Below, in pieces: positions 1 through 64,000 of a stretch of DNA of 64,000 bases. Numbering within the stretch: position 1 is the first letter of the stretch; every line of letters starts with the position of its first letter. The notes beneath the pieces were generated by a model. That model worked only from the letters and a program-made list of their open reading frames with translations. It did not search any database and had not been told where the DNA came from. The translations under genes were made by a program, and so were the position numbers. The DNA comes from Ramlibacter sp. WS9 (GTDB taxonomy: Bacteria; Pseudomonadota; Gammaproteobacteria; Burkholderiales; Burkholderiaceae_C): NCBI RefSeq assembly GCF_003797765.1, contig NZ_RKMB01000002.1, forward strand, positions 62,001-126,000, in the 5' to 3' direction.

Positions 1-567
1 GCGGTCGCCCTGCCCGCGGCCTACGCGTTCTCGCGTTACAGCTTCCTGGGCGACAAGCACGTGTTCTTCTGGCTGTTGACCAACCGCATGACGCCGCCCG
101 CTGTGTTCCTGCTGCCGTTCTTCCAGCTGTACACCACCGTTGGCCTGATGGACACGCACATCGCGGTGGCGCTGGCGCACCTGCTGTTCAACGTTCCGCT
201 TGCCGTGTGGATCCTGGAAGGCTTCATGAGCGGCATTCCGCGCGAGATCGACGAGACGGCGTACATCGACGGCTACTCCTTCCCGCGCTTCTTCGCCACC
301 ATCTTCCTCCCCCTGATCAAGGCCGGCGTGGGCGTGGCGGCGTTCTTCTGCTTCATGTTCAGCTGGGTCGAGCTGCTGCTGGCGCGCACGCTCACCAGCG
401 TCAACGCCAAGCCGATCGTCGCGACGATGACGCGCACGGTTTCCGCCTCGGGCATGGACTGGGCCACGCTCGCCGCCGCCGGCGTGCTGACCATCGTGCC
501 GGGAGCGATCGTCATCTGGTTCGTCCGCAACTACATCGCAAAAGGCTTTGCGATGGGTCGCGTCTAA
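1..567 (+). CDS. glpQ: Glycerol ABC transporter permease GlpQ-like, 5' end missing
   Basis: The reading frame is open from base 1, so the N-terminus lies outside the window and 188 residues are visible. It is a MalG-type inner-membrane permease of a carbohydrate ABC importer. The cytoplasmic EAA loop that docks on the ATPase is recognisable in PREIDETAYIDGYSFPRFF followed by LPLIKAG. Hydrophobic stretches flank it, and the protein ends IAKGFAMGRV. The next genes are a DUF2160 membrane protein and a 576-residue periplasmic receptor, which is the glpQ-glpU-glpV order of the rhizobial glycerol importer (glpSTPQUV). That assigns glycerol as the likely substrate. The family call is firm; the substrate rests on synteny and on the size of the receptor. 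Confidence 0.85.
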   Translation, partial: AVALPAAYAFSRYSFLGDKHVFFWLLTNRMTPPAVFLLPFFQLYTTVGLMDTHIAVALAHLLFNVPLAVWILEGFMSGIPREIDETAYIDGYSFPRFFATIFLPLIKAGVGVAAFFCFMFSWVELLLARTLTSVNAKPIVATMTRTVSASGMDWATLAAAGVLTIVPGAIVIWFVRNYIAKGFAMGRV

Positions 568-583
568 CTTCGAGGAAGCAATC

Positions 584-892
584 ATGTTCGACTGGATGGT
601 CTGGACGACACCGGTGACGGTGTTCTTCACTTGCATCGCGCTGATGCTGGCCGGCATGACCGTGTGGGAGCTCAAGTCACCCACCGTCATGCGCAAAGGG
701 TTCCTGCCGATCGCCACCACCCGCGGCGACCGGCTCTTCATCGGCCTGCTGACCGCGGGCTACATCAACCTGGCCTTCATCGGCCTGGCGGGCAAGTTCG
801 CCGCATGGTTCTCGCTGGAGCAGGAACCCAGCATCTGGATCAGTTTCGTTCTCTCGATGGCCGTGCTCGCACTCATCATGCGGCGCGGCTGA
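584..892 (+). CDS. glpU: DUF2160 small membrane protein (GlpU-like)
   Basis: A 102-residue protein starting MFDWMVWTTPVTVFF, with about three membrane segments (near residues 8-28, 50-72 and 80-98). The ATG follows a GAGGAAG ribosome site and begins 16 bases after the permease stop, so co-translation is likely. An in-frame ATG at 548 would lie inside the permease gene and has no ribosome site. DUF2160 proteins sit between permease and receptor genes in proteobacterial glycerol ABC transporter operons. Their biochemical role is not known to me; a transporter accessory function is inferred from position only. Confidence 0.82.
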   Translation: MFDWMVWTTPVTVFFTCIALMLAGMTVWELKSPTVMRKGFLPIATTRGDRLFIGLLTAGYINLAFIGLAGKFAAWFSLEQEPSIWISFVLSMAVLALIMRRG

Positions 893-938
893 GTTTTCGC
901 GTTTCCTTCACACCAACCAAGCAACCAGGAGAAGACAA

Positions 939-2669
<1,731 letters not shown>

Positions 2670-2688
2670 ACAGATAGGCGTCCAACGG

Positions 2689-2710
2689 CACCCCGTCGGG
2701 GGTGTTTCTT
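2689..2710 (+). terminator. Weak hairpin after glpV
   Basis: CACCCC pairs with GGGGTG across a short loop and is followed by TTTCTT. It lies 20 bases after the glpV stop and just before the much stronger hairpin at 2725. It may act as a first, leaky stop in a tandem pair. Confidence 0.4.
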
Positions 2711-2724
2711 ATTTCGTGGGGTTC

Positions 2725-2759
2725 AAGCCGTGTGGGCGCAAGCTCACACGGCTTTTTTT
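2725..2759 (+). terminator. Rho-independent terminator of the glycerol transporter operon
   Basis: A perfect 10-bp stem (AAGCCGTGTG with CACACGGCTT) around a 10-base loop runs directly into seven T residues. It lies between glpV and the converging GGDEF gene that ends at 2782. On the opposite strand the stem is followed by no clear T-run, so it works best for the plus strand. Confidence 0.85.
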
Positions 2760-2781
2760 CGCTTGGCGTGGGACCATGCGG

Positions 2782-4518
2782 TCACGCCGCTGTCTTGCCC
2801 AGTGTGTACACAGCTCGCTTGCTGTCTTCGGGCACGTCGGCGAGCAGTGCCTCCAGGCGCTCGATCACGCTCGCACCGCTCTCGTTGTCGTACGGCACCG
2901 TCACCTGCGCCACCCGCAGGTGCGCGACCCATTCCATTGGCTTGTTGTGCGAGGGCATGAGGCAACGGGCCACGATGCGCTGGCCGACGGTCTGCGCCTG
3001 GTCGGTCGAAAGCGGCCCCTCCACCAGCATGCCGAAAGTGTGCGCTCCCAGGCGCGCGACGGTGTCGATCTCGCGCGCACCGGCCAGCAACCGGCCCGCC
3101 ACGCTCATGGCGAGCTCGTTGGCCCACTGGCGGTCGAAGTCGCGCCGGATGCGCTCCGAGTTCGCGATTTCGAGTACCACCGCCACACTCGCGTAGCGCA
3201 GCCGCCTGGAACGGGCGATGGTGCGGTCCAGCCGCTCGCGGAACACATGCGCGTTCACCAGGCCCGTCCCCGGATCGATGCGGTCCAGGCCCTGCAGCCG
3301 CCGCCGGTGTTCGCGCCGGTCGTGGCTGCGCAGCATGAGGACGATCAGCAGCAGGGGCAGCTCGATGGCGATCGCCACCTGCATCAGGTGCAAGGTCCAG
3401 CCTCGCACCGGCGTGATGCCCCAGGTGCCTGCCAGCGGGAGAAAGACGCTGAAAGCCACCGGCAACAAGGCCCAGAGCATCCAGCGCGCATAGCGGTCGC
3501 CGTGCCGCGCGGCCCAGGACAGGACGAACACGCTCACCAGGCAAGCGAAGCCGATGGCTGGCACCATCAGGCGAAAGCGCATCGAGGGCTCGACCTCGGC
3601 GATGGCCACGGCCAGGCCTACGCCCGCGAGCGCCAGCGCAAGCAGCGCGTTGTGCAGCCGCGCAAAGCGGCTCGGCAATTCCACGGCCGATGAAAAGAAC
3701 CAGAGGAACGCGCTGGCGGCAAGGACCGGCAGTGTCAATGGCGCCAGGTCGTTCCACCAGGGCCACCGCGGCCACAGGAACAGCCCGCCGATCCCTGTGA
3801 CCGCCGCCTGCGCCAGCGCCATGGTGACCACGGCCAGCCCGTAGCGCGCATACATGCCGTCGCGCAGCACGACGCCGCTCAGCAGCGCGACCACAGCCGC
3901 CAGCGCGGCCAATCCGAAATACGCGCCCAGGAAAAAGGAATCGCGCTGCTCTTCGTTGCCGACGAACCCACGATCGACCAGTGTCATGGGCGCGCTGAAG
4001 CTGTGCGGGTTTTCGATGCGCAGCAGGAACTGGCGCGGGGCGTCACGCGCCGCCGCTACCGGCAGCAATGGATGCCGGTGCGGTACCGGCCACTGCGCCA
4101 CGGCGATGGTGTCGCCCGCGCTGGGCGTGGGAAGCGATGGCGCATCGACGGCGAACAGCGTCGCCCGGTTCAGGGCCGGGTACTGGATGCGCAAGAACCA
4201 GCCTTGTTCCTGGACCGTGGGCAGCACCGAAAAGCGGATCCAGAGCGCCTTGCCGGATTCGAGCGGGTAGATGGAATCGGCGTCGACCATGGACCAGGCG
4301 GCTTCGGGCAGGCTGGCAACCTCCTGCTGGCCGGCCGCGCCGCGTTGATCCACCCACGCCTGCGCACGGGACGCCAGGGAGATAGGTTGAGCACCCGCGT
4401 TGAGCGAGATGGGCGGCACTTCGGCCCGCGCGGGCACGGCCGCGCACATCGTCAACGCCCAGAGCAAAAGCAAGGCGCCCCGGAAAACCCACGAGTTGCC
4501 CATGTGTCCCAAACCCAT
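2782..4518 (-). CDS. 7TM-DISM receptor with degenerate GGDEF domain
   Basis: A 578-residue membrane signalling protein. Residues 1-32 are a signal peptide, about 45-185 form a periplasmic 7TMR-DISM extracellular region (ALWIRFSVL, LRIQYPALNRATLF), about 195-398 hold seven membrane segments, and about 408-575 form a GGDEF domain. Active diguanylate cyclases carry GG[D/E]EF. Here the aligned motif after VAR-L is GAHTF (residues 491-495), so metal and GTP binding should be lost. The domain opening RIDPGTGLVNAHVFRERLDR keeps the family's D.LTGL.N.R..F pattern only loosely. It probably does not make c-di-GMP but may act as a receptor or scaffold. The gene converges on the glycerol operon. An alternative ATG lies at 4503. 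Confidence 0.85.
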   Translation of the reverse strand: MGLGHMGNSWVFRGALLLLWALTMCAAVPARAEVPPISLNAGAQPISLASRAQAWVDQRGAAGQQEVASLPEAAWSMVDADSIYPLESGKALWIRFSVLPTVQEQGWFLRIQYPALNRATLFAVDAPSLPTPSAGDTIAVAQWPVPHRHPLLPVAAARDAPRQFLLRIENPHSFSAPMTLVDRGFVGNEEQRDSFFLGAYFGLAALAAVVALLSGVVLRDGMYARYGLAVVTMALAQAAVTGIGGLFLWPRWPWWNDLAPLTLPVLAASAFLWFFSSAVELPSRFARLHNALLALALAGVGLAVAIAEVEPSMRFRLMVPAIGFACLVSVFVLSWAARHGDRYARWMLWALLPVAFSVFLPLAGTWGITPVRGWTLHLMQVAIAIELPLLLIVLMLRSHDRREHRRRLQGLDRIDPGTGLVNAHVFRERLDRTIARSRRLRYASVAVVLEIANSERIRRDFDRQWANELAMSVAGRLLAGAREIDTVARLGAHTFGMLVEGPLSTDQAQTVGQRIVARCLMPSHNKPMEWVAHLRVAQVTVPYDNESGASVIERLEALLADVPEDSKRAVYTLGKTAA

Positions 4519-4699
4519 TCAGCCAAAAGACTTCCATTGTCATGGCAACGCCCCAACCGGGCTTATTTCACGGATTGCCAGCCCTCCTGGGCCCGCCCGC
4601 ACATCAGTGGCTTTGTCCTACAAGCACAATTCGTTGCTCCTAGTAGTGTTGTGTAGCCCGGCTGTAAGCGGGCGCTCCAGATGTACAGGAGAAGCGACA

Positions 4700-4948
4700 A
4701 TGGTTGAACGCGTGGTCGGCCCGATCGGGGGCTATTACATCGCCAGCTATGCCTGCGCCATGGGCGAGTTTGGCCGCCAGTTCCTGGGGTTCGCCAAAGT
4801 CTGCGCCGCCAAGCCGCAAGATTACTGGAAGGCCCAGGCGTTTGCGGAATGCAGCACCACCGAGTTGCTGGATTCCGCCGAAACCGCGCTGGAGTGCGCC
4901 GAGCGCGTGGCCCGCTCGCACATCGCGCAGATGAAGCCGGTGCGCTGA
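4700..4948 (+). CDS. Conserved small hypothetical protein, 82 residues
   Basis: Begins MVERVVGPIGGYYIASYACA after a clear AGGAGA ribosome site at 4686-4691. It is a short, soluble-looking, mostly helical protein with three cysteines and a charged C-terminus (IAQMKPVR). It has no signal peptide or long hydrophobic segment. I do not recognise a family. The gene sits alone: upstream is a 181-base divergent gap shared with the GGDEF gene, and downstream is a hairpin followed by the converging lrp-type gene. The good ribosome site and the clean stop at the hairpin argue that it is real. Confidence 0.6.
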   Translation: MVERVVGPIGGYYIASYACAMGEFGRQFLGFAKVCAAKPQDYWKAQAFAECSTTELLDSAETALECAERVARSHIAQMKPVR

Positions 4949-4971
4949 CTGCGCGGCCGTCAGCCGCGCAG
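4949..4971. terminator. Hairpin between converging genes, possible bidirectional terminator
   Basis: A perfect 9-bp stem (CTGCGCGGC with GCCGCGCAG) and a 5-base loop begins one base after the stop of the small plus-strand gene. The loop holds the TGA of the minus-strand Lrp gene. There is no T-run on either side, so termination strength is uncertain. Confidence 0.4.
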
Positions 4972-5439
4972 CGGCAGTCGCGTCGTGCTCTTCACTTCTT
5001 CCATCACCGCGTAAGTCCGCGTCTCGCGCACCCCCGGCAGCTGCCACAGCACCGTGCCCGCGAAGTCGCGGTAAGCCACCATGTCGGCCATGCGGGTCTT
5101 GAGCAGGTAGTCGAAACCACCGGCCACCATGTGGCATTCGGCGATCTCGTCGTGCACCTGCACCGCCGCCTTGAACGCCTCGAACACGTTGGGTGTGGTG
5201 CGATCGAGCAGCACTTCGACGAAGACCATCATCCCCGCGCCCAGCTTCATGGGGTTGAGCCGCGCCTCGTAGCCCAGGATGTAGCCGTCGCGCGTGAGCC
5301 TTTGCACCCGCGCCAGCACCGCCGTGGGCGACAGCGTCACCGCTTCGGCGAGCTTGAGGTTGGAGATGCGGCCGTCCTGCTGCAGGACGTTCAGTATCTT
5401 GAGGTCGATGCGGTCGATGTCCAGCCCGGTTTCGCTCAT
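4960..5439 (-). CDS. Lrp/AsnC family transcriptional regulator (PutR-like)
   Basis: A 159-residue regulator. The N-terminal helix-turn-helix (about residues 5-60: IDLKILNVLQQDGRISNLKL, then SPTAVLARVQRL) is followed by the RAM ligand-binding domain (about 70-155), including GGFDYLLKTR. The chosen ATG gives MSETGLDIDRID; a GTG six bases upstream is possible. Lrp-type regulators of this size often sit beside putA in alpha- and betaproteobacteria and activate it in response to proline. Here putA is only 2.2 kb away, separated by a cupin gene and a HipBA module. PutA in this window lacks the DNA-binding domain of enterobacterial PutA, so a separate regulator is needed. That this protein is it is inference. 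Confidence 0.86.
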   Translation of the reverse strand: MSETGLDIDRIDLKILNVLQQDGRISNLKLAEAVTLSPTAVLARVQRLTRDGYILGYEARLNPMKLGAGMMVFVEVLLDRTTPNVFEAFKAAVQVHDEIAECHMVAGGFDYLLKTRMADMVAYRDFAGTVLWQLPGVRETRTYAVMEEVKSTTRLPLRG

Positions 5440-5465
5440 GGTCACGGGGGCGGTGCGTTGTCCGC

Positions 5466-5825
5466 CTAGGCGCGCCCGTAGCTGTCGGCGAGCCGGGTGA
5501 TGTCGTCCTCACCCAGGTAGTCGCCGATCTGGACTTCGACGATCTCCAGCGCCTCGCGGGTTCGGTTCTCCAGGCGATGCACTTCGTTTTTCGCGATCTG
5601 GCAGTGCTGGCCCGTGCCCATGTCGCGTTCGCTCTCGCCGATGACCACGCGGGCGGTGCCCATGGTCACGACCCAGTGCTCTTCGCGTTGCCGGTGTTTT
5701 TGCAGGCTGAGCTTGTGACCCGGCAGCACGTGGATGCGCTTGATCTTGCTGCCCGGCGTCTCACCGATGACCTCGTACCAGCCCCAGGGCCGGTCCTCTC
5801 GCGTATGGATGGGTGTTGGGTTCAT
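5466..5825 (-). CDS. Cupin of the mannose-6-phosphate isomerase type II family
   Basis: A 119-residue single-domain cupin. It matches the C-terminal isomerase half of bifunctional mannose-1-phosphate guanylyltransferase/isomerase enzymes: RPWGWYEVI, IHVLPGHKLSLQKHRQREEH, and EVHRLENRTREALEIVEVQIG. The metal-site histidines in the KHRQREEHW and EVHRLEN stretches are present. As a stand-alone gene with no mannose pathway neighbours, its substrate is unclear. It may isomerise a sugar phosphate or simply bind one. It ends 27 bases before the lrp-type gene on the same strand, so the two may be co-transcribed. Confidence 0.82.
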   Translation of the reverse strand: MNPTPIHTREDRPWGWYEVIGETPGSKIKRIHVLPGHKLSLQKHRQREEHWVVTMGTARVVIGESERDMGTGQHCQIAKNEVHRLENRTREALEIVEVQIGDYLGEDDITRLADSYGRA

Positions 5826-5841
5826 GGCGTCGGATTGTCAC

Positions 5842-7086
5842 TCATCCGCCGCGGTTGTATTCCGCTCTCTGCAGTCGCAGTGCGTCACGGTCGATGAAGC
5901 GCGCCAGGTAGTCGATGTCGTCGTCCTTCACGCCGGCGGCGGCGAAGGCCTGCTTCCAGCCGTCGACTGCTCCGCACACCTCGCGCACGACGGCACGGGC
6001 CGCCGCCGTCCGAAGCCCGAACTGGGCGGCGGAACTCATGGCGTTGGCGAGCGTGGACTCGGCGCCGTGTTGGCCGACCGCGAGTTGCTGGTAGCCTAGG
6101 CCCTGCGCCGCCGGCACGACGTCGAAAGCCGGCGACAGCAAGTAGCGCCCGTCGGCCTGGCGCAGGAGCGCGTGGTTCTTCTCGTGGTCATCCGTGTTGT
6201 CCATGAGGATATTGAAGACCATGCGGCGGAACAGTTGCTGCTGCTGCTCGGCAATGCGATCGGCAGGCGCCATCCGCCGCAGAAGCTGGGCGAGTTCCGG
6301 ATAACCCAGCTCTTCACCGGCGGCTTTGAGCAGGACGTTAGCTGAAACGGCATGAAGCCGGGCGCCTTCCGCTCGGTCGAAGCGTTCGACCGCGACCACG
6401 TGTCCGCGACCGTGGTTGTGGCCCAGCTTGATGGCCCGCGTCGGTGCGACATCGATGCCGCAGACGGCCGCCAGGCGCATGGTGGCATGTTCGACCAGCG
6501 GCTCGTCGTACTCGGTCACCTCGGGGAACTTCACGATCCATTGCCGCCCATCCATTTGCAACAGCGACTTCGGGCGCGCACCGCCGAGCGAGCCTCCGGG
6601 ACGCACCAGGCGCCGCTGGCGTTCAGGCACAGGCTCGTTCGCGAGCACCATGCGCACCGCTTCGGCCATGGGCTCGAGCTGGTGGAACTCGGGAACTGGC
6701 CCCGGCGTCCAGGGCACGTACGCGTCGCCGCGCGAGCTGACGCCCAACGCGCCGGAACGATCGTCGCCGGCAAACAGCAGGAACTCCAGAATGGACAGGC
6801 GAGGCGTCATCTCGAACTTGCGGATGACACGTTCACCCCACCGATCGGTCCGGGCGTCGTCCACCGCGCCGGCGGCCCGGTCCTTCTCGGCGGGGATGAA
6901 GAGGCCGTCGCGCAGCGGCAAGTCGTCACTCAACGCAAATCCAGCGGCCAGCCAGTGGTCGGCGTACCGCAAAGCCACCGCACGCCCACCGAGGGCCAGG
7001 CTGAGCTGCCCCACCGGCTCGGGCCGCTGCGGGTCACCCAGCCACCACAACGACAAGGAGTCCTGGGGTTGGTACGGCTCAAGCAT
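5842..7086 (-). CDS. hipA: HipA-family kinase toxin, module 1
   Basis: A 414-residue HipA-type serine/threonine kinase. The glycine-rich loop is GGSLGGARPKSLLQ (about 164-177), the ATP-binding lysine lies in WIVKFP (K186), the catalytic motif is NTDDHEKNHALL (D300, N304), and the metal aspartate is in SPAFDVVPA (D322). All key residues are present, so it should be active. HipA phosphorylates a translation factor in Escherichia coli (GltX); the target here is unknown. It overlaps its antitoxin gene by 8 bases. A close paralogue lies at 30651-31958 with the same block order, including LRYADxW, DARxDRWGERVI and EFLxFAGDDR. The module sits between an Lrp/cupin pair and putA. Confidence 0.9.
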   Translation of the reverse strand: MLEPYQPQDSLSLWWLGDPQRPEPVGQLSLALGGRAVALRYADHWLAAGFALSDDLPLRDGLFIPAEKDRAAGAVDDARTDRWGERVIRKFEMTPRLSILEFLLFAGDDRSGALGVSSRGDAYVPWTPGPVPEFHQLEPMAEAVRMVLANEPVPERQRRLVRPGGSLGGARPKSLLQMDGRQWIVKFPEVTEYDEPLVEHATMRLAAVCGIDVAPTRAIKLGHNHGRGHVVAVERFDRAEGARLHAVSANVLLKAAGEELGYPELAQLLRRMAPADRIAEQQQQLFRRMVFNILMDNTDDHEKNHALLRQADGRYLLSPAFDVVPAAQGLGYQQLAVGQHGAESTLANAMSSAAQFGLRTAAARAVVREVCGAVDGWKQAFAAAGVKDDDIDYLARFIDRDALRLQRAEYNRGG

Positions 7087-7411
7087 CGGCTTTCCCCCTT
7101 CGATGCCGCGCGCGGGCCGAACTCACCTCGTTCTCCAACGCTTCGATGTCATTGGCTGGATCCGCCAGTTGGCCCAGGGCCTGCTGGCGGTTGATGAGCC
7201 AGAGCGCGGTGACATACACACCCATCGAGACCGTTGGATCGCCTTTTTCAAGCTTCATCAAGGTGGGCACAGAGATGTTGAGCCGTTGGGCCCAGCCCTT
7301 GAGTGGCTCCTTGCGCCGCTTGCGGGCAGTGGCCAAGTCACCGCCGAGCTTGCGCAGCGCCGCAGCGGCGGAGGACGGAAGGGAATCAAGTGCGGGCGAC
7401 AGTTGTGGCAC
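7079..7411 (-). CDS. hipB: HipB-like XRE antitoxin, module 1
   Basis: A 110-residue protein with a Cro/C1-type helix-turn-helix (about residues 20-75: LGGDLATARKRRKEPLKGWA, then LNISVPTLMKLEKGDP). The C-terminal tail is basic and probably disordered (SSARARHRRGKADA). The start is GTG. There is no ribosome site upstream; instead a -10-like box ends 6 bases before it, which points to a leaderless message. The product should neutralise the HipA encoded next and repress the shared promoter. It is clearly homologous to the HipB at 31955-32329 (both have SVPTLMKLE.GDP and the following ALWLI). Confidence 0.86.
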   Translation of the reverse strand: MPQLSPALDSLPSSAAAALRKLGGDLATARKRRKEPLKGWAQRLNISVPTLMKLEKGDPTVSMGVYVTALWLINRQQALGQLADPANDIEALENEVSSARARHRRGKADA

Positions 7412-7633
7412 ACGTATAGTTTAATTTATTCGAGAAAATGTTCAATAATACTTTCACTATTCGGCCTTGTATTGCTCTGCGAGTCGTTAGGGTGTTTCCG
7501 AACTAGGCATTTGATAATCACCTAGCGATCCAATCTTTCTGGTTAGTTTCTCTAATTTATCTAAGTTAATTGGCGAAAAACTCACCAAATATTGGAAGAA
7601 CATAGCGGAATTGTCCACACGAGATGACCCGCC
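7412..7633. other. AT-rich gap between hipB and putA
   Basis: This 222-base stretch is strikingly AT-rich against GC-rich surroundings, with runs such as TTTAATTTATT and TCTCTAATTTATCTAAGTT. It must hold the promoters of both hipBA (leftward) and putA (rightward). The composition break suggests that the hipBA module came in by transfer. No reading frame of note is visible. Confidence 0.5.
7418..7445 (-). promoter_or_regulatory. Putative leaderless promoter of hipBA module 1
   Basis: Read on the minus strand, TTGAAC (7445-7440) is followed after 16 bases by TAAACT (7423-7418). Only six bases then precede the GTG of hipB. The expected transcription start falls on the start codon itself, and no Shine-Dalgarno sequence is present. 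I did not find a convincing palindrome here, unlike the other two modules. Confidence 0.45.
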
Positions 7634-10600
7634 ATGCAACGCTTGCCCTTCCCCTACCGGCCCGAATCCGACGTCGTCGGCCACCGTCTTCAATCACTGA
7701 GCGGAAATGGCCCCCACGCTTCGCTGCCCCCCGAGGGGGCCGTCGCCGCCTTGGGGCGGCCCAGCGGCGGCGGCCTCGATTGGGCCGCCGCCGCCAGCGT
7801 CGCCCAGCCCTGGGTGCAGGCGGTGCGCAAACACCCTCCGCCGTTCTGGGCGATGGAAAGCCTGCTGAAGGAATACCCCATCTCCAGCGCCGAGGGCTTG
7901 GCCTTGATGCGGCTCGCCGAAGCACTTTTGCGCGTGCCCGACGCCGAAACGGCGATCGCACTCACGGCCGATCAATTGGGTCGCGCCGATTTCGAAGGTT
8001 CGGCCGACAGCGCGCTGGCACGGTTGTCGAGTGCGGCGCTTTCGATGTCCAAGAGGTTCCTGCCCGATGCCGAGCGCGAGAGCGGCCTGTTCGGCAAGCT
8101 CGGCGCCAAGACCGTCGTCGCGGCGACGCTGCGCGCGGTGCAACTGCTGGGGCGCCAGTTCGTACTGGGCCAGGACATTGCCGAGGCGATGCGGGAGGCG
8201 GATGGCGCACGCAAGCACACCGCGAACCTGCGTTTCTCGTATGACATGCTGGGCGAAGGCGCGCGCACCGAACGCGATGCGCTGCGCTACCTGGAAAGCT
8301 ATCGCAACGCCATCGAGAAGATTGCCAAGCGCGCCCGCGCCGAGGGCCCGGTCGAAGCCAACGACGGCATTTCGATCAAGCTGAGCGCGCTGCACCCGCG
8401 CTACGAAGACGCGCAGCGCGAGCGCGTGCTGGCGGAGCTGGTGCCGCGCGTGTGGAGCCTCTGCGAACTGGCTGCCCGCGCCAACATCAACCTCACCATC
8501 GACGCCGAGGAAGTGGACCGCCTGGAGCTCTCGCTCGAAGTGTTCGAGGCCCTCGCGGCGCAGGTCGCGACTCACCATCGCCAGTGGCAGGGTTTTGGCC
8601 TGGCGCTGCAGTCGTACCAGACTCGCGCGCTGGAGCTGATCGAGCATGTCGCCGGCGTCGCACGCCGCTACGGCCTGCGCTTCATGTGCCGCCTGGTCAA
8701 GGGCGCGTACTGGGACGCGGAGATCAAGCGCGCGCAGGAGATGGGCCTGCCGCACTACCCGGTGTTCACGCACAAGCACCACACCGACATCTCGTACCTG
8801 GCCTGCGCGCGCGCGTTGCTGGAAGCGCAGGACGTGATCTACCCGCAGTTCGCCACGCACAACGCCGGCACCATTGCGGCGATCCTGCAGATGGCCGCAC
8901 GCACTTCCTCCAAGTTCGAGCTGCAAAGACTGCACGGCATGGGCGAAGGAATCTATCGCGAGGTGCTGAAGAACCCGCTGATCGCCTGCCGCGTCTATGC
9001 GCCGGTGGGCCAGCATCGCGACCTGCTCGCCTACCTGGTGCGGCGTCTTCTGGAGAACGGCGCCAACTCCTCCTTCGTGCACCAGCTGGCCGACGAGTCG
9101 GTGGGCATGGACCAGTTGCTGGTGTCGCCGCTGCGGCTGCAGGCCGTATCGTCCCTGCCGCTGCCGCCTGACCTGTTCGGCACCGCGCGCAAGAACAGCA
9201 TGGGTCTGGACCTCACGGTGGAAAGCATGCGCGCGCCTTTGCTCGCGGCCTACCAGACGGTGCAAGTCACGGCCATTCCGATGTTCGATCCGCAACGTGT
9301 GGCCGCCGCGGTGAAGCGCTCTTCTGCCGCGTACCCCGCGTGGCGCGCGACGCCGGTAGCCGTTCGCGCCGCGATCTTGCGCCGCGCCGCCGACGCAATG
9401 GAAGCCCAGATGCCCAACCTCTGCGCGCTGCTGGTCAAGGAAGCGTTCAAGACCTGGGGCGATTGCGTGGCCGAAGTGCGCGAGGCGGTGGACTTCTTGC
9501 GCTACTACGCCAACGAGGCTGAGCGCATCATGCAGCCGGTCACTTTGCCGGGACCGACAGGCGAAAGCAACGAGTTGCGCCTCACGGCGCGCGGCCCGTG
9601 GGTGTGCATCAGCCCCTGGAACTTCCCGCTCGCGATTTTTGCGGGCCAGGTCGCGGCCGCGCTGGCCACCGGCAACACGGTGTTGGCCAAGCCGGCGGAA
9701 CAGACACCGGCGATCGCGATGGAAGCCGTCAAGCTGCTGCATGCCGCGGGCGTGCCCCACGATGCGCTGCAACTGCTGCACGGCCCTGGCGAGACCGTGG
9801 GCGCGGCGCTGGTGGTCGAGCCCGGCATCGCGGGCGTGGTGTTCACCGGCTCGACGCAAGTGGCGAAGATCATCAACCGCGGACTGGCGGCCAAGGACGG
9901 CCCCATCGTGCCGCTGATCGCCGAGACCGGCGGCATCAACGCGATGGTGGTCGACTCCACGGCGTTGCCGGAGCAGGTCGCCGACGCCGTGGTGCAAAGC
10001 GCTTTCCGCTCCGCGGGGCAACGCTGTTCCGCGCTGCGCCTCTTGTGCGTGCACGAAGGCATCGCCGACGGTGTGATCGAGATGATCCAGGGCGCGGCGC
10101 GCGAGCAGGTGACGGGGGATCCGGCGCTGCTTTCCACGGATGTAGGGCCGGTGATTGATCAGGAGGCTTATGAAGGAATCCACAAGCACATCGAGTGTCT
10201 GCGCACGACGGCCAAAGACCTCTGTCATGCCCGCGATGACACCCCGACTGACATTCGACACCTCATCCCGCCCCAAGCCTTCGAAGTCAAATCCATCGCC
10301 GACGTGAAGCAGGAGATCTTCGGCCCGGTACTGCACATCGTCCGCTGGCGCGGCGACCCGCAGGCCGTGATCGACCAGATCAACGCGCTCGGTTACGGCC
10401 TCACGCTCGGCATCCAGACCCGCATCGACAGCCGCGCGCTGGCGATGGCTGCGCGTGCGCACGTCGGCAACTGCTACGTCAACCGCAACATGATCGGCGC
10501 CGTGGTCGGCGTCCAGCCGTTCGGCGGCGAGGGCCTGTCGGGAACCGGCCCCAAGGCCGGCGGGCCGCACTATCTCTACCGCTTCTGCGCCGAACAGACG

Positions 10601-10651
10601 CTCACCATCAACACCACGGCGGCGGGAGGCAACGTGCAACTGCTTGCATAA
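7634..10651 (+). CDS. putA: Bifunctional proline dehydrogenase / P5C dehydrogenase PutA
   Basis: A 1005-residue enzyme that oxidises proline to glutamate in two steps. It uses an FAD barrel (about residues 140-480, with GARKHTANLRFSYDMLGEGA and CRLVKGAYWDAEIKRAQEMG) and an NAD-linked aldehyde dehydrogenase (about 530-985). The dehydrogenase Glu is in AETGG (E764) and the catalytic Cys in GQRCSALR (C798). The length matches the short PutA class of Bradyrhizobium (about 1000 residues), without the ribbon-helix-helix DNA-binding domain or extra C-terminal domain of the 1320-residue Escherichia coli enzyme. Regulation must therefore come from elsewhere, perhaps the Lrp-type gene at 4960. Residues about 26-53 are encoded by a GC-rich palindromic repeat, so the N-terminal extension is unusual. 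Confidence 0.95.
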   Translation: MQRLPFPYRPESDVVGHRLQSLSGNGPHASLPPEGAVAALGRPSGGGLDWAAAASVAQPWVQAVRKHPPPFWAMESLLKEYPISSAEGLALMRLAEALLRVPDAETAIALTADQLGRADFEGSADSALARLSSAALSMSKRFLPDAERESGLFGKLGAKTVVAATLRAVQLLGRQFVLGQDIAEAMREADGARKHTANLRFSYDMLGEGARTERDALRYLESYRNAIEKIAKRARAEGPVEANDGISIKLSALHPRYEDAQRERVLAELVPRVWSLCELAARANINLTIDAEEVDRLELSLEVFEALAAQVATHHRQWQGFGLALQSYQTRALELIEHVAGVARRYGLRFMCRLVKGAYWDAEIKRAQEMGLPHYPVFTHKHHTDISYLACARALLEAQDVIYPQFATHNAGTIAAILQMAARTSSKFELQRLHGMGEGIYREVLKNPLIACRVYAPVGQHRDLLAYLVRRLLENGANSSFVHQLADESVGMDQLLVSPLRLQAVSSLPLPPDLFGTARKNSMGLDLTVESMRAPLLAAYQTVQVTAIPMFDPQRVAAAVKRSSAAYPAWRATPVAVRAAILRRAADAMEAQMPNLCALLVKEAFKTWGDCVAEVREAVDFLRYYANEAERIMQPVTLPGPTGESNELRLTARGPWVCISPWNFPLAIFAGQVAAALATGNTVLAKPAEQTPAIAMEAVKLLHAAGVPHDALQLLHGPGETVGAALVVEPGIAGVVFTGSTQVAKIINRGLAAKDGPIVPLIAETGGINAMVVDSTALPEQVADAVVQSAFRSAGQRCSALRLLCVHEGIADGVIEMIQGAAREQVTGDPALLSTDVGPVIDQEAYEGIHKHIECLRTTAKDLCHARDDTPTDIRHLIPPQAFEVKSIADVKQEIFGPVLHIVRWRGDPQAVIDQINALGYGLTLGIQTRIDSRALAMAARAHVGNCYVNRNMIGAVVGVQPFGGEGLSGTGPKAGGPHYLYRFCAEQTLTINTTAAGGNVQLLA
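7711..7792 (+). repeat. GC-rich palindromic repeat inside the putA coding region
   Basis: Three adjacent hairpins occur in a row. GCCCCC pairs with GGGGGC (7726-7740), GCCGCC with GGCGGC around TTGG (7745-7760), and GGCGGCGGC with GCCGCCGCC (7766-7792). The opening CCCACGCTTCGCTGCCCCCC is, from memory, part of a dispersed intergenic repeat common in Comamonadaceae. Here it is read in frame as PutA residues about 26-53, including PHASLPPEGAVAALGRP. No second copy is seen in this window. Confidence 0.65.
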
Positions 10652-10710
10652 AGCCGGGCGTGAGCTGGCCCTAGAATCTGCGTACGAAAGAACTCGCAGG
10701 AGGGGGCCCC

Positions 10711-11223
10711 ATGAGCAGCGATATGCAGGACGACCGCTTTGCGCCGCCGCGCGCCCACGTGGAAGACGTGGAGACGGCGGCCGAAGGCATGCAACTGGCC
10801 ACGCGCGGCACCCGCTTGGGCGCGGCGATCATTGACGTGGTCATTGCCATGGCCGCCATGTGGGTCGTGTCCGTGGTCACGCCGTGGAACCCGTTCAACA
10901 CCGAGGGCTTCACCTGGTCTAAGGCCCAGTTCCTCAGCCCCGCGCTCGGTTTCCTTCTGTTCCTGGCCGTCAACGGCTGGCTGCTGGCCACGCGCGGGCA
11001 GACTGTCGGCAAGTCCCTCCTCAAGATCCGCATCGCCCGGCCCGACGGCAGCCCGGCCTCGCTGGGCCGGCTCATCGGGCTGCGCTACGGCGTCGGCAGC
11101 GCGATCAACATCATCCCTGCCGCCGGCCAGGTGTGGGGCATCGTCGACGCCCTGCTGATCTTCCGCAAGTCCCACCGCTGCCTGCACGATTCCATCGCCG
11201 ACACCATCGTGCTGAAGGCATGA
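10711..11223 (+). CDS. RDD family membrane protein
   Basis: A 170-residue protein with an N-terminal soluble tail (about 1-35) and an RDD domain. The first helix has TRLGAAIIDVVIAM, where the family's R..A...D pattern is visible, and a later part has TVGKSLLKIRIARPDG. Membrane segments lie near 38-58, 72-95 and 120-150. A GCAGGAGGGGG ribosome site precedes the ATG, and a -10-like TAGAAT lies at 10672-10677 without a good -35. RDD proteins are poorly understood; some affect ion or solute transport. It heads a run of membrane genes in the same direction up to 18142, with a second RDD gene next. Confidence 0.84.
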   Translation: MSSDMQDDRFAPPRAHVEDVETAAEGMQLATRGTRLGAAIIDVVIAMAAMWVVSVVTPWNPFNTEGFTWSKAQFLSPALGFLLFLAVNGWLLATRGQTVGKSLLKIRIARPDGSPASLGRLIGLRYGVGSAINIIPAAGQVWGIVDALLIFRKSHRCLHDSIADTIVLKA

Positions 11224-11254
11224 CCGCCTGACCTCCGCTGCCCCTATCGCCCCC

Positions 11255-11968
11255 GTGCCCCTGGACACGCTCTACACGGCCGAGACGCCCGAAGGCATCG
11301 CGCTGTCGCTGCGGCCGGCCGGCGTGGTGGCGCGGGCATTGGCGTACGCCGTCGACTTCGGCATCCGGCTCGGCATCTTCTTCGTCATCGCGATGATCGC
11401 CGGCGCGCTCGGCGGCATGGGCTCGGCGGTGCTGCTCATCTCGTACTTCGCCCTGGAATGGTTCTACCCCGTGGCATTCGAGCTGGCGCTGGGCGGCGCG
11501 ACGCCGGGCAAACGGATGGTGGGCATCCAGGTGGTGATGGATTCGGGCCTGCCGCTGACGCCCGGCGCTTCCGTCATCCGCAACCTGCTGCGCGCGGCCG
11601 ACTTTCTGCCCTTTCTCTATGCGGCCGGCGCGGCCTGCATGCTGCTGCGGGCGGATTTCAAGCGGCTGGGCGACATCGCCGCCGGGACGCTGGTGGTGTA
11701 CGCCGAGAGCGTGCGGCTGCATGGCGAGGTGCCCGCTGCCGACCCGCTCGCGCCCGCGCGCCCACTTGCGCTGCGAGAGCAGGTCGCGATCCTCGCGTGG
11801 GCCGGCCGCGCCACGCGCCTCACGCCCGAGCGGCTGGAAGAACTCGCGCACATGGCTTCGCCCGTGATCCCGAACAACGGCACGCGTGCCGCGAACAGCA
11901 GCGCCACGTCCCGCCTGCTGGGGCTGGCGCAATGGGTGCTGGGCCGGCGCCACGGACAGCGCAAATGA
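11255..11968 (+). CDS. RDD family membrane protein with C-terminal extension
   Basis: A 237-residue protein starting at GTG (PLDTLYTAETPEGIALSLRP). The RDD domain covers about residues 15-160, with VARALAYAVDFGIRLG, then GATPGKRMVGIQVV and FKRLGDIAAGTLVVYAE. The last 70 residues are a soluble tail with helix-forming sequence (LREQVAILAWAGRATRLTPE). It lies 31 bases after the first RDD gene and 10 bases before the SpoIIM-like gene. An RDD gene next to SpoIIM, DUF4129, DUF4350, MoxR and DUF58 genes is a recurring arrangement in proteobacteria, so this RDD protein probably belongs to that membrane complex. Function unknown. Confidence 0.84.
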   Translation: MPLDTLYTAETPEGIALSLRPAGVVARALAYAVDFGIRLGIFFVIAMIAGALGGMGSAVLLISYFALEWFYPVAFELALGGATPGKRMVGIQVVMDSGLPLTPGASVIRNLLRAADFLPFLYAAGAACMLLRADFKRLGDIAAGTLVVYAESVRLHGEVPAADPLAPARPLALREQVAILAWAGRATRLTPERLEELAHMASPVIPNNGTRAANSSATSRLLGLAQWVLGRRHGQRK

Positions 11969-11978
11969 GGCGCCGCCA

Positions 11979-12998
11979 ATGAGCCCGCTGAAATTCGAAG
12001 CCGACCACGCAACAGCGTGGGCCGAACTGGAAGCACTGCTGGACCATGCGGAAGGCCAGACCAAAAAGCGCGCCAAGACCGCCCTGGACGGTGCGCGGCT
12101 CGCCGCCCTGTACCGCGCGGTGTGCGAACAGCTCGCGCTGGCTCAAGCGCGCGCCTACCCGGTGCACCTGACGCAGCGCCTGGAATCGCTCACGCACCGC
12201 GCGCATCAATTGATCTACCGCCGCCGCGCCTGGGGCATGGAACGGCTGCGCAGCCTGGCGCTGGTGGACTTTCCCGAAGCGGTGCGCGCGCACCGGCACT
12301 ACCTGTGGGCGGCGGCACTGCTGTTCATCGTGCCCGCACTCGTCACCGGCTGGGCCATCTGGCGCGACCCAGGCTTCATCCTGCACCTGGTGAGCGCGGA
12401 CGACGTGCAGCAGTTCGATTCGATGTACGGCGACAACGATCGTGCACTGGGCCGCGAGCGCGGAGCCGACACCGACTGGGAGATGTTCGGCTTCTACATC
12501 ATGCACAACATCGGCCTGGGCTTCCAGTGCTTCGCCGCCGGTGTGTTCGCGGGCATCGGCAGCGCCTTTTTCCTGGTGTTCAACGGCCTGTTCCTGGGCG
12601 CGATGACGGGCTACATGATCGCCGGTGGCTACTCGGAGAACTTTCTTTCCTTCGTCGTCACGCATGGCGCGTTCGAGCTCACCGCCATCGTGCTGGCCGG
12701 CGCCGGCGGGCTGCGGCTGGGGCACTCGTGGCTGTCGCCGGGCCGACTCACACGAACGGAATCCATCAAGCTCGCGGCGCGCGAGGCCGTGGTCGTCATC
12801 TACGGTGTGATCGGCCTGTTGCTGATCGCCGCGGCGGTGGAGGCTTTCTGGTCGTCCGCGCGCTGGATCGCGCCGCAGGTGAAGTACGGCGTCGGCGCGG
12901 TGTGCTGGACTTTCGTGCTGTCCTACCTGGCCTGGCAAGGCCGGCCCCGCGCGGCCGCGCCGCCTGCGGCACGCAACGAAAGCCCCGATGCGCGTTGA
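11979..12998 (+). CDS. Stage II sporulation protein M-like membrane protein
   Basis: A 339-residue protein of the SpoIIM family, which is widespread in non-sporulating bacteria. A soluble N-terminal helical part (about 1-100) is followed by five or six membrane segments (about 105-320). Recognisable family stretches are MFGFYIMHNIGLGFQCFAAG, then FNGLFLGAMTGYM and VTHGAFELTAIVLAGAGGLR. The start at 11979 puts MSPLKFEADHATAW first; the open frame extends upstream only inside the previous gene. It overlaps the next gene by 11 bases. In such MoxR-linked clusters SpoIIM proteins are thought to act in membrane-associated assembly. No sporulation role is implied. Confidence 0.87.
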   Translation: MSPLKFEADHATAWAELEALLDHAEGQTKKRAKTALDGARLAALYRAVCEQLALAQARAYPVHLTQRLESLTHRAHQLIYRRRAWGMERLRSLALVDFPEAVRAHRHYLWAAALLFIVPALVTGWAIWRDPGFILHLVSADDVQQFDSMYGDNDRALGRERGADTDWEMFGFYIMHNIGLGFQCFAAGVFAGIGSAFFLVFNGLFLGAMTGYMIAGGYSENFLSFVVTHGAFELTAIVLAGAGGLRLGHSWLSPGRLTRTESIKLAAREAVVVIYGVIGLLLIAAAVEAFWSSARWIAPQVKYGVGAVCWTFVLSYLAWQGRPRAAAPPAARNESPDAR

Positions 12999-13722
12999 TG
13001 CCCTGGCCGTCAAGCTGCGCCCGCGCCCCATGGCCGAAGCGGCGGATCTGGGTGTGCTGCTGGTGCGCACCCACGCGCGTTCCATCTGGCTGACATGGGG
13101 GCCGGTGTTCGCAGCGACGCTGCTGCTTGCCCTGGCCACCATCGAGATCGCATCGTGGCTACCCGCGCTGCTGATCTTCTGGCTCAAGCCCTGGCTCGAC
13201 CGCAGCCTGCTGTTCGTGCTGTCGCGCGCCGTGTTCGGCCAGGAGACGCGCTTCATCGACTTGTGGAACAACCGCGGCACCGTGTGGTGGGCGCAGCTGC
13301 TGGGCACGCTGACGTTGCGCCGCCTGTCGCCCTGGCGTTCGTTCACGCAGCCGATCTACCAGCTCGAAGGCCAGCGCGGCAAGGAAAGGCGCAAGCGCCG
13401 CAACCAGCTGCTGCGCGCCAAGCGCGGTGCCGCCGGCGCAATGCACCTGGTCTTCGCGCACACCGAAGTCGCGCTGGGGATAGGAGCGATGGCCGTCATG
13501 GTGTGGTTCGCGCCGGAAGGGACGCACCGTCACATGCTGCAGTGGCTTTTCGATTCGCAGGCGCAAGGCAATAGCCTGTTGCTCGCGGCCATCTACGGCG
13601 CCGTGGTGCTCGCGCTCGAGCCCTTCTATGTGGCCGCGGGTTTCGCGATGTACCTCAACCGGCGGGTCGAGCTGGAAGCGTGGGACATCGAACAGGAGTT
13701 TCGCCTTGCGTTCGGCAGTTAG
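12988..13722 (+). CDS. Membrane protein of the MoxR/DUF4129 cluster
   Basis: A 244-residue protein. Hydrophobic segments lie near 33-62, 160-172 and 195-222, and a strongly basic stretch (GKERRKRRNQLLRAKRG) sits near residue 130. The N-terminus MRVDALAVKLRPRPMAEAAD is soluble and may face the cytoplasm. Genes of this kind occur between SpoIIM-like and DUF4129 genes, but I do not recognise a named domain. It starts 11 bases inside the previous gene, and the next gene starts 17 bases before its end, so translation is tightly coupled through this part of the operon. Confidence 0.72.
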   Translation: MRVDALAVKLRPRPMAEAADLGVLLVRTHARSIWLTWGPVFAATLLLALATIEIASWLPALLIFWLKPWLDRSLLFVLSRAVFGQETRFIDLWNNRGTVWWAQLLGTLTLRRLSPWRSFTQPIYQLEGQRGKERRKRRNQLLRAKRGAAGAMHLVFAHTEVALGIGAMAVMVWFAPEGTHRHMLQWLFDSQAQGNSLLLAAIYGAVVLALEPFYVAAGFAMYLNRRVELEAWDIEQEFRLAFGS

Positions 13723-14467
13723 GCGTCTGGGCGCCCTGCTTCTCTGCGCCTCGCTGGCCGGTGCGGGATATGTGGCCGGCGCGGCCCATGCGCAAGACGC
13801 CGCGCCCGCGCCGTCGCGCCAGGAGGTGCAGGCCGCAACCGTGCGGGTGGCGCAGGACCCGGACCTCGCCGTCAAGGTGAAGGAAAAGACGCTGCGGTTC
13901 AAGCCCAGCGACGAGCCCAAGAAGCCCGAGGCCTCACCCGGCTTGAAGTGGCTGGCGGACCTGATGCAGTGGATCTCGGAAACCGGGCGGCTCCTGGTGT
14001 GGGCCGGTGGCGCCGTGGTGGTGGCGCTGCTGCTGGTCGGCCTGCGCCGCTGGGTGCAGGCCCGTGCCGAGGCGCGCCTGCCGGCGCTGGGCGCGTTGCC
14101 AAGCCACGTGCAAAGCCTGGACATCCGCCCCGAGAGCCTGCCGGACGACGTGGGCGCCGCGGCGGCTGTGCTATGGCAACGCGGCGAGCATCGCGCCGCG
14201 CTGTCGCTGCTGTATCGGGGCGCATTGTCGCGGCTGGTGCATGACCACGCGGTGCCGATCCGCGCGGCCACCACCGAAGGCGAATGCCTTGCCTTGGCAC
14301 AGCGCACATTGGACGCGGGACGCGGCGATTTCTTCGCGCGGCTGGTGCGCGCGTGGCAACTCGCCGTCTATGGCGCCCGCCTTCCTCAGGATGCCGACGC
14401 GCTGGCGCTGTGCCGCGAATTCGATGTTCACCTGCGCGCCGCACCGCGCATCGAGGCCGCGCGATGA
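13706..14467 (+). CDS. DUF4129 domain protein with signal peptide
   Basis: Chosen start is a TTG at 13706, eight bases after an AGGAG site. It gives a proper signal peptide (LRSAVRRLGALLLCASLAGA, cleaved after AHA). An ATG at 13628 exists but would read through nonsense-like sequence. The mature protein has a periplasmic stretch, one membrane segment (about residues 93-115) and a C-terminal cytoplasmic DUF4129 domain (about 140-225) with VLWQRGEHRAALSLLYRGAL and RLVRAWQLAVYGARLP. DUF4129 proteins sit in MoxR/DUF58 clusters and some are fused to transglutaminases. Its stop overlaps a 20-codon reading frame that bridges to the DUF4350 gene. Confidence 0.78.
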   Translation: MRSAVRRLGALLLCASLAGAGYVAGAAHAQDAAPAPSRQEVQAATVRVAQDPDLAVKVKEKTLRFKPSDEPKKPEASPGLKWLADLMQWISETGRLLVWAGGAVVVALLLVGLRRWVQARAEARLPALGALPSHVQSLDIRPESLPDDVGAAAAVLWQRGEHRAALSLLYRGALSRLVHDHAVPIRAATTEGECLALAQRTLDAGRGDFFARLVRAWQLAVYGARLPQDADALALCREFDVHLRAAPRIEAAR

Positions 14468-14526
14468 GCCGCTGGGCCGCTCCCGAGGCTCATGGCACCG
14501 CAGCACGTAGTGCGGAGGTTTTCTGA
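14464..14526 (+). CDS. Possible 20-residue bridging reading frame
   Basis: The frame MSRWAAPEAHGTAARSAEVF starts within the ATGA that ends the DUF4129 gene and stops in the TGATG that starts the DUF4350 gene. Its start overlaps the preceding stop codon and its stop overlaps the following start codon, and its first nine bases repeat those of the DUF4350 gene (ATGAGCCGC). It may be a coupling peptide that carries ribosomes across the 58-base gap. It could also be chance. No ribosome site of its own is visible. Confidence 0.3.
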   Translation: MSRWAAPEAHGTAARSAEVF

Positions 14527-15758
14527 TGAGCCGCGACAACCTGATCCGCCTGTTGGTGGCCGTGCTGGTGGCTGCGGGCGTTGCGTGGCTGGCCACCGCG
14601 ACTGAATGGGCCGAAGTCGATGTGACTCGCCCGCCGCGCGGCGAGGCTGCAAAGAATCGGCTGTACGCGGTGCAGTCGCTGCTGCGCACACTGGGCGTGA
14701 CGGTGGTCAAGCGCCAGAACCTGGAAGCGATGCCGCCGCCACAGGCCCGGCTGGTGCTGCAGTCGCGCCACTGGGACCTCTTCCCCGAACGCGGCAAGCG
14801 CATGCGGCAGTGGGTCGAACAGCAAGGTGGGCATCTCATCATTCCGGGGTCGCTGGTAGACCATAGCGAGCTCGCCGACTGGCTGCCGGTGCAAGTGATC
14901 GAGGAAGACACAAAGAAGCGCGAGGAGGAGCCGGACGCCCGGCCCGCGCGCAAGCCAGCGCCTGACAGAGACTGCCGCCCGCTGGCCGAGCCCGAGGACG
15001 TGGCGCCGGTGTACCCCGAAAGCCGCAGCTACAGGATCTGCGTGCCGAAATACTGGGAGCGCTACAAGCTCGCGCCAGGCCGCGCGGCGCAGTGGTCGCT
15101 GGCCGGCCCAGCCGGCATGGAGATGATGCGCGTCGCCGCCGGCCGTGGCAGCGTCACGGTGATCGCGCCCTGGTCGGTGCTGGACAACACCAACGTGCTG
15201 CGCGCGGACAACTCACTCGCCGCGGTAGCGGCGCTGCAAGCCGGCCCCGGCGCGCAGGTGTGGTTCGTGGCCGAGGAAGCACGCGAGCCGTTCTTCTCCT
15301 GGTTGTGGCAGGAAGCCTGGCCCGCCGTCGTGCTGGCGCTGCTGGCGCTCGCCCTCTTCCTGTGGCGCGGTGCGGTGCGCTTCGGTCCTACGGCCGCCAT
15401 CGCCCCGAGCCATCGCCGCTCGATGACAGAGCAGGTCGGCGGCACGGCGCATTTCCTGCAGCGCCACGGCGCGGCGGCGCTGCATGCCGCGCAGGTTCGC
15501 GCACTGCACGAAACAGCGGGCCGGCATGTCCGCCATTACGCGCAGCTCGACGCTTTCAAACGCGCGCAGGCACTCGCCGACGCCACGGGCGTGGAGCGGC
15601 AGGCCATCGCGCGCGCGCTGCGGCCGGGCGCGCGCAAGGCGGCCGATTTGCCCGCGCACCTCGACATCCTGGAGACGGTGCGGCGGCGCCTCGGCGCGGC
15701 AGCAGCCTCGACGTCCAAGCCTTCTTCAGAGCATCCCTCTTCCGATCTTTCTTCCTAG
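14526..15758 (+). CDS. DUF4350 domain membrane protein
   Basis: A 410-residue protein with an N-terminal membrane anchor (about residues 7-25). A periplasmic DUF4350 domain (about 30-245) resembles glutamine-amidotransferase-like folds, with NRLYAVQSLLRTLGVTVV and QQGGHLIIPGSLVDHSELAD. A second membrane segment lies near 262-280 (WPAVVLALLALALFLWRG), and a cytoplasmic tail follows with a winged-helix look (RHVRHYAQLDAFKRAQALAD). It sits directly before the MoxR ATPase. In related clusters this protein accompanies DUF4129, MoxR and DUF58 proteins. Biochemical function is unknown. Confidence 0.83.
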   Translation: MSRDNLIRLLVAVLVAAGVAWLATATEWAEVDVTRPPRGEAAKNRLYAVQSLLRTLGVTVVKRQNLEAMPPPQARLVLQSRHWDLFPERGKRMRQWVEQQGGHLIIPGSLVDHSELADWLPVQVIEEDTKKREEEPDARPARKPAPDRDCRPLAEPEDVAPVYPESRSYRICVPKYWERYKLAPGRAAQWSLAGPAGMEMMRVAAGRGSVTVIAPWSVLDNTNVLRADNSLAAVAALQAGPGAQVWFVAEEAREPFFSWLWQEAWPAVVLALLALALFLWRGAVRFGPTAAIAPSHRRSMTEQVGGTAHFLQRHGAAALHAAQVRALHETAGRHVRHYAQLDAFKRAQALADATGVERQAIARALRPGARKAADLPAHLDILETVRRRLGAAAASTSKPSSEHPSSDLSS

Positions 15759-15766
15759 GCAACGCC

Positions 15767-16762
<996 letters not shown>

Positions 16763-16783
16763 GCGAGGCACGCCTTCTTCGTG

Positions 16784-18142
16784 ATGCGTTCGTTCACGCT
16801 CCCCAGCCGCAAGGCGGTGCAGGCCGCCTTGCTGTTCACCGTGGTGACGGCCGTGGCTTTGGTCGCGGGCTGGCCGCTGGCCGACGTCAGCGCGGCTGCC
16901 GGCGTGGTGCTGGCGCTGAGCCTGTTCTGGCTGCTGCTGGACCTGTGGCACGGCAGCCGCGCCTGGAAACGCGCGCCCCTGCGCACGGAGCGCAAGCTGC
17001 CCAACGCGTTCGCGCTCGGCGTGCCGACGGTGCTCACTCTGGGCGTCGTCAACGAGGGCGACACACCTTGGTCCGTCGAAGTGTTCGACGAGGTCGACCC
17101 GCGCTTCGCCTTCGAGGGCCTGCCGCAGTCGGTGACGGTACCGGCCGGCGGCCGCGCCGACATCCGCTACACCGTCACGGCATTGCGGCGCGGCGTCGCG
17201 CGCTTTGGCGTGACGCAGCTGCGCTGCCGCAGCCGCGGCGGCAGCCTGGATGTGTTGCGCTCGGTGGGCGAATCCAAAACCATCCGCGTGTACCCCAACT
17301 TCGCCGCCGTGGCCGGCTACGCCTGGCTGGCGGGTGACCGGCGCCTGGCGCAGATCGGCATCAAGACCTATGCGCAGCGCGGCATGGGCACGGATTTTCG
17401 GCAACTGTCGGAATACCGGCGCGGCGACTCGATCCGCCACATCGACTGGAAGGCGAGCCAGCGCCACGGCAAGCCCATCGTGCGCGAGTTCCAGGACGAC
17501 CGCGACCAGCGCGTGTTCTTCATGCTCGATTGCGGCCGGCGGATGCGCGCCGACGAGGGCACGCGCGAAGCCGGTGGCAGCCACTTCGACCAGGCGCTCA
17601 ACGCCCTGATGCTGCTGGGCTACGTGGCGCTGAAAGAAGGCGACGAGGTCGGCGCCATGACCTTCGGCAACCCGCCGGGCGAGCAGCGCGATTTCGCGCC
17701 GCGCAAGGGCATCGCCACGCTCAACGCGCTGATGAACCGGCTGCACGACATCGAGCCGGGCGCCACACACTCCGACTACCTGGTGGCCGCGCAGGATCTG
17801 CTTCGGATGCACCCCAAGCGCGCGCTGGTGATCATGCTCACCAACTTCCGCGACGAGGACGCCGCGGAGTTGAAGCCCGCACTGCGCCTGCTGCGCCAGA
17901 AACACCTGGTGCTGGTGGCCAGCCTGCGCGAGCGCGTGCTGGGCGAGATTGCGGCGCAGCCACTGCGCGAGGCGCGGCACGCCGTCGAGGTGGCGGGCGC
18001 GCACCTGTTCCAGCAGTCGCGGCGCGACGCGTTCGCCGGCGTGGTCGGCAACGATCCGCTGTCGATCGACGTGGAACCCGCGCAGCTGGCCGTGGCCCTG
18101 GTCAACCGCTACCACGCGGTCAAGAAGTCGGGCCTGCTTTGA
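16784..18142 (+). CDS. DUF58 domain protein, partner of the MoxR ATPase
   Basis: A 452-residue protein. Two membrane segments lie near residues 10-50, a beta-rich region at about 65-150, and the DUF58/VWA-like domain at about 190-320. The DUF58 signature is clear: GTDFRQLSEYRRGDSIRHID followed by WKASQRHGKPIVREFQDDRD. The VWA-like part has VFFMLDCGRRM, a partial metal-site motif. GTG at 16781 is an alternative start three bases upstream. Coupling with MoxR is inferred from adjacency and from the family's habit. It ends the run that begins with the RDD genes; a promoter for the next gene begins within its last codons. Confidence 0.9.
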   Translation: MRSFTLPSRKAVQAALLFTVVTAVALVAGWPLADVSAAAGVVLALSLFWLLLDLWHGSRAWKRAPLRTERKLPNAFALGVPTVLTLGVVNEGDTPWSVEVFDEVDPRFAFEGLPQSVTVPAGGRADIRYTVTALRRGVARFGVTQLRCRSRGGSLDVLRSVGESKTIRVYPNFAAVAGYAWLAGDRRLAQIGIKTYAQRGMGTDFRQLSEYRRGDSIRHIDWKASQRHGKPIVREFQDDRDQRVFFMLDCGRRMRADEGTREAGGSHFDQALNALMLLGYVALKEGDEVGAMTFGNPPGEQRDFAPRKGIATLNALMNRLHDIEPGATHSDYLVAAQDLLRMHPKRALVIMLTNFRDEDAAELKPALRLLRQKHLVLVASLRERVLGEIAAQPLREARHAVEVAGAHLFQQSRRDAFAGVVGNDPLSIDVEPAQLAVALVNRYHAVKKSGLL

Positions 18143-18166
18143 ACTTCGGCGCGGCCACCCTAGAAT
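18139..18166 (+). promoter_or_regulatory. Sigma-70 type promoter of the DUF805 gene
   Basis: TTGAAC (18139-18144) and TAGAAT (18161-18166) are separated by 16 bases. The -35 box overlaps the stop codon of the DUF58 gene. A strong AAGGAGG ribosome site follows at 18178, so the DUF805 gene is likely a separate transcription unit. Confidence 0.6.
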
Positions 18167-18190
18167 CTTTTTAAAACAAGGAGGATGGAA

Positions 18191-18724
18191 ATGTCTGCAG
18201 TGAATCCCTATCTGCCCCCCAACGCGGCGGTTGCCGATGTCAGCGGCGGCGAGACCGGCGTCCAGCCGGTGAAGTTCTTTTCTTCGCAAGGCCGCATCGG
18301 GCGACTGCGGTACCTGGCGTACCTCACGTTCGGCTACTTCGCGCTGATCGCCGCGTCGATGGCGGTCGGCGCGCTCGCGGGTTTCCTGGGCGGAAGCAAT
18401 ATGGCCGCGGTGCTGGGCGGCCTGATGGCCGTCCCCTTCATGGTGTACTGGGCGCTGGTGTCGATCCAGCGCAGCCACGACATGGGCTGGAACGGCTGGA
18501 CCTGGCTCTTGGTCCTCATCCCCATCGTCGGGCTGATCTGGATCTTCAAGGGCGGCACGCCCGGCCGCAACGACTACGGCCTGCCCCCGCCGCCGAACAC
18601 CACCGCCGTGCGGATCGGCGCCTTCCTCTTCCCCACCATCATGGTCATCGGCATCCTGGCCGCGATCGCTCTGCCAGCTTACCAGTCGTACGTGATGCGC
18701 GCGAAGGCCGCGCAGGTGAAGTAG
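18191..18724 (+). CDS. DUF805 membrane protein with pilin-like C-terminus
   Basis: A 177-residue protein. The ATG at 18191 is chosen because the AAGGAGG site ends at 18184, directly against an in-frame ATG at 18185. Residues about 30-130 form a DUF805 domain with four membrane segments and the typical ending SHDMGWNGWTWLL and KGGTPGRNDYG. After a proline linker the protein ends with FPTIMVIGILAAIALPAYQS and YVMRAKAAQVK. That closely resembles the hydrophobic N-terminal helix of type IV pilins (GILAAIALPAYQDY), but here it sits at the C-terminus. There is no prepilin peptidase site with Gly-Phe-Thr-Leu-Ile-Glu. Function unknown. Confidence 0.82.
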   Translation: MSAVNPYLPPNAAVADVSGGETGVQPVKFFSSQGRIGRLRYLAYLTFGYFALIAASMAVGALAGFLGGSNMAAVLGGLMAVPFMVYWALVSIQRSHDMGWNGWTWLLVLIPIVGLIWIFKGGTPGRNDYGLPPPPNTTAVRIGAFLFPTIMVIGILAAIALPAYQSYVMRAKAAQVK

Positions 18725-18863
18725 AACCCGGGGCTTTGTCGGCGGCGGGACAATTTCGGGGAAAGTCCCGCCCGGGTACACCCGCAGATTGTCGCTGCGA
18801 GGACAACGGCCGCACCCTTGAAAAACTAGTCTGGCGCTCCCGCATCACTGCAAGGAGCAGCCC

Positions 18864-20021
18864 ATGACTTTCGCCCGTCCACCTTTCCGGATGACGCGCC
18901 GCCGCGCGCTGGCGTCGCTGGCCGCAGCGCCCCTTGCGCTGCACGGTGTCGCAAGAGCGCAGGACAGCCAGGCCGTACGCATCTGCCAGTCGATCGCGCT
19001 GTCGGGGCCGCTGGGCGATCTGGGCCAGGCCATGCACCAGGGCGCGCAGGCGTGCTTTGCCGCCGTCAATGCGCAAGGCGGCGTCCACGGCCGCAAGATC
19101 GCGCTGTTGGTGCAGGACGATGGCTACGACGTCAAGCGCGCACTGGCCAATGCCGAGGCTTTCCTCGCCGACCGCTCCACCTTCGCCCTTTTCAACTGCA
19201 TGGGCACCCCGATGATCGACGCCATGCTGCCGCAGGTGATCGAAAGCGGCTTGCCGTTCTTCGCCCCCTTCAGCGGCGCACTGCTGGCGCGGCCGAAGAA
19301 CGGGCGCAACGTATTCAACATCCGCGCGAGCTATCCCGACGAGGCCGAGCAGCTGGTGCAGCACCTGGCCACCGTCGGCATCAAGCGCATCGGCATCGCG
19401 TACCAGAACAACTCTTTCGGCAAGGAGGTGTACGAGGGCGCGCGCATCGCGATGGACAAGCACCAGCTGAAGGGCGGCGCCGCCGTGACGGTGGAGAACA
19501 ACGGCGCGGACGCGGCCACGGCCGCCGCGAAGCTGGTCGAGGCCAACCCCGAGGCGGTGCTGGTCGGGCTGGCCGGCAAGCCGACGCTGGACTTCGTCAA
19601 GGCGATCCGCGCCCAGCGGCGGGGCCTGCCGCTGTACGCGCTGTCGGTGATGGGCTCGGCCGCCACGTTGCGCGCGCTGGGCGACGACGCCATCGGCATC
19701 GCCGTCTCGCAGGTTGTCCCCTCGCCCGCCAAGAGCGTCATGCCGGTGGTGCGCCAGTTCCAGCAGGCCTGGAAGGCCACGGGCACCGCGCTCGAACCTT
19801 CGCACCTGGCGCTGGAGGGGTACATCAACGCCCGTGTGTTCGTCGAGGCTTTGACCCGCGCCGGCCGCAACCCTTCGCGCGAACGTTTCATCGAATCGAC
19901 CTGGGCCATCAAACGGCACGACCTCGGGGGCTTCGAAGTGAACTTCAGCGAGCCGGGAAAGAACGCCTCGCGCTACGTGGAGTTGACGATGGTGGGCAGG
20001 GACGGGAAGTTCATCCGCTAG
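18864..20021 (+). CDS. ABC transporter periplasmic receptor, branched-chain amino acid type
   Basis: A 385-residue Leu/Ile/Val-type receptor (Peripla_BP_6). The signal region carries twin arginines (FRMTRRRALASLAAAPLALH) with cleavage after ARA. The fold markers are ALSGPLGDLGQAMHQGAQAC near the start of the mature chain, GRKIALLVQDDGYD, and the lobe-crossing IKRIGIAYQNNSFGKEVYEG. A GCAAGGAGCAG ribosome site precedes the ATG. No ATPase or permease genes are adjacent, so this is an orphan receptor, common in Burkholderiales. The ligand cannot be read from sequence. Confidence 0.88.
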   Translation: MTFARPPFRMTRRRALASLAAAPLALHGVARAQDSQAVRICQSIALSGPLGDLGQAMHQGAQACFAAVNAQGGVHGRKIALLVQDDGYDVKRALANAEAFLADRSTFALFNCMGTPMIDAMLPQVIESGLPFFAPFSGALLARPKNGRNVFNIRASYPDEAEQLVQHLATVGIKRIGIAYQNNSFGKEVYEGARIAMDKHQLKGGAAVTVENNGADAATAAAKLVEANPEAVLVGLAGKPTLDFVKAIRAQRRGLPLYALSVMGSAATLRALGDDAIGIAVSQVVPSPAKSVMPVVRQFQQAWKATGTALEPSHLALEGYINARVFVEALTRAGRNPSRERFIESTWAIKRHDLGGFEVNFSEPGKNASRYVELTMVGRDGKFIR

Positions 20022-20057
20022 CGTGGGATACCATGGCTCCAGGAAGAGGGGCGCCGG

Positions 20058-22166
20058 ATGATTCGAGGCTTTGACAGGTTACTGCAACGCGCGCGCCAGG
20101 CCGCGCGCCTGCTGGCTCTGGGCAGTGCCGTGCTGCTGCCGCTCGGTGCCTGGTGCGCCCCCGACTACCTGCGCGGGCCGGCGCCGCGTTGGGTGGCACC
20201 ACAGGCACTCGATGTCGAAGCGCAGGCGCCGCTGGGGCAGACCACCAACGGGATGCACTACCTCCTGGTCGACCAGCAGGTGCAGCTCGATCCTCAGGGC
20301 AGGACCAATTTCAAGCGCCTGGCCATCCGCGCGCTGAACCAGCGCGGCGTGGAAATCGTCGGCCGCATCGGCATCGACTTCGACCCGTCGTACGAAACCT
20401 TGACGCTGCATTCGCTCAGCGTGCACCGCGACGGGCGCGTGCAGGACCGCATGGCTTCGACGCAGGCGCGCGTGCTGCAGCGCGAGACCGAACTCGAGAA
20501 CCAGATCTATGACGGCAGCCGCACGGTGGACCTGACGCTGGACGACGTGCGCCCAGGCGACGTCGTCGAATACGCCTTCAGCATCCGCGGCGGCAACCCG
20601 GTGTTCGGCGGACGCTCGTTCGGGCGGATGGACATGCAATGGCGCGCGCCGGTCCACCGGCTGCACCGGCGGCTGCTGGTGCCGGAGGGCCAGGCCATGC
20701 AGTTCCGTTCGCACCTGACGGCGCTTCAGGCGCGCACGCGGAACGCCGGCGGGTGGGTCGAGCATGTCTGGGAGGCGGCCGGCGTGCCGCCGATGGCGCG
20801 GCAGGACGACGTGCCCGGCTGGTACGACCCATATCCGGCCATCCAGTGGAGCGCCTTCGCCGACTGGGCCGCCGTGGCGCGGTGGGCCGAACCCTTGTAC
20901 GCGGTGCATCCGAACGCCGCCGCCGCACTGCGGCCGGAGATCGACCGCATCGCGGGCAGCGCGGCGACGCCGGAGCAGCGACTGCTGGCGGTGCTCGATT
21001 TCGTCCAGTCGCAGATCCGCTACCTGGGCATCGAGATGGGACCGGGCTCGCACGCGCCACGGCCGCCCGACAAGGTTCTGGAGCGCCGCTATGGCGATTG
21101 CAAGGACAAGGTACTGCTGGCCGTGACGATGCTGCGCGCGCTCGGCGTCACCGCCCATCCTGCGCTAGTGCACACCCGCTTGCGGGGAACCATCGACAAC
21201 CGGCTGCCCTCGCCCGGCGCGTTCAACCACGTGATCTTCAAGGCCAAGGTGGACGGACGCGAGCTGTGGTTCGACCCGACTCGCTTTCCGCAGAAGGGCC
21301 GGCTGGACAGCATCCCGCAGGCCGACTTCGGCCGGGCCCTGCTGCTCGATGGCGATGCCACGGCACTCAGCGCCATGCCCGCCACCACGGGCGGCCTGCG
21401 CCAGCGCCATGTCGCCTTCCACATCGATGCGTCGGCCGGATTCGACACGACCGCGACCGTGACGGTCACCTCCACATTCGATGGCCTCGCCGCCGAGCGG
21501 ATGCGCGACACGCTGCGCAACACCAACCTCGACGACCTGCAGCGCAACTACCTCAACTACTACCTGCGCTCGTACAGCAAGCTTTCGCAGGCCAAGCCCC
21601 TGGACTTCGCCGACGACGACGCAGCCAACCGGCTGGTGACCACCGAGCACTACCAGGCCGCTTCGCTGCTGGGCAAGGAAAGCGGCACCGGCAAGCCCGT
21701 CGTGTATTTCGACGTACCGGACATGAAGGCCATGCTGGGCCGGCCCGACGACACGCTGCGCAGCGCTCCCCTGGGCATCGCCCACCCGGAGGACGTGTCG
21801 GTCGACCTGACGGCGCGGCTGCCGAGAAAATGGACCATCGAGACCTCGTCCAGCGAAGTCAAGGACGCGGCGTTCCACTACAGCGAAGCCAGCAGCTACG
21901 ACGGCAAGACCCTCAAGCTGAGCTACCGCTACCGCAGCCTGGCCGACCATGTTCCGCCGGCCGGCCTGGCCGGCTATGTCGCCAACCTGGAAAAGGCGCG
22001 CCGCACCGTCGGCTACACCTTGTGGCCGCACGCGGCCCCCGCCAACCCATGGACCGAGAGGCCGCCGCTGGCCTGGTCGCTGGGCATGCTGCTCGTGGTC
22101 CTGCTGGTAACGGCCGTGGCTTTGTGGTGGCAAAAGCGCGCCCGGAAGGCCGCGCCTGCCGCATAG
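20058..22166 (+). CDS. DUF3857 / transglutaminase-like secreted protein
   Basis: A 702-residue protein with a signal peptide (about 1-33), a DUF3857 domain (about 60-220), a transglutaminase-like core (about 270-415) and a beta-rich C-terminal region. One membrane anchor lies near residue 672 (LGMLLVVLLVTAVALWW). The catalytic triad is visible: Cys348 in RRYGDCKDK, His391 in AFNHVIF, Asp406 in WFDPTRF. Such proteins act in the periplasm, anchored at the C-terminus. Known relatives have protease or peptide-crosslinking activity, but the substrate here is unknown. It starts 36 bases after the receptor gene. Confidence 0.88.
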   Translation: MIRGFDRLLQRARQAARLLALGSAVLLPLGAWCAPDYLRGPAPRWVAPQALDVEAQAPLGQTTNGMHYLLVDQQVQLDPQGRTNFKRLAIRALNQRGVEIVGRIGIDFDPSYETLTLHSLSVHRDGRVQDRMASTQARVLQRETELENQIYDGSRTVDLTLDDVRPGDVVEYAFSIRGGNPVFGGRSFGRMDMQWRAPVHRLHRRLLVPEGQAMQFRSHLTALQARTRNAGGWVEHVWEAAGVPPMARQDDVPGWYDPYPAIQWSAFADWAAVARWAEPLYAVHPNAAAALRPEIDRIAGSAATPEQRLLAVLDFVQSQIRYLGIEMGPGSHAPRPPDKVLERRYGDCKDKVLLAVTMLRALGVTAHPALVHTRLRGTIDNRLPSPGAFNHVIFKAKVDGRELWFDPTRFPQKGRLDSIPQADFGRALLLDGDATALSAMPATTGGLRQRHVAFHIDASAGFDTTATVTVTSTFDGLAAERMRDTLRNTNLDDLQRNYLNYYLRSYSKLSQAKPLDFADDDAANRLVTTEHYQAASLLGKESGTGKPVVYFDVPDMKAMLGRPDDTLRSAPLGIAHPEDVSVDLTARLPRKWTIETSSSEVKDAAFHYSEASSYDGKTLKLSYRYRSLADHVPPAGLAGYVANLEKARRTVGYTLWPHAAPANPWTERPPLAWSLGMLLVVLLVTAVALWWQKRARKAAPAA

Positions 22167-22185
22167 AGAATCGCCCATCGCGCAA

Positions 22186-22205
22186 ATACCCCAATGGGGT
22201 ATACT
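22186..22205 (+). promoter_or_regulatory. Palindromic operator and -10 box of higBA
   Basis: ATACCCC, a 3-base spacer and GGGGTAT form a perfect palindrome at 22186-22202. The -10-like TATACT (22200-22205) overlaps its right edge. The ATG of higB follows after only six bases with no ribosome site, implying a leaderless message. No good -35 box is seen, so an activator or extended -10 may help. The palindrome is the natural binding site for the HigA antitoxin. Confidence 0.6.
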
Positions 22206-22211
22206 TCCAGC

Positions 22212-22535
22212 ATGTACTTGACCGTAGCCCAGACGGCCATCTTTCAGCGTCAGGCAACGGACATCTGGGCAGAAACCGAGCTCGACGAGTTCGTTTCCTG
22301 GATCGCGCGCAACGCCTTGGAGGGCGACGTGATCCCGCAGTCCGGAGGACTGCGCAAGGTGCGCTGGAATGCTAGCGGCCGGGGCAAGCGTGGTGGCGCT
22401 CGAGTGATCTACTACAACCTCATGGAAGACGGCACGGTTTGGCTATTGACGGTTTACACCAAGGCGAGGTTCGATAACTTACCGGTCGCCTATCTCAAGG
22501 AGTTAAAAAATGCCATCCCGAAAAAAAGTCGTTGA
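22212..22535 (+). CDS. higB: RelE/HigB-like toxin
   Basis: A 107-residue toxin of the RelE/ParE superfamily, HigB-2 type. The typical elements are an N-terminal helix pair (ETELDEFVSWIARNALEGDV), the glycine-proline-free loop SGGLRKVRWNASGRGKRGGA, the strand RVIYYNLMEDGTVWLLTVYT and a basic C-terminus (LKELKNAIPKKSR). Relatives are ribosome-dependent mRNA endonucleases. The toxin gene comes first, as usual for higBA and unlike relBE. The start is placed at the ATG just after the -10 box; an upstream GTG frame would lie inside the operator. It overlaps the antitoxin gene by 26 bases. Confidence 0.87.
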   Translation: MYLTVAQTAIFQRQATDIWAETELDEFVSWIARNALEGDVIPQSGGLRKVRWNASGRGKRGGARVIYYNLMEDGTVWLLTVYTKARFDNLPVAYLKELKNAIPKKSR

Positions 22536-22812
22536 TCCCGACATGCTGGCCTTCCAGGCTGACCTGCTGGCCAGCGTCAAGCAAATGGCGGCCGGCAAGG
22601 CCGCACGCAAAACGCGGGTCGCCGTGCCGGCTGTGGTCAGCGCACGCCTGTCCAGCGGGCTGAGCCAGGCTCAGTTCGCAACCCTGCTTGGCATTTCGGT
22701 CAGAACCTTGCAAAAGTGGGAGCAAGGCGAGCGCGAGCCAACTGGTGCCGCGCGCAGCCTGATCCGGATCGCGCAGAAGCACCCGCAACTCCTGCTGGAT
22801 GCCTTGCAATAG
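22510..22812 (+). CDS. higA: HigA-like XRE antitoxin
   Basis: A 100-residue protein whose C-terminal half holds a Cro/C1 helix-turn-helix (LSQAQFATLLGISVRTLQKW then EQGEREPTGAARSLIRIA). The N-terminal half (MPSRKKVVDPDMLAFQADLL) probably wraps the toxin. Unlike higB, it has a normal ribosome site (AAGGAG at about 22497-22502, before TTAAAAA). That gives a plausible difference in translation between toxin and antitoxin. It should repress the palindromic promoter at 22186. Confidence 0.88.
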   Translation: MPSRKKVVDPDMLAFQADLLASVKQMAAGKAARKTRVAVPAVVSARLSSGLSQAQFATLLGISVRTLQKWEQGEREPTGAARSLIRIAQKHPQLLLDALQ

Positions 22813-22821
22813 CAACGCGTC

Positions 22822-24336
22822 TCAGCGCAAACTCACCGTCATCCTCTTCCAGCCCGGGTCCTGCCAGCGCTGAAACACGCCGAGCACGCTCGCCTCACCG
22901 GCCTGCCGCTCGGTGGTGAGCGAATCGATGCGGATCAGCTCGAAGCTGCGCTTGTACTTGCCTTCGCCCTGCGCCTCGCGCGCCACGAGCATCTGCTTGC
23001 CGCCGGGCACCCAGCCCGCGAATTCGGCATAGCCGACTTCTGGCGCTGTGGTCGCGGGCGGCAGCACGTCGATGGTCCAGCCCTGAGGCTGCCTGCGGAA
23101 CACCCACAGCTCGCTCCAGGCTTCCATCGGCTGCACAGCCAAGGCCAGTGCATTGCCCTCGCGGTTCAGGCTGGCCGACTGCGCCCACACGAGCGCGTAG
23201 GTGCAACGTTTCGCGAGCGGGTTGCTTGCGTCGCGCTTCGCATCGACCAGCATCACACAGGTTTCGCCGGGCTGTCCGGCGGCCGTGACGATCGCAGGCA
23301 GGCGTGCAGCGTGCGCGGCGGATGCGGCCACAGCAGGCACGGCTGCCCAGCGCGAGGCATTGGTACGCATCGCCGCCTCGTTGTACGCGGGCTGGTCGAC
23401 GTCGGTGAGTTCGGTCTTGCTCACGCCGGCGAGCTCGGCCAGCGCGCGCTGGGCAGCCGCATCGGCCGGCTGGCCCTGGCGGGTGCGCTGATAGGCGATG
23501 GTGCTCCACAGGCCGGCGCGGCGCATGTGCACGCGGTTCTTCAGGTAGCCCGGCAACGCCGCGGCATCCACTCGCTCCAGCGCGTCGGCGCGCCACTGGT
23601 CCAGCTGCGCGCGCTCCAGCGGCCGCAGGTTGGGGTCCACGCATTCGGGACGCGTCAGCGCCAGCGCGGCACGGGCCCGCTGCGGCGCCGTCGATTCCAT
23701 GGCCAGGACGCGGCGGAACGCTTCGCCCTCGTAGCAGATCTGGATGCGCCCTTCGCGCTCGTAGCTCTTGAACTTGATGCCGTAGCGGCCCGCGACCTCC
23801 AGGTGCGCGGCCAGCGTGGCCTGCGCGGGCTTGGAGAGGGCCGCGCCGAAGGCCGCGCGATGCGCCAGCCGGTCGGCCATCGTCCCCAGCGCATCGAAGG
23901 CCTCGATGCCTTCCTTGCCTCGCAAGGTTTCCGCCGGTGCAGCCTCGATGTACGCCATCGTGAAGCCGATGCCCAGCGCTTCCGAGCCGGGCGTTTCACG
24001 CACGAAGCGGATCACCGACATCAGCTCCGGCGCCTCGGCCGGCGCCAGCGCGGTGCGCCGCACCTGGCTCGCCTTGACGAAGCCGGCGCGCTCGCGCTTG
24101 TGGTCATAGACCTGCAGGTAGTCCAGGCGCTCGCCGCGCACTTCCACCAGTTCGCCCTGCCACAGCTGGGCCTGCTGCTGCGCGGAGTCGCGCGGCGCGG
24201 CGCGCAGTGAAGCCTGGTCGCTGATGACGATGCCGGCCTGGTTGGACGCCGCCGCGCCCGCGGGCAGCGCAGCGGCGCCGGCGTTGACAGCCGTCAATGC
24301 AAAGGCCATGGAGGCAAGTGCGCGCCGCATGATCAC
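22822..24336 (-). CDS. Secreted hypothetical protein with SH3-like domain
   Basis: A 504-residue protein with a signal peptide (RRALASMAFALTAVNAGAAA). A bacterial SH3-like region covers about residues 35-95 (IVISDQASLRAAPRDSAQQQ, then GELVEVRGERLDYLQVYDHK). A long alpha-rich middle part has no domain I recognise, and a C-terminal region with beta strands ends KYKRSFELIRIDSLTTERQ. The SH3-like part suggests contact with cell wall or envelope partners. It overlaps the upstream SPFH gene by four bases (ATGA), so the two are co-translated. It is the last of three genes transcribed leftward from the 26315-26479 gap. Confidence 0.72.
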   Translation of the reverse strand: MIMRRALASMAFALTAVNAGAAALPAGAAASNQAGIVISDQASLRAAPRDSAQQQAQLWQGELVEVRGERLDYLQVYDHKRERAGFVKASQVRRTALAPAEAPELMSVIRFVRETPGSEALGIGFTMAYIEAAPAETLRGKEGIEAFDALGTMADRLAHRAAFGAALSKPAQATLAAHLEVAGRYGIKFKSYEREGRIQICYEGEAFRRVLAMESTAPQRARAALALTRPECVDPNLRPLERAQLDQWRADALERVDAAALPGYLKNRVHMRRAGLWSTIAYQRTRQGQPADAAAQRALAELAGVSKTELTDVDQPAYNEAAMRTNASRWAAVPAVAASAAHAARLPAIVTAAGQPGETCVMLVDAKRDASNPLAKRCTYALVWAQSASLNREGNALALAVQPMEAWSELWVFRRQPQGWTIDVLPPATTAPEVGYAEFAGWVPGGKQMLVAREAQGEGKYKRSFELIRIDSLTTERQAGEASVLGVFQRWQDPGWKRMTVSLR

Positions 24337-25619
24337 TGCTCCTCTTTCGCTGCGGCCTGCTGCTCCGCCTGTTCACCGGAAGGCTGGCCGCGCTTGCTGC
24401 CCAACAGCGCCGCGCCGATGAAGCCGCCATCCGAAGGCGGCGCCGCGATGATCACCTGGATCTTGTCCGAGAGCTTGTCGGCCATGGTCTTCTGGATCAG
24501 GAGCGGGTGCCGCGTGACGAGCGCGCCTTCGCGCGCCATCTGCTCGGCGTTCACCTTGCCGATGCGGTCCAGGCGCCACGCTTCCACCTCGGCCAACTTC
24601 TGGCGCGCGTCGGCTTCGCCGCTGGCCTCGATGCGCCGGGCCTGGGCGGTGCCCTCGGCCACCTTCATGCGCGACTGCTTCTCGGCTTCGGCTTCCAGCT
24701 GGCGCTGCTCGATCTGGCGCTGCTTGAACGGCAGCACGTGCTTCATCGCTTCTTCCTGCGCCTTGGCCGCGATGATCTGCTCGCGCGCGGCGGCTTCGGC
24801 CCGCACTTCGCGCTGCACTTTCTCCGCGCTGGCTTCCAGCTCGGTCTGCTTGACGCGCTTTTCCTTCAGTTCCAGCGTGTAGCGCATCTTCTGCGTTTCG
24901 AGTTCCTCGGCCAGCAGGCCTTCCATGCCGCGCTTGTAGTCGGCCGGCAGGTCCACCTTGCCCATCAGCACGCCGCGCAGCACGATGCCGTCGGCGGCCA
25001 GGCGCGGCTTGAGTTCGCCCTCGATCACCTGCTGGATCTCGGCGCGGCGGGTCGAGAATATCTCGCGCACGGTGTAGCGCGCGAACACCTTGTAGATCAC
25101 GCCCTGCACCGCCGGCTCGACGATCTCCTGGGCGTAGTTGTCCGGCAGGTTCTTCGACACCGTGGCCAGCTTCGCCGGGTCGAGGGCATAGCGCACCGTG
25201 AGGTCGACGCCCACCGACAGGCCTTCGACGGATTGCAGGGGAGCCGCGCCGTTGGACTGGCGCACTTGCTCGGGGCGATAGACCTGGTCGCGCAGCGAAT
25301 ACACGCGCATGTCGTGCAGGCCCGGCAGCACGAAGACGCTGCCGTCGCGAAATTGCGTGACGGTGCCGGTGAGCTGGTTGGTGCGCACGCCGATGTCGCC
25401 GCGCGGCACGTTCTCCACCGGGAAGTGCTTGTAGAGGAGCCAGCCCGCCAGGCCGGCGGTGCCCACGAAGAGGATGACGCGCTGGGCACGAGCCAGCCGC
25501 GACAACGTGGCTTCGGCATTGAAGGGGAAGGCCGCGGCCGTGGCGTCGCCGACGGGACGAATCTTGCGGGCCAGCATCCGGCGAACGGCGCGGGCAATGA
25601 CTTGGAGGCGGTGAAGCAT
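24333..25619 (-). CDS. SPFH/Band 7 domain membrane protein
   Basis: A 428-residue protein. One membrane anchor lies near residues 47-65 (VILFVGTAGLAGWLLYKHFP) and an SPFH domain at about 68-255 (GDIGVRTNQLTGTVTQFRDG, VEGLSVGVDLTVRYALDPAK). A long charged coiled coil follows (about 245-365, including ETQKMRYTLELKEKRVKQTE) and then a polar tail. SPFH proteins form large rings in the membrane that organise other proteins or control membrane proteases. Its partners here are probably the two secreted proteins of the same operon. The downstream gene overlaps by four bases; the upstream gene ends 29 bases away. Confidence 0.88.
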   Translation of the reverse strand: MLHRLQVIARAVRRMLARKIRPVGDATAAAFPFNAEATLSRLARAQRVILFVGTAGLAGWLLYKHFPVENVPRGDIGVRTNQLTGTVTQFRDGSVFVLPGLHDMRVYSLRDQVYRPEQVRQSNGAAPLQSVEGLSVGVDLTVRYALDPAKLATVSKNLPDNYAQEIVEPAVQGVIYKVFARYTVREIFSTRRAEIQQVIEGELKPRLAADGIVLRGVLMGKVDLPADYKRGMEGLLAEELETQKMRYTLELKEKRVKQTELEASAEKVQREVRAEAAAREQIIAAKAQEEAMKHVLPFKQRQIEQRQLEAEAEKQSRMKVAEGTAQARRIEASGEADARQKLAEVEAWRLDRIGKVNAEQMAREGALVTRHPLLIQKTMADKLSDKIQVIIAAPPSDGGFIGAALLGSKRGQPSGEQAEQQAAAKEEQ

Positions 25620-25648
25620 GATGGTTTTCCTTGGTTTGATGAAATTTC

Positions 25649-26314
25649 TCAGCAGCCTTCACCCATCGCCCACAACTGGGCGCTCGGCGGGTTCTGGCCG
25701 GGCTTGGCGCGGGTGGACAGCAGCAGGAAGCGCTCGTCACCCACTTCCACCAGGAAGTCGGGCATGGCGTCGCCATCGAGGTCCGCGACGGTGTGGACGC
25801 GGGTGGCGGCGGCCGGCAGGCCGAGGGTGTAGGTGTGCGTTTCGCCGCCGTACGTGATGGCGTACTGCGTGCCCTGCTCGTTGCTTTCCACGACGAACGA
25901 GAAGCGCGTCTTGCCCAGCATCAGCTCGTACTGGTGGCCGGCCTTCGGGCGGAGGATGACGTTGGAGAAGCGATAGACCGGGCGGCGGCCTTCCTTCAGC
26001 CGTGCACCCGGCACACGCACATACGTGGCTTCGTCGGACTCGATGCGATCGGTTTCGCTCGGCGTCACGGCTTGCACTTCGATGCTCTTGCCCGAGGGCG
26101 TCAGGCGGTACCAGCCGTCCACCGGCCAGTCGGGCGAAGGCACGCCCGCCACTTCGTTGCGCCACGCGGAGGCTTCGAGCATGTAGCCTTCTTCATGGAT
26201 CCCCGCGGCCCAGGCGGAGGCGGCGAGCGCGGCGCCGGCCCAGAGCAGGCCCAGCTGGCGCAAGGCGCGGGCGGTGGTGGAACGGGCGGAACGGGTGGTT
26301 TGGGTGGTGGTCAT
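25649..26314 (-). CDS. Secreted hypothetical protein with one FG-GAP/VCBS-like repeat
   Basis: A 221-residue protein starting MTTTQTTRSARSTTARALRQ after an AAGGAGA site. The signal peptide ends near ASAWA. The C-terminal part has a calcium-loop-like repeat, VADLDGDAMPDFLVEVGD, as found in FG-GAP/VCBS domains where DxDxDGxxD binds metal. The middle part is beta-rich (TYVRVPGARLKEGRRPVYRF). No enzyme family is recognised. It is the first gene of the three-gene envelope operon, divergent from the response regulator at 26480. Confidence 0.68.
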   Translation of the reverse strand: MTTTQTTRSARSTTARALRQLGLLWAGAALAASAWAAGIHEEGYMLEASAWRNEVAGVPSPDWPVDGWYRLTPSGKSIEVQAVTPSETDRIESDEATYVRVPGARLKEGRRPVYRFSNVILRPKAGHQYELMLGKTRFSFVVESNEQGTQYAITYGGETHTYTLGLPAAATRVHTVADLDGDAMPDFLVEVGDERFLLLSTRAKPGQNPPSAQLWAMGEGC

Positions 26315-26479
26315 CGCTTTCTCCTTCAGGTGTGTTGCGATGGGATTGATTCTTCGCAGAAGGCCCGGAGCGAACAACGCGGGCGCGGGGCGGCTTCGTT
26401 CCGGCCCCGGAAGAAACCTTCACACCGCGCGGCCGCCCCCGCCGGGATAATCCATGCAGCACATCCCGCAGGAGCCGCC

Positions 26480-27175
26480 TTGACCCTCGTCGCCGTGATC
26501 GAAGACGACCAGCCCACCAGCAACCAGCTGGCCGGGTGGATTCGCGCCGCCCGCCCCGGCATCGAGGTGCACCAGTGGTTCACCCGCGACGACGCGGAAG
26601 CGGCGCTGGCCCGCGAGGCTTATGACGTGGTGGTGCTGGACATCGAGCTCGGCCGCGAGCGGCATGCCGGCGTGGCACTGATCAACGCGATCAACAAGCA
26701 GCGCCAGGGCACACCGGTGCTGGTGGTGTCGGCCATGCCGGCCGCGATCTACCGCAGCATCATGAAGGCGCTGGACGCCTGGGACTACCTGCAGAAGACG
26801 ACGTTCGAGGAAAGCGATTTCATCGAGACGTTCCTGGAGATCCTGCGTGTCGCCAAGAGCACCAAAGCCGCCGATGCCAAGCCCGTGGCCGCGGAAGAAC
26901 TCTCGCTCGACCCGCTCTGGCAGCGCACGCCGATGTGGCGTGGCGAGCGCATCAACCTGCCGCTGACGGCGCAGCGCATCCTGGCCACGCTCTACCAGCG
27001 CGCCGGCGAAGTGGTGTCTTACGACGAGCTGTTCGACGTGGTGAAGAGCGGCCGCAACCGCGACAACGTGCGCAAGCACGTCAGCACCATCCGCGACGCC
27101 TTCCGCGAAGCCGACCCGAAGTTCGAGGGCATCGAGAACGTGCCGATGCGCGGGTTCCGGTGGGTGAAGCGGTGA
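26480..27175 (+). CDS. OmpR-type response regulator
   Basis: A 231-residue regulator. The receiver domain covers about residues 1-120, with acidic pocket EDD near the N-terminus, phosphorylated Asp in DVVVLDIELG, and VVSAMP in place of the usual [T/S]A. The C-terminal winged helix (about 145-230) has LPLTAQRILATLYQRAGEVV, SYDELFD, and a recognition region DNVRKHVSTIRDAF. The start is a TTG at 26480, six bases after a GCAGGAG site; the frame extends upstream without a better start. It overlaps the histidine kinase gene by four bases (GTGA). The neighbouring divergent envelope operon is a plausible target; this is inference. Confidence 0.87.
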   Translation: MTLVAVIEDDQPTSNQLAGWIRAARPGIEVHQWFTRDDAEAALAREAYDVVVLDIELGRERHAGVALINAINKQRQGTPVLVVSAMPAAIYRSIMKALDAWDYLQKTTFEESDFIETFLEILRVAKSTKAADAKPVAAEELSLDPLWQRTPMWRGERINLPLTAQRILATLYQRAGEVVSYDELFDVVKSGRNRDNVRKHVSTIRDAFREADPKFEGIENVPMRGFRWVKR

Positions 27176-29268
27176 GCGTCCTCCCCAAGCTCGAAATGCC
27201 GCGCCTGGGTCTCGCGTCGTTCCGGCGCCGGATCCTGTTTCGCGGCGTGTTCCTGCTTCTGGCGACCGCCACCATCGCGCTCGCCCTGGTGCTGCTCAAG
27301 GAAGAAAAAGAGCGCAGCTACCAGAACTACCGGCAGAACTTCGGCCGCACGCAGGCCGAGGTGCTGGCGCGGCTGCGGCATCCGGCCGGCCTGCTGGCGC
27401 TGCTCAACCCCCGGGTGCAGGACGACGTCACGCCGCTGCGGCCGCTGATGCTGCCCTATGGCGCGCTCGATTTCGACGACCAGAACAAGGCGCAGCAGGC
27501 GGTGGAGATGGCTGGCTGCTCAGTGCGTTATCCGGACGACAGCTCGATCTGCGTGGCGATCGGCAACAACCCCTACGCGGGCGGTTTCATCTATCTGGTG
27601 GGCCGCTTCGCCGCCGGCGAGCTGGTGCCGCGCGAGCGCGGCGCGCTGGATCTGGACACGGTGCATCGCGCGGCAGTGAGCCTGAACATTCGCGGCCAGA
27701 CGATCAAATGGGTCGCGCCCTTCGAGGCGCTGTCCGATCCCGGTGCGGCGCTCGCGCGCGGCCGCCTCACCGGCTTCGAGGACACCGGCGAACCCACGCT
27801 GGCCAGCGGTGCTCGGCCGGTGCGCGATTTTCGCGGGTGGCTGTGGCAGAGCGGGCGCTGCATCGATGCCGATGCGACGCCACCCGCGTGCCCACGGCGC
27901 GCGTTCTTTTCGATCCGCCTGCCGGTGGAGGCCTTCCGCGAAGCCCTCTTCGCCGGCCCGCGCCCGGTGTGGCCGCCGGCCGACCTGGACACCATCCGCG
28001 TGCACATGCAGATGTTCGCGCCCGGCAGCGACAAGCCGCTGTTCGACAGCAACGCGGCCGGCGCGGTGCCGCCGCCTTCGCTGGACGATTTACGCAAGGC
28101 GCTATTGCCCGGCGAGACCCTCACGGTGCGGAAGGCGCAAGACGCGAAGCAGGCGCCGCTGGTGCTCAAGGGCGAGGAGGAAGCCGAACTCACATCGCCG
28201 CTCATCGCTCGCCTGATCCGCCAACTGCCGGTGGAAGGCGCGAGCCTGCCGCCGCCCGCACGCGAGATCGTCACCACGCCCGTCGGCCGCTACGAGGTAA
28301 CGCTGGAAGGCGATGCGCGCGGCATCGAGCGCGGCTTGAGCGCCGTTGCGACGCGTGTGTCCTGGTACGTCGCCGCGATGCTGGCGGCCATCGCACTGGC
28401 GTGGCTGCTGATCGAAGTGGGCCTGATCCGCCGCATCGCGGTCCTCACGAAGCGCGCCGCTGCTGTCTCGTACAACGTGCAGGACGCGCGGGCCGACCAG
28501 CGCATCGGCCGTATCGACCTGTCGGACCTGCGCGGCTCGGACGAGCTCGGCATCCTGGCCGGCAGCCTGGCCGACCTGCTGCAGCGGGTGAAGGACGACG
28601 TGCAGCGCGAAGAGCTGCGCGCGCAGCAGGAGCGCGACATGCTGCAGGCCGTGGGCCATGAAATTCTCTCGCCGCTGCAGTCGCTGATGGTGCTGCATCC
28701 GCAGCCCGGCGACGCGGGCCACCGCTACGTGCAGCGCATGCAGCAGGCCGTCAAGGTGCTGTACGGACAGGCATCGCCCACCGAGGCGTTGCAGGCCGCG
28801 CACCTGGAAGTGGGCACCATCGACCTGGACGAGTTCCTGCATCACGTCGCGAGCAATGCGCACTTTGCGGGCATCGACAACGTGCGCTACGAGCGCAGGG
28901 GCGAACCGGTGATCGTGCGTGCCGACGAGTTCTCGCTGGAGGATGTGGTGACGCATGTGCTTCGCAACGCCGACCGGCATCGCCATGCCGGCACGGCGAT
29001 CACGATGTCGCTGTCCATGGACGCACCTGGGTTGGCCACCGTGACCATCCACAACCAGGGCGCGCCGATTGCGGAACCGCTGCTGGAGCGCGTGTTCGAA
29101 TACGGCGTGTCGGGCGCGGGTGCAGGCGCTGAGGCGCCGTCCACTGGCCAGCGCGGCCAAGGCCTCTTCGTCGCGCGTACCTACATGAACAAGATGGGTG
29201 GGACGATAGAGGCGTGCAACGAGCCCGGCGGCGTCAACCTGGTCCTAAACCTGCAGCTGGCCCCGTGA
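27172..29268 (+). CDS. Membrane sensor histidine kinase
   Basis: A 698-residue kinase starting at a GTG that overlaps the response regulator stop. Membrane segments lie near residues 22-43 and 395-417 and enclose a large periplasmic sensor region of about 350 residues with four cysteines (MAGCSVRYP, SSICVAIG, SGRCID, PPACPRR). A HAMP-like linker (about 420-475) follows. The phospho-acceptor is H496 in AVGHEILSPLQSLMVLHP. The ATPase domain spans about 585-695, with N599 in HVLRNADRHR and the G box GQRGQGLFVARTYMNKMGG. The dimerisation domain is short and the E-I-L-S after the His differs from the common E-L-R-N. No sensor family is recognised. Confidence 0.88.
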   Translation: MSVLPKLEMPRLGLASFRRRILFRGVFLLLATATIALALVLLKEEKERSYQNYRQNFGRTQAEVLARLRHPAGLLALLNPRVQDDVTPLRPLMLPYGALDFDDQNKAQQAVEMAGCSVRYPDDSSICVAIGNNPYAGGFIYLVGRFAAGELVPRERGALDLDTVHRAAVSLNIRGQTIKWVAPFEALSDPGAALARGRLTGFEDTGEPTLASGARPVRDFRGWLWQSGRCIDADATPPACPRRAFFSIRLPVEAFREALFAGPRPVWPPADLDTIRVHMQMFAPGSDKPLFDSNAAGAVPPPSLDDLRKALLPGETLTVRKAQDAKQAPLVLKGEEEAELTSPLIARLIRQLPVEGASLPPPAREIVTTPVGRYEVTLEGDARGIERGLSAVATRVSWYVAAMLAAIALAWLLIEVGLIRRIAVLTKRAAAVSYNVQDARADQRIGRIDLSDLRGSDELGILAGSLADLLQRVKDDVQREELRAQQERDMLQAVGHEILSPLQSLMVLHPQPGDAGHRYVQRMQQAVKVLYGQASPTEALQAAHLEVGTIDLDEFLHHVASNAHFAGIDNVRYERRGEPVIVRADEFSLEDVVTHVLRNADRHRHAGTAITMSLSMDAPGLATVTIHNQGAPIAEPLLERVFEYGVSGAGAGAEAPSTGQRGQGLFVARTYMNKMGGTIEACNEPGGVNLVLNLQLAP

Positions 29269-29291
29269 CCTTCCTGTATCAAGGCTGAACC

Positions 29292-30593
29292 ATGTCCAAT
29301 CTCATCGTCCACGGCGGCAAGCCGCTTTCCGGCCGGATCATCCCGTCGGCCAACAAGAACGCGGTGCTGCCCGTCTTGTGCGCGACGCTGCTCACCGTGG
29401 AGCCCCTGCGCCTGCACGGCATCCCCGACATCACCGATGTCCGCAAGATCCTGGACATCTTCCGCTCGCTCGGCAGCGAGGTGCGCTGGGACCAGGCGGC
29501 GGGCACCCTTGACCTGAACCATCGCGACTCCGCGTTCGACCCGGCGCAACACCGGCTGCCAGAAGAGATGCGCTCGTCCATCATGCTGGTGCCGCCGCTG
29601 CTGGCGCGGTTCGGCGTGGCGCGGCTGGAGGACAACGTGAAGGGCTGCACGCTCGGGATGCGCGAGATCGACCCGCACATCGAGGTGTTCCGGCGCTTCG
29701 GCGGCGAGGTCGAGCGCGCCGCCGGGTCGCTGCTGCTGCGGCGCACCGGCCCGCTGCGGCCCACCGACCACTGGCTCGACTACGCATCGGTCACCACTAC
29801 CGAGAACTTCGTTCTGTGCGCCGCCGCCGCAAGCGGAACCTCGACGCTGACCAACGCGGCGTCGGAGCCGCACGTCCAGGAATTCTGCCGCTTCATGGCG
29901 ATGATCGGCGTGCGGATCGAAGGCACAGGCACCTCGCGCGTGACGGTGCACGGCGGCACACCGCTGCGCGGCGGCGAGTTCACGTTCGACGAGGACTTCC
30001 ACGAGATCGCGACTTTCCTGGCGCTGGGGGCCATCACCGGCGGCGACGTCACCGTGCGCAACACGGCGCCCGGCAACTTCCCGCTGATCGACCGCACGTT
30101 CGCAAAGTTCGGCGTGCAGATCGTGCACGAAAACGGCTGGTCGCGGTCCAGCCGCCCGGGGGCGCTTCAAGTGCAGGCGCCGTTCACCAGCAACGTGCTG
30201 ACAAAGATCGAAGCCGCGCCTTGGCCCTACGTGCCGGTGGACCTGCTGCCGATCTTCATCGCGCTCGGGGCACGCGCGCAAGGCAATGCGATGTTCTGGA
30301 ACAAGGTCTACGACGGCGCGCTCGGCTGGACCGGCGAGCTGTCGAAGTTCGGCGCGCATGTGTTCTCGGCCGACCCGCACCGCATCATTACTTTCGGCGG
30401 CGGCACGCTGACGCCGGCGGTCGTGGAAAGCCCGTACATCATCCGCGTCGCCATCGCGCTCTTCATGATGGCGGCCAGCATCGAGGGCCGCTCCGAAATC
30501 CGCAACGCCACGCCGATCCGGCGCGCCCATCCGCGCTTCGTGGAGAACCTGCGCAGCCTGGGCGCGGACGTGGAGTGGACGAGCGAGGAATGA
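29292..30593 (+). CDS. MurA-like UDP-GlcNAc enolpyruvyl transferase paralogue
   Basis: A 433-residue member of the EPSP synthase/MurA family. Catalytic residues map well onto Escherichia coli MurA: K22 and N23 in SANKNAVLP, Cys119 in KGCTLG (C115), R124 in MREID (R120), D317 in PVDLLP (D305), R385 (R371) and R411 (R397). But the active-loop signature GARPVDLH reads GMREIDPH, and PTDMQAQ reads PVDLLPI. It is therefore a divergent paralogue rather than a typical housekeeping MurA, which in Burkholderiales normally lies near the his operon. It follows a two-component system by 23 bases and may be co-transcribed with it. It may transfer enolpyruvate to a different UDP-sugar or act as a stress-induced MurA. 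Confidence 0.83.
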   Translation: MSNLIVHGGKPLSGRIIPSANKNAVLPVLCATLLTVEPLRLHGIPDITDVRKILDIFRSLGSEVRWDQAAGTLDLNHRDSAFDPAQHRLPEEMRSSIMLVPPLLARFGVARLEDNVKGCTLGMREIDPHIEVFRRFGGEVERAAGSLLLRRTGPLRPTDHWLDYASVTTTENFVLCAAAASGTSTLTNAASEPHVQEFCRFMAMIGVRIEGTGTSRVTVHGGTPLRGGEFTFDEDFHEIATFLALGAITGGDVTVRNTAPGNFPLIDRTFAKFGVQIVHENGWSRSSRPGALQVQAPFTSNVLTKIEAAPWPYVPVDLLPIFIALGARAQGNAMFWNKVYDGALGWTGELSKFGAHVFSADPHRIITFGGGTLTPAVVESPYIIRVAIALFMMAASIEGRSEIRNATPIRRAHPRFVENLRSLGADVEWTSEE

Positions 30594-30650
30594 AGGCTCC
30601 ATCCCACGGAGCATTCGAGTCGCGACGGGGCGCGCGCCCGCGCCATCGCG

Positions 30651-31958
30651 TTACCGGAGTGAGAACGGGTTGCGCCGCTTGGGGCGCCCGGATCGCAAAT
30701 GGTCCTTCGGCGAGAACTGCTGTCGTTCTTCTTTCTTCTCGCCGGAGTCGAGCCAACCCTGCAGCGTCTTCATGTCGGCGCCGCTCACGCCGCATGATCT
30801 GAAATGGTCCCGCCATCCGTTGACGATACCGATGAGCCGAACGACTTCTTCCGCGGCGGCGGGAGGCGGCAGCCCGAAGTCTTCGCACATCGTCATTGCG
30901 TTGGCGAGCGACGACTCTGAACCGAGGGCTCCGCACTTGAACTGTTGGTGCCCCTGGCCGGACATCGCAGGGAGCACGTCGTAGGCCGGCGCGAGTTGCA
31001 TGCGCCCGTGCTTCCAGGGATCGGCGACCAACAGGGCGTGGTTCTTCTCGTGATCGTCGGTGTTTTCCACCAGGATGTTGAACACCATGCGCCGAAACAG
31101 CTCCACGCCATCGCGATCCGTGACGCCCGGCGCCCCCAGCCGCCGCAGCAGCTGCGCGAGTTCCGGATAGCCGAACTCCGCGGGCTCGACGTTCGCGGCA
31201 CGCAATGCCGTCCCGGCGGACAGCGCGTGGAGCCGGCCCTTGCCATCGGCCGCGCGGTCGAATCTGCGGATCGCGATGGCGTGCCCGTCGACAAGCCTGA
31301 TGGGCTGCGTCCGCGCGACGTCGATCCCTGCCTTCGCCGCCATCGTCATGGTGGCATGCTCGAGCAGCGACGTATCGACGTTCGAGCCCTGCGAGTTGAA
31401 CTTGAGGATCCACTCGATTCCATCGATCTGGACGAGCGCTTTCGGCTTGACCCCACCGAGGGTTCCGCCGCCGTGGAGCACTTGCGCCTCGGCCTTGGAA
31501 ACGGATTGGCCTTCCTCGATCTTTGCGGCGACTTCGCTGATCTTCTGGGCCTTGTCGATCGTAGGCAACGGGCCGAGAGGGGCCGGCTCGTACCGGGTCG
31601 CCGAGGTGGAAACGCCGAGGGCGCCAAAGCGATCGTCGCCGGCAAAGTAGAGGAACTCCATCAGCGAGTTCCTGCCGGGGTTGATGACCCATTCGATGAC
31701 GCGCTCGCCCCACCTGTCCGGGCGCGCATCGTCGATGGCACCGACAGCCACCGGCTGACCGCCTTGCTGGCGGGATGGCGGAAGAAACAGCTGGTCCCTC
31801 AGCGGCAGGTCTTCGCTGAGGGCGAACCCGGAGTTCATCCACCCGTCCGCGTAACGCAGTGCGATGCCGGGACCGGTCGCGGACTTCGTCAGCACGCCGA
31901 CGTGGATCGGGCTTGCCCGGTCGGCGACGAACCACAGGTGCAATTCCCGGAAGTTCAT
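30651..31958 (-). CDS. hipA: HipA-family kinase toxin, module 2
   Basis: A 435-residue HipA-type kinase. The glycine-rich loop is GGGTLGGVKPKALVQ (about 163-177), the ATP lysine lies in WILKFN (K186), the catalytic motif is NTDDHEKNHALL (D302, N306), and the metal Asp is in APAYDVLPA (D327). All active-site residues are present. The start at 31958 forms an ATGA overlap with hipB; an open frame upstream is only the shadow of the antitoxin gene. A basic C-terminal tail (PKRRNPFSLR) extends about 20 residues beyond module 1. The two HipA proteins share long blocks (LRYADGW, ALSEDLPLRD, DARPDRWGERVIEW) and are clear paralogues. Confidence 0.9.
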   Translation of the reverse strand: MNFRELHLWFVADRASPIHVGVLTKSATGPGIALRYADGWMNSGFALSEDLPLRDQLFLPPSRQQGGQPVAVGAIDDARPDRWGERVIEWVINPGRNSLMEFLYFAGDDRFGALGVSTSATRYEPAPLGPLPTIDKAQKISEVAAKIEEGQSVSKAEAQVLHGGGTLGGVKPKALVQIDGIEWILKFNSQGSNVDTSLLEHATMTMAAKAGIDVARTQPIRLVDGHAIAIRRFDRAADGKGRLHALSAGTALRAANVEPAEFGYPELAQLLRRLGAPGVTDRDGVELFRRMVFNILVENTDDHEKNHALLVADPWKHGRMQLAPAYDVLPAMSGQGHQQFKCGALGSESSLANAMTMCEDFGLPPPAAAEEVVRLIGIVNGWRDHFRSCGVSGADMKTLQGWLDSGEKKEERQQFSPKDHLRSGRPKRRNPFSLR

Positions 31959-32329
31959 GCCGAATCCTTGGGCTTGCGCTTGTTCAGTTCGCGCCTGGCG
32001 GCCTGTGTGGCGCGCTGCCGGCCCAGGTCCATTGCCTGCTGCACGCTCATCTCGATCGCACCGCGGTCGTGCTCCGGGGCCGCGAGAGTGCCCAGTTCGC
32101 CATCGCGGCCGATCAGCCACAGAGCGGACGCGACGATGCCGACGCTGATGCCCGGATCGCCCGCTTCAAGCTTCATCAGCGTCGGCACGGAGATGCCGAC
32201 GCGTTTGGCCCATACCTTCAGGGATTCACCACGGCGCAGCCGAGCCACGGCCAAGTCGGCGCCGAGGTCTCGGATTGCCGTGGTGGAGCTGATGGGCAAT
32301 TGCCGAAGGGCGCGCGACTGGATTGGCAT
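31955..32329 (-). CDS. hipB: HipB-like XRE antitoxin, module 2
   Basis: A 124-residue Cro/C1-type protein. The helix-turn-helix lies in LGADLAVARLRRGESLKVWA and GISVPTLMKLEAGDP, followed by VGIVASALWLIGRD. The long basic C-terminal tail (RQRATQAARRELNKRKPKDS) could reach the kinase partner or DNA. It ends in a 4-base overlap with hipA. The ATG sits seven bases after a good -10 box and lacks a ribosome site. A palindrome spans that promoter, the expected target for autorepression by this protein. It is homologous to the HipB at 7079-7411. Confidence 0.87.
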   Translation of the reverse strand: MPIQSRALRQLPISSTTAIRDLGADLAVARLRRGESLKVWAKRVGISVPTLMKLEAGDPGISVGIVASALWLIGRDGELGTLAAPEHDRGAIEMSVQQAMDLGRQRATQAARRELNKRKPKDSA

Positions 32330-32333
32330 TAAG

Positions 32334-32370
32334 TAGATTTTAATAAAAATTCATTTTGTGTGCAAATCTA
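32334..32370 (-). promoter_or_regulatory. Leaderless promoter and operator of hipBA module 2
   Basis: On the minus strand TTGCAC (32365-32360) and TAAAAT (32342-32337) are 17 bases apart, a near-consensus sigma-70 promoter. Only seven bases then precede the ATG at 32329. Inverted arms TAGATTT and AAATCTA (32364-32370 and 32334-32340) overlap the -35 and -10 boxes, as expected for an autorepressor site. The surrounding 60 bases are AT-rich. No Shine-Dalgarno sequence is present. Confidence 0.68.
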
Positions 32371-32479
32371 ATTTATTTGGACGCCAACTTCCAGCGCCTC
32401 CCGAAACTCAGGCTGCGCGCCGCGCGAGGTATCGCTCGCGGCGGATTTCGGTCAAACTGCGGCCCCAAAGGAGGTGCAC

Positions 32480-33952
32480 ATGGGCAATCCCTCGGGCGTG
32501 GAATACGCCAAGGTCGACGCGAGCTACTTCACACGGCGCGGGCTGCGGCGCTACGCGGGCGTCTGGTCGCTCTGGGCGCTGGGCGTGGGCGCCGTGATCT
32601 CCGGCCATTTCTCCGGATGGAACCTGGGGCTGGCGAACGGTTGGGGCAGCATGCTGCTGGCCACCATCGTCATCGCCGTCATGTACCTGGGCCTGACGTT
32701 CTCGCTGGCGGAGATGTCGCCCGCGCTGCCGCATACCGGCGGCGCCTATTCCTTCGCGCGCACGGCGATGGGCCCCTGGGGCGGCTTTCTCACGGGACTT
32801 GCCGAGAACGTGGAGTACGTGCTGACGCCCGCCGTCATCGTCTACTTCATCGGCAGCTACATGGGTGGCATCTTCGGCACGCCCGCGGCCTGGCAGCCCG
32901 TGTGGTGGGTCGCGTTCTACCTGGTGTTCGTGTGCCTGAACATCGTCGGCGTGGAGCTCTCGTTCAAGGTGACGCTGGTGGTGACGCTGCTCGCCCTCGC
33001 GTGCCTGGTGGTGTTCTGGGTCAGCGCGCTCCCGGCCGCCGATTTCAGCCGCTGGGCGCTCAACGTCGGCCCGGGTGGGGTGGCCTTGCCGGAAGGCAAC
33101 GGGCCCTTCCTGCCACTGGGACTGGGCGGGGTGCTGGCGGCGATGCCTTTTGCCGTCTGGTTGTTCCTCGCCATCGAGCAGCTCCCGCTGGCTGCCGAGG
33201 AATCGGTGGACCCGCGCCGCGACATGCCGATCGGCATCCTTGCGGGCATGGGCACCTTGTTGGTGTCGGCCTTCCTCGTCCTGTGGCTCAACCCGTCGCT
33301 GCCCAACATCGGATCGCACGCACTCGCAAAGTCGGGCGAGCCGCTGCTCGACGGCTTCAAGGCGATTTACGGCGCAGGCGTTGCGAAGGCGCTGGCGCTG
33401 GTGGCGGTGTTGGGGCTCATCGCGAGTTTCCACACCATCATCTTCGCCAAGGGCCGGCAGATCTATTCGCTCAGCCGCGCGGGCTACTTTCCGTCCGTGC
33501 TTTCAGTCACGCACTCCAGCCGCAAGACACCGCACCTCGCGATGACCGTGGGCGCGCTGATGGCGCTGGCCGTGATGTTCGCGCTGTGGCTCACGCTGGG
33601 CGCGGAACGCGGCGCCGCGGTGATCGGCGGCATCCTGTTGAACATGGCCGTGTTCGGCGCGATGTTCTCGTACCTGATGCAGGCGCTGGCGTTCATCCTG
33701 CTGCGGCGCCGTTTGCCGAAGCTCGATCGGCCCTACCGCAGCCCGCTGGGCGTGCCGGGTGCCGTCCTCACCATCGCCATCGCATTGGTCACGCTCTGGT
33801 TCCAGTTGAACGACCCGGTCTATCGCACCGGCGTGCTGTGGGTAGGCCTGTGGTTCGCCATCGGCGTGGCCTACTTCGCTTTGTGGGGGCGCCGCCGCCT
33901 CATCCTCTCACCGGAGGAAGAGTTCGCGATGAACGCCCGGTCGCCGGCTTAG
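32480..33952 (+). CDS. APC family permease, ethanolamine permease-like
   Basis: A 490-residue transporter with about twelve membrane segments. It follows the ethanolamine-permease branch of the amino acid-polyamine-cation superfamily: VGAVISGHFSGWNLGLANGW in segment 1, MYLGLTFSLAEMSPALPHTG in segment 2, and SLSRAGYFPSVLSVTHSSRK in the loop before segment 9. The ATG at 32480 follows AAAGGAGG with six bases between; the GTG at 32474 lies within that site. No ethanolamine ammonia-lyase or regulator genes are near, so the substrate may be ethanolamine or an amino acid. It is divergent from the hipBA module across 150 bases. Confidence 0.82.
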   Translation: MGNPSGVEYAKVDASYFTRRGLRRYAGVWSLWALGVGAVISGHFSGWNLGLANGWGSMLLATIVIAVMYLGLTFSLAEMSPALPHTGGAYSFARTAMGPWGGFLTGLAENVEYVLTPAVIVYFIGSYMGGIFGTPAAWQPVWWVAFYLVFVCLNIVGVELSFKVTLVVTLLALACLVVFWVSALPAADFSRWALNVGPGGVALPEGNGPFLPLGLGGVLAAMPFAVWLFLAIEQLPLAAEESVDPRRDMPIGILAGMGTLLVSAFLVLWLNPSLPNIGSHALAKSGEPLLDGFKAIYGAGVAKALALVAVLGLIASFHTIIFAKGRQIYSLSRAGYFPSVLSVTHSSRKTPHLAMTVGALMALAVMFALWLTLGAERGAAVIGGILLNMAVFGAMFSYLMQALAFILLRRRLPKLDRPYRSPLGVPGAVLTIAIALVTLWFQLNDPVYRTGVLWVGLWFAIGVAYFALWGRRRLILSPEEEFAMNARSPA

Positions 33953-33955
33953 GGA

Positions 33956-33977
33956 CGGCCGGGATTAGTTCCGGTCG
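33956..33977. terminator. Hairpin between converging permease and small secreted gene
   Basis: CGGCCGG pairs with CCGGTCG (one G-T pair) around an 8-base loop that holds the stop codon of the minus-strand gene. It begins four bases after the permease stop. No T-run follows, so the function as a shared terminator is tentative. The layout matches the hairpin at 4949-4971. Confidence 0.35.
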
Positions 33978-34294
33978 GCCTTTGCCACGCGCATCGGCTT
34001 GGCCGGCGCGGTGGTGTTGCCCATCGCGGTCGTGCCGGCGGTGCTGGCGCTGGTCGCAGGTTCGGCCGTCGTGGTGCCTGTGGTGGCGGCAGCCGCGGTG
34101 TTGGCGCTGCCTTGCGTGCCGCAAGCCGTCTTGGAAGGGTTGGCGCTCATGTTGCCGCCCTTCATGGCGTTGCCCGTGGCCGTGCAGTTGTTGCCTGCGG
34201 TGGAACTGGGCGGGTCGGCCTGTGCCATGGCGAAGCCGCTGGCGGCGAGGGCGGCGGCAGCGATCAGCGTGCCGAGGGTGGTCTTTGTCTTCAT
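33965..34294 (-). CDS. Small secreted Ala/Thr-rich hypothetical protein
   Basis: A 109-residue protein with a signal peptide (MKTKTTLGTLIAAAALAASG, cleaved after AMA). It starts at an ATG after AAGGAGACCCC; the frame extends upstream to 34453 but without a ribosome site. The mature part is low-complexity: two cysteines (NNCTATG, KTACGTQG) and then a run rich in Ala and Thr (ANTAAAATTGTTTAEPATSA). It ends with a basic KPMRVAKADRN. It is probably disordered in the periplasm. I recognise no family. Confidence 0.62.
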   Translation of the reverse strand: MKTKTTLGTLIAAAALAASGFAMAQADPPSSTAGNNCTATGNAMKGGNMSANPSKTACGTQGSANTAAAATTGTTTAEPATSASTAGTTAMGNTTAPAKPMRVAKADRN

Positions 34295-34522
34295 GGGGTC
34301 TCCTTGTGTTGACCCACCAGACCGTAGGGCCCCACGGTCGAGCCCGGCGTGCGAACTCGGCGGTACCAGCCGTAGGCCAGGCGGCCCTCCGGTGCAGCGC
34401 GGCGTCCTACGCTTGGCGCGGTGCTCCTGTATTTGGGCCGATACAGTACTCATGCCGTACTCATGGCATGTACCTGTGCCGCAGGCGCCGATGGCCTTAC
34501 GCTCGAGGCAGGAGGTCTACCC

Positions 34523-35011
34523 GTGCCACACGCCCCATCCCGCCAGGACGCCCTGGACAGCATCATCCGCCGCCTCGGCCACTCGTTCGAGGGCGAGATC
34601 CGCATCGGCGGCAACTATGTGTCCGTGGTTCACGAAGGCCACACCGCCTGGGTCAGCGGCCAGGTGCCGCGCGTGGGAGATAGCGTCGTCGTCACCGGGC
34701 GCGTCGGCCGCGATGTCACGCTGGCGCAGGCGCGTCATGCCGCCGAGATTTGCACGGTGCGCGCGCTGCTATTGCTGAGGCAATCGCTGGGCAGCCTGGA
34801 TGCGGTGAGCCGAGTCCTGCGCGTGGGCGTGTTCACCCAATGCGAGGCCGACTTCACCCAATTGAGTGAAGTGGCCGATGCGGCCTCCGACCTGTTGCAC
34901 GCCGTGTTCGGCGAAGCGGGCCGGCATGCCCGCACCTCCGTGGGCGTTTACCAGTTGCCCAAGAATGCGTCGGTGGAACTGGAGATGACGGTGGCGACCG
35001 CAGACCGCTAA
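34523..35011 (+). CDS. RidA/YjgF family protein
   Basis: A 162-residue protein starting at GTG, seven bases after AGGAGG. The frame reaches back to 34421 but without a ribosome site. The RidA-like fold is visible in HTAWVSGQVPRVGDSVVVTG, ARHAAEICTVRALLLLRQSL, and VGVFTQCEADFTQLSEVADA near the C-terminus. It lacks the CxxR-type Arg arrangement I would expect of a true imine deaminase (RidA Arg105), so it probably belongs to another Rid subfamily. It stands alone; the 228-base gap upstream contains a direct repeat GTACTCATG (34446-34454 and 34457-34465). Its stop overlaps the stop of the converging next gene. Confidence 0.7.
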   Translation: MPHAPSRQDALDSIIRRLGHSFEGEIRIGGNYVSVVHEGHTAWVSGQVPRVGDSVVVTGRVGRDVTLAQARHAAEICTVRALLLLRQSLGSLDAVSRVLRVGVFTQCEADFTQLSEVADAASDLLHAVFGEAGRHARTSVGVYQLPKNASVELEMTVATADR

Positions 35012-36105
35012 GCTGCGCCGGTCACGGGCCCTTCGTTCGTCATCTTCAGCCCCAGGTAAGTGCCGGAGCTGATGCCCAGCAGGCCCAGCAGCGTGCCGTT
35101 GAACTGCGGCATCGCCAGGTTGGCCCACACCTCGTGCAGGAAGATGATGCCCAGTACCAGCGTCCACGCGAACATCTGGAAGCGGTGGAAGTTGACGCCC
35201 TTGTCGTCGCTCAGCACGTCGCGCAGGAACCCGGAGGAAGCCGGGGCCGGCGCAGCGGCCGCGGCGGCAGTGCCCGCATTGGGCGAGGCGTCGATCAGCG
35301 ATGAACCCAGCGCGGTGCCGGCGCTGATGCCCATCAGCGCGAGCACGGTGCCCGTGATGGACGAGTCGTAGTCGCCCGTGATGAGCCCGATGAACGCGTA
35401 GGAAGCCAGCGTGAGGAAGAACCAGACGGCCGCCTGCACGCGTGCCAGGCTGTACGCCTTGGCGCGCCCGCCAGCGGGCGCGGCGCCGTAGTCGCGAAGC
35501 ATGTCGCTCTTGGCGGCCATGCGCCAGAACGTGAAGCCCAGCACGAGAAGCACCACGCCCCACGCCGCGAGCCAGCGCAGGTCGATGACTTCGAACAGCA
35601 CCTTCGCGTTCGACGCGACGGGGTAGCCATCGGCCAGTCCCACGCTGGCTTCGGTTTCGCGGGCGACGGAGCGCGCGCGACCCAGCAGGTGGGTCCACAC
35701 GTCGCGCGAAGCCTCGTCGCGCCGGAGCTCGAACCTCAGCGTCCCGGATTGCGGGTCGGTCGGCGGATAGGGCGACAGGTCCGGCACGGGACGGCCGTCG
35801 AGGAACAGGACGATCTTTTTCTTCACCGTGCTGCACGACGCGAGGTTCAGCAGCGTCTGCAGGTTCTTCACCTTCAGCTCGATGCCGCTGCGCAGCCGCA
35901 CCGTGCGCGCATCGTCGGGCTTGGCGCCGTTGTGCACGTCCACGCGGGCGGCCTCCAAGACGGCCACCTGGTTCAGGTCCTGCGCGGTGGGACAGGCAGG
36001 CGGCGGGCTGACCGCGGGAACCACGGGCGGCGCATCCGCCGCGAACGCGTGCGCCGCGGCGGCCAGGGCCAGACCACAAACCAGGACAGCTCTTGCGAGT
36101 TTCAT
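35008..36105 (-). CDS. Membrane protein with signal peptide and duplicated hairpin motif
   Basis: A 365-residue protein starting MKLARAVLVCGLALAAAAHA after a GGGAGGGATCA site. Signal cleavage is near FAADA. A periplasmic domain of about 160 residues contains KVKNLQTLLNLASCSTVKKK and ends before a membrane segment near 180-195 (WLAAWGVVLLVLGFTFWRMA). Three more segments follow. A motif is duplicated: GTVLALMGISAGTALGSSL and GTLLGLLGISSGTYLGLKM lie about 90 residues apart. This suggests an internal repeat of a membrane hairpin with Gly-Ile-Ser-[AS]-Gly-Thr. I do not recognise the family. It converges with the RidA-like gene, overlapping by four bases. Confidence 0.7.
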   Translation of the reverse strand: MKLARAVLVCGLALAAAAHAFAADAPPVVPAVSPPPACPTAQDLNQVAVLEAARVDVHNGAKPDDARTVRLRSGIELKVKNLQTLLNLASCSTVKKKIVLFLDGRPVPDLSPYPPTDPQSGTLRFELRRDEASRDVWTHLLGRARSVARETEASVGLADGYPVASNAKVLFEVIDLRWLAAWGVVLLVLGFTFWRMAAKSDMLRDYGAAPAGGRAKAYSLARVQAAVWFFLTLASYAFIGLITGDYDSSITGTVLALMGISAGTALGSSLIDASPNAGTAAAAAAPAPASSGFLRDVLSDDKGVNFHRFQMFAWTLVLGIIFLHEVWANLAMPQFNGTLLGLLGISSGTYLGLKMTNEGPVTGAA

Positions 36106-36265
36106 TGATCCCTCCCGCACGGACTGGCGCCGCGCTGCCGGGAGTATAGGGAATCGTCAGGGGTTCGCATCCTCCAATCAAAGGAGGCTCCTGGCCAAGG
36201 AGGCGCCCCGCGGGGTGCTCGCGCGTCCGCCAACGTTGACCTGTCGCGAACAGGAACCTACGAAA

Positions 36266-37243
36266 TCAATCAGCGTACTCGCCGGCGTCCTTGATCACCT
36301 TCGACCACCGGGCCATCTCGGCCTCCACAAATTTCTTGTGTCCCGCCGGATCGAGTCGGCCGTCACTGATCACCGAAAGTCCCAGCGCCTCCTGGCGCTT
36401 GACCAGCTCTGGGTCCTTCAGGGCAAGGCGAAGGGCCGCGTTCAGCCTGGCAAGCACTGCTGGCGGCGTGCCACGTGGCGCGTACAGGCCGTGCCAGACC
36501 TGGACGTTGAAGTCCTTCAGGCCCGCCTCGGACAATGTCGGCGCATCCTTCAAGGCGGGAATCGGCAGGCGTTGCAGGCTCGTCACACCGTAGACCTTGA
36601 CCTTCTTCCCCTCGATCTGCGGCACCGCGTTGGTCGCCTGTTCGCACATCAGGTCCACTTGCCCGCCGATCAAGTCCGTCATCGCCGGCGCGGTGCCCTT
36701 GTACGGAACCGTCGTCATGTTGATCTTGAGCGCGTTCTGGAACATGAGCCCACAAAGATGGGACGCCGAGCCCAGCCCCGCATTGGCGAGGTTGACCTTG
36801 CCACTGTTGGCGGCGATCCAGGTGCGCAGGTCCGCAAAGTTGTTGGCCGCCAGGCCGGGCTTGCCGATGAGGACGGACGGCGCTTCGTTGATCAGCCCGA
36901 GAAATTCGAAGTCTTCCAGCACCTTGAAGCCCAGCTTGCGGTACAGCGCCGGAGCCGTCGACATGCCGATGTGGTGGACGAGCAGCGTGTAGCCGTCCGG
37001 GCTCGCCTTCGCGACCTTGGTGGCGCCGATCGTGCCGCCCGCACCGCCGGCGTTGTCGACGATGACCGTCTGGCCGAGCGGCTTGCGAAGCGCTTCGGCC
37101 AAGTCCCTGGCGATCTTGTCGCTCGGCCCGCCGGCGGCAAAGGGCACGATCAGGGTGACCGGCTTGTCGGGGAATTCGGCCCAGGCGCCGATCGAGACAG
37201 TGGCCAGGACGAGCATGCCGACGATGCGATTGAAGATATTCAT
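36266..37243 (-). CDS. Bug-family (TctC-type) periplasmic receptor, tartrate operon
   Basis: A 325-residue receptor with a signal peptide (about 1-22). Typical Bug features are FPDKPVTLIVPFAAGGPSDK with the ligand-wrapping loop near residue 35, and VDNAGGAGGTIGATKVAKAS. A CAGGAGCCATC site precedes the ATG. It follows the D-tartrate dehydratase gene by 25 bases on the same strand, so it most likely binds tartrate or a related hydroxy-dicarboxylate. No TctA/TctB membrane genes are adjacent. The receptor either uses membrane parts encoded elsewhere or serves as a sensor, as some Bug proteins do. Confidence 0.88.
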   Translation of the reverse strand: MNIFNRIVGMLVLATVSIGAWAEFPDKPVTLIVPFAAGGPSDKIARDLAEALRKPLGQTVIVDNAGGAGGTIGATKVAKASPDGYTLLVHHIGMSTAPALYRKLGFKVLEDFEFLGLINEAPSVLIGKPGLAANNFADLRTWIAANSGKVNLANAGLGSASHLCGLMFQNALKINMTTVPYKGTAPAMTDLIGGQVDLMCEQATNAVPQIEGKKVKVYGVTSLQRLPIPALKDAPTLSEAGLKDFNVQVWHGLYAPRGTPPAVLARLNAALRLALKDPELVKRQEALGLSVISDGRLDPAGHKKFVEAEMARWSKVIKDAGEYAD

Positions 37244-37268
37244 GTGATGGCTCCTGTTGAATCGGGCA

Positions 37269-38435
37269 TCAGGCCGACAGCGCCTGCATCTCGCGGTACA
37301 GATCCGCCTTGCCTTCGAATCCGATGCCCGGCAAATCCGGCAGCGTGACGTAGCCGTCCTGCACCTTCACACCGTCCGGAAAGCCGCCGAAGGGCTGGAA
37401 CAGGTCGGGATACGACTCGTTGCCGCCCAGCCCCAGGCCCGCCGCGATGTTCAGCGACATCTGGTGGCCGCCGTGCGGGATGCAGCGGCTCGCGGACCAG
37501 CCGTGTTCCTTCAGCATGTCCAGGGTGCGCAGGTACTCCACCAGCCCGTAGCTCAGCGCGCAGTCGAATTGCAACCAGTCGCGGTCGGGGCGCATGCCGC
37601 CATAGCGAATCAGATTGCGTGCGTCCTGCATCGAGAACAGGTCTTCGCCCGTGGCCATCGGGTTCTTGTAGTAGTTGCGGAGCAGCGCCTGCAACTCGAA
37701 GTCGAGCGGGTCGCCCGGCTCTTCGTACCAGAAGAGGTCGTATTGCGACAGCGCCTTGGCATACGCGATGGCGGTGTCCAGATCGAACCGGCCATTCGCA
37801 TCCACGCACAGCTTCTGCCCGTCTTGCAGCACGCTCAGGATCGAGTCGATGCGGCGCAGGTCTTCGTCGAGCGACGCGCCGCCGATCTTCTTCTTGACGA
37901 CGGTGTAGCCGCGGTCGATGTAGCTGCGCATCTCGTCCTTGAGCTTCGCGTGGTCCTGGCCGGGGTAGTAATAGCCGCCCGCCGCGTACACGAAGATCCT
38001 GCGGTTCGGCTGGCCGTTGCCGTAGCGGTCGGCCAGGAGCTGGAACAAGGGCTTGCCTTCGATCTTGGCGACCGCGTCCCACACGGCCATGTCGATGGTT
38101 CCGATCGCCACCGAACGCTCGCCGTGGCCGCCGGGCTTCTCGTTGGTGAACATGGTGTTCCAGATCTTGTGGGGATCCAGATTCCTGCCGCTGCTGTCGA
38201 TCAGGGAGTCGGGGTTCGCCTCCATGAGGCGGGGGATGAAGCGCTCACGCATGAGCTTGCCCTGGCCGTAGCGGCCGTTGGAATTGAACCCGTAGCCCAC
38301 CACCGGCTTGCCGTCGCGCACCACGTCGGTGATCACGGCGACCAGGCTCAGCGTCATCTTGCTAAAGTCGATGTAGGCGTTGCGGATCGGGGAACTGATG
38401 GGAATGGTTTTTTCGCGGATTTCGACGATCTTCAT
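37269..38435 (-). CDS. tarD: D(-)-tartrate dehydratase, enolase superfamily
   Basis: A 388-residue enzyme that matches Bradyrhizobium japonicum TarD along its length, as far as I recall that sequence. Matching stretches include SSPIRNAYIDF, VVGYGFNSNGRYGQG, NEKPGGHGERSVA and YGGMRPDRDWLQFDCALSYG. Key residues keep TarD spacing with an offset of one: K183 (K184), metal ligands D212, E238 and E264, and H321 in CIPHGGHQ (H322). It dehydrates D-tartrate to oxaloacetate. A divergent LysR gene starts 98 bases away and probably controls it; a Bug receptor gene follows. The start at 38435 is supported by the MKIVEIREKTIPIS opening. Confidence 0.92.
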   Translation of the reverse strand: MKIVEIREKTIPISSPIRNAYIDFSKMTLSLVAVITDVVRDGKPVVGYGFNSNGRYGQGKLMRERFIPRLMEANPDSLIDSSGRNLDPHKIWNTMFTNEKPGGHGERSVAIGTIDMAVWDAVAKIEGKPLFQLLADRYGNGQPNRRIFVYAAGGYYYPGQDHAKLKDEMRSYIDRGYTVVKKKIGGASLDEDLRRIDSILSVLQDGQKLCVDANGRFDLDTAIAYAKALSQYDLFWYEEPGDPLDFELQALLRNYYKNPMATGEDLFSMQDARNLIRYGGMRPDRDWLQFDCALSYGLVEYLRTLDMLKEHGWSASRCIPHGGHQMSLNIAAGLGLGGNESYPDLFQPFGGFPDGVKVQDGYVTLPDLPGIGFEGKADLYREMQALSA

Positions 38436-38533
38436 GAAATGTCTCCAGGGGTCGGTGAGGTGCCTTATGGTCGGCAGTTCGCCTTTGCGCGGCCAATGCT
38501 CTTTTTCTCTCCTTTGATGCCCGGAAAGCACCG

Positions 38534-39439
38534 ATGCTGAATCTCGTCTGGCTCGAAGACTTCCGAACGCTGGCCGCCACCGGCAACTTTTCGCGCGCTG
38601 CCGAGGAGCGACACACGACGCAGCCCGCCTTCAGCCGGCGCATCCGGGCCCTGGAGGAATGGCTGGGCGCCGACCTGTTCGACCGGAGCACGCAACCGGC
38701 ACGTCTCACGGAAGTGGGCGAATGGTTTCGCGCCGTCGCGGACGACCTGTTGTTGCGTGTCGCGCGCGTGCAGGGCGAGGCGCGCATGGTGGCGGAAGCC
38801 AGTTCGGTGACGCTGCGCATCGCCGCCACGCACGCGCTCTCCTTCACCTTCCTGCCGCGATGGCTGCGCGATCTCGAATCGCGCACCACGCTCGGGCCGG
38901 TGCAGCTCGTCTCCGATGTGCTGCAGCGATGCGAGTCGCTCATGCGGCAAAGCCAGGTGCAGTTCGTCCTCAGTCACGCGCATTCGCAGGCGCGCGGCGA
39001 ACTGGACGCCGATCCGTACCTGTCCATCCCGGTGGGGCAGGACCAGCTCGTCCCGGTAGCCCAGGCGGACAGCGACGGAAGTCCCCGGTATCGGATCGGC
39101 GGGCGCGACACCGGCCAGGTTCCCGTGCTGCAGTACCCCGAAGAGTCGGGACTGGGACGCATTGTTCGCGCGGTGGTCGGGCGGCGGCTCGACGCGATGC
39201 CGGTGCGCGTGGCATTCACCGCGCACCTGGCGTCGGTCTTGCGGACCATGGCGCTCGATGGGCGCGGCATCGCGTGGCTGCCACTGACCCTGGTGCAAGA
39301 AGACCTTGCGGCGAACCGGCTCGCCGTGGCGGCCGCCGACGACTGGAAGATTCCGCTGGAAATCCGGCTGTACCGCGACCCGCGCCCTGCGGGGAAAGCC
39401 GCGGAGTCGTTCTGGCAATCGGCGAACTCGGGCCACTGA
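38534..39439 (+). CDS. LysR family regulator of the tartrate operon
   Basis: A 301-residue LysR-type protein. The winged helix-turn-helix is at about residues 1-60 (LVWLEDFRTLAATGNFSRAA then HTTQPAFSRRIRALEEWLGA). The effector domain covers about 90-295, with LRIAATHALSFTFLPRWLRD and AHLASVLRTMALDGRGIAWL. It lies back to back with tarD, the usual LysR layout, so the 98-base gap should hold overlapping promoters and its T-N11-A type binding sites. D-tartrate as co-inducer is inference from the neighbour. It ends before the XRE-cupin gene and its operator. Confidence 0.9.
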   Translation: MLNLVWLEDFRTLAATGNFSRAAEERHTTQPAFSRRIRALEEWLGADLFDRSTQPARLTEVGEWFRAVADDLLLRVARVQGEARMVAEASSVTLRIAATHALSFTFLPRWLRDLESRTTLGPVQLVSDVLQRCESLMRQSQVQFVLSHAHSQARGELDADPYLSIPVGQDQLVPVAQADSDGSPRYRIGGRDTGQVPVLQYPEESGLGRIVRAVVGRRLDAMPVRVAFTAHLASVLRTMALDGRGIAWLPLTLVQEDLAANRLAVAAADDWKIPLEIRLYRDPRPAGKAAESFWQSANSGH

Positions 39440-39499
39440 AGACGGGCACCCGCAGCTGGTTCGGTTCGTTTCGCGCGCCCGCTTGACGACTAATCCAAT

Positions 39500-39522
39500 A
39501 TCTTGGACACTCCGTCCAAGAT
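39500..39522 (+). promoter_or_regulatory. Palindromic operator over the XRE-cupin start codon
   Basis: ATCTTGGAC, five bases, then GTCCAAGAT form a perfect 9-bp inverted repeat whose last bases are the AT of the ATG start codon. TTGACG at 39483 could be a -35 box, but any -10 (GACACT at 39506) is weak and falls inside the palindrome. The site is well placed for autorepression of this regulator, perhaps also acting on its mRNA start. Confidence 0.65.
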
Positions 39523-40108
39523 GAAAGAAGAAGCCGCATCTCTCAACGACCGCATCGCCCAGCGCGTGCGCGACCTGCGCGCCGCGCGCGGCCTGTCGCT
39601 GGACGCGCTGGCCACGCACTGCGGCGTCAGCCGCTCGATGATCTCGCTGATCGAGCGCGGCGAAAGCAGCCCCACCGCCGTGCTGTTGGAGAAACTCGCG
39701 ACCGGCCTGAACGTGCCGCTCGCCTCCCTGTTCGACACACCAGAGCCCGCGGCCAGCCCCGTTGCCCGCGCGGCCGACCAGCTGCCCTGGCGCGACCCGC
39801 ATTCGGGCTATGTGCGCCGCAACGTCTCGCCCGCCGGTGCCGGCTCGCCGATCCAGATCGTCGAAGTGTCGTTCCCGCCCAAGGCGCGTGTGGCCTACGA
39901 GTCGGGCGCGCGCGAGCCGTTGATCCACCAGCAGGTGTGGGTGCTCGAAGGCACGATCGAAGTGACTGTCGGCGACGAGACCCATCGCCTCGGCGAAGGC
40001 GATTGCCTGGCCCACGTGCTGGACCGGCCCATGACTTACCACAACCCCACCCGCAAGACGGCACGCTATGCGGTGGTGATCGCCGCATTGCCCGGCGCAC
40101 GGAGATGA
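39521..40108 (+). CDS. XRE-cupin transcriptional regulator
   Basis: A 195-residue regulator with an N-terminal helix-turn-helix (about 10-65: RVRDLRAARGLSLDALATHC then SRSMISLIERGESSPTAVLL). A C-terminal cupin_2 domain spans about 105-190 (HQQVWVLEGTIEVTVGDETH, DCLAHVLDRPMTYHNPT). Such proteins sense a small molecule with the cupin pocket. The ATG is at 39521; an in-frame TTG at 39503 would put the palindrome inside the gene. Its stop overlaps the ATGA of the downstream GNAT gene. XRE-cupin plus acetyltransferase pairs are common, which suggests the acetyltransferase acts on the sensed compound. Confidence 0.88.
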   Translation: MKEEAASLNDRIAQRVRDLRAARGLSLDALATHCGVSRSMISLIERGESSPTAVLLEKLATGLNVPLASLFDTPEPAASPVARAADQLPWRDPHSGYVRRNVSPAGAGSPIQIVEVSFPPKARVAYESGAREPLIHQQVWVLEGTIEVTVGDETHRLGEGDCLAHVLDRPMTYHNPTRKTARYAVVIAALPGARR

Positions 40109-40110
40109 CG

Positions 40111-40656
40111 ATGGCCCATGACACTTCCACGGATAACTTGACGGTGCGGCAACTGCACGCCGTCTCCGGCGACGAGCTGCGGCAACTCGCGGACGTGCTG
40201 TGCGACTGCGTCGCCGGCAACGCATCGGTGAGCTTCATGCAGCCTTTCGGCACGGAGCGTGCCCTCGCCTTCTGGCGCGACGTGGCTGATGGCGTCGAGC
40301 GCGGTGAGCGCGTGCTGCTGGTGGCCGACGACGAGGCGGGCATCGTGGGCACGGTGCAGCTGGTGCTGGCGCAACCCGAGAACCAGCCGCACCGTGCCGA
40401 CCTGGTCAAGCTGCTGGTGCACCGCCGTGCGCGGCGTCGCGGCGCCGCCGCGCTGCTGATGCAGGCGGCGGAGCAAGCGGCGCGAGACTGCGGCAAGACG
40501 TTGCTGGTGCTGGACACCGCGAGCCCCGAAGCCGAACGCGTTTACGAACGCCAAGGCTGGCAGCGCGTCGGCGTTATCCCCAACTACGCCCTGATGCCCG
40601 ATGGCGCGCTGTGCAGCACGACGTATTTTTATCGAGACTTGGCGACGTGGGCATGA
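40111..40656 (+). CDS. GNAT family N-acetyltransferase
   Basis: A 181-residue acetyltransferase. The acetyl-CoA binding motif A is visible as VKLLVHRRARRRGAAALLMQ (normally R/Q-x-x-G-x-G/A), followed by KTLLVLDTASPEAERVYERQ and the typical ending GWQRVGVIPNY. A GGAG site at 40101 favours the ATG at 40111 with six bases between. The ATG at 40105, which overlaps the previous stop, is the alternative. The substrate is unknown; regulation by the adjacent XRE-cupin protein is likely. Confidence 0.88.
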   Translation: MAHDTSTDNLTVRQLHAVSGDELRQLADVLCDCVAGNASVSFMQPFGTERALAFWRDVADGVERGERVLLVADDEAGIVGTVQLVLAQPENQPHRADLVKLLVHRRARRRGAAALLMQAAEQAARDCGKTLLVLDTASPEAERVYERQGWQRVGVIPNYALMPDGALCSTTYFYRDLATWA

Positions 40657-40663
40657 CAGCCAT

Positions 40664-41254
40664 TTAGCGAAGCCCCGCCCGCCACGCCTGCAGAAACGCC
40701 CGAACTTCCCCATCGGGCCGGTGCGGCTCCTTCCAGTATTCGCGGCCGTCGCTGGTTCGGCCCAGCAGCTTCATGTTGACCAGTTCGCGCCGCAGCGTCG
40801 CGTAGTCGCCAAAGGTGTGGTTGGCGTTGATGATCGCGTTCACCTCCTTCTCGGTGTAGGGCCGGCGCGCCGCGAACTGCGTCCACAGCGCCCATGACGC
40901 CATCTGCTGCACCGACAGTTTGTGCGGCAGTCTCACCAGCCGCCGCGATTCGTCGAACTGCAGCAGCGTCTTGCGCGCGGTCGGCGACAACGCCTTCAGG
41001 TCGATGGCGGCATCCGCTGCCGGCGCGGCTTCCTGCGCGCGCAAGGCAGCGGGCAACGCGGCGGGCGCGGCGAGGGCCCGCGCCTTGAGCGTCGCGAAGT
41101 TGCGCAGGCCCGCCGAGCGGGCCAGCAGGTTCAGCAACTCCACGTGCGTGGGTGGCGGTTTGCCGGCGTCGTGGCGCTCGTGCAGAAAGCCCTTGAGGGT
41201 TTTGGCCAGCGCCGAAACGTCGGGCGTGGCAAAGGGGACAAGCAATCGTGTCAT
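40664..41254 (-). CDS. DUF2087 domain protein
   Basis: A 196-residue protein starting MTRLLVPFATPDVSALAKTL. The C-terminal DUF2087 domain (about residues 115-185) is clear: RLPHKLSVQQMASWALWTQF, RRPYTEKEVNAIINANHTFG and DYATLRRELVNMKLLGRTSD. It resembles a winged helix. The N-terminal half is helical and rich in Ala. DUF2087 proteins are suspected nucleic-acid-binding or regulatory proteins. The frame runs upstream to 41320 without a ribosome site. The gene converges on the GNAT gene with seven bases between them. Confidence 0.78.
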   Translation of the reverse strand: MTRLLVPFATPDVSALAKTLKGFLHERHDAGKPPPTHVELLNLLARSAGLRNFATLKARALAAPAALPAALRAQEAAPAADAAIDLKALSPTARKTLLQFDESRRLVRLPHKLSVQQMASWALWTQFAARRPYTEKEVNAIINANHTFGDYATLRRELVNMKLLGRTSDGREYWKEPHRPDGEVRAFLQAWRAGLR

Positions 41255-41489
41255 CGAACATTTCCCAACGTGCCCGGCTCGGGTGAGGAGTGCTGGAGTC
41301 GCCGCTTGCAGCCAGGGCACGGAAAGAATGTTTCAGGTGCTGGTGCTTGTCGTCACAGGTTCAGCTTGGAACTTGCGCTCCCGGCAACGTCTGGGTGAAC
41401 TGTGGACCCGCCAGGATTGTAGCTGGCCGATACGTAACGCCTTGTTGATGAGGTACATCGCGCCGCGTGGGCGCCTACAGTTGCGCCCC

Positions 41490-41840
41490 ATGGCACAAGA
41501 CCACGTATCCGATATGAGTGTGATGGAGTTCCTCGTCGCGGCGGCGCTGGAGCGCTACCAGGCGAGCTGGGACCAGCTGATCGACAGCTGGTTCGACCGT
41601 GAGCGCTTCAGGACCGTCAATGCCGAGCTCGATGAAATCCGCAAGCTGGCCGCCGCATTGCCCCAGTTGTCCGTGGACATGGTCGAAGTGATCATGCGCC
41701 ACGCCCAGCTGCTGCATGCCCTGGTGCGCACCGCCGGTTCGCGGCACGCGGCCCAGGTGATTGCCCTGCGCGACAAACACCTGACTGCCATCAACGCCAT
41801 CAGGGGCAAGTGCACTCGCCTGCTTGCTGCGTCGCACTGA
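41490..41840 (+). CDS. Hypothetical helical protein, 116 residues
   Basis: Begins MAQDHVSDMSVMEFLVAAAL. It is predicted all-alpha with no hydrophobic membrane segment: LERYQASWDQLIDSWFDRER, then LDEIRKLAAALPQLSVDMVE and RHAQLLHALVRTAGSRHAAQ. No clear ribosome site precedes the ATG. The gap from 41255 to 41489 upstream contains no other feature I can support. I recognise no family. Codon use looks like that of its neighbours, which supports a real gene. Confidence 0.55.
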   Translation: MAQDHVSDMSVMEFLVAAALERYQASWDQLIDSWFDRERFRTVNAELDEIRKLAAALPQLSVDMVEVIMRHAQLLHALVRTAGSRHAAQVIALRDKHLTAINAIRGKCTRLLAASH

Positions 41841-41879
41841 CAGGCAGCGGCGGCAAGCTCAAGCTTCAGAAACTGACGT

Positions 41880-43028
41880 TCACGCCGACGTGCGCAGCAA
41901 GCGCGGCAACGGCTTGCCTCGTCCACCGTGCGGGAACAGCACCGGTGAAAGACGGTCCGGCTCCAGCGCGAAGCTCTCCGCACACGCGGCGGTGACCAGT
42001 GCGTCAAGCGCCAGCGTCGGCTTGAGATCGCGGCCATCCTGCAGGTTGGCGCTGCCGAGGCCGGGCCAATCGCTGACGATGCGCCCGCCGTGCACCGCGC
42101 CGCCGACCAGCATCGCCACTGCGCCGGTGCCGTGATCGGTGCCACCGGTGCCGTTGGCCGCCACCGTCCGGCCAAACTCGGTGGCCACGAGCACGACTGT
42201 CTTGTCCCACGCCGCGCCCATGCCTTCATGGAGCCCGGCGAGGAGGTTGTCGAGGTTCCTGAGCTGAGCCGCCAGCCGCGCGTTCTGACCACTGTGCGTG
42301 TCCCAGCCACCCGTCTCTATCATGGCGATGCGCGGGCCATCGGCGCGGCTGAGGAAGCCGGCCGCCATGCGCCCCAGCGCGGTCGCGTCCTGGCGGTTCG
42401 CGCCGCCCGCGCCAGCGGCCATGCCGCGCGCCTCCAGCGCGGAAGACCACAGCGCATGCAACTGCCGGTCCTGGGCATAGAGCTGCTCCACGCGCATCAT
42501 CAAGTCTTCGTTCGCCTGCGGCAACGCGGAAGGTGCATAAGACGCCACTTCGAGCGGGCCACGCAGTGCCATCGGAATGGCCGGCGAGAACGCGATCGCG
42601 TCCTTGCCCCTGCGCGGCAGCACGCCCAGCAAGCGGTTCATCCAGCCGTCCTTCACCTGGTACGGCGCATTGCCACCGGTTTCCAGCACGTTCTGGCCAT
42701 CGAAATGCGAGCGGTCTCGGTAAGGGGACGCGACCGCATGAAAGAAGCTCGCTTGCCCCGCCCCGTACAGGTTGCGCAGATTCGCGAGCGAGGGATGCAG
42801 CGCGAAAGTGCCATCCAGCTTCAAGGCGCTGGCGGGGTCGATGGCAAGCGCGCCGCGCGCAGTGGCGTAAGCGGGCTCGGCATACGGGATGACGGTGTTC
42901 AGGCCGTCGGCCGCACCACGCTGGACGATGAAGATGAAGCGTCTTTCGGTCGCGGCCTGCGCGAACAGCATGCGTGGAGAGGCAAGCAGTGCGGTCGCGC
43001 CGAGGAAGCTGCGTCGGTCCAGGCTCAT
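41880..43028 (-). CDS. DUF1501 domain protein, Tat-exported
   Basis: A 382-residue protein. The twin-arginine signal is plain (MSLDRRSFLGATALLASPRM, cleaved after AQA). The DUF1501 domain follows: RRFIFIVQRGAADGLNTVIP, ETGGWDTHSGQN, then VVLVATEFGRTVAANGTGGT and DHGTGAVAMLVGG. These motifs match the alkaline-phosphatase/sulfatase-like fold, with TEFGR and TDHGTG conserved. A GAGGAG site lies seven bases before the chosen ATG; another ATG at 43034 overlaps the previous stop. It pairs with the DUF1800 gene upstream, a widespread two-gene unit of unknown function. Confidence 0.9.
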   Translation of the reverse strand: MSLDRRSFLGATALLASPRMLFAQAATERRFIFIVQRGAADGLNTVIPYAEPAYATARGALAIDPASALKLDGTFALHPSLANLRNLYGAGQASFFHAVASPYRDRSHFDGQNVLETGGNAPYQVKDGWMNRLLGVLPRRGKDAIAFSPAIPMALRGPLEVASYAPSALPQANEDLMMRVEQLYAQDRQLHALWSSALEARGMAAGAGGANRQDATALGRMAAGFLSRADGPRIAMIETGGWDTHSGQNARLAAQLRNLDNLLAGLHEGMGAAWDKTVVLVATEFGRTVAANGTGGTDHGTGAVAMLVGGAVHGGRIVSDWPGLGSANLQDGRDLKPTLALDALVTAACAESFALEPDRLSPVLFPHGGRGKPLPRLLRTSA

Positions 43029-43030
43029 TC

Positions 43031-44398
43031 TCATCTCCTCAGGAATTCCGGGGCCACGAGCAGCAGCGCCAGCGCGGTGCCACCACTGTCGGCACGGGCG
43101 ATGGCACCGGCGGTGGCTTCGCTGAGCACGCCGCCAGGCAAGACGCGTGGGGCGAGCGCGCGCGCGTCGACGGCGTTGCCCGCCTGTTCGGCCAGTCGCT
43201 GCGCCGTCTCGACGCGCCGGATCAACGCATCGGGCGCAGCCCAGGTCCCGGCCAGGTCCGCGTAGCCGGCGGGCGAGCCGGGCCGCCACACCGGTTGGCC
43301 GAGCTGGTTCATGAGGTTGGCGGCTTGCCTTGCCGGCACCTCGCGCCGTCCCATCGCGCGCAGGCCGGAAATGCTCCACTCCCACGGCGACTTGAACTTG
43401 GCCTGGGCCGGCAACCATGCCTCGGGCGAACCCACCAGTTCGCGGTAGACGCTGGGCAAATCACCGCCCGTGCGAGCGAAGGTGTCGGCCAGGCGCCGCA
43501 CGAGCGCCGGCGGCGGATCGTCGGCGACGAAGTGACGCGCAAGTTTGGTGGCGATGTGGCGCGCAGTCGCCGGCGCGGTGACCAGGTCGTGGAGGATGGC
43601 GCGGGCCTGCTGCTCGCCGCCTTCGGCATAGCTTCTGCCGAGCACCGTGCGCGCGCCGGGTTCGTGCAAAGCGGCGACGAAGCGGAACGTCGCCGCGGAG
43701 CCGTCTGCAGATCCATCGCCCGGCAGGGTCCAACCCGTGAGCGCCCGCGCGAATTCGGTCACGTCGTCCTGCGTGTAGCCGCTGCGCACGCCGAGCGTGT
43801 GCAGCTCCAGGATCTCGCGCGCCAGGTTCTCGTTGAGGCCGCGGCCGCGCTGCTGCCGCTCCTGCGCGCGCCGGGCCACGAAACTTTGCGGGCCGATCGA
43901 CTGCGCCTGGTCGAGATAGAGCAGCATGGCCGGGTGGCGCACCACGGCCAGCAAGAGGTCTTCGAAGCGCCCCAGCACATTGGGGCGGATGGCATCGGCC
44001 TCGAAGCCGCCGGCCATGGCCACCACCAGCAGCTTGTCCACGGACACCGCGAAGTGGTTGGACCAGAAGTGCACCAGCCGTTCCACGAACGGCGTCGCGG
44101 TCTGCAGCGCGTTGGTGGTGCGGGCACCTACGGCCGCCAGATATTCTTCCCGGCCCGTGCGCAGATAGGCCTCGCGAATCCCGCTGCGCTCGCCCTGCGG
44201 CGCCTGCCGGACGGCGCGCTGTTGGGCGAGCCAGGAGTCGACCAAGGCCGGGGTGTGGGCAACAGGTTTCCAGGGCGCCGGCAAGGCCTCGTATTGCTCG
44301 AACTGCGCGAGCAGCCATCGCTGCGGATCGGCCGGCGCAGGCTCGTCGGACCGCGCACCGATGCCGAAGCGGTTCAGGGCAATTGCAAGAGCGCTCAT
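43031..44398 (-). CDS. DUF1800 domain protein
   Basis: A 455-residue protein. Family motifs are ALNRFGIGARSDE at the start, LVHFWSNHFAVSVDK, GRGLNENLAREILELHTLGV, then RSGYTQDDVTEFARALTGWT and KLARHFVADDPPPALV. There is no classic signal peptide, although relatives are often secreted. The partner DUF1501 protein is Tat-exported, so a folded complex could be carried out together; this is speculation. The stop lies two bases before the DUF1501 start on the same strand. Upstream is the 619-base gene-free repeat region. Confidence 0.89.
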   Translation of the reverse strand: MSALAIALNRFGIGARSDEPAPADPQRWLLAQFEQYEALPAPWKPVAHTPALVDSWLAQQRAVRQAPQGERSGIREAYLRTGREEYLAAVGARTTNALQTATPFVERLVHFWSNHFAVSVDKLLVVAMAGGFEADAIRPNVLGRFEDLLLAVVRHPAMLLYLDQAQSIGPQSFVARRAQERQQRGRGLNENLAREILELHTLGVRSGYTQDDVTEFARALTGWTLPGDGSADGSAATFRFVAALHEPGARTVLGRSYAEGGEQQARAILHDLVTAPATARHIATKLARHFVADDPPPALVRRLADTFARTGGDLPSVYRELVGSPEAWLPAQAKFKSPWEWSISGLRAMGRREVPARQAANLMNQLGQPVWRPGSPAGYADLAGTWAAPDALIRRVETAQRLAEQAGNAVDARALAPRVLPGGVLSEATAGAIARADSGGTALALLLVAPEFLRR

Positions 44399-44590
44399 GG
44401 CCGCATTGTGAAACGGGTAAACGCAACAACTCGTGTCGGGGTTGTATCCGAAAGGTAAAGCGCAGCTGAAGATGATCGAGTGCAGGAAGAACGAGTGGCA
44501 GCAATGCGAGCGGCCTTCGGGTGAATGAGGACCTGAGCGAGGCCCCGTAGGTTCCCGGTATTTCAGAGATCGAAGAGACTGGCGTTCTGA
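44399..44590. other. Upstream region of the DUF1800 gene
   Basis: This is the first part of a 619-base stretch without a gene. It must contain the leftward promoter of the DUF1800/DUF1501 pair; TTTCGGATACAACC-type sequence is present, but I could not fix -35 and -10 boxes. I see no reading frame, repeat or RNA gene in it. The rest of the gap (44591-45005) is repeat sequence. Confidence 0.4.
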
Positions 44591-45005
44591 GACCTCGCGG
44601 CAACGCCGTGCATGGCCGGGCCGCGGCGCGATGGCTACGGCGTTGCTGTGAGATGGTGGCGTGCCAGCGGTGGCGTGCCACTGTCTTTGCCGACGGCGGA
44701 GGGGTGGCCAACGACCGGTGGCGCACCAACAAAGTCCCTGCGAAGCTGTGCGTGGGCGGGCTGCGGCGCGAATAAAGCCCAGGCGCTTGCGGCGGACGAC
44801 CCCGCGACCCAGCACGGCTCAAGCCGTGCGACCGTCTCATGCTCGCGAAAACTGTTTGACCGGAGCGAAGCGCAGGGAGTTTTTTCGCGCGGGTCGCGGG
44901 GTCTCCCGGCGCAAGGGATTCGGCAGGAGCTTGCGACAGCAGGCGATGCCGAACGCCGTAGCCATCGCGCCGCAGCCCGCCCACGCACAGCTTCGCCGCG
45001 AGGTC
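44591..45005. repeat. Three copies of a GC-rich repeat unit in an intergenic region
   Basis: A unit of about 54 bases occurs at 44591-44644 (plus) and, inverted, at 44952-45005. Both have the core GCGGCGCGATGGCTACGGCG and start GACCTCGCGGC. A 31-base part occurs again in plus orientation at 44741-44771. The 31-base copy is perfectly complementary to 44965-44995. No open reading frame with sensible composition crosses it. It looks like a lineage-specific dispersed repeat that has inserted or expanded here. Confidence 0.6.
44741..44995. repeat. 255-base nested inverted-repeat element
   Basis: Outer arms are a perfect 31-bp inverted repeat (44741-44771 with 44965-44995, starting CGAAGCTGTGCGTGGGCGGG). 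Inside is a second perfect 13-bp inverted repeat, GACCCCGCGACCC with its complement (44798-44810 and 44891-44903). A tight hairpin GCACGGCT-CA-AGCCGTGC lies at 44812-44829. A region from CGCGAAAAC to TTTTTTCGCG (about 44844-44889) can pair imperfectly. Transcribed, it would fold into one long branched hairpin. It could be a MITE-like element or a structured RNA. No target-site duplication was identified. Confidence 0.55.
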
Positions 45006-45017
45006 CAACCAAACCGA

Positions 45018-48000
45018 CTAGCGGCGCTTGCGCAGCAGCAACTCGTCCACCACCGCGCTCAGCTTGCGCAGGTCCACCGGCTTGGTCATGTGGGCATCGA
45101 AGCCGGATGCCAGCGCCTCGCGCGCATCGGACTCCTGGCCCCAGCCGGTGGCGGCGATCAACACGATCTTCTTGCCCCACTCCGTGCCGCGGACCTGGCG
45201 CGCCACCTCGTGGCCGTTCAGGTCGGGCATGCCGATGTCGAGGATGCCGACGTCGGGCCTCTGTCGCTGCATTTCCTGTACGGCCTCGAGCCCGCCGCTC
45301 ACGCGAACCGTCGCGAAGCCGGCGATCTCCAGCAACCGCGCGATGCCCCAGCCCGCGTCGATGTTGTCGTCGGCGATCAGCACCAGGCCGCGCGTTTTCG
45401 ACTTGGCGGCCGCGCCGGCTGCGGGCACGGTGACGCCGGGCGCCGGCACCGGCGCTTCAACCGCCTGCACCGCGCCGCGCACCGCGGGCAGCATCACGCG
45501 GAACTGGCTGCCCTGCCCCGGCCCGGCCGAAGACGCCTCGACCTTGCCCCCGTGCAGTTCGACGATGTTTTTCACGAGCGCCAGGCCGATGCCCAGGCCG
45601 GTCTTGCCGCGCTGGGCCGCGGGCTGGACCTGGGTGAACATCTCGAAGATGCGCTCCATCTGCGCAGACTCCATCCCCACACCGTTGTCCGTCACCGAGA
45701 CGACGGCGCTCTTGCCCTCCAGCCGGGCCTTGAGGGCAATGCGGCCGCCGGGTTGCGTGTACTTGATGGCGTTGGTCAGAAGGTTCGACAGCACCTGGCC
45801 GATGCGCAGCGGATCGGCATCGAGCTCCACCGCGTACTTCGGCATGTCCAGCGTCAGGCTGTGGTGCGCGGCGTGCAGCAGCGGCCGCGTCGCCTCCAGT
45901 GCCGTGTCGACCACGGTGGACAGCATCACGCGTTCGCGGTGCAGCTCGAACCGGCCGAGCTTCAGGCGCGACACGTCCAGCAGGTCGTCCATCAAGGCCT
46001 TCATGGCTTCGGCCTGGCGCTTGACCACCTGGGCGGCCGCATCCCGGTCCGTGTCGGGCAGCTCGTGCGTGAGCAAGAGCCCGGCCGCGCTGTCGATGGA
46101 GGCCAGCGGGTTGCGCAGCTCGTGCGACAGCACGGCCAGGAAGCGGTCCTTGGCGCGGTCGGCTTCTTCCAGTTCGGCGCGCGCCCTTTCCGTGTCGGCG
46201 AGCGCGCGCCGCAACTGCGCCTGGCTGTGTTCCAGGGCCTGCTGGTTCTGGCGCTGCGCCGTCTGGTCGCGCAGGATCTTGACGAACCCCACCGCTTCGC
46301 CTTTTGCGTCGCGCATCAGCATCATCACGCCGCTCGCCCAGAAGCGGCTGCCGTCCTTGCGGCGATGCATCCGGTCGTCGCTGGCACGGCCCTGCTCCTG
46401 TGCGGTGGCGCCTTCCCGGTCGGGCGCGCCTTGCGCGCGGTCTTCCTCGGTGAAGATGATGTCGGCACTGCGGCCCATCACCTCATGTTCGGTGTAACCC
46501 AGCAAGCGCTGCGCGCCGCTGTTCCAGATGGTGACGCAACGCTTCAGGTCGGTCGAAAATATGGCGTACTCCGTCGCGTTCTCCACCACGAGCCGCAGAC
46601 GCTCCTCGCTGTTGCGCAACTTCTCGGCGGCCTCTTTCTGCTGCGTGATGTCGCGCGCGATCTTGGTTCCGCCGATGACCTTGCCCTGCGTGTCCTTGAT
46701 CGGCGAGATGGTCAGCGCGACGTGGATGTTCGTGCCGTCCTTGCACTGGCGCATCGTCACGAAATTGCTGATCGATTCGCCGCGGCGCACGCGATCGATC
46801 AGTTGCACTTGCTCCTCCTCGCTCCCCGGCGCAAGCAAAGTCAGCGGCTGGCCAATGGCCTCCATCGCCTGCCAGCCGAAGATGCGCTCGGCCCCGGCGT
46901 TCCATGACAGCAGCGTCTGGTCCAACGCGAAGCTCATGATGGCGTCCATCGACGAACCCACCACCGCCGACAGCCACAGCCGCACTTCCTCGGCCTGCTT
47001 GCGCTCGGTGATGTCGATGAAGGACACCACGACGCCGGCGATGTGGTCGCTCAGCGTTCGATAGGGCAACAGGCGCGACAGGAACCATTTGCCGTCGGGC
47101 AGGCCCACTTCGCGTTCGATCGGCACCAGCCGCTCCAGCACCCGCGCAGCGTCCGCGCTGAGCTGCGGATAGTCCAGGCGCGTCGCGAGATCGGCGAGCG
47201 GCCGGCCCAGGTCGGTGGCGATCAGGTTGAACAGCGTGATGGCCGACGGCGTGTAGCGCGTGATGCGCAGCTCGCGGTCCAGGAACACCGTGGCGATGGA
47301 CGTGGCGTCCATCAGGTTCTGCATGTCGCTGTTGGAGTGCCCCAGCTCGTCGACCTTGTCCTTCAGCTCGTGGTTGACGGTGGTCAATTCCTCGTTGATC
47401 GACTGCAGTTCCTCGCGGCTGGTTTCGAGTTCTTCGGTGGCGGAGCGCAGCTCCTCGTTCATGGCCTGCAACTCCTCGTTGCTGGCCTTCAGCTCTTCTG
47501 TCGACGCTTCATACTGCTCCACGGTGTCGCGCAGGTGCGCCTTCAGGCGCTCCAGCTCGCGGTCGAGGTGGCGCGCGACGGGGTCGGCACCGGCACGCTC
47601 CGGTTGTGCCGCATCGGCCGGCACGGCAGTGCCCGTTGGCCGCGCGCTGAGCGTCACCAGGAACATGTCGGTCCCGATCGCGCGGGCCGGCGTCGCCCGG
47701 ATCTCGACTTCGATGCTTTCGCCCGCGAGTTCGACCGGGCTCACCAGCACGTCGGCGGTGGCGTTGGTCTGCGCGGCCTTGTACAGCGCCGCGCGCAGCT
47801 CGATGCGCAGGCTGGAGTGCACGGCGTGCAGCAGGTTCTTGCTCGGCTCGCCGCCGCTGTACTGCAGGAAGCGGCCGGCATTGGGCGACAGGTGCAGGAT
47901 TTCGTGTTCGCCATCCACCAGGATCGACGGCGGCGCCAGCGCTTCCACCAGCTTGAAATGCAATTCGCCCAGGGAGCCGCTGCGGCCCTCGCCCACGCGT

Positions 48001-49646
48001 GACGGCGGCGCCGGGGCCGCGGCATGCTCGAAGGCGCGTCCCGCGATCACCGGGCCGGTGTGCGCATGCTGCTGCGCCACCAGGGCCAGGGCGAGCGTAC
48101 CGGTGCCCAGGGGTAGCGGCAATGCCATGCGCGGCAACGGGCGCTGGGCGAAGATGCGGTTTTTCTTGTCCAGCACCGTGAACAGCGGCGCGGCGTCTTC
48201 GGCCGATTCGGACGAGCCGAGGAACAGCCGGCCGTTGGGCACCAGCGCGAAGTGGAAGATCTCGAACACGCGCTTCTGGGCTTCACGGTTCAGGTAGATC
48301 AGCAGGTTTCGGCACGAGATGAGGTCCAGGCGCGAGAAAGGCGAATCCTTCAGCAAGTCGTGGTGCGCGAACAGCACCATCTCCCGTACCTCGCGCCGCA
48401 CCCTGTAGCCGCGGTGTTCCTTGATGAAGTACCGGCGCAGGCGCTCCTCGGACACGTCGGCGGCGATGGTGGGCGGGTAGCTGCCTTCACGCGCGCTGCG
48501 GATCGCATCTTCGTCCAGGTCGGTCGCGAAGACCTGGATCATCGGCGGCGCCTCGATCTCGCGCGCCTTTTCCGTCAGCAGGATCGCCAGCGTGTACGCC
48601 TCTTCGCCCGTGGCGCAGGCCGGCACCCAGACCCGCACGGTGTCGTTCGGGCGCTTGCCCGTGAACAGCGCGCCCAGCTGCTCGTTCAGCGCGTCGAAGC
48701 AGTCGGCATCGCGAAAGAAGTTGGTGACGCTGATCAGCAGGTCTTGCAGCAACGCGCCGGCCTCGCCCGGCTGGGTGCGCAGGCAATCCAGGTAGCCGGT
48801 GAGGTTCTCGACACCGTTGACCTGCATGCGGCGGGCGATGCGGCGCACCACGGTGGCCCGCTTGTAGTTGGCGAAATCGCGGCCCGTGCGCGTGCGCAGG
48901 AATCCCAGCACGTCGCGCAGTTCCGACTCCTGGTCGGCGCGGGTGGGCGGCTTGTCGTGGGTGGGCGGCGGTCCCTCCTCGGGCGGTAGCTGCAACTCCT
49001 TCTCCAGCGCGAAGTAGCGGGCCACGCGCCCATGCATGTCGGCAACGGGCAGCACCCAATCGACCATGCCGGTGGCGATGGCCGAGCGTGGCATGCCGCC
49101 GTGTTCGGCCTCTTCCGGATCCTGCGCGACGGTCAGGCCGCCGCGCTCCTTGATGCGTTTGATGCCGATGGCCCCGTCGCCGTCGGCGCCCGACAGCACG
49201 ACGGCCGCCGCATGCGGCCCGTAGGTGTCGGCCAGGGTGCGAAAGAACAGGTCCACGGCCACATGACGCCCGCGCGGCGTCAGCGCGTCGTCCGCCAGCA
49301 CCAGGTAGTTGTCGACGGCACGAATGGCCTTGCCCGGCGGGATCACGTACACGTGGTTGGGCTCGACGCGCTGCCGGCCTGTCACCTGCACCACGGGCAT
49401 GGACGAGCTGTGCTGGATCACCTCTCTCAGGTGACTCACGTGTTCGGGATCCAGGTGCATCACCACCACGAACACCTGGCCCGGGTTGGCCGGCACGGTT
49501 GCGAAGAATTTCTGCAGGGCGGGAATGGCGCCGGCCGAGCCGCCGAGACCGACCAGCGGGGTCAACTGGTAGCCGCGCGTGGGCACCACGTTGTCGATCA
49601 AATCCGCCATCGCCAGCTCGGCGTGGTCGGGCGTCATGTCGGTCAT
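45018..49646 (-). CDS. CheB-CheR-PAS-histidine kinase-receiver hybrid
   Basis: A 1542-residue fusion. Residues about 30-210 are a CheB methylesterase (S37 in GGSAG, H64 in VMHLDPEH, D155 in LSGADGDG). About 240-500 are a CheR methyltransferase with the SAM motif VPACATGEEAYTLAI and CRNLLIYL. About 560-675 is a PAS-like region, and 695-775 a coiled coil of EEL repeats. PAS domains span about 780-880, 890-1000 and 1015-1130. The kinase follows, with H1175 in LSHELRNPLASI and ATP-binding NAIKYT and GKTGLGIGLALVKN. The receiver spans about 1420-1540, with D1470 in GILDIGMPDLNG. All catalytic residues are present. No chemoreceptor genes are near, so methylation and esterase activities may act on the protein itself or on another target. 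It follows the CheB/zinc-ribbon gene by 36 bases. Confidence 0.93.
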   Translation of the reverse strand: MTDMTPDHAELAMADLIDNVVPTRGYQLTPLVGLGGSAGAIPALQKFFATVPANPGQVFVVVMHLDPEHVSHLREVIQHSSSMPVVQVTGRQRVEPNHVYVIPPGKAIRAVDNYLVLADDALTPRGRHVAVDLFFRTLADTYGPHAAAVVLSGADGDGAIGIKRIKERGGLTVAQDPEEAEHGGMPRSAIATGMVDWVLPVADMHGRVARYFALEKELQLPPEEGPPPTHDKPPTRADQESELRDVLGFLRTRTGRDFANYKRATVVRRIARRMQVNGVENLTGYLDCLRTQPGEAGALLQDLLISVTNFFRDADCFDALNEQLGALFTGKRPNDTVRVWVPACATGEEAYTLAILLTEKAREIEAPPMIQVFATDLDEDAIRSAREGSYPPTIAADVSEERLRRYFIKEHRGYRVRREVREMVLFAHHDLLKDSPFSRLDLISCRNLLIYLNREAQKRVFEIFHFALVPNGRLFLGSSESAEDAAPLFTVLDKKNRIFAQRPLPRMALPLPLGTGTLALALVAQQHAHTGPVIAGRAFEHAAAPAPPSRVGEGRSGSLGELHFKLVEALAPPSILVDGEHEILHLSPNAGRFLQYSGGEPSKNLLHAVHSSLRIELRAALYKAAQTNATADVLVSPVELAGESIEVEIRATPARAIGTDMFLVTLSARPTGTAVPADAAQPERAGADPVARHLDRELERLKAHLRDTVEQYEASTEELKASNEELQAMNEELRSATEELETSREELQSINEELTTVNHELKDKVDELGHSNSDMQNLMDATSIATVFLDRELRITRYTPSAITLFNLIATDLGRPLADLATRLDYPQLSADAARVLERLVPIEREVGLPDGKWFLSRLLPYRTLSDHIAGVVVSFIDITERKQAEEVRLWLSAVVGSSMDAIMSFALDQTLLSWNAGAERIFGWQAMEAIGQPLTLLAPGSEEEQVQLIDRVRRGESISNFVTMRQCKDGTNIHVALTISPIKDTQGKVIGGTKIARDITQQKEAAEKLRNSEERLRLVVENATEYAIFSTDLKRCVTIWNSGAQRLLGYTEHEVMGRSADIIFTEEDRAQGAPDREGATAQEQGRASDDRMHRRKDGSRFWASGVMMLMRDAKGEAVGFVKILRDQTAQRQNQQALEHSQAQLRRALADTERARAELEEADRAKDRFLAVLSHELRNPLASIDSAAGLLLTHELPDTDRDAAAQVVKRQAEAMKALMDDLLDVSRLKLGRFELHRERVMLSTVVDTALEATRPLLHAAHHSLTLDMPKYAVELDADPLRIGQVLSNLLTNAIKYTQPGGRIALKARLEGKSAVVSVTDNGVGMESAQMERIFEMFTQVQPAAQRGKTGLGIGLALVKNIVELHGGKVEASSAGPGQGSQFRVMLPAVRGAVQAVEAPVPAPGVTVPAAGAAAKSKTRGLVLIADDNIDAGWGIARLLEIAGFATVRVSGGLEAVQEMQRQRPDVGILDIGMPDLNGHEVARQVRGTEWGKKIVLIAATGWGQESDAREALASGFDAHMTKPVDLRKLSAVVDELLLRKRR

Positions 49647-49682
49647 CCTGCCCTCTGGAGCTAACGGCCAATTATGCGCCGC

Positions 49683-50657
49683 TCAACTCTTCTCGCCGAG
49701 CTCCGCCAGCCGCTGGGCTTGTGCCTTGACCTTGTCCGCCTGGCGCCGTCCGGCCTCGGCCTGGGCCGGGTCGCCGGTGAGCTCCGCCACGACCGCCAGG
49801 CGGCGCAGCAGCATCTCGCGCTCCTGCAGCGAGCGCATGCTGCTCCACAGCGAATGCGCGGCCTGCTCGACCTGTGCGCTCTCGAGCGAGCGAGAAGTAA
49901 ATGCATGGCCGGTGTGGCAGCGGTAGCGCAAGGGCCGCGCGTCGTCTATCTCCCAAAGGCCGCCCCCGCAGTCCGGACACGTGAGGCCCGACGGGTTGCC
50001 AAGGGTTTGGAGGTTCTCTACCGGTTCTCTCCCTTCAAAAACAGCGTGCTCTTGTTGCAGGCGCGCAGGTGCCGGCACCGGCGGCATGGATTGGGTACGG
50101 CCGGCCAGGTCGGCCAGCGCGGGTGCGATGTCGGGCAGGGGCAGGCAGGCGTCGACCGCGACGTTGGCCAATGCGCTTGCCGGCATGCCGGGCGCGAGAG
50201 CCGTTGCCGGATCCTGCACCAGAGCCGTGCCGCCGCAGTCCTTGATGGCGGCCAGCCCTGCCGTTCCGTCGTCGAGTTCGCCCGTCAGCACCACCCCGAC
50301 GGCGCGGGGGCCCCAGGCCAGGGCCGCCGAGCGGAACAACGGGTCGAGCGCCGGCCGCGCGTGGTTCTCCCGCGGCCCGCGCGAAAGGCGCACGGTGTCT
50401 TCGGTGAACAGCATGTGGCGATCGGGCGGCGCGACGTAGATGATGCCGCGCTCCAGCGGCTCCCCGTCTTTCGCGTGCCGGGCGCCCAACGGCGCGCGCC
50501 GGTTGAGCAGCTCCGGCAGGATGCTCGGCTGGTTGCCCACGTGCAGCACCACGCCCACCACCGCGTCGAGGCTGGCGGGCAGCGCGGCAACCACTTCGAT
50601 CAGCGCGGAGACGCCGCCGGAAGAGGCACCGATGACGATGGCACGTTGGGCATCCAT
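49683..50657 (-). CDS. CheB-like methylesterase with C-terminal zinc ribbon
   Basis: A 324-residue protein. The methylesterase domain (about residues 4-190) keeps the serine in IGASSGG (S12), H39 in VLHVGN and D130 in LTGELDDG. There is no receiver domain, unlike classic CheB. After a linker, a zinc-ribbon-like segment follows (TCPDCGGGLWEIDD with RYRCHTGHAF: Cys227, Cys230, Cys247, His248 or His251). A helical tail (about 260-324, including EREMLLRRLAVVAELTGDPA) completes the protein. It is encoded directly before the CheB-CheR-kinase hybrid on the same strand, so both probably serve the same non-chemotactic pathway. The start at 50657 (MDAQRAIVIGASSGG) is firm. Confidence 0.89.
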   Translation of the reverse strand: MDAQRAIVIGASSGGVSALIEVVAALPASLDAVVGVVLHVGNQPSILPELLNRRAPLGARHAKDGEPLERGIIYVAPPDRHMLFTEDTVRLSRGPRENHARPALDPLFRSAALAWGPRAVGVVLTGELDDGTAGLAAIKDCGGTALVQDPATALAPGMPASALANVAVDACLPLPDIAPALADLAGRTQSMPPVPAPARLQQEHAVFEGREPVENLQTLGNPSGLTCPDCGGGLWEIDDARPLRYRCHTGHAFTSRSLESAQVEQAAHSLWSSMRSLQEREMLLRRLAVVAELTGDPAQAEAGRRQADKVKAQAQRLAELGEKS

Positions 50658-50830
50658 GAAGTCGACAAGACAAAGAGTCCGCCCCCCAATTCTGCGTGTT
50701 TTTGCACGTTTTGAAATGCCGAACGGGCCATGTAGCCGCCGTCCCACAGCGCGGCGCCGCCACTTCCGACGCGGCCAGCGCAGCCGTGGCGGGAGACTCA
50801 CTGCGGTCTCAACTTTGCAAGGACACGCAC

Positions 50831-51175
50831 ATGGCCTACAGCAGCATCCTGGGCGCCGAAGTCGCGCCCATCCACCCGAGCGGGCGCGACGCCGAACTGC
50901 TGGGCCCGAGCGACAGTTCCGACTCGGGCAGCGACGCGCTCGGCACCGACGAGCTCCATGCCGACAGCGATTCGCACGGTACGGGCGAGCGTGGCTTCGT
51001 AGCAGGCCGTGACGCCCGCGAGGGCGGCGACATCCTGCCCGACCGCGTGGTGAACCTGCGTGACGGCGAGGTCGACGCGCCCGACATCGACGCGCTGGGG
51101 ATCACCGATCTGGATGACGGCGCGGACGACGCCGACCTCGACGACGAGGCGCAAGACGACGAGCGCGGCCGCTGA
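50831..51175 (+). CDS. Small acidic hypothetical protein, 114 residues
   Basis: Begins MAYSSILGAEVAPIHPSGRD. The rest is low-complexity and very rich in Asp, Ser and Gly (GPSDSSDSGSDALGTDELHA, and ending LDDGADDADLDDEAQDDERG). It is probably disordered and strongly negatively charged. I recall similar small acidic proteins in Comamonadaceae near chemotaxis-like genes but cannot name a function. It is divergent from the CheB/zinc-ribbon gene across 173 bases, which might give joint control. No strong ribosome site precedes the ATG. Confidence 0.58.
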   Translation: MAYSSILGAEVAPIHPSGRDAELLGPSDSSDSGSDALGTDELHADSDSHGTGERGFVAGRDAREGGDILPDRVVNLRDGEVDAPDIDALGITDLDDGADDADLDDEAQDDERGR

Positions 51176-51206
51176 TGCGTGCGCGCCGCGCCGGCGCCGG
51201 ACGCCG

Positions 51207-52115
51207 TCAGCGAGCCAGCGTAGACGCGCCGAACAGGCTTTGCACGAACTCCACCGCGAGTTCCGCTGTGCGGTTGCGCACGTCGAGCGCCGGGTTGATC
51301 TCGACCACGTCGAGCGAGCCCATGCGGCCGGTGTCGGCGATCATCTCCATGCACAGCTGCAGTTCCCGGTAGGTCGGCCCGCCGCGCACGCCGGTGCCCA
51401 CGCCGGGCGCATCGGCCGGGTCCAGGCAGTCCAGGTCGAAGCTCACGTGCAGGTGCGTGTCGTCGTCGATGTCGTGCAGCGCCTCCAGCATGGTGTTGCG
51501 CATGCCGTGCTCGTCGATGTGGCGCATGTCGAACACCTGCAGGCCGAGCTTGCGGATCGTCTTCTTCTCTTCGGCGTCGACGCTGCGGATGCCGATGAAG
51601 TCGATGTCCTGCGGCGCAATGGCGGCGGGCTCGCCGCTCCAGCCGACCAGCGACTTGGGGCCATGGCCCAGCAGGCACGACACCGGCATGCCGTGCACGT
51701 TGCCCGAAGGGGAAATGGTTTCGTTGTTGACGTCGGTGTGCGCGTCCAGCCAGAGCACGCGCAGGTGCTTTTTGGTGTAGCGGCAGTGCCGCGCGACGGC
51801 GCTGATCGAACCGATCGCCAGGCAGTGGTCGCCGCCCATCAGCAGCGGCACCTGCCCGGCGGCCAGCACGGCCGCCACGCGGTCGAACACGGAGCGATTC
51901 CACGCCACCACTTCTTCCAGGTGCCGCACGCCGCCGCTGGGCGCGGTCCACGGCGTGGGCGGCCCGGCCAGGTTGCCGTGGTCGATGACGTTGAGCGTGT
52001 CCGAGCGCAGCGCTTCGAACAGCCCGGCCACGCGCAGGGCGTCCGGGCCCATGCCCGCGCCGCGGACGCTGGCGCCGACGTCGGTGGGTGCGCCGATGAG
52101 GCTGACGGTTTTCAT
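51207..52115 (-). CDS. rocF: Arginase
   Basis: A 302-residue ureohydrolase that cleaves arginine to ornithine and urea. The two-manganese centre is complete: H97 in GGDHCLAIGS, D124, H126 and D128 in WLDAHTDVN, and D227 and D229 in SFDLDCLDP. Loop residues typical of arginases rather than agmatinases are VNNETISPSGNVHGMP. The length is that of RocF-type bacterial arginases. It has no operon partners in the window; the next gene downstream converges on it, and the divergent neighbour is an epimerase gene 82 bases from its start. Regulation is not visible. Confidence 0.93.
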   Translation of the reverse strand: MKTVSLIGAPTDVGASVRGAGMGPDALRVAGLFEALRSDTLNVIDHGNLAGPPTPWTAPSGGVRHLEEVVAWNRSVFDRVAAVLAAGQVPLLMGGDHCLAIGSISAVARHCRYTKKHLRVLWLDAHTDVNNETISPSGNVHGMPVSCLLGHGPKSLVGWSGEPAAIAPQDIDFIGIRSVDAEEKKTIRKLGLQVFDMRHIDEHGMRNTMLEALHDIDDDTHLHVSFDLDCLDPADAPGVGTGVRGGPTYRELQLCMEMIADTGRMGSLDVVEINPALDVRNRTAELAVEFVQSLFGASTLAR

Positions 52116-52197
52116 GGGGCGGATTGTGGCAGTTCGCGGCGGAACGTGGGGCGTTCCCGCATTGCCCCGATTTCACCAAATGGTTAAAGTCGCCGCG

Positions 52198-53220
52198 ATG
52201 GAACTGCCCCAGCGTTTCGACGACGTGGCTCATCTCGAAGAGGTGATGTCGCAACCTTCCGATGCGTTGGTGCGCGACCTGGAACGCGCGCCCGGGGACA
52301 TCATGGTGCTGGGGGTGGGCGGCAAGATGGGGCCGACGCTGGCGCGCATGGCCAAGCGCGCGTCGCCCGGCCGCAGGGTGATCGGCGTCGCGCGGTTCTC
52401 GCAGCGGGGACTGCGTGAAGAGTTGGAGCAGCACGGCGTCGACTGCATCGAAGCCGACCTGCTCTCGCGCGACGCGTTGGCCCGGCTGCCGGACGCACCG
52501 AACATCGTCTACATGGCCGGGCGCAAGTTCGGCAGCACGGGCAGCGAATGGTTGACGTGGGCGATGAATGCGCATGTGCCGGCACTGGTGGCGGAGCGGT
52601 TCCCTCGGTCACGCATCGTGGCCTTCTCGACGGCATGCGTCTATCCGTTCGTGGACACTGCCGGCAATGGAGCGACTGAAGACATGCCCCCCACTGCGCC
52701 GTCCGGCGAGTACGCCAACTCGTGCGTCGCGCGCGAGCGCATGTTTCAGCACTTCTCGCACGAGCATCAAACGCCCGGCCGCTTGCTGCGCCTTTCTTAT
52801 GCCATCGATATGCGCTACGGCGTGCTGCACGACGTGGCGCAGAAAGTGCTGCGCCGCGAGACCATCGACCTGGCGATGGGCCATGCCAACATCATCTGGC
52901 AGGGCGAAGCCAACGAGTGGTCGCTGCGCGCGCTGGCGCATTGCGACACGCCCACCTCGCCGCTGAACATCAGCGGACCGAAAGTCAGCATCCGCGAAGT
53001 CGCCACGGCCCTGGGCCAGCGGCTCGGCATCGAACCTGTGCTCACGGGACAGGCGGCGCCGACGGCGTGGCTGGTCGATTGCACGAAGGCGTTCGAGCTG
53101 TTCGGCCCGCCGCAAGTGAGCCTGGAACGCATGCTCGACTGGACGGCCGATTGGGTGCGGCGCGGCGGCGACAGCCTGGGCAAACCCACACACTACGAAG
53201 CAAGAGACGGCAAGTATTGA
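52198..53220 (+). CDS. NAD(P)-dependent epimerase/dehydratase family protein
   Basis: A 340-residue short-chain-type sugar epimerase-like enzyme. The nucleotide motif is VLGVGGKMGPTLARMA, followed by NIVYMAGRKFGS and AFSTACVYPF. The usual SYK catalytic motif (YxxxK) is replaced: GEYANSCVARERMF carries the Tyr, with Arg near the Lys position. Start at 52198 matches MELPQRFDDVAHLEEVMSQP; an in-frame ATG at 52180 also exists, and neither has a ribosome site. It heads a same-strand series with DapA-like, TctCBA, isomerase and enolase-superfamily genes, so it likely oxidises or epimerises the same sugar-acid-like compound. Confidence 0.83.
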   Translation: MELPQRFDDVAHLEEVMSQPSDALVRDLERAPGDIMVLGVGGKMGPTLARMAKRASPGRRVIGVARFSQRGLREELEQHGVDCIEADLLSRDALARLPDAPNIVYMAGRKFGSTGSEWLTWAMNAHVPALVAERFPRSRIVAFSTACVYPFVDTAGNGATEDMPPTAPSGEYANSCVARERMFQHFSHEHQTPGRLLRLSYAIDMRYGVLHDVAQKVLRRETIDLAMGHANIIWQGEANEWSLRALAHCDTPTSPLNISGPKVSIREVATALGQRLGIEPVLTGQAAPTAWLVDCTKAFELFGPPQVSLERMLDWTADWVRRGGDSLGKPTHYEARDGKY

Positions 53221-53240
53221 CCACCCCGAAAGAGTGACTG

Positions 53241-54308
53241 ATGCATTGGAGCGATATTCCCGCCGACTCGCTCGCCGTGCTGCGCCGCGGCTCGGTGATC
53301 CCTGCGCACTTGCTGGCGCTGGACGCCGGGCGGAAGCTCGATGAGCGCCGCCAGCGTGCGATGACGCGCTACTACCTCGACGCCGGCGCCGGTGGTGTGG
53401 CCGTCGGTGTGCATTCCACGCAGTTCGCGATCCGCGATGTCGGTCTGTACCAGCCCGTGCTGGAGCTCGCGATGCAAACCGCACGTGAGTGGGAGCCGCT
53501 GGGCGGACGCCGCCCGCTGTTCATGGTCGCCGGCCTGGCGGGCCGCACCGGTCAAGCCGTGCGCGAGGCGGGCATCGCCCGCGGCCTGGGCTATCACGCC
53601 GGCTTGCTGAGCCTGGCCGCGATGAAGGGCGCGAGCGAGGACGAGTTGATTGCGCACTGCGAGGCGGTCGCGCAGGTCATGCCGCTCGTGGGCTTCTACC
53701 TGCAGCCGGCGGTGGGCGGCATCCACTTGCCGGCCGGCTTCTGGCGGCGCTTCGCTGAAATCGACAACGTGGTCGCGATCAAGATGGCGCCCTTCAATCG
53801 CTATCGGACGCTGGACGTGATCCGCGGGGTGGTGGCGGCGCGCGCGGAGGAGCGCGTAACGCTGTACACGGGCAACGACGATCACATCGTGCTGGACCTG
53901 CTGGCGCCGTTCACTTTCATGCGCGATGGCCAAGCGGTGACGGTGCGCATCCAGGGTGGCCTGCTCGGCCATTGGAGCGTGTGGACGAAGCGCGCCGTCG
54001 AGTTGCTCGAACGGATCCATCACGCTGTCGCTGCCGGCGTCGTCACGCCCGAGCTGCTCGCGCTGGACGCCCAGGTCACCGATTGCAATGCCGCGCTGTT
54101 CGACGTGGCGCACGACTTCCATGGCTGCATCGCCGGCTGCCATGAAGTGCTGCGCCGGCAGGGTCTGTTGCAAGGGACTTGGTGCCTGGATGCGAACGAA
54201 GGATTGAGTCCGGGGCAAGCCGACGAGCTCACGCGGGTGCAGCGCGACTATCCGCATCTCGTGGATGACGGGTTCGTTGCGGCGAACCGGGAGCGGTGGC
54301 TGAGTTAG
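53241..54308 (+). CDS. Dihydrodipicolinate synthase/N-acetylneuraminate lyase family protein
   Basis: A 355-residue aldolase-type TIM barrel. The Schiff-base lysine is K181 in VVAIKMAPFNRYRT, and the partner Tyr lies in GFYLQPAVGG (Y153). It is longer than DapA (about 290 residues) and has a C-terminal helical extension ending DDGFVAANRERWLS. Members of this branch cleave or dehydrate keto acids. It starts 20 bases after the epimerase gene. With the epimerase and the enolase-superfamily gene downstream it could convert a sugar acid to pyruvate or 2-ketoglutarate semialdehyde type products. The substrate is unknown. Confidence 0.85.
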   Translation: MHWSDIPADSLAVLRRGSVIPAHLLALDAGRKLDERRQRAMTRYYLDAGAGGVAVGVHSTQFAIRDVGLYQPVLELAMQTAREWEPLGGRRPLFMVAGLAGRTGQAVREAGIARGLGYHAGLLSLAAMKGASEDELIAHCEAVAQVMPLVGFYLQPAVGGIHLPAGFWRRFAEIDNVVAIKMAPFNRYRTLDVIRGVVAARAEERVTLYTGNDDHIVLDLLAPFTFMRDGQAVTVRIQGGLLGHWSVWTKRAVELLERIHHAVAAGVVTPELLALDAQVTDCNAALFDVAHDFHGCIAGCHEVLRRQGLLQGTWCLDANEGLSPGQADELTRVQRDYPHLVDDGFVAANRERWLS

Positions 54309-54319
54309 GGCATCCCGGG

Positions 54320-54372
54320 TTGACAGCCCTTCCACCAATCCGTAGAGTCATTCAATTAACCAGTTAGTGAAT
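54320..54372 (+). promoter_or_regulatory. Promoter and operator of the tctCBA genes
   Basis: A perfect -35 box TTGACA (54320-54325) and TAGAGT (54343-54348) are 17 bases apart. Right after the -10, over the expected start site, lies an imperfect palindrome (54350-54372): ATTCA pairs with TGAAT outside, and TAAC with GTTA inside. This is the position of a repressor site, of the kind used by GntR- or IclR-type regulators. No such regulator gene lies in the window. The tct genes therefore have their own start as well as possible read-through from the DapA-like gene. Confidence 0.6.
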
Positions 54373-54386
54373 TACCGGAGGCACCC

Positions 54387-55397
54387 ATGCAAAAGCGCTA
54401 CTTCCTCAAAGCCGTTTCGTTTGCCGTCGCCGCGCTGGCCGTGAGCGCACCCGTCATGGCCCAGCAATGGAAGCCCAACAAGCCGATCAACCTGGTCGTG
54501 CCCTGGGCCGCGGGCGGATCGACGGACCAGGTGACGCGCGTCACGGCCGCCGAGCTGGAGAAAGTGCTCGGCCAGAAGATCGTGGTGGTGAACCAGCCGG
54601 GCGCCTCCGGCTCGATCGGCACCAAGAGCGTGTGGGATGCACCGAAGGACGGCTACACCTGGGCCGCTGGCGCCGCACAAGACCTGGGCGCCTACCAGAC
54701 GCTGGGCATGCTCGACGTGCCGGCCACCCAGTGGCACCTGTTCCTCACCGTGGCCAACGTGCCGGTGGTCGGCGTCAACGCCGGCAAGCCGTGGCAGACC
54801 ATGCCGCAACTGCTGGCGGAGATGAAGGCCAAACCGGGCGAGGTGAAGGTGGCCACGGCCGGCGTCACCTCCGGCGGGCACAACGCCATGGAGCTGATCT
54901 CGCGCGCGGCCGACGTGAAGTACCGCCATGTCACCTACGACGGCGGCAACCCCGCGGCCGTGGCCACTGTGTCCGGCGAAACCGATCTCACGACGCAACT
55001 CGCGGTGGAGCAGGCCGACTTCATCCGCGGCAAGCGCATTCGCCCGCTCGCGGCCGTGAGCGACAAGCCGCTGGAGCTGGAAGGCTTCGGCACCATCCCG
55101 CCCATCACGCAGTTCGTGCCCGGCATCAAGGTGCCGACCAACTACTTCGGCATCTTCATCCCCAAGGGCGTGCCGCCGGAAGTGGTGGCCGAGGTGCAGC
55201 GGATCTGGGCCAGCAACATCGCCAACAACGAAGCGCTCAAGAAGTACGCCAACAGCCGCGGCGCCCTGTTCGCACCGGTGTCGGGCGACGCGGCTATGGC
55301 GGCCGCCATGCCGGCTATCGCCGCCAACGCCTGGCTGATGCAGGACACCGGCAAGGCCAAGGTGTCGCCGGACAAGGTCGGCATCCCGCGTCCTTGA
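54387..55397 (+). CDS. tctC: Tripartite tricarboxylate transporter receptor TctC (Bug family)
   Basis: A 336-residue periplasmic receptor with a signal peptide ending AVSAPVMA. The Bug signature is WKPNKPINLVVPWAAGGSTD and VVNQPGASGSIGTKSVWDAP. An ACCGGAGG site precedes the ATG. It is the first gene of a receptor-TctB-TctA set that imports a carboxylate using the ion gradient. The substrate should be whatever the flanking epimerase, DapA-like, isomerase and enolase-type enzymes break down. A small hairpin repeat lies between this gene and tctB. Confidence 0.9.
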   Translation: MQKRYFLKAVSFAVAALAVSAPVMAQQWKPNKPINLVVPWAAGGSTDQVTRVTAAELEKVLGQKIVVVNQPGASGSIGTKSVWDAPKDGYTWAAGAAQDLGAYQTLGMLDVPATQWHLFLTVANVPVVGVNAGKPWQTMPQLLAEMKAKPGEVKVATAGVTSGGHNAMELISRAADVKYRHVTYDGGNPAAVATVSGETDLTTQLAVEQADFIRGKRIRPLAAVSDKPLELEGFGTIPPITQFVPGIKVPTNYFGIFIPKGVPPEVVAEVQRIWASNIANNEALKKYANSRGALFAPVSGDAAMAAAMPAIAANAWLMQDTGKAKVSPDKVGIPRP

Positions 55398-55415
55398 TGA
55401 ATGGCACGCTTTTTT

Positions 55416-55485
55416 CGTCATCCTCGCGAAGGCGGGGATCCAAAGCTTCCGGACGCCTTGGATTCCCGCCTGCGCGGGAATGACG
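55416..55485. repeat. Dispersed inverted repeat of the VIPAQAGIQ type
   Basis: Two 28-base arms (55416-55443 and 55458-55485) are complementary with four mismatches; the right arm reads TTGGATTCCCGCCTGCGCGG inward. Read in minus-strand frames, such repeats give the familiar peptides VIPAQAGIQ and WIPAFARMT. This type of element is scattered through many proteobacterial genomes. It sits between tctC and tctB and follows TTTTTT, so it could lower transcription of the membrane subunits relative to the receptor. Confidence 0.75.
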
Positions 55486-55498
55486 CTCCATAAGCGCC

Positions 55499-56014
55499 AT
55501 GGACACTGAAGCGCAAGACCTCCCATCCCCCCGCTCCGACCTCATCTCCGGCGGCGTGTGGGTGGTGATCGGCACGGCCATTGGCATCGGCTCGTGGAAC
55601 ATGGACCGGCTCGCCAATCAGGGCGTGCCGGGCTTTGCCGCACCCGGCCTGGTGCCGGGCATCCTGGGCGTGCTGATCACGCTCACGGCGCTGGTGATCG
55701 TGATCCGCTCTTTGCACCGCGGCGCGCTCACGCCTGAAGGACGCGGGGAGCCCGGCCGCGCGACGATGGGCCGCACGGCCCTCGCGCTGGTGCTGTGCCT
55801 GGGCTTCGCGGCCGGGCTGGTCGGCCACGGCCTGCCGTTCTGGGTGGCGGCCAGCACCTACCTCTTCCTGCACATCTTCTTGCTGCAACTGCCAGAGCGC
55901 CGCGCTGCGGGACAAGTGGGCCGCGGCATCGTGGTCGCCCTGGCTGTCGCGTTGGGCGCCGGCCTCACCATCTCCCTGCTGTTCCAGTACGCCTTCCTGG
56001 TGCGGCTCCCTTAA
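55499..56014 (+). CDS. tctB: Tripartite tricarboxylate transporter small membrane subunit TctB
   Basis: A 171-residue protein with four membrane segments (near residues 19-36, 49-70, 92-112 and 140-165). It has the typical opening SDLISGGVWVVIGTAIGIGS with a short soluble tail. TctB proteins are poorly conserved but keep this layout and size. It starts 102 bases after tctC, separated by a hairpin repeat, and 10 bases before tctA. It forms the membrane complex with TctA. Confidence 0.86.
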   Translation: MDTEAQDLPSPRSDLISGGVWVVIGTAIGIGSWNMDRLANQGVPGFAAPGLVPGILGVLITLTALVIVIRSLHRGALTPEGRGEPGRATMGRTALALVLCLGFAAGLVGHGLPFWVAASTYLFLHIFLLQLPERRAAGQVGRGIVVALAVALGAGLTISLLFQYAFLVRLP

Positions 56015-56024
56015 AAAAGCAAAC

Positions 56025-57554
56025 ATGCTCGAAGGCCTCTACGCGCTCGGCCGTTCGCTGGGCACCTTCTTCACCTTCTGGCCGCTCACCTATGCGCTGG
56101 GCGCCACGCTGGTGGGCATCCTGGTGGGCTGCATGCCGGGCCTGTCGGCCACGCTGGCGATCGCGCTGCTCACCACGCTCACGATCAAGATGCCGCCCAA
56201 CGACGCCATCCTGATCCTCATCTGCGCGTACGTCGGCGCGATCTACGGCGGCAGCCGCACCGCGATCCTGCTCAACATTCCGGGCACTGCCGCCAACGCG
56301 GCAGCCTGCCTGGATGGCTACCAGCTCGCGCTGAAAGGCCAGGCCGGCCGCGCCATGGGCATCGCGACTTGCGGATCGGTGGCGGGCTCACTGTTCGGCA
56401 TCCTGTGCCTCGCGTTGCTGACGCCGATGCTCGGCGAAGTGGCGCTGTCGTTCGGCGCGTTCGAGTTCTTCTGGCTCGCGTTGTTCGGCGTGATGATGTC
56501 CGGCACCATCGCGGGCAGCGACCCGCTCAAGGGCTGGTTGATGGGCTTCGCCGGCCTGTTCCTCACACTGATCGGCCAGGACGGGATCAACGCGCACGAC
56601 CGCTTCACCTTCGGCTACGGCGAGCTGTCGGGCGGGCTGTCGCTCATCCCCGCGCTGATCGGCGCTTTCGGCCTGTCGGAAATCCTCACCGTGCTGTCCG
56701 AGCCGGTGCGCAAAGCCGTCGTCAACAGCGTCGACTCGGTGCTGCCGCGCATCAAGGACGTGATCCAGTACTGGCGCACCATCCTGCGCTCGGGCGTGAT
56801 CGGCGTCTACATCGGCATCCTGCCGGGTGTGGGCGAAGACATGGCGGCCTGGTCGTCGTACGCCGCGGCCAAGCGCGCGAGCAAGGAAAAAGAGATGTTC
56901 GGCAAGGGCTCGATCGAAGGCCTGATGGCGGCCGAGACCGGCGACAACGCCTCCATTCCCGGCGGCATCATCCCTGCGCTGGCGCTGGCGATCCCCGGCT
57001 CGGCGCCTTCGGCCGTGCTGATGGCCGCGATGATCATCCACGGCGTGCAGCCCGGCCCGATGCTGATGGTGAACCAGCCGCAGTTCGTCTACGACGTGGT
57101 GGCGATGACGCTGCTGGCCACGCTGGGCATGCTGTTCTTCGGGCTGTTCCTCGTCAAGCCGCTGCTGGCCATCATCCGCATCCCGCGCTCGATCATCATG
57201 CCGGTGATCATGGTGCTGTGCACCGTCGGCTCCTTCGCCATCGCGTCGCGGCTGTTCGACGTCTACATCATGCTGTTCATCGGGGTGTGCGGCTTCATCC
57301 TGCGCAAGCTCAACTACCCGATCCCGCCTTTCGTGCTGGGCATTGTGCTGGGCGACATCCTCGACAAGAGCCTGCGCCGCGGCCTGACGCTCAGCAATGG
57401 CGACCTGTCGCCGTTCATCACCCGGCCGATCTGCGCGTTGCTCGCGGGCGTCACCGTGTTTACCATGTTGATGTACGTGCCTTCGTTCAATCGCGGCATC
57501 AAAGCCGCGAACGCGAAGGCATGGGGATCGCTCAAGGGCCTGGTGGGCCGGTGA
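56025..57554 (+). CDS. tctA: Tripartite tricarboxylate transporter large membrane subunit TctA
   Basis: A 509-residue protein with about eleven or twelve membrane segments. The family motifs are GCMPGLSATLAIALLTTLTI near the start, YVGAIYGGSRTAILLNIPGT, and the second-half repeat GILPGVGEDMAAWSSYAAAK and ETGDNASIPGGIIPALALAI. These two glycine-rich motifs form the inverted-repeat substrate path. It works with TctB and the TctC receptor. The next gene starts eight bases after its stop, so transport and catabolism genes form one unit. Confidence 0.92.
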   Translation: MLEGLYALGRSLGTFFTFWPLTYALGATLVGILVGCMPGLSATLAIALLTTLTIKMPPNDAILILICAYVGAIYGGSRTAILLNIPGTAANAAACLDGYQLALKGQAGRAMGIATCGSVAGSLFGILCLALLTPMLGEVALSFGAFEFFWLALFGVMMSGTIAGSDPLKGWLMGFAGLFLTLIGQDGINAHDRFTFGYGELSGGLSLIPALIGAFGLSEILTVLSEPVRKAVVNSVDSVLPRIKDVIQYWRTILRSGVIGVYIGILPGVGEDMAAWSSYAAAKRASKEKEMFGKGSIEGLMAAETGDNASIPGGIIPALALAIPGSAPSAVLMAAMIIHGVQPGPMLMVNQPQFVYDVVAMTLLATLGMLFFGLFLVKPLLAIIRIPRSIIMPVIMVLCTVGSFAIASRLFDVYIMLFIGVCGFILRKLNYPIPPFVLGIVLGDILDKSLRRGLTLSNGDLSPFITRPICALLAGVTVFTMLMYVPSFNRGIKAANAKAWGSLKGLVGR

Positions 57555-57561
57555 GGTCAGC

Positions 57562-58410
57562 ATGAAATTCGCACTGTGCAACGAGGTGCTGCATCCGCTG
57601 CCGTTCGGGCAGCAGTGCAAGATCGCGGCGGCGCTGGGCTACGACGGGCTCGAAGTCGCGCCCTTCACGCTGGCCGCCGACCCGATGGACCTGTCGGACG
57701 CGCAGGCCGCGGAGTTCACCCGCATCGCCGCGGACTACGGCCTGGCCATCTACGGCCTGCACTGGCTGCTGGTGGCGCCGGCGGGCCTGTCCATCGTGAG
57801 CGAGGACGACGCCGTGCGGCAGCGCACGCTGATGGTGATGTCGCGCCTGGTGGAGCTGTGCGCGATCATGGGCGCCAACTACCTGGTCCACGGCTCGCCC
57901 AAGCAGCGGTCCGTTCCGCCGGGCATGGCGCGCGATCGTGCGCTGGCCCTGGCCACCGAGTGTTTCGCGCGGATGGGCAATGAGGCCAGCCAGACCGGCG
58001 TGGTCTATTGCATCGAGCCGCTGTCGCGCCGCGAGACGAACCTGATCAACACCGTGGCGGAAGCCGCCGCCATCGTCGACCAGGTCGCTTCGCCGGGCCT
58101 CAAGACGATGATCGATTGCAGCGCCGCCGGCCAGGCCGAATCGCAGCCGGTCGACGCGCTGATGGCGCAATGGATGCCGTCGGGCCACATCGCACATGTG
58201 CAGGTGAACGACCCGAACCGCCGCGGGCCGGGCCAGGGCGAGATGCGGTTCGCGCCCATCCTGCGCACGCTGATGCACATGCAGGCGCTGGGGCACTACA
58301 ACGGTGTCGTCGCCGTGGAACCATTCGACTACGTGCCGGACGGCCCGGGCTGCGCGGCGCGGGCCATCGGCTACCTGAAGGGCGTCGTGGAAGGGCTGGC
58401 ACGGGGATGA
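57562..58410 (+). CDS. Sugar phosphate isomerase/epimerase family TIM barrel
   Basis: A 282-residue protein of the AP-endonuclease 2 fold. MKFALCNEVLHPLPF opens the barrel. Metal-site residues of this fold are visible in GANYLVHGSPKQ, VVYCIEPLSRRETNLI, KTMIDCSAAG, HIAHVQVNDPNRRGPGQG and VAVEPFDY. Such enzymes (xylose-isomerase-like, hydroxypyruvate isomerase, dehydratases) isomerise or epimerise a sugar or keto acid. Its stop forms an ATGA overlap with the enolase-superfamily gene, so the two are co-translated. Confidence 0.84.
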   Translation: MKFALCNEVLHPLPFGQQCKIAAALGYDGLEVAPFTLAADPMDLSDAQAAEFTRIAADYGLAIYGLHWLLVAPAGLSIVSEDDAVRQRTLMVMSRLVELCAIMGANYLVHGSPKQRSVPPGMARDRALALATECFARMGNEASQTGVVYCIEPLSRRETNLINTVAEAAAIVDQVASPGLKTMIDCSAAGQAESQPVDALMAQWMPSGHIAHVQVNDPNRRGPGQGEMRFAPILRTLMHMQALGHYNGVVAVEPFDYVPDGPGCAARAIGYLKGVVEGLARG

Positions 58411-59822
58411 CCGAAGCGCCGCGCTTTGCCGTTCGTGAGATCGAGCTGTACGAACGGCCTGTGGTGTTGCGCCTGCCCTTTCGCTTCGGCGTGGTGACGC
58501 TCACGCAATGCCCGCAGGCTTTTGCGCGGGCGCGCATCGAGTTCGCGGACGGCCGCAGCGAATGGGGCGCGGCGGCGGAGATGATGGCGCCGAAGTGGTT
58601 CGACAAGAACCTGCAGCTTTCCAACGAAGACAACTTCGATCAGCTGCGCGACGTGCTGCAACTGGCGCGCAAGGCGTATCTGTCGGACGCTTCGCCGGCC
58701 AGCGCGTTCGGCCACTTTGCGCGTCATCACGACGGCCACATGTCGGCTTCGGCAGCACGCGGCTTCAACCCCCTGCTGGCGAGTTATGGGCCGGCGTTGG
58801 TGGACCGGGCGGTGCTGGATGCGCTGTGCCGCGCGCAAGGTGTTTCGTTCTACGCCGCGATGGCGGTGAATCTGCCTGGCATCGGCGCGGGCCGTGCCGA
58901 ATTCGCGGGGTTGGGGATGGACGGCTTTCTCGCAGGCTTGGCGCCCGCGCCGGGTATCGAGGCGCGCCACACCGTCGGCCTGCTCGATGCCGTGACCGCC
59001 GGCGACCTGTCGCACCGCATCAACGACGGCTTGCCGGAAACGCTGGAGGAAGTGATCCAGGCTTACCGGCATCGCTACTTCAAGCTCAAGGTCAGCGGGC
59101 AAGTCGATGCCGACGTGGCGCGGCTCGAGGCCATCGCCTCGGTGCTGGACCGCAGCGCGCTGCCCTACTTCGCATCGCTCGACGGCAATGAGCAATATGA
59201 GGACGCGCACGGCGTCGCGCAGCTCGCGAATGCGATCCGGGCCCGGCCTGCGCTTGCGCGGCTGTGGGAATCCATCCTCTTCATCGAACAGCCGATCGCT
59301 CGCAAGCTGGCGCTGGACGCGGACTTGCGCGAAGCGGATTTCGGCAAGCCGGTGATCATTGACGAGTCCGACGGCGAGCTCGACACCTTCGTGCAGGCGC
59401 GCGAGCGCGGCTACGACGGCGTGTCGTCCAAGACCTGCAAGGGCTTGTACAAGTCCATCCTCAACGCCGCGCGCTGCGCCGCGTGGAATCGCGAAGCCGG
59501 GCAGCCGCGCTACTTCATGTCGGCGGAAGATCTGACGACGCAGGCCGGGCTGTCGGTGCAGCAGGACTTGGCGCTGGTCAACCTGCTGGGCATTGCGCAT
59601 GCGGAGCGCAATGGGCACCACTATGTCGATGGCATGGCGGCGCAGCCGCGGCACGAGCAGGACGCTTTCTTGTCTGCGCATCCGGATGTGTACGAGCGCA
59701 GCCACGGCGCCGTGCGGCTGAAGATTCGCGAGGGGCGCATTGCGCTGGGCTCGCTGGCGTGCGCGGGTTATGCGAGCGCGGCGATGCCGGATTTTGCGGC
59801 GCTCAGTCAAATACGAGCTTGA
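58407..59822 (+). CDS. Enolase-superfamily (mandelate racemase-like) enzyme, unknown substrate
   Basis: A 471-residue protein, longer than most mandelate racemase-type enzymes (about 370-400). The barrel signatures can be placed: KxK in YFKLKVSGQ (K226, K228), D259 in SLDGNEQ, E294 in FIEQPI, DES at 319-321 in IIDESDGE, and K342 in VSSKTCKG. Together these suggest acid-sugar dehydration or racemisation with a Lys/Lys pair, but one metal ligand position is unclear to me. It is the last gene of the catabolic operon and its end overlaps the converging asparaginase gene by 20 bases. The start at 58407 overlaps the previous stop. It differs strongly from TarD at 37269. Confidence 0.82.
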   Translation: MTEAPRFAVREIELYERPVVLRLPFRFGVVTLTQCPQAFARARIEFADGRSEWGAAAEMMAPKWFDKNLQLSNEDNFDQLRDVLQLARKAYLSDASPASAFGHFARHHDGHMSASAARGFNPLLASYGPALVDRAVLDALCRAQGVSFYAAMAVNLPGIGAGRAEFAGLGMDGFLAGLAPAPGIEARHTVGLLDAVTAGDLSHRINDGLPETLEEVIQAYRHRYFKLKVSGQVDADVARLEAIASVLDRSALPYFASLDGNEQYEDAHGVAQLANAIRARPALARLWESILFIEQPIARKLALDADLREADFGKPVIIDESDGELDTFVQARERGYDGVSSKTCKGLYKSILNAARCAAWNREAGQPRYFMSAEDLTTQAGLSVQQDLALVNLLGIAHAERNGHHYVDGMAAQPRHEQDAFLSAHPDVYERSHGAVRLKIREGRIALGSLACAGYASAAMPDFAALSQIRA

Positions 59823-60807
59823 ACGCCGCCTTGCGCTCCCCCACCTGCGTGCCCCGCGCATTCGCGATGGCCTCCGAGCGCCACGGCCGCAGTTCCTCGC
59901 GCTGACGCGCATCGAGCCAGCCCAGCTGATCCAGCACCGCCACTGTCGCCGAGATCACCGCAATCTTGTTGCCGTCGGAAATCTTCAGCGCAAAAGCCTG
60001 CTTGCGGCTGCGGCTCGCAAAGGCCTGCATGCCGTCCGCGCCGGCCTTGACCACCCAGTCGCCACGGCCCGCGCGCATGAAAGCCTGGTCGGCCCGCGCG
60101 GTGCCGGACACCAGATCCGGGTGGGCCGTCATGGCGTCGGCCAACTGCGCGAAGCTGTCGCCGAATTCCCCGTCGGCAACGCCGCTGGCCAGCCGCGCGT
60201 AGCCCCGCGCCAGGTGCGCGAGCGGCATGGCGAAGTTAGGCGCCGAGCAGCCGTCCGTCCCGATCTTCAGGTCTTCAGCCGCAAGCCCCACAACGCGCGC
60301 AACGTTGCGCCGGATCGCCTGCTGCAGCGGATGCCCCGGCGCCAGGTAGTTGCCGACGGGCCAGCCCTGCTGCACGCAGTGCGCCAGAAAGCCGGCGTGC
60401 TTGCCGCTGCAGTTGTTGTGGCGCTCATCGATGGTGGCGGGCGCGGGCCCCACGCCGTTCTCGACGTAGTACGGCATGTGGCAGCCGCACTGCAAGGTCT
60501 TGTACGTGAGGCCGGCCTTGTCCAGCATCGCGTCGACCTGCGCCACGTGCATGGGCTCGCCGCTGTGGCTCGCGCACATCATGGCGATGTTCTCGCGCGA
60601 GAAGCCGAAGAGCTTGGGGCCGTCGGCCTCAACGAACGGCAGGGCCTGCAGCGCCTTGAGCGTGGAGCGGGTGAACGAGCGCCAGTGCGCATCGCCGGCG
60701 TGGGCGACGACGCGGCCTTGCGTGTCGGTGACGGCGACAGCGCCGAAGTGAATGCACTCCAGCGTGCCGCCGCGGTATGTTTCTATCAGCGGAACCAGGG
60801 ACGTCAT
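59803..60807 (-). CDS. L-asparaginase, Rhizobium etli type (PF06089)
   Basis: A 334-residue asparaginase of the class with a serine-lysine active site and zinc. Residues match the Rhizobium etli enzyme as I recall it: S48 and K51 in RSTLKALQALP, S80 in CASHSGE, and zinc residues C133 and K136 in NNCSGKH (C135, K138) and C187 in DGCSAPNFAMP (C189). It hydrolyses asparagine to aspartate and ammonia and is unrelated to Escherichia coli AnsA/AnsB. It is followed upstream on the same strand by the GH75-like gene. Its last 20 bases overlap the enolase-superfamily gene in antiparallel fashion. Confidence 0.9.
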   Translation of the reverse strand: MTSLVPLIETYRGGTLECIHFGAVAVTDTQGRVVAHAGDAHWRSFTRSTLKALQALPFVEADGPKLFGFSRENIAMMCASHSGEPMHVAQVDAMLDKAGLTYKTLQCGCHMPYYVENGVGPAPATIDERHNNCSGKHAGFLAHCVQQGWPVGNYLAPGHPLQQAIRRNVARVVGLAAEDLKIGTDGCSAPNFAMPLAHLARGYARLASGVADGEFGDSFAQLADAMTAHPDLVSGTARADQAFMRAGRGDWVVKAGADGMQAFASRSRKQAFALKISDGNKIAVISATVAVLDQLGWLDARQREELRPWRSEAIANARGTQVGERKAAFKLVFD

Positions 60808-60829
60808 GGGCGAATTATCGCCCGCGTCT

Positions 60830-61465
60830 TCAGGCCGGCTGCAACACGTAGCCCGGCGCGGCGGCGCCGGGCCACAGCTCGTACAGCACCTCGGGCTGTT
60901 CCGTGCCGCCGTCGCGCGGGCTGTCGGGCAGGCCCAAGGCCCGCGCGGCGGCAATGCTGAGTTCGCCGATCTTGCGTGCCGGGCCGCGCTCGGCCACGAC
61001 ACAATCGACGCTGCGGCCACGCCACGACGCGCGGGCCTTGCACCCGCGCACCACGCCCGTGGTCTGCTGCACCACCAGCGGTGGCACCACGATGTAGGGC
61101 ACGGTCTCCGAATCCACGTAGGCCGCCGGGTCGTCATAGGCCTTGCCGGGATGGCGGTACCAGGTCATCGACGCGATGACGCCGCCGGCGAACACACGCG
61201 GCTGGTTGTCGTCACCCAGGATCACGATGGTGCGCGCCCAGGGCTTGGCGCACACGACCTTGCCGTCCACGATCTTCATGCCGCCATTGGCCAGCAGCTC
61301 CGAGCCGGTGTCGTCCACCTTGTACGCCGCCAGGCCGCCGTGCTGGCCGTTGGCGCCGTCCGCATCGATGTCGGCGTCGGCCATGTAGTGCACCCGCCCG
61401 TCCTCGTCTTCGAGGATGCGGCAGGCATAGCCTTCGGCGGTGATGGTTCCCAGCAAGCGTGTCAT
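60830..61465 (-). CDS. GH75-like (chitosanase-family fold) protein
   Basis: A 211-residue protein beginning MTRLLGTITAEGYACRILED. The pattern DADIDADGANGQ near the start, DPAAYVDSETVPYIVVPP and VDCVVAERGPARKIGELSIA later resemble fungal and bacterial glycoside hydrolase family 75 proteins; ADIDADG would hold the catalytic Asp. There is no signal peptide, so an intracellular or phage-type role is possible. It ends 22 bases before the asparaginase gene. The longer open frame upstream is only the antisense of the kinase gene. The family call is by memory of the pattern and is moderate. Confidence 0.6.
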   Translation of the reverse strand: MTRLLGTITAEGYACRILEDEDGRVHYMADADIDADGANGQHGGLAAYKVDDTGSELLANGGMKIVDGKVVCAKPWARTIVILGDDNQPRVFAGGVIASMTWYRHPGKAYDDPAAYVDSETVPYIVVPPLVVQQTTGVVRGCKARASWRGRSVDCVVAERGPARKIGELSIAAARALGLPDSPRDGGTEQPEVLYELWPGAAAPGYVLQPA

Positions 61466-61579
61466 GGTGGCCTTTCGGTGGGGGCATTGTCGCTCGACCG
61501 GTACGCGGCGGACCCCAGCCTGCGCCACGGCCCGCCGATCAGCAGCGACTTTGCAACCCACTGTTGGCACAATGCGGTT

Positions 61580-64000
61580 GTGAAAAACCCCGCTCCCGCT
61601 GCTGTTGAGCTGGACACCGAACAGCGATTCCAGACCCTCTTCGAGCAGGCGCCGTTCAGCGTGCAGCTGCTCTCGGTCGATGGCCGGACGTTGAAGGTCA
61701 ACCAGGCCTGGAAAGACCTCTGGGGCGCGCAGGACGGCGACCCGCTCCTGGAGTTCGTGCTCACCGAATACGACATGCTGGCCGACCCGCAGCTCGAAGC
61801 CAAAGGGGTGACGCCGCACTTGCGGCGCGCCTTCGCGGGCGAGTCGGTGCGGCTGCCCATCGCCTACTACGATCCTGCCGAGCTGGGCAAGCCCGGTCGT
61901 GCGCGCTGGGTGGAGGCCACGGCGCGGCCCATCAAGTCGGCCGACGGGCGGGTCATCGAAGTGATGTTGATTCACGAGGACGTGACCGTGCGCCTGCTGG
62001 CCGAGCAGCAGCTGCGTGCGAGCGAGATGCGCCTGCGGCAGCTGGCCAACACGATTCCCCAGATGGCCTGGATCTCGGACGCGCAGGGTGCAGTGGAGTG
62101 GTGCAACGACCGCTGGTTCGAGTACACCGGCCGAACGCTGGAAGAGATGGCCGGATGGGGTTGGCAGAGCGTGATGGATGAGCGGGTGATGCCGCTGGTG
62201 CTGCAGAAGTGGCAGCACTCCCTGGCCACCACCGAGCCCTTTCAGATGACGTTCCCGATCCTGGGGCGCAATGGTGAGTTCCGGCCCTTCTTCACGCTGG
62301 TCGCGCCTTTGAAGGACGAAACCGGCAAGGTCGTTCAATGGTTCGGCACCAACACCGATGTGACGCCGCTGCAGGACGCGGAGCGGCGAGCCCGCACCCT
62401 GACCGAGCTCTCGGAGCGGTTTCGCGCGCTCGACGACGGGGCGCAGCTGCAATACGCGGCGTCCGAGATCCTGGGGCGGTCGCTGGCCGTCAGCCGCGTG
62501 GGCTACGGAACGATCGACCCCGAGGCCGAGATCCTGCGTGTCGAGCGCGACTTCACGGCGGACGGCGTGGGCACCCTGGCCGGCGTGCTGCACCTGCGCG
62601 ACTATGGCTCGTTCATCGACAGCCTGAAGCGGGGCGAATTCATCAGCATCGCCGACGTGCGCCTCGACGAGCGAACGGCAGCGGCAGCCAACGCGCTGGA
62701 GGGACGCAGCGCGCGCTCTTTCGTCAACGTGCCGGTGCTGGAGCAAGGGCGTCTTGTGGCGGTGCTGTTCGTCAATCACGCCAGCGCCCGCGAATGGACC
62801 GACGAGGAACACGGTTTCATTCGCGACGTGGCCGAGCGCACCCGCATCGCTACGGAGCGGGCCCGCGCCGAGAAGGCGCTTCGTGAGAGCGAGGCGCGGT
62901 TTCGCACCATTGCCGACGCCATGCCGCAGATGGTGTGGTCGACGCTGCCGGGCGGCTACCACGACTACTACAACCAGCAGTGGTACGACTTCACCGGCGT
63001 GCCGCCGGGATCGACCGATGGAGAAGGCTGGAACGACGTGTTCCATCCGGAAGACCAGCCGCACGCCTGGAGCATGTGGCGGCACAGCCTGGCGACGGGA
63101 GCAACGTACGAGATCGAATACCGGCTGCGCCACCGGTCCGGCGAGTACCGGTGGGTACTGGGGCGGGCGCTGCCCGTGCGCAACGAGAAAGGTGCGATCG
63201 TGCGGTGGATGGGAACCTGCACGGACATCCACGAACAGAAGCGGGCGCAGGAAGAGCTTGTGGCCAACAGCCGGCGCAAGGACGACTTCCTGGCGATGCT
63301 CGCGCACGAGCTGCGCAACCCGCTGGCGCCGATCAGCACCGCCGCGCAGCTGTTGAAAGCCGTGCCGACCGACAGGGCGACCGTCGAACACTCGGCGGAC
63401 ATCGTCAGCCGCCAGGTGCGGCACATGACGGCGCTGGTGGACGACCTGCTCGATGTCTCGCGCGTCACCCGTGGGTTGGTGGAGCTGGAGCGCGCCCCGG
63501 TTGACGTGAAGGCGGTGCTGGGCAATGCCGTCGAACAGGTGCGCCCGTTGATCGAGGCCCGCGGACACCAGTTGACCACGCGCATGGCCTCCGGCGACGT
63601 GTACGTTCTGGGCGACCGCACCCGCCTGGTCCAGGTGATGTCGAACCTGCTGAACAACGCCGCGAAGTACACGCCGCAGAACGGTTCGCTGTCGCTTTCG
63701 ATGAGCGTCGGCAAGCAGGTGGAAGTGCGCGTCGCCGACAACGGCATGGGCCTGGAGGCACAGCTGTTGCCTCATATATTCGACCTGTTCACGCAGGGAG
63801 AGCGCACACCGGACCGCTCGCAAGGCGGGTTGGGCCTGGGGCTGGCGCTCGTCAAGAGCCTGGTCGAGCTGCATGGCGGCCGTGTGGCGGCTGAGAGTGA
63901 AGGACGCGGCCGGGGCAGTGCATTCACCGTGACGCTGCCTCTATTGAAAGCCTCGCCTCCGGCAGAGTCCCCAGTCCACCACCACGCTGGCACCGCCCCA
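61580..64000 (+). CDS. PAS/GAF hybrid histidine kinase, 3' end missing
   Basis: The frame is open to the last base, giving 807 residues so far. PAS domains span about 13-135 (FEQAPFSVQLLSVDGRTLKV) and 145-265 (PQMAWISDAQGAVEWCNDRW). A GAF domain spans about 280-430 and a third PAS about 435-555 (PQMVWSTLPGGYHDYYNQQW). The kinase follows, with H576 in MLAHELRNPLAPI. N692/N693 in LLNNAAKYTPQ and GGLGLGLALVKSLVELHGG form the ATP site. There are no membrane segments. A receiver domain probably follows beyond 64000. The start is GTG at 61580, with no ribosome site; CACAAT ends six bases before it, again resembling a leaderless start, but no -35 is visible. It is divergent from the GH75-like gene. 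Confidence 0.88.
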   Translation, partial: MKNPAPAAVELDTEQRFQTLFEQAPFSVQLLSVDGRTLKVNQAWKDLWGAQDGDPLLEFVLTEYDMLADPQLEAKGVTPHLRRAFAGESVRLPIAYYDPAELGKPGRARWVEATARPIKSADGRVIEVMLIHEDVTVRLLAEQQLRASEMRLRQLANTIPQMAWISDAQGAVEWCNDRWFEYTGRTLEEMAGWGWQSVMDERVMPLVLQKWQHSLATTEPFQMTFPILGRNGEFRPFFTLVAPLKDETGKVVQWFGTNTDVTPLQDAERRARTLTELSERFRALDDGAQLQYAASEILGRSLAVSRVGYGTIDPEAEILRVERDFTADGVGTLAGVLHLRDYGSFIDSLKRGEFISIADVRLDERTAAAANALEGRSARSFVNVPVLEQGRLVAVLFVNHASAREWTDEEHGFIRDVAERTRIATERARAEKALRESEARFRTIADAMPQMVWSTLPGGYHDYYNQQWYDFTGVPPGSTDGEGWNDVFHPEDQPHAWSMWRHSLATGATYEIEYRLRHRSGEYRWVLGRALPVRNEKGAIVRWMGTCTDIHEQKRAQEELVANSRRKDDFLAMLAHELRNPLAPISTAAQLLKAVPTDRATVEHSADIVSRQVRHMTALVDDLLDVSRVTRGLVELERAPVDVKAVLGNAVEQVRPLIEARGHQLTTRMASGDVYVLGDRTRLVQVMSNLLNNAAKYTPQNGSLSLSMSVGKQVEVRVADNGMGLEAQLLPHIFDLFTQGERTPDRSQGGLGLGLALVKSLVELHGGRVAAESEGRGRGSAFTVTLPLLKASPPAESPVHHHAGTAP

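Follow-up and report, generated by a model that had tools for sequence, protein, structure and literature searches.

REPINs and BIMEs are paired hairpins, inverted to each other and dispersed as a unit, and REPINs are presumably moved by an enzyme that acts in trans. Correia/NEMIS and ERIC are bacterial MITEs. The palindrome elements derived from IS200/IS605 carry subterminal hairpins on the same strand and insert without duplication. The Yersinia palindromic sequence is 168 bp long, as given in the part of PMC2229807 used here. In the parts of PMC3733652 used here, the CGTC REPs have a CGTC or TGTC tag, a stem of 8-9 bp beginning with A-T pairs, a loop of 4-5 nt and a CCA tail.

The element described here lies in a 64,000-nt stretch (the window) in contig C103 of the source genome G000 (6.98 Mb, 180 contigs; G, L and C label genomes, loci and contigs). 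It resembles REPINs and BIMEs in that two inverted hairpins are dispersed as a unit and presumably mobilised in trans. However, it is several times longer, its hairpins are nested and it has no matching RAYT. With Correia/NEMIS, ERIC and the Yersinia sequence it shares terminal inverted repeats or palindromes, the lack of a transposase, many copies and an intergenic position, but it is larger and made of two modules, and in the comparisons below neither a target duplication nor a parent insertion sequence was found. It also resembles the IS200/IS605-derived elements in its subterminal hairpins, its insertion without duplication and its hairpin strand polarity; in contrast to theirs, its polar hairpins are inverted and not same-strand, and the partner searched for was Y1_Tnp. 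We place the element among the dispersed palindromic repeats, as a new variant. We consider it probable that it is a non-autonomous, REPIN/MITE-like palindromic element and that its modules work as single strands in folded form, either RNA or ssDNA. This reading does not require a host function.

Table 1. Features of the window copy and its neighbouring genes (window positions).
Feature	Position	Strand	Remark
Element copy, internally deleted	44591..45005	+	module B rightward; paired-hairpin family
Left terminal inverted repeat	44591..44644	+	module A outer-arm remnant; 89% complementary to 44952-45005
Left-end outward extension GGCGTTCTGA	44581..44590	+	resembles the extension in several other copies (GCGYTCTGA)
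Linker, module A / module B	44645..44734	+	conservation below that of the modules
Module B inner arm, perfect 32 bp	44740..44771	+	
Module B outer arm, perfect 32 bp	44965..44996	-	
Inner stem 5' arm, perfect 13 bp	44798..44810	+	
Inner stem 3' arm	44891..44903	-	
Side hairpin GCACGGCT-CA-AGCCGTGC	44812..44829	+	8-bp stem, 2-nt loop
Conserved core, read inner-to-outer	44841..44889	+	begins GCTC
Core lower stem	44844-44851/44882-44889	+	
Core TGTTTGA	44853-44859	+	
Core apical insert	44860-44876	+	
Core GAGTT	44877-44881	+	
Right terminal inverted repeat	44952..45005	-	module B outer arm + end
CheB/CheR-PAS-histidine kinase-receiver gene	45018..49646	-	stop 12 nt from the element's right end
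DUF1800 gene	43031..44398	-	start codon 192 nt from the element's left end

In the window copy the left outer arm is joined straight to the linker and the remainder of module A is gone. Since the leftmost 54 bases are complementary to the right end at the level given in Table 1, we regard them as the opposite terminal inverted repeat; the sequence-only reading had correctly seen there a diverged 54-base copy of the arm. The same reading had described perfect 31-bp outer arms, perfect 13-bp inner arms and an 8-bp central hairpin in a 255-base unit. The inner arms and the hairpin are present as described and the outer arms pair perfectly, but the latter measure 32 bp and the unit 257 bp. The inverted repeat 44735-44771/44965-45001 holds at 95% over 37 nt. 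Shuffling 44591-45005 while keeping dinucleotides (100 shuffles) gave a longest perfect inverted repeat of 9.3 bp on average and 14 at most. The fold of 44735-45005 reaches -184.6 kcal/mol on the + strand (z -11.8) and -179.5 on the - strand (z -9.4). The region is gene-free as had been claimed, as far as tested: four overlapping ORFs gave no Pfam match at E 0.1, to a transposase or otherwise.

The own genome gave 191 matches to the 415-base query. A 24-base arm sequence, with up to three mismatches allowed, was found at 63 forward and 62 reverse places, against 0 and 1 for the reversed control. Whole or partial copies occupy at least 39 places (the window and 38 fetched loci), a lower bound with 40 of 105 candidates scored, so a single-copy sequence is ruled out. 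L077 and L078 are further partial copies beyond the 39, and L077-L080 are partial copies or a lone arm. Of the 38 copies measured, 22 are 609-647 bp long and the rest 267-524 bp. The usual form of about 620 bp has two nested hairpin modules of about 255 bp, A and B, placed back to back and oriented oppositely; a linker of some 90 bp separates them, and an outer arm closes the element at either end. The 67 modules measured range from 160 to 294 bp and are mostly 252-260 bp. Contigs C93, C105, C117 and C158 end inside copies, which is expected since repeats break assemblies.

For four copies (L053, L022, L038 and L036) both flanks were searched against related genomes, and each site lacks the element in at least one relative. 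At L053 both genes are adjacent without an insert in G040 and G010, that is in two of 12 genomes; they lie far apart in G013, and the others have one flank or none. At L022 the aligned flanks are 14 nt apart in G040 (one of 12 genomes), compared with about 750 bp in G000. The L038 flanks are near each other in seven of ten genomes, four of which have no insert, with gaps of 2 nt in G040, 5 in G042, 38 in G003 and 41 in G007; about 520 nt (G013) and 620 nt (G009) separate them elsewhere, with no listed match to the element. The L036 flanks are 33 nt apart in G033 (one of ten genomes), and G003 has 1.4 kb between them. In the clearest cases, L022 and L038, the whole insert lies between two stop codons and includes at least some 40 nt outside the recognised terminal repeat. 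Empty sites mean that the element was either inserted in G000 or lost in the relatives; from these comparisons we infer insertion. At the window site, eight orthologues of the kinase gene (L106-L113) stand without the element; the comparison is weak, since none of them had the DUF1800 gene as a neighbour in the relatives checked.

The L038 junction in G033 holds about 300 bp of a different nested palindrome (L173:1202-1500; C45, ~107485-107783), at the convergent junction that carries the element in G000. By eye, it shares sequence with a second palindrome family described below, and the same core is present. These are apparently two independent insertions at one site. With different nested palindromes at one convergent junction in two species, target choice becomes testable there.

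A gene call on both sides was available for 32 of 38 copies and not for the other six. Twenty of the 32 lie between convergent genes, 11 between tandem genes and one between divergent genes. The convergent share is far above the 7 of 46 adjacent gene pairs counted in one 64-kb window with a codon-score gene caller made for this analysis (binomial p 1.5e-9). Where a gene ends toward the element, its stop is 12-88 nt away on 49 of 55 sides. The window copy is a tandem case, with the kinase-gene stop on the right and the DUF1800 gene start on the left.

Such positions, together with the very stable fold, would suit a domesticated bidirectional element at gene 3' ends, acting between convergent genes as a terminator, an RNA 3'-end stabiliser or a collision barrier. 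We regard this as unlikely. Relatives keep the same gene pairs without the element, and at the L053 site a terminator-like G+C-rich hairpin followed by a T run already stands ahead of the insert. The window copy has no U-tract terminator, and no intrinsic terminator was predicted in window 44500-45100. Moreover, the cited parts of PMC3733652 (section 15) and PMC1525189 report a similar liking of REPs for the 3' ends of genes in convergent or tandem pairs, and selection against harmful insertions would leave such a bias. On the preferred reading of a mobile palindromic element, convergent gene tails would be the least harmful places for insertion.

What is new here is the polarity of the modules. 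Near the hairpin tip they carry a core made of CTC, an 8-bp stem, TGTYTGA, a variable hairpin and GAGTT, and this core sits on the strand that runs from the linker to the outer end. In a search that also allowed TGTYYGA, that strand had the core in 30 of the 32 A modules, in 27 of the 28 B modules and in six of seven modules from relatives (63/67 together), and the opposite strand had it in none of the 67. Two of the four modules without the core are only 160-161 bp long. With A and B in inverted orientation, the cores within one element point apart, and divergence holds for each of the 36 pairs of neighbouring cores: 22 come from G000, 6 and 5 from two sets of relatives with some overlapping loci, and 3 from outside the genus. 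The pattern TGTTTGA...GAGTT has a single occurrence in the window, which is the one at the element, against a shuffle expectation of 0.02.

The pairing is kept through changes on both sides. When the A and B majorities are compared, 21 of 76 consensus pairs have changed on both sides and are still Watson-Crick. For the core stems, 105 core occurrences were taken with no stem filter and reduced to 73 distinct cores. The 42 distinct lower stems are 91% Watson-Crick, compared with 54% (at most 66%) when the right strands were reshuffled, and in the 54 distinct apical inserts the first three positions pair in 76%, compared with 47% (at most 57%); since related sequences were counted more than once, the reshuffling serves as a guide and not as a probability. 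Both core stems covary and the loop does not.

Mismatches also differ between the strands. In 15 representatives at 85% identity (G000 and relatives), helices were found without regard to strand and one strand per module was taken by its better model score, a choice that is not fully independent since the model was built from the oriented G000 modules and seven relative modules; the outward strand then had 29 G·U and 5 A·C mismatches. G·U was favoured in 10 of 11 informative representatives (p 0.012). An earlier count in relatives, with some modules entered on both strands, gave 44 G·U and 33 A·C. For structures agreed by both strands the G·U:A·C ratio was 10:4 in A (p 0.18) and 9:2 in B (p 0.065), for the union of both strands' structures 20:7 (p 0.019) and 17:2 (p 0.0007), and within the core stems alone 7:5. 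Since RNAalifold is biased towards G·U on the strand that it folds, one-strand counts were not taken as proof. The mismatch polarity rests on few events, and strand-biased mutation could mimic it.

These data bear on a rival explanation, in which the element is a DNA palindrome and nothing more. It would be a selfish, MITE-like repeat whose folded strand has no function, and gene conversion from one arm to the other would keep the arms alike. The many copies, the terminal inverted repeats, the lack of recognisable coding and the sites without the element all agree with it. Conversion between arms could mimic covariation, and within A and B the two-sided changes are about as frequent as the mismatches, as conversion predicts. 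However, a plain palindrome should have as many G·U as A·C mismatches, and an excess of G·U was seen. It also leaves the conserved asymmetric loop without a reason. We find this explanation rather improbable.

The polarity from inner to outer in both modules, the covarying core and the divergent core pairs, seen also in another genus (g31), would fit modules that are each transcribed, from the linker outward, into a non-coding RNA acting in trans. No sigma-70-like promoter was found at the window copy, however, the linker is poorly conserved compared with the modules, and no Rfam 15 family matched window 44300-45200 at E 1. Tens of similar RNA genes would also be unusual, which makes this reading quite doubtful. 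Across 11 related loci Rfam gave a single match, to an antisense plasmid RNA; it lies in L201 and, at E 0.34, stays below threshold. The structured RNA proposed by the sequence-only reading is thus borne out in part: polarity and covarying core would point to it, but folded single-stranded DNA would be expected to leave the same signs. If the core is RNA, it would be a structured motif common to several genera and unmatched by Rfam in the stretches searched. Chance, or a single decaying repeat, is refuted: short palindromes are common since the region is G+C-rich, but 32-bp arms stand against a shuffle maximum of 14 and there are dozens of copies.

We return to the non-autonomous element acting as a folded single strand. 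Its outward strand, folded as ssDNA or RNA, would be recognised by the agent that copies or inserts the element, and its handling may resemble that of REPINs with a trans-acting enzyme. As a larger relative of such repeats with defined ends, empty sites, strand polarity and a core, it offers a handle for finding their mobilising enzyme. A RAYT was considered for this role. Each of nine genomes has one Y1_Tnp (RAYT-like) gene (L056, L162-L169), and in all nine it is flanked by an inverted repeat of 17-26 nt like AATTGGGGTCAGATTCCAATT, shorter in L168. Since these flanks are unrelated to the element in 9/9 genomes, the RAYT was rejected as the mobiliser. Near these genes we found only two lone REP halves with one mismatch each (L162, L168). 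No transposase linked to the element was found, and among the arm matches listed, as far as they were searched for genes, no autonomous partner or parent insertion sequence with the same ends was seen.

The sequence-only reading had proposed a search for whole copies with flanking duplications. In 34 copies with both ends, direct repeats of k 3-9 were sought as far as 40 nt beyond the anchor; none exceeded the swapped controls, and none was visible at the sites compared with relatives. The earlier suggestion of a MITE-like element largely holds, for copy number, terminal inverted repeats, absence of recognisable coding and the four sites empty in at least one relative; it fails for the target duplication, and an autonomous partner was not seen among the arm matches listed.

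Beyond the terminal repeat the ends sort into types. A 30-nt palindrome, typically TGTC-ATTGCGGA-CTTGA-TCCGCAAT-CCA, lies about 20-35 nt outside the terminal repeat at 21 ends, which belong to 17 of the 39 scanned sequences (22 rows, of which one near the L037 end was dropped as it lies away from the element). Judged by eye, these palindromes fit the CGTC-type REP definition, with a TGTC tag, an 8-bp stem beginning AT, a 5-nt loop and a CCA tail. The likeness to the CGTC superfamily (Di Nocera et al. 2013, parts of PMC3733652) thus covers the end palindromes and the preference for gene 3' ends. The main element falls outside that class, its modules of 160-294 bp comparing with 20-40 bp for REPs. 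Here the REPs are the outermost parts of some copies only, the window copy has none, and structures of 0.3-0.65 kb made of such modules between REPs are absent from the abstract and sections 6, 7, 14 and 15 of PMC3733652. A relative has a REPIN-like doublet at G003 C90:23716-23790, made of two inverted CGTC-type REPs with 13 nt between them. The REP tail (CCATGA) of several copies contains an ATG from which short frames open; leader peptides were rejected because frames and stops vary among copies.

The arm occurs in GTDB records of the Ramlibacter MAG JAUYOG, Caenimonas sedimenti and one MAG labelled Stagnimonas. Within the genus of the source genome, with 11 candidates scored per genome, 21 of 59 genomes including the own matched at E 0.001, though many of these matches are short. 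In the family sample 30 of 399 genomes had a match, in a survey that is coarse since two candidates per genome were scored; among the family rows listed, a module-length match occurs in G000 only, and the remaining matches do not exceed about 60 nt, with several top-ranking ones on the hairpin tip. A plasmid or phage origin was rejected, since neither the 72,556 plasmid records nor the 50,697 phage records searched had a match at E 1e-5. A loose form of the core occurs in five viral contigs, with no inverted repeat around it, and in L205, the contig whose ORFs were listed, it lies inside a reading frame; all five were discarded. Among the matches listed, the titles and abstract openings of the open-access literature on REPs, MITEs, stem-loop families and BOX/RUP do not name the element. 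The words Ramlibacter and Burkholderia are absent from the parts of PMC2267715 and PMC2229807 used here, one of which covers Bordetella and Neisseria among the beta-proteobacteria.

The core was present in eight loci of three other genera of the family (L194-L201), fetched for a matching tip. Inverted repeats surround it in L194, L196-L199 and L201 (short in some), and it also occurs in the other palindrome type at L173. We tentatively suggest, as a possibility that falls short of a favoured reading, a hitherto undescribed superfamily of mobile hairpins with this polar core (CTC, stem, TGTYTGA, variable hairpin, GAGTT), often in back-to-back pairs. Such hairpins would sit in otherwise different palindromes across several genera of a single bacterial family and might be read as folded RNA or ssDNA by an enzyme inserting at convergent tails.

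Several other repeats were observed. L194-L201 hold large structured repeats with the core, several with hairpins such as GACCTACTTTCTTG...CAAGAAAGTAGG. L045, which was left out of the length, direct-repeat and gene-context counts, is an element copy split by an IS110-family insertion sequence (L045:764-2304; G000 C92, ~533264-534803; Pfam Transposase_20, DEDD_Tnp_IS110), a later insertion with short inverted repeats near its ends as judged by eye. IS110 elements target REPs, according to the part of PMC1525189 used here. Nested palindromes of a second family (GCGTCAGGCGGTACCCGGCAGG and variants), with CGTC-type REPs at their borders, were found at L081 (G000 C103:280800-282000), L082 (C90:92500-93700) and L084 (C104:30000-31000), and by eye L081 and L084 have a TGTCCGA form of the core.
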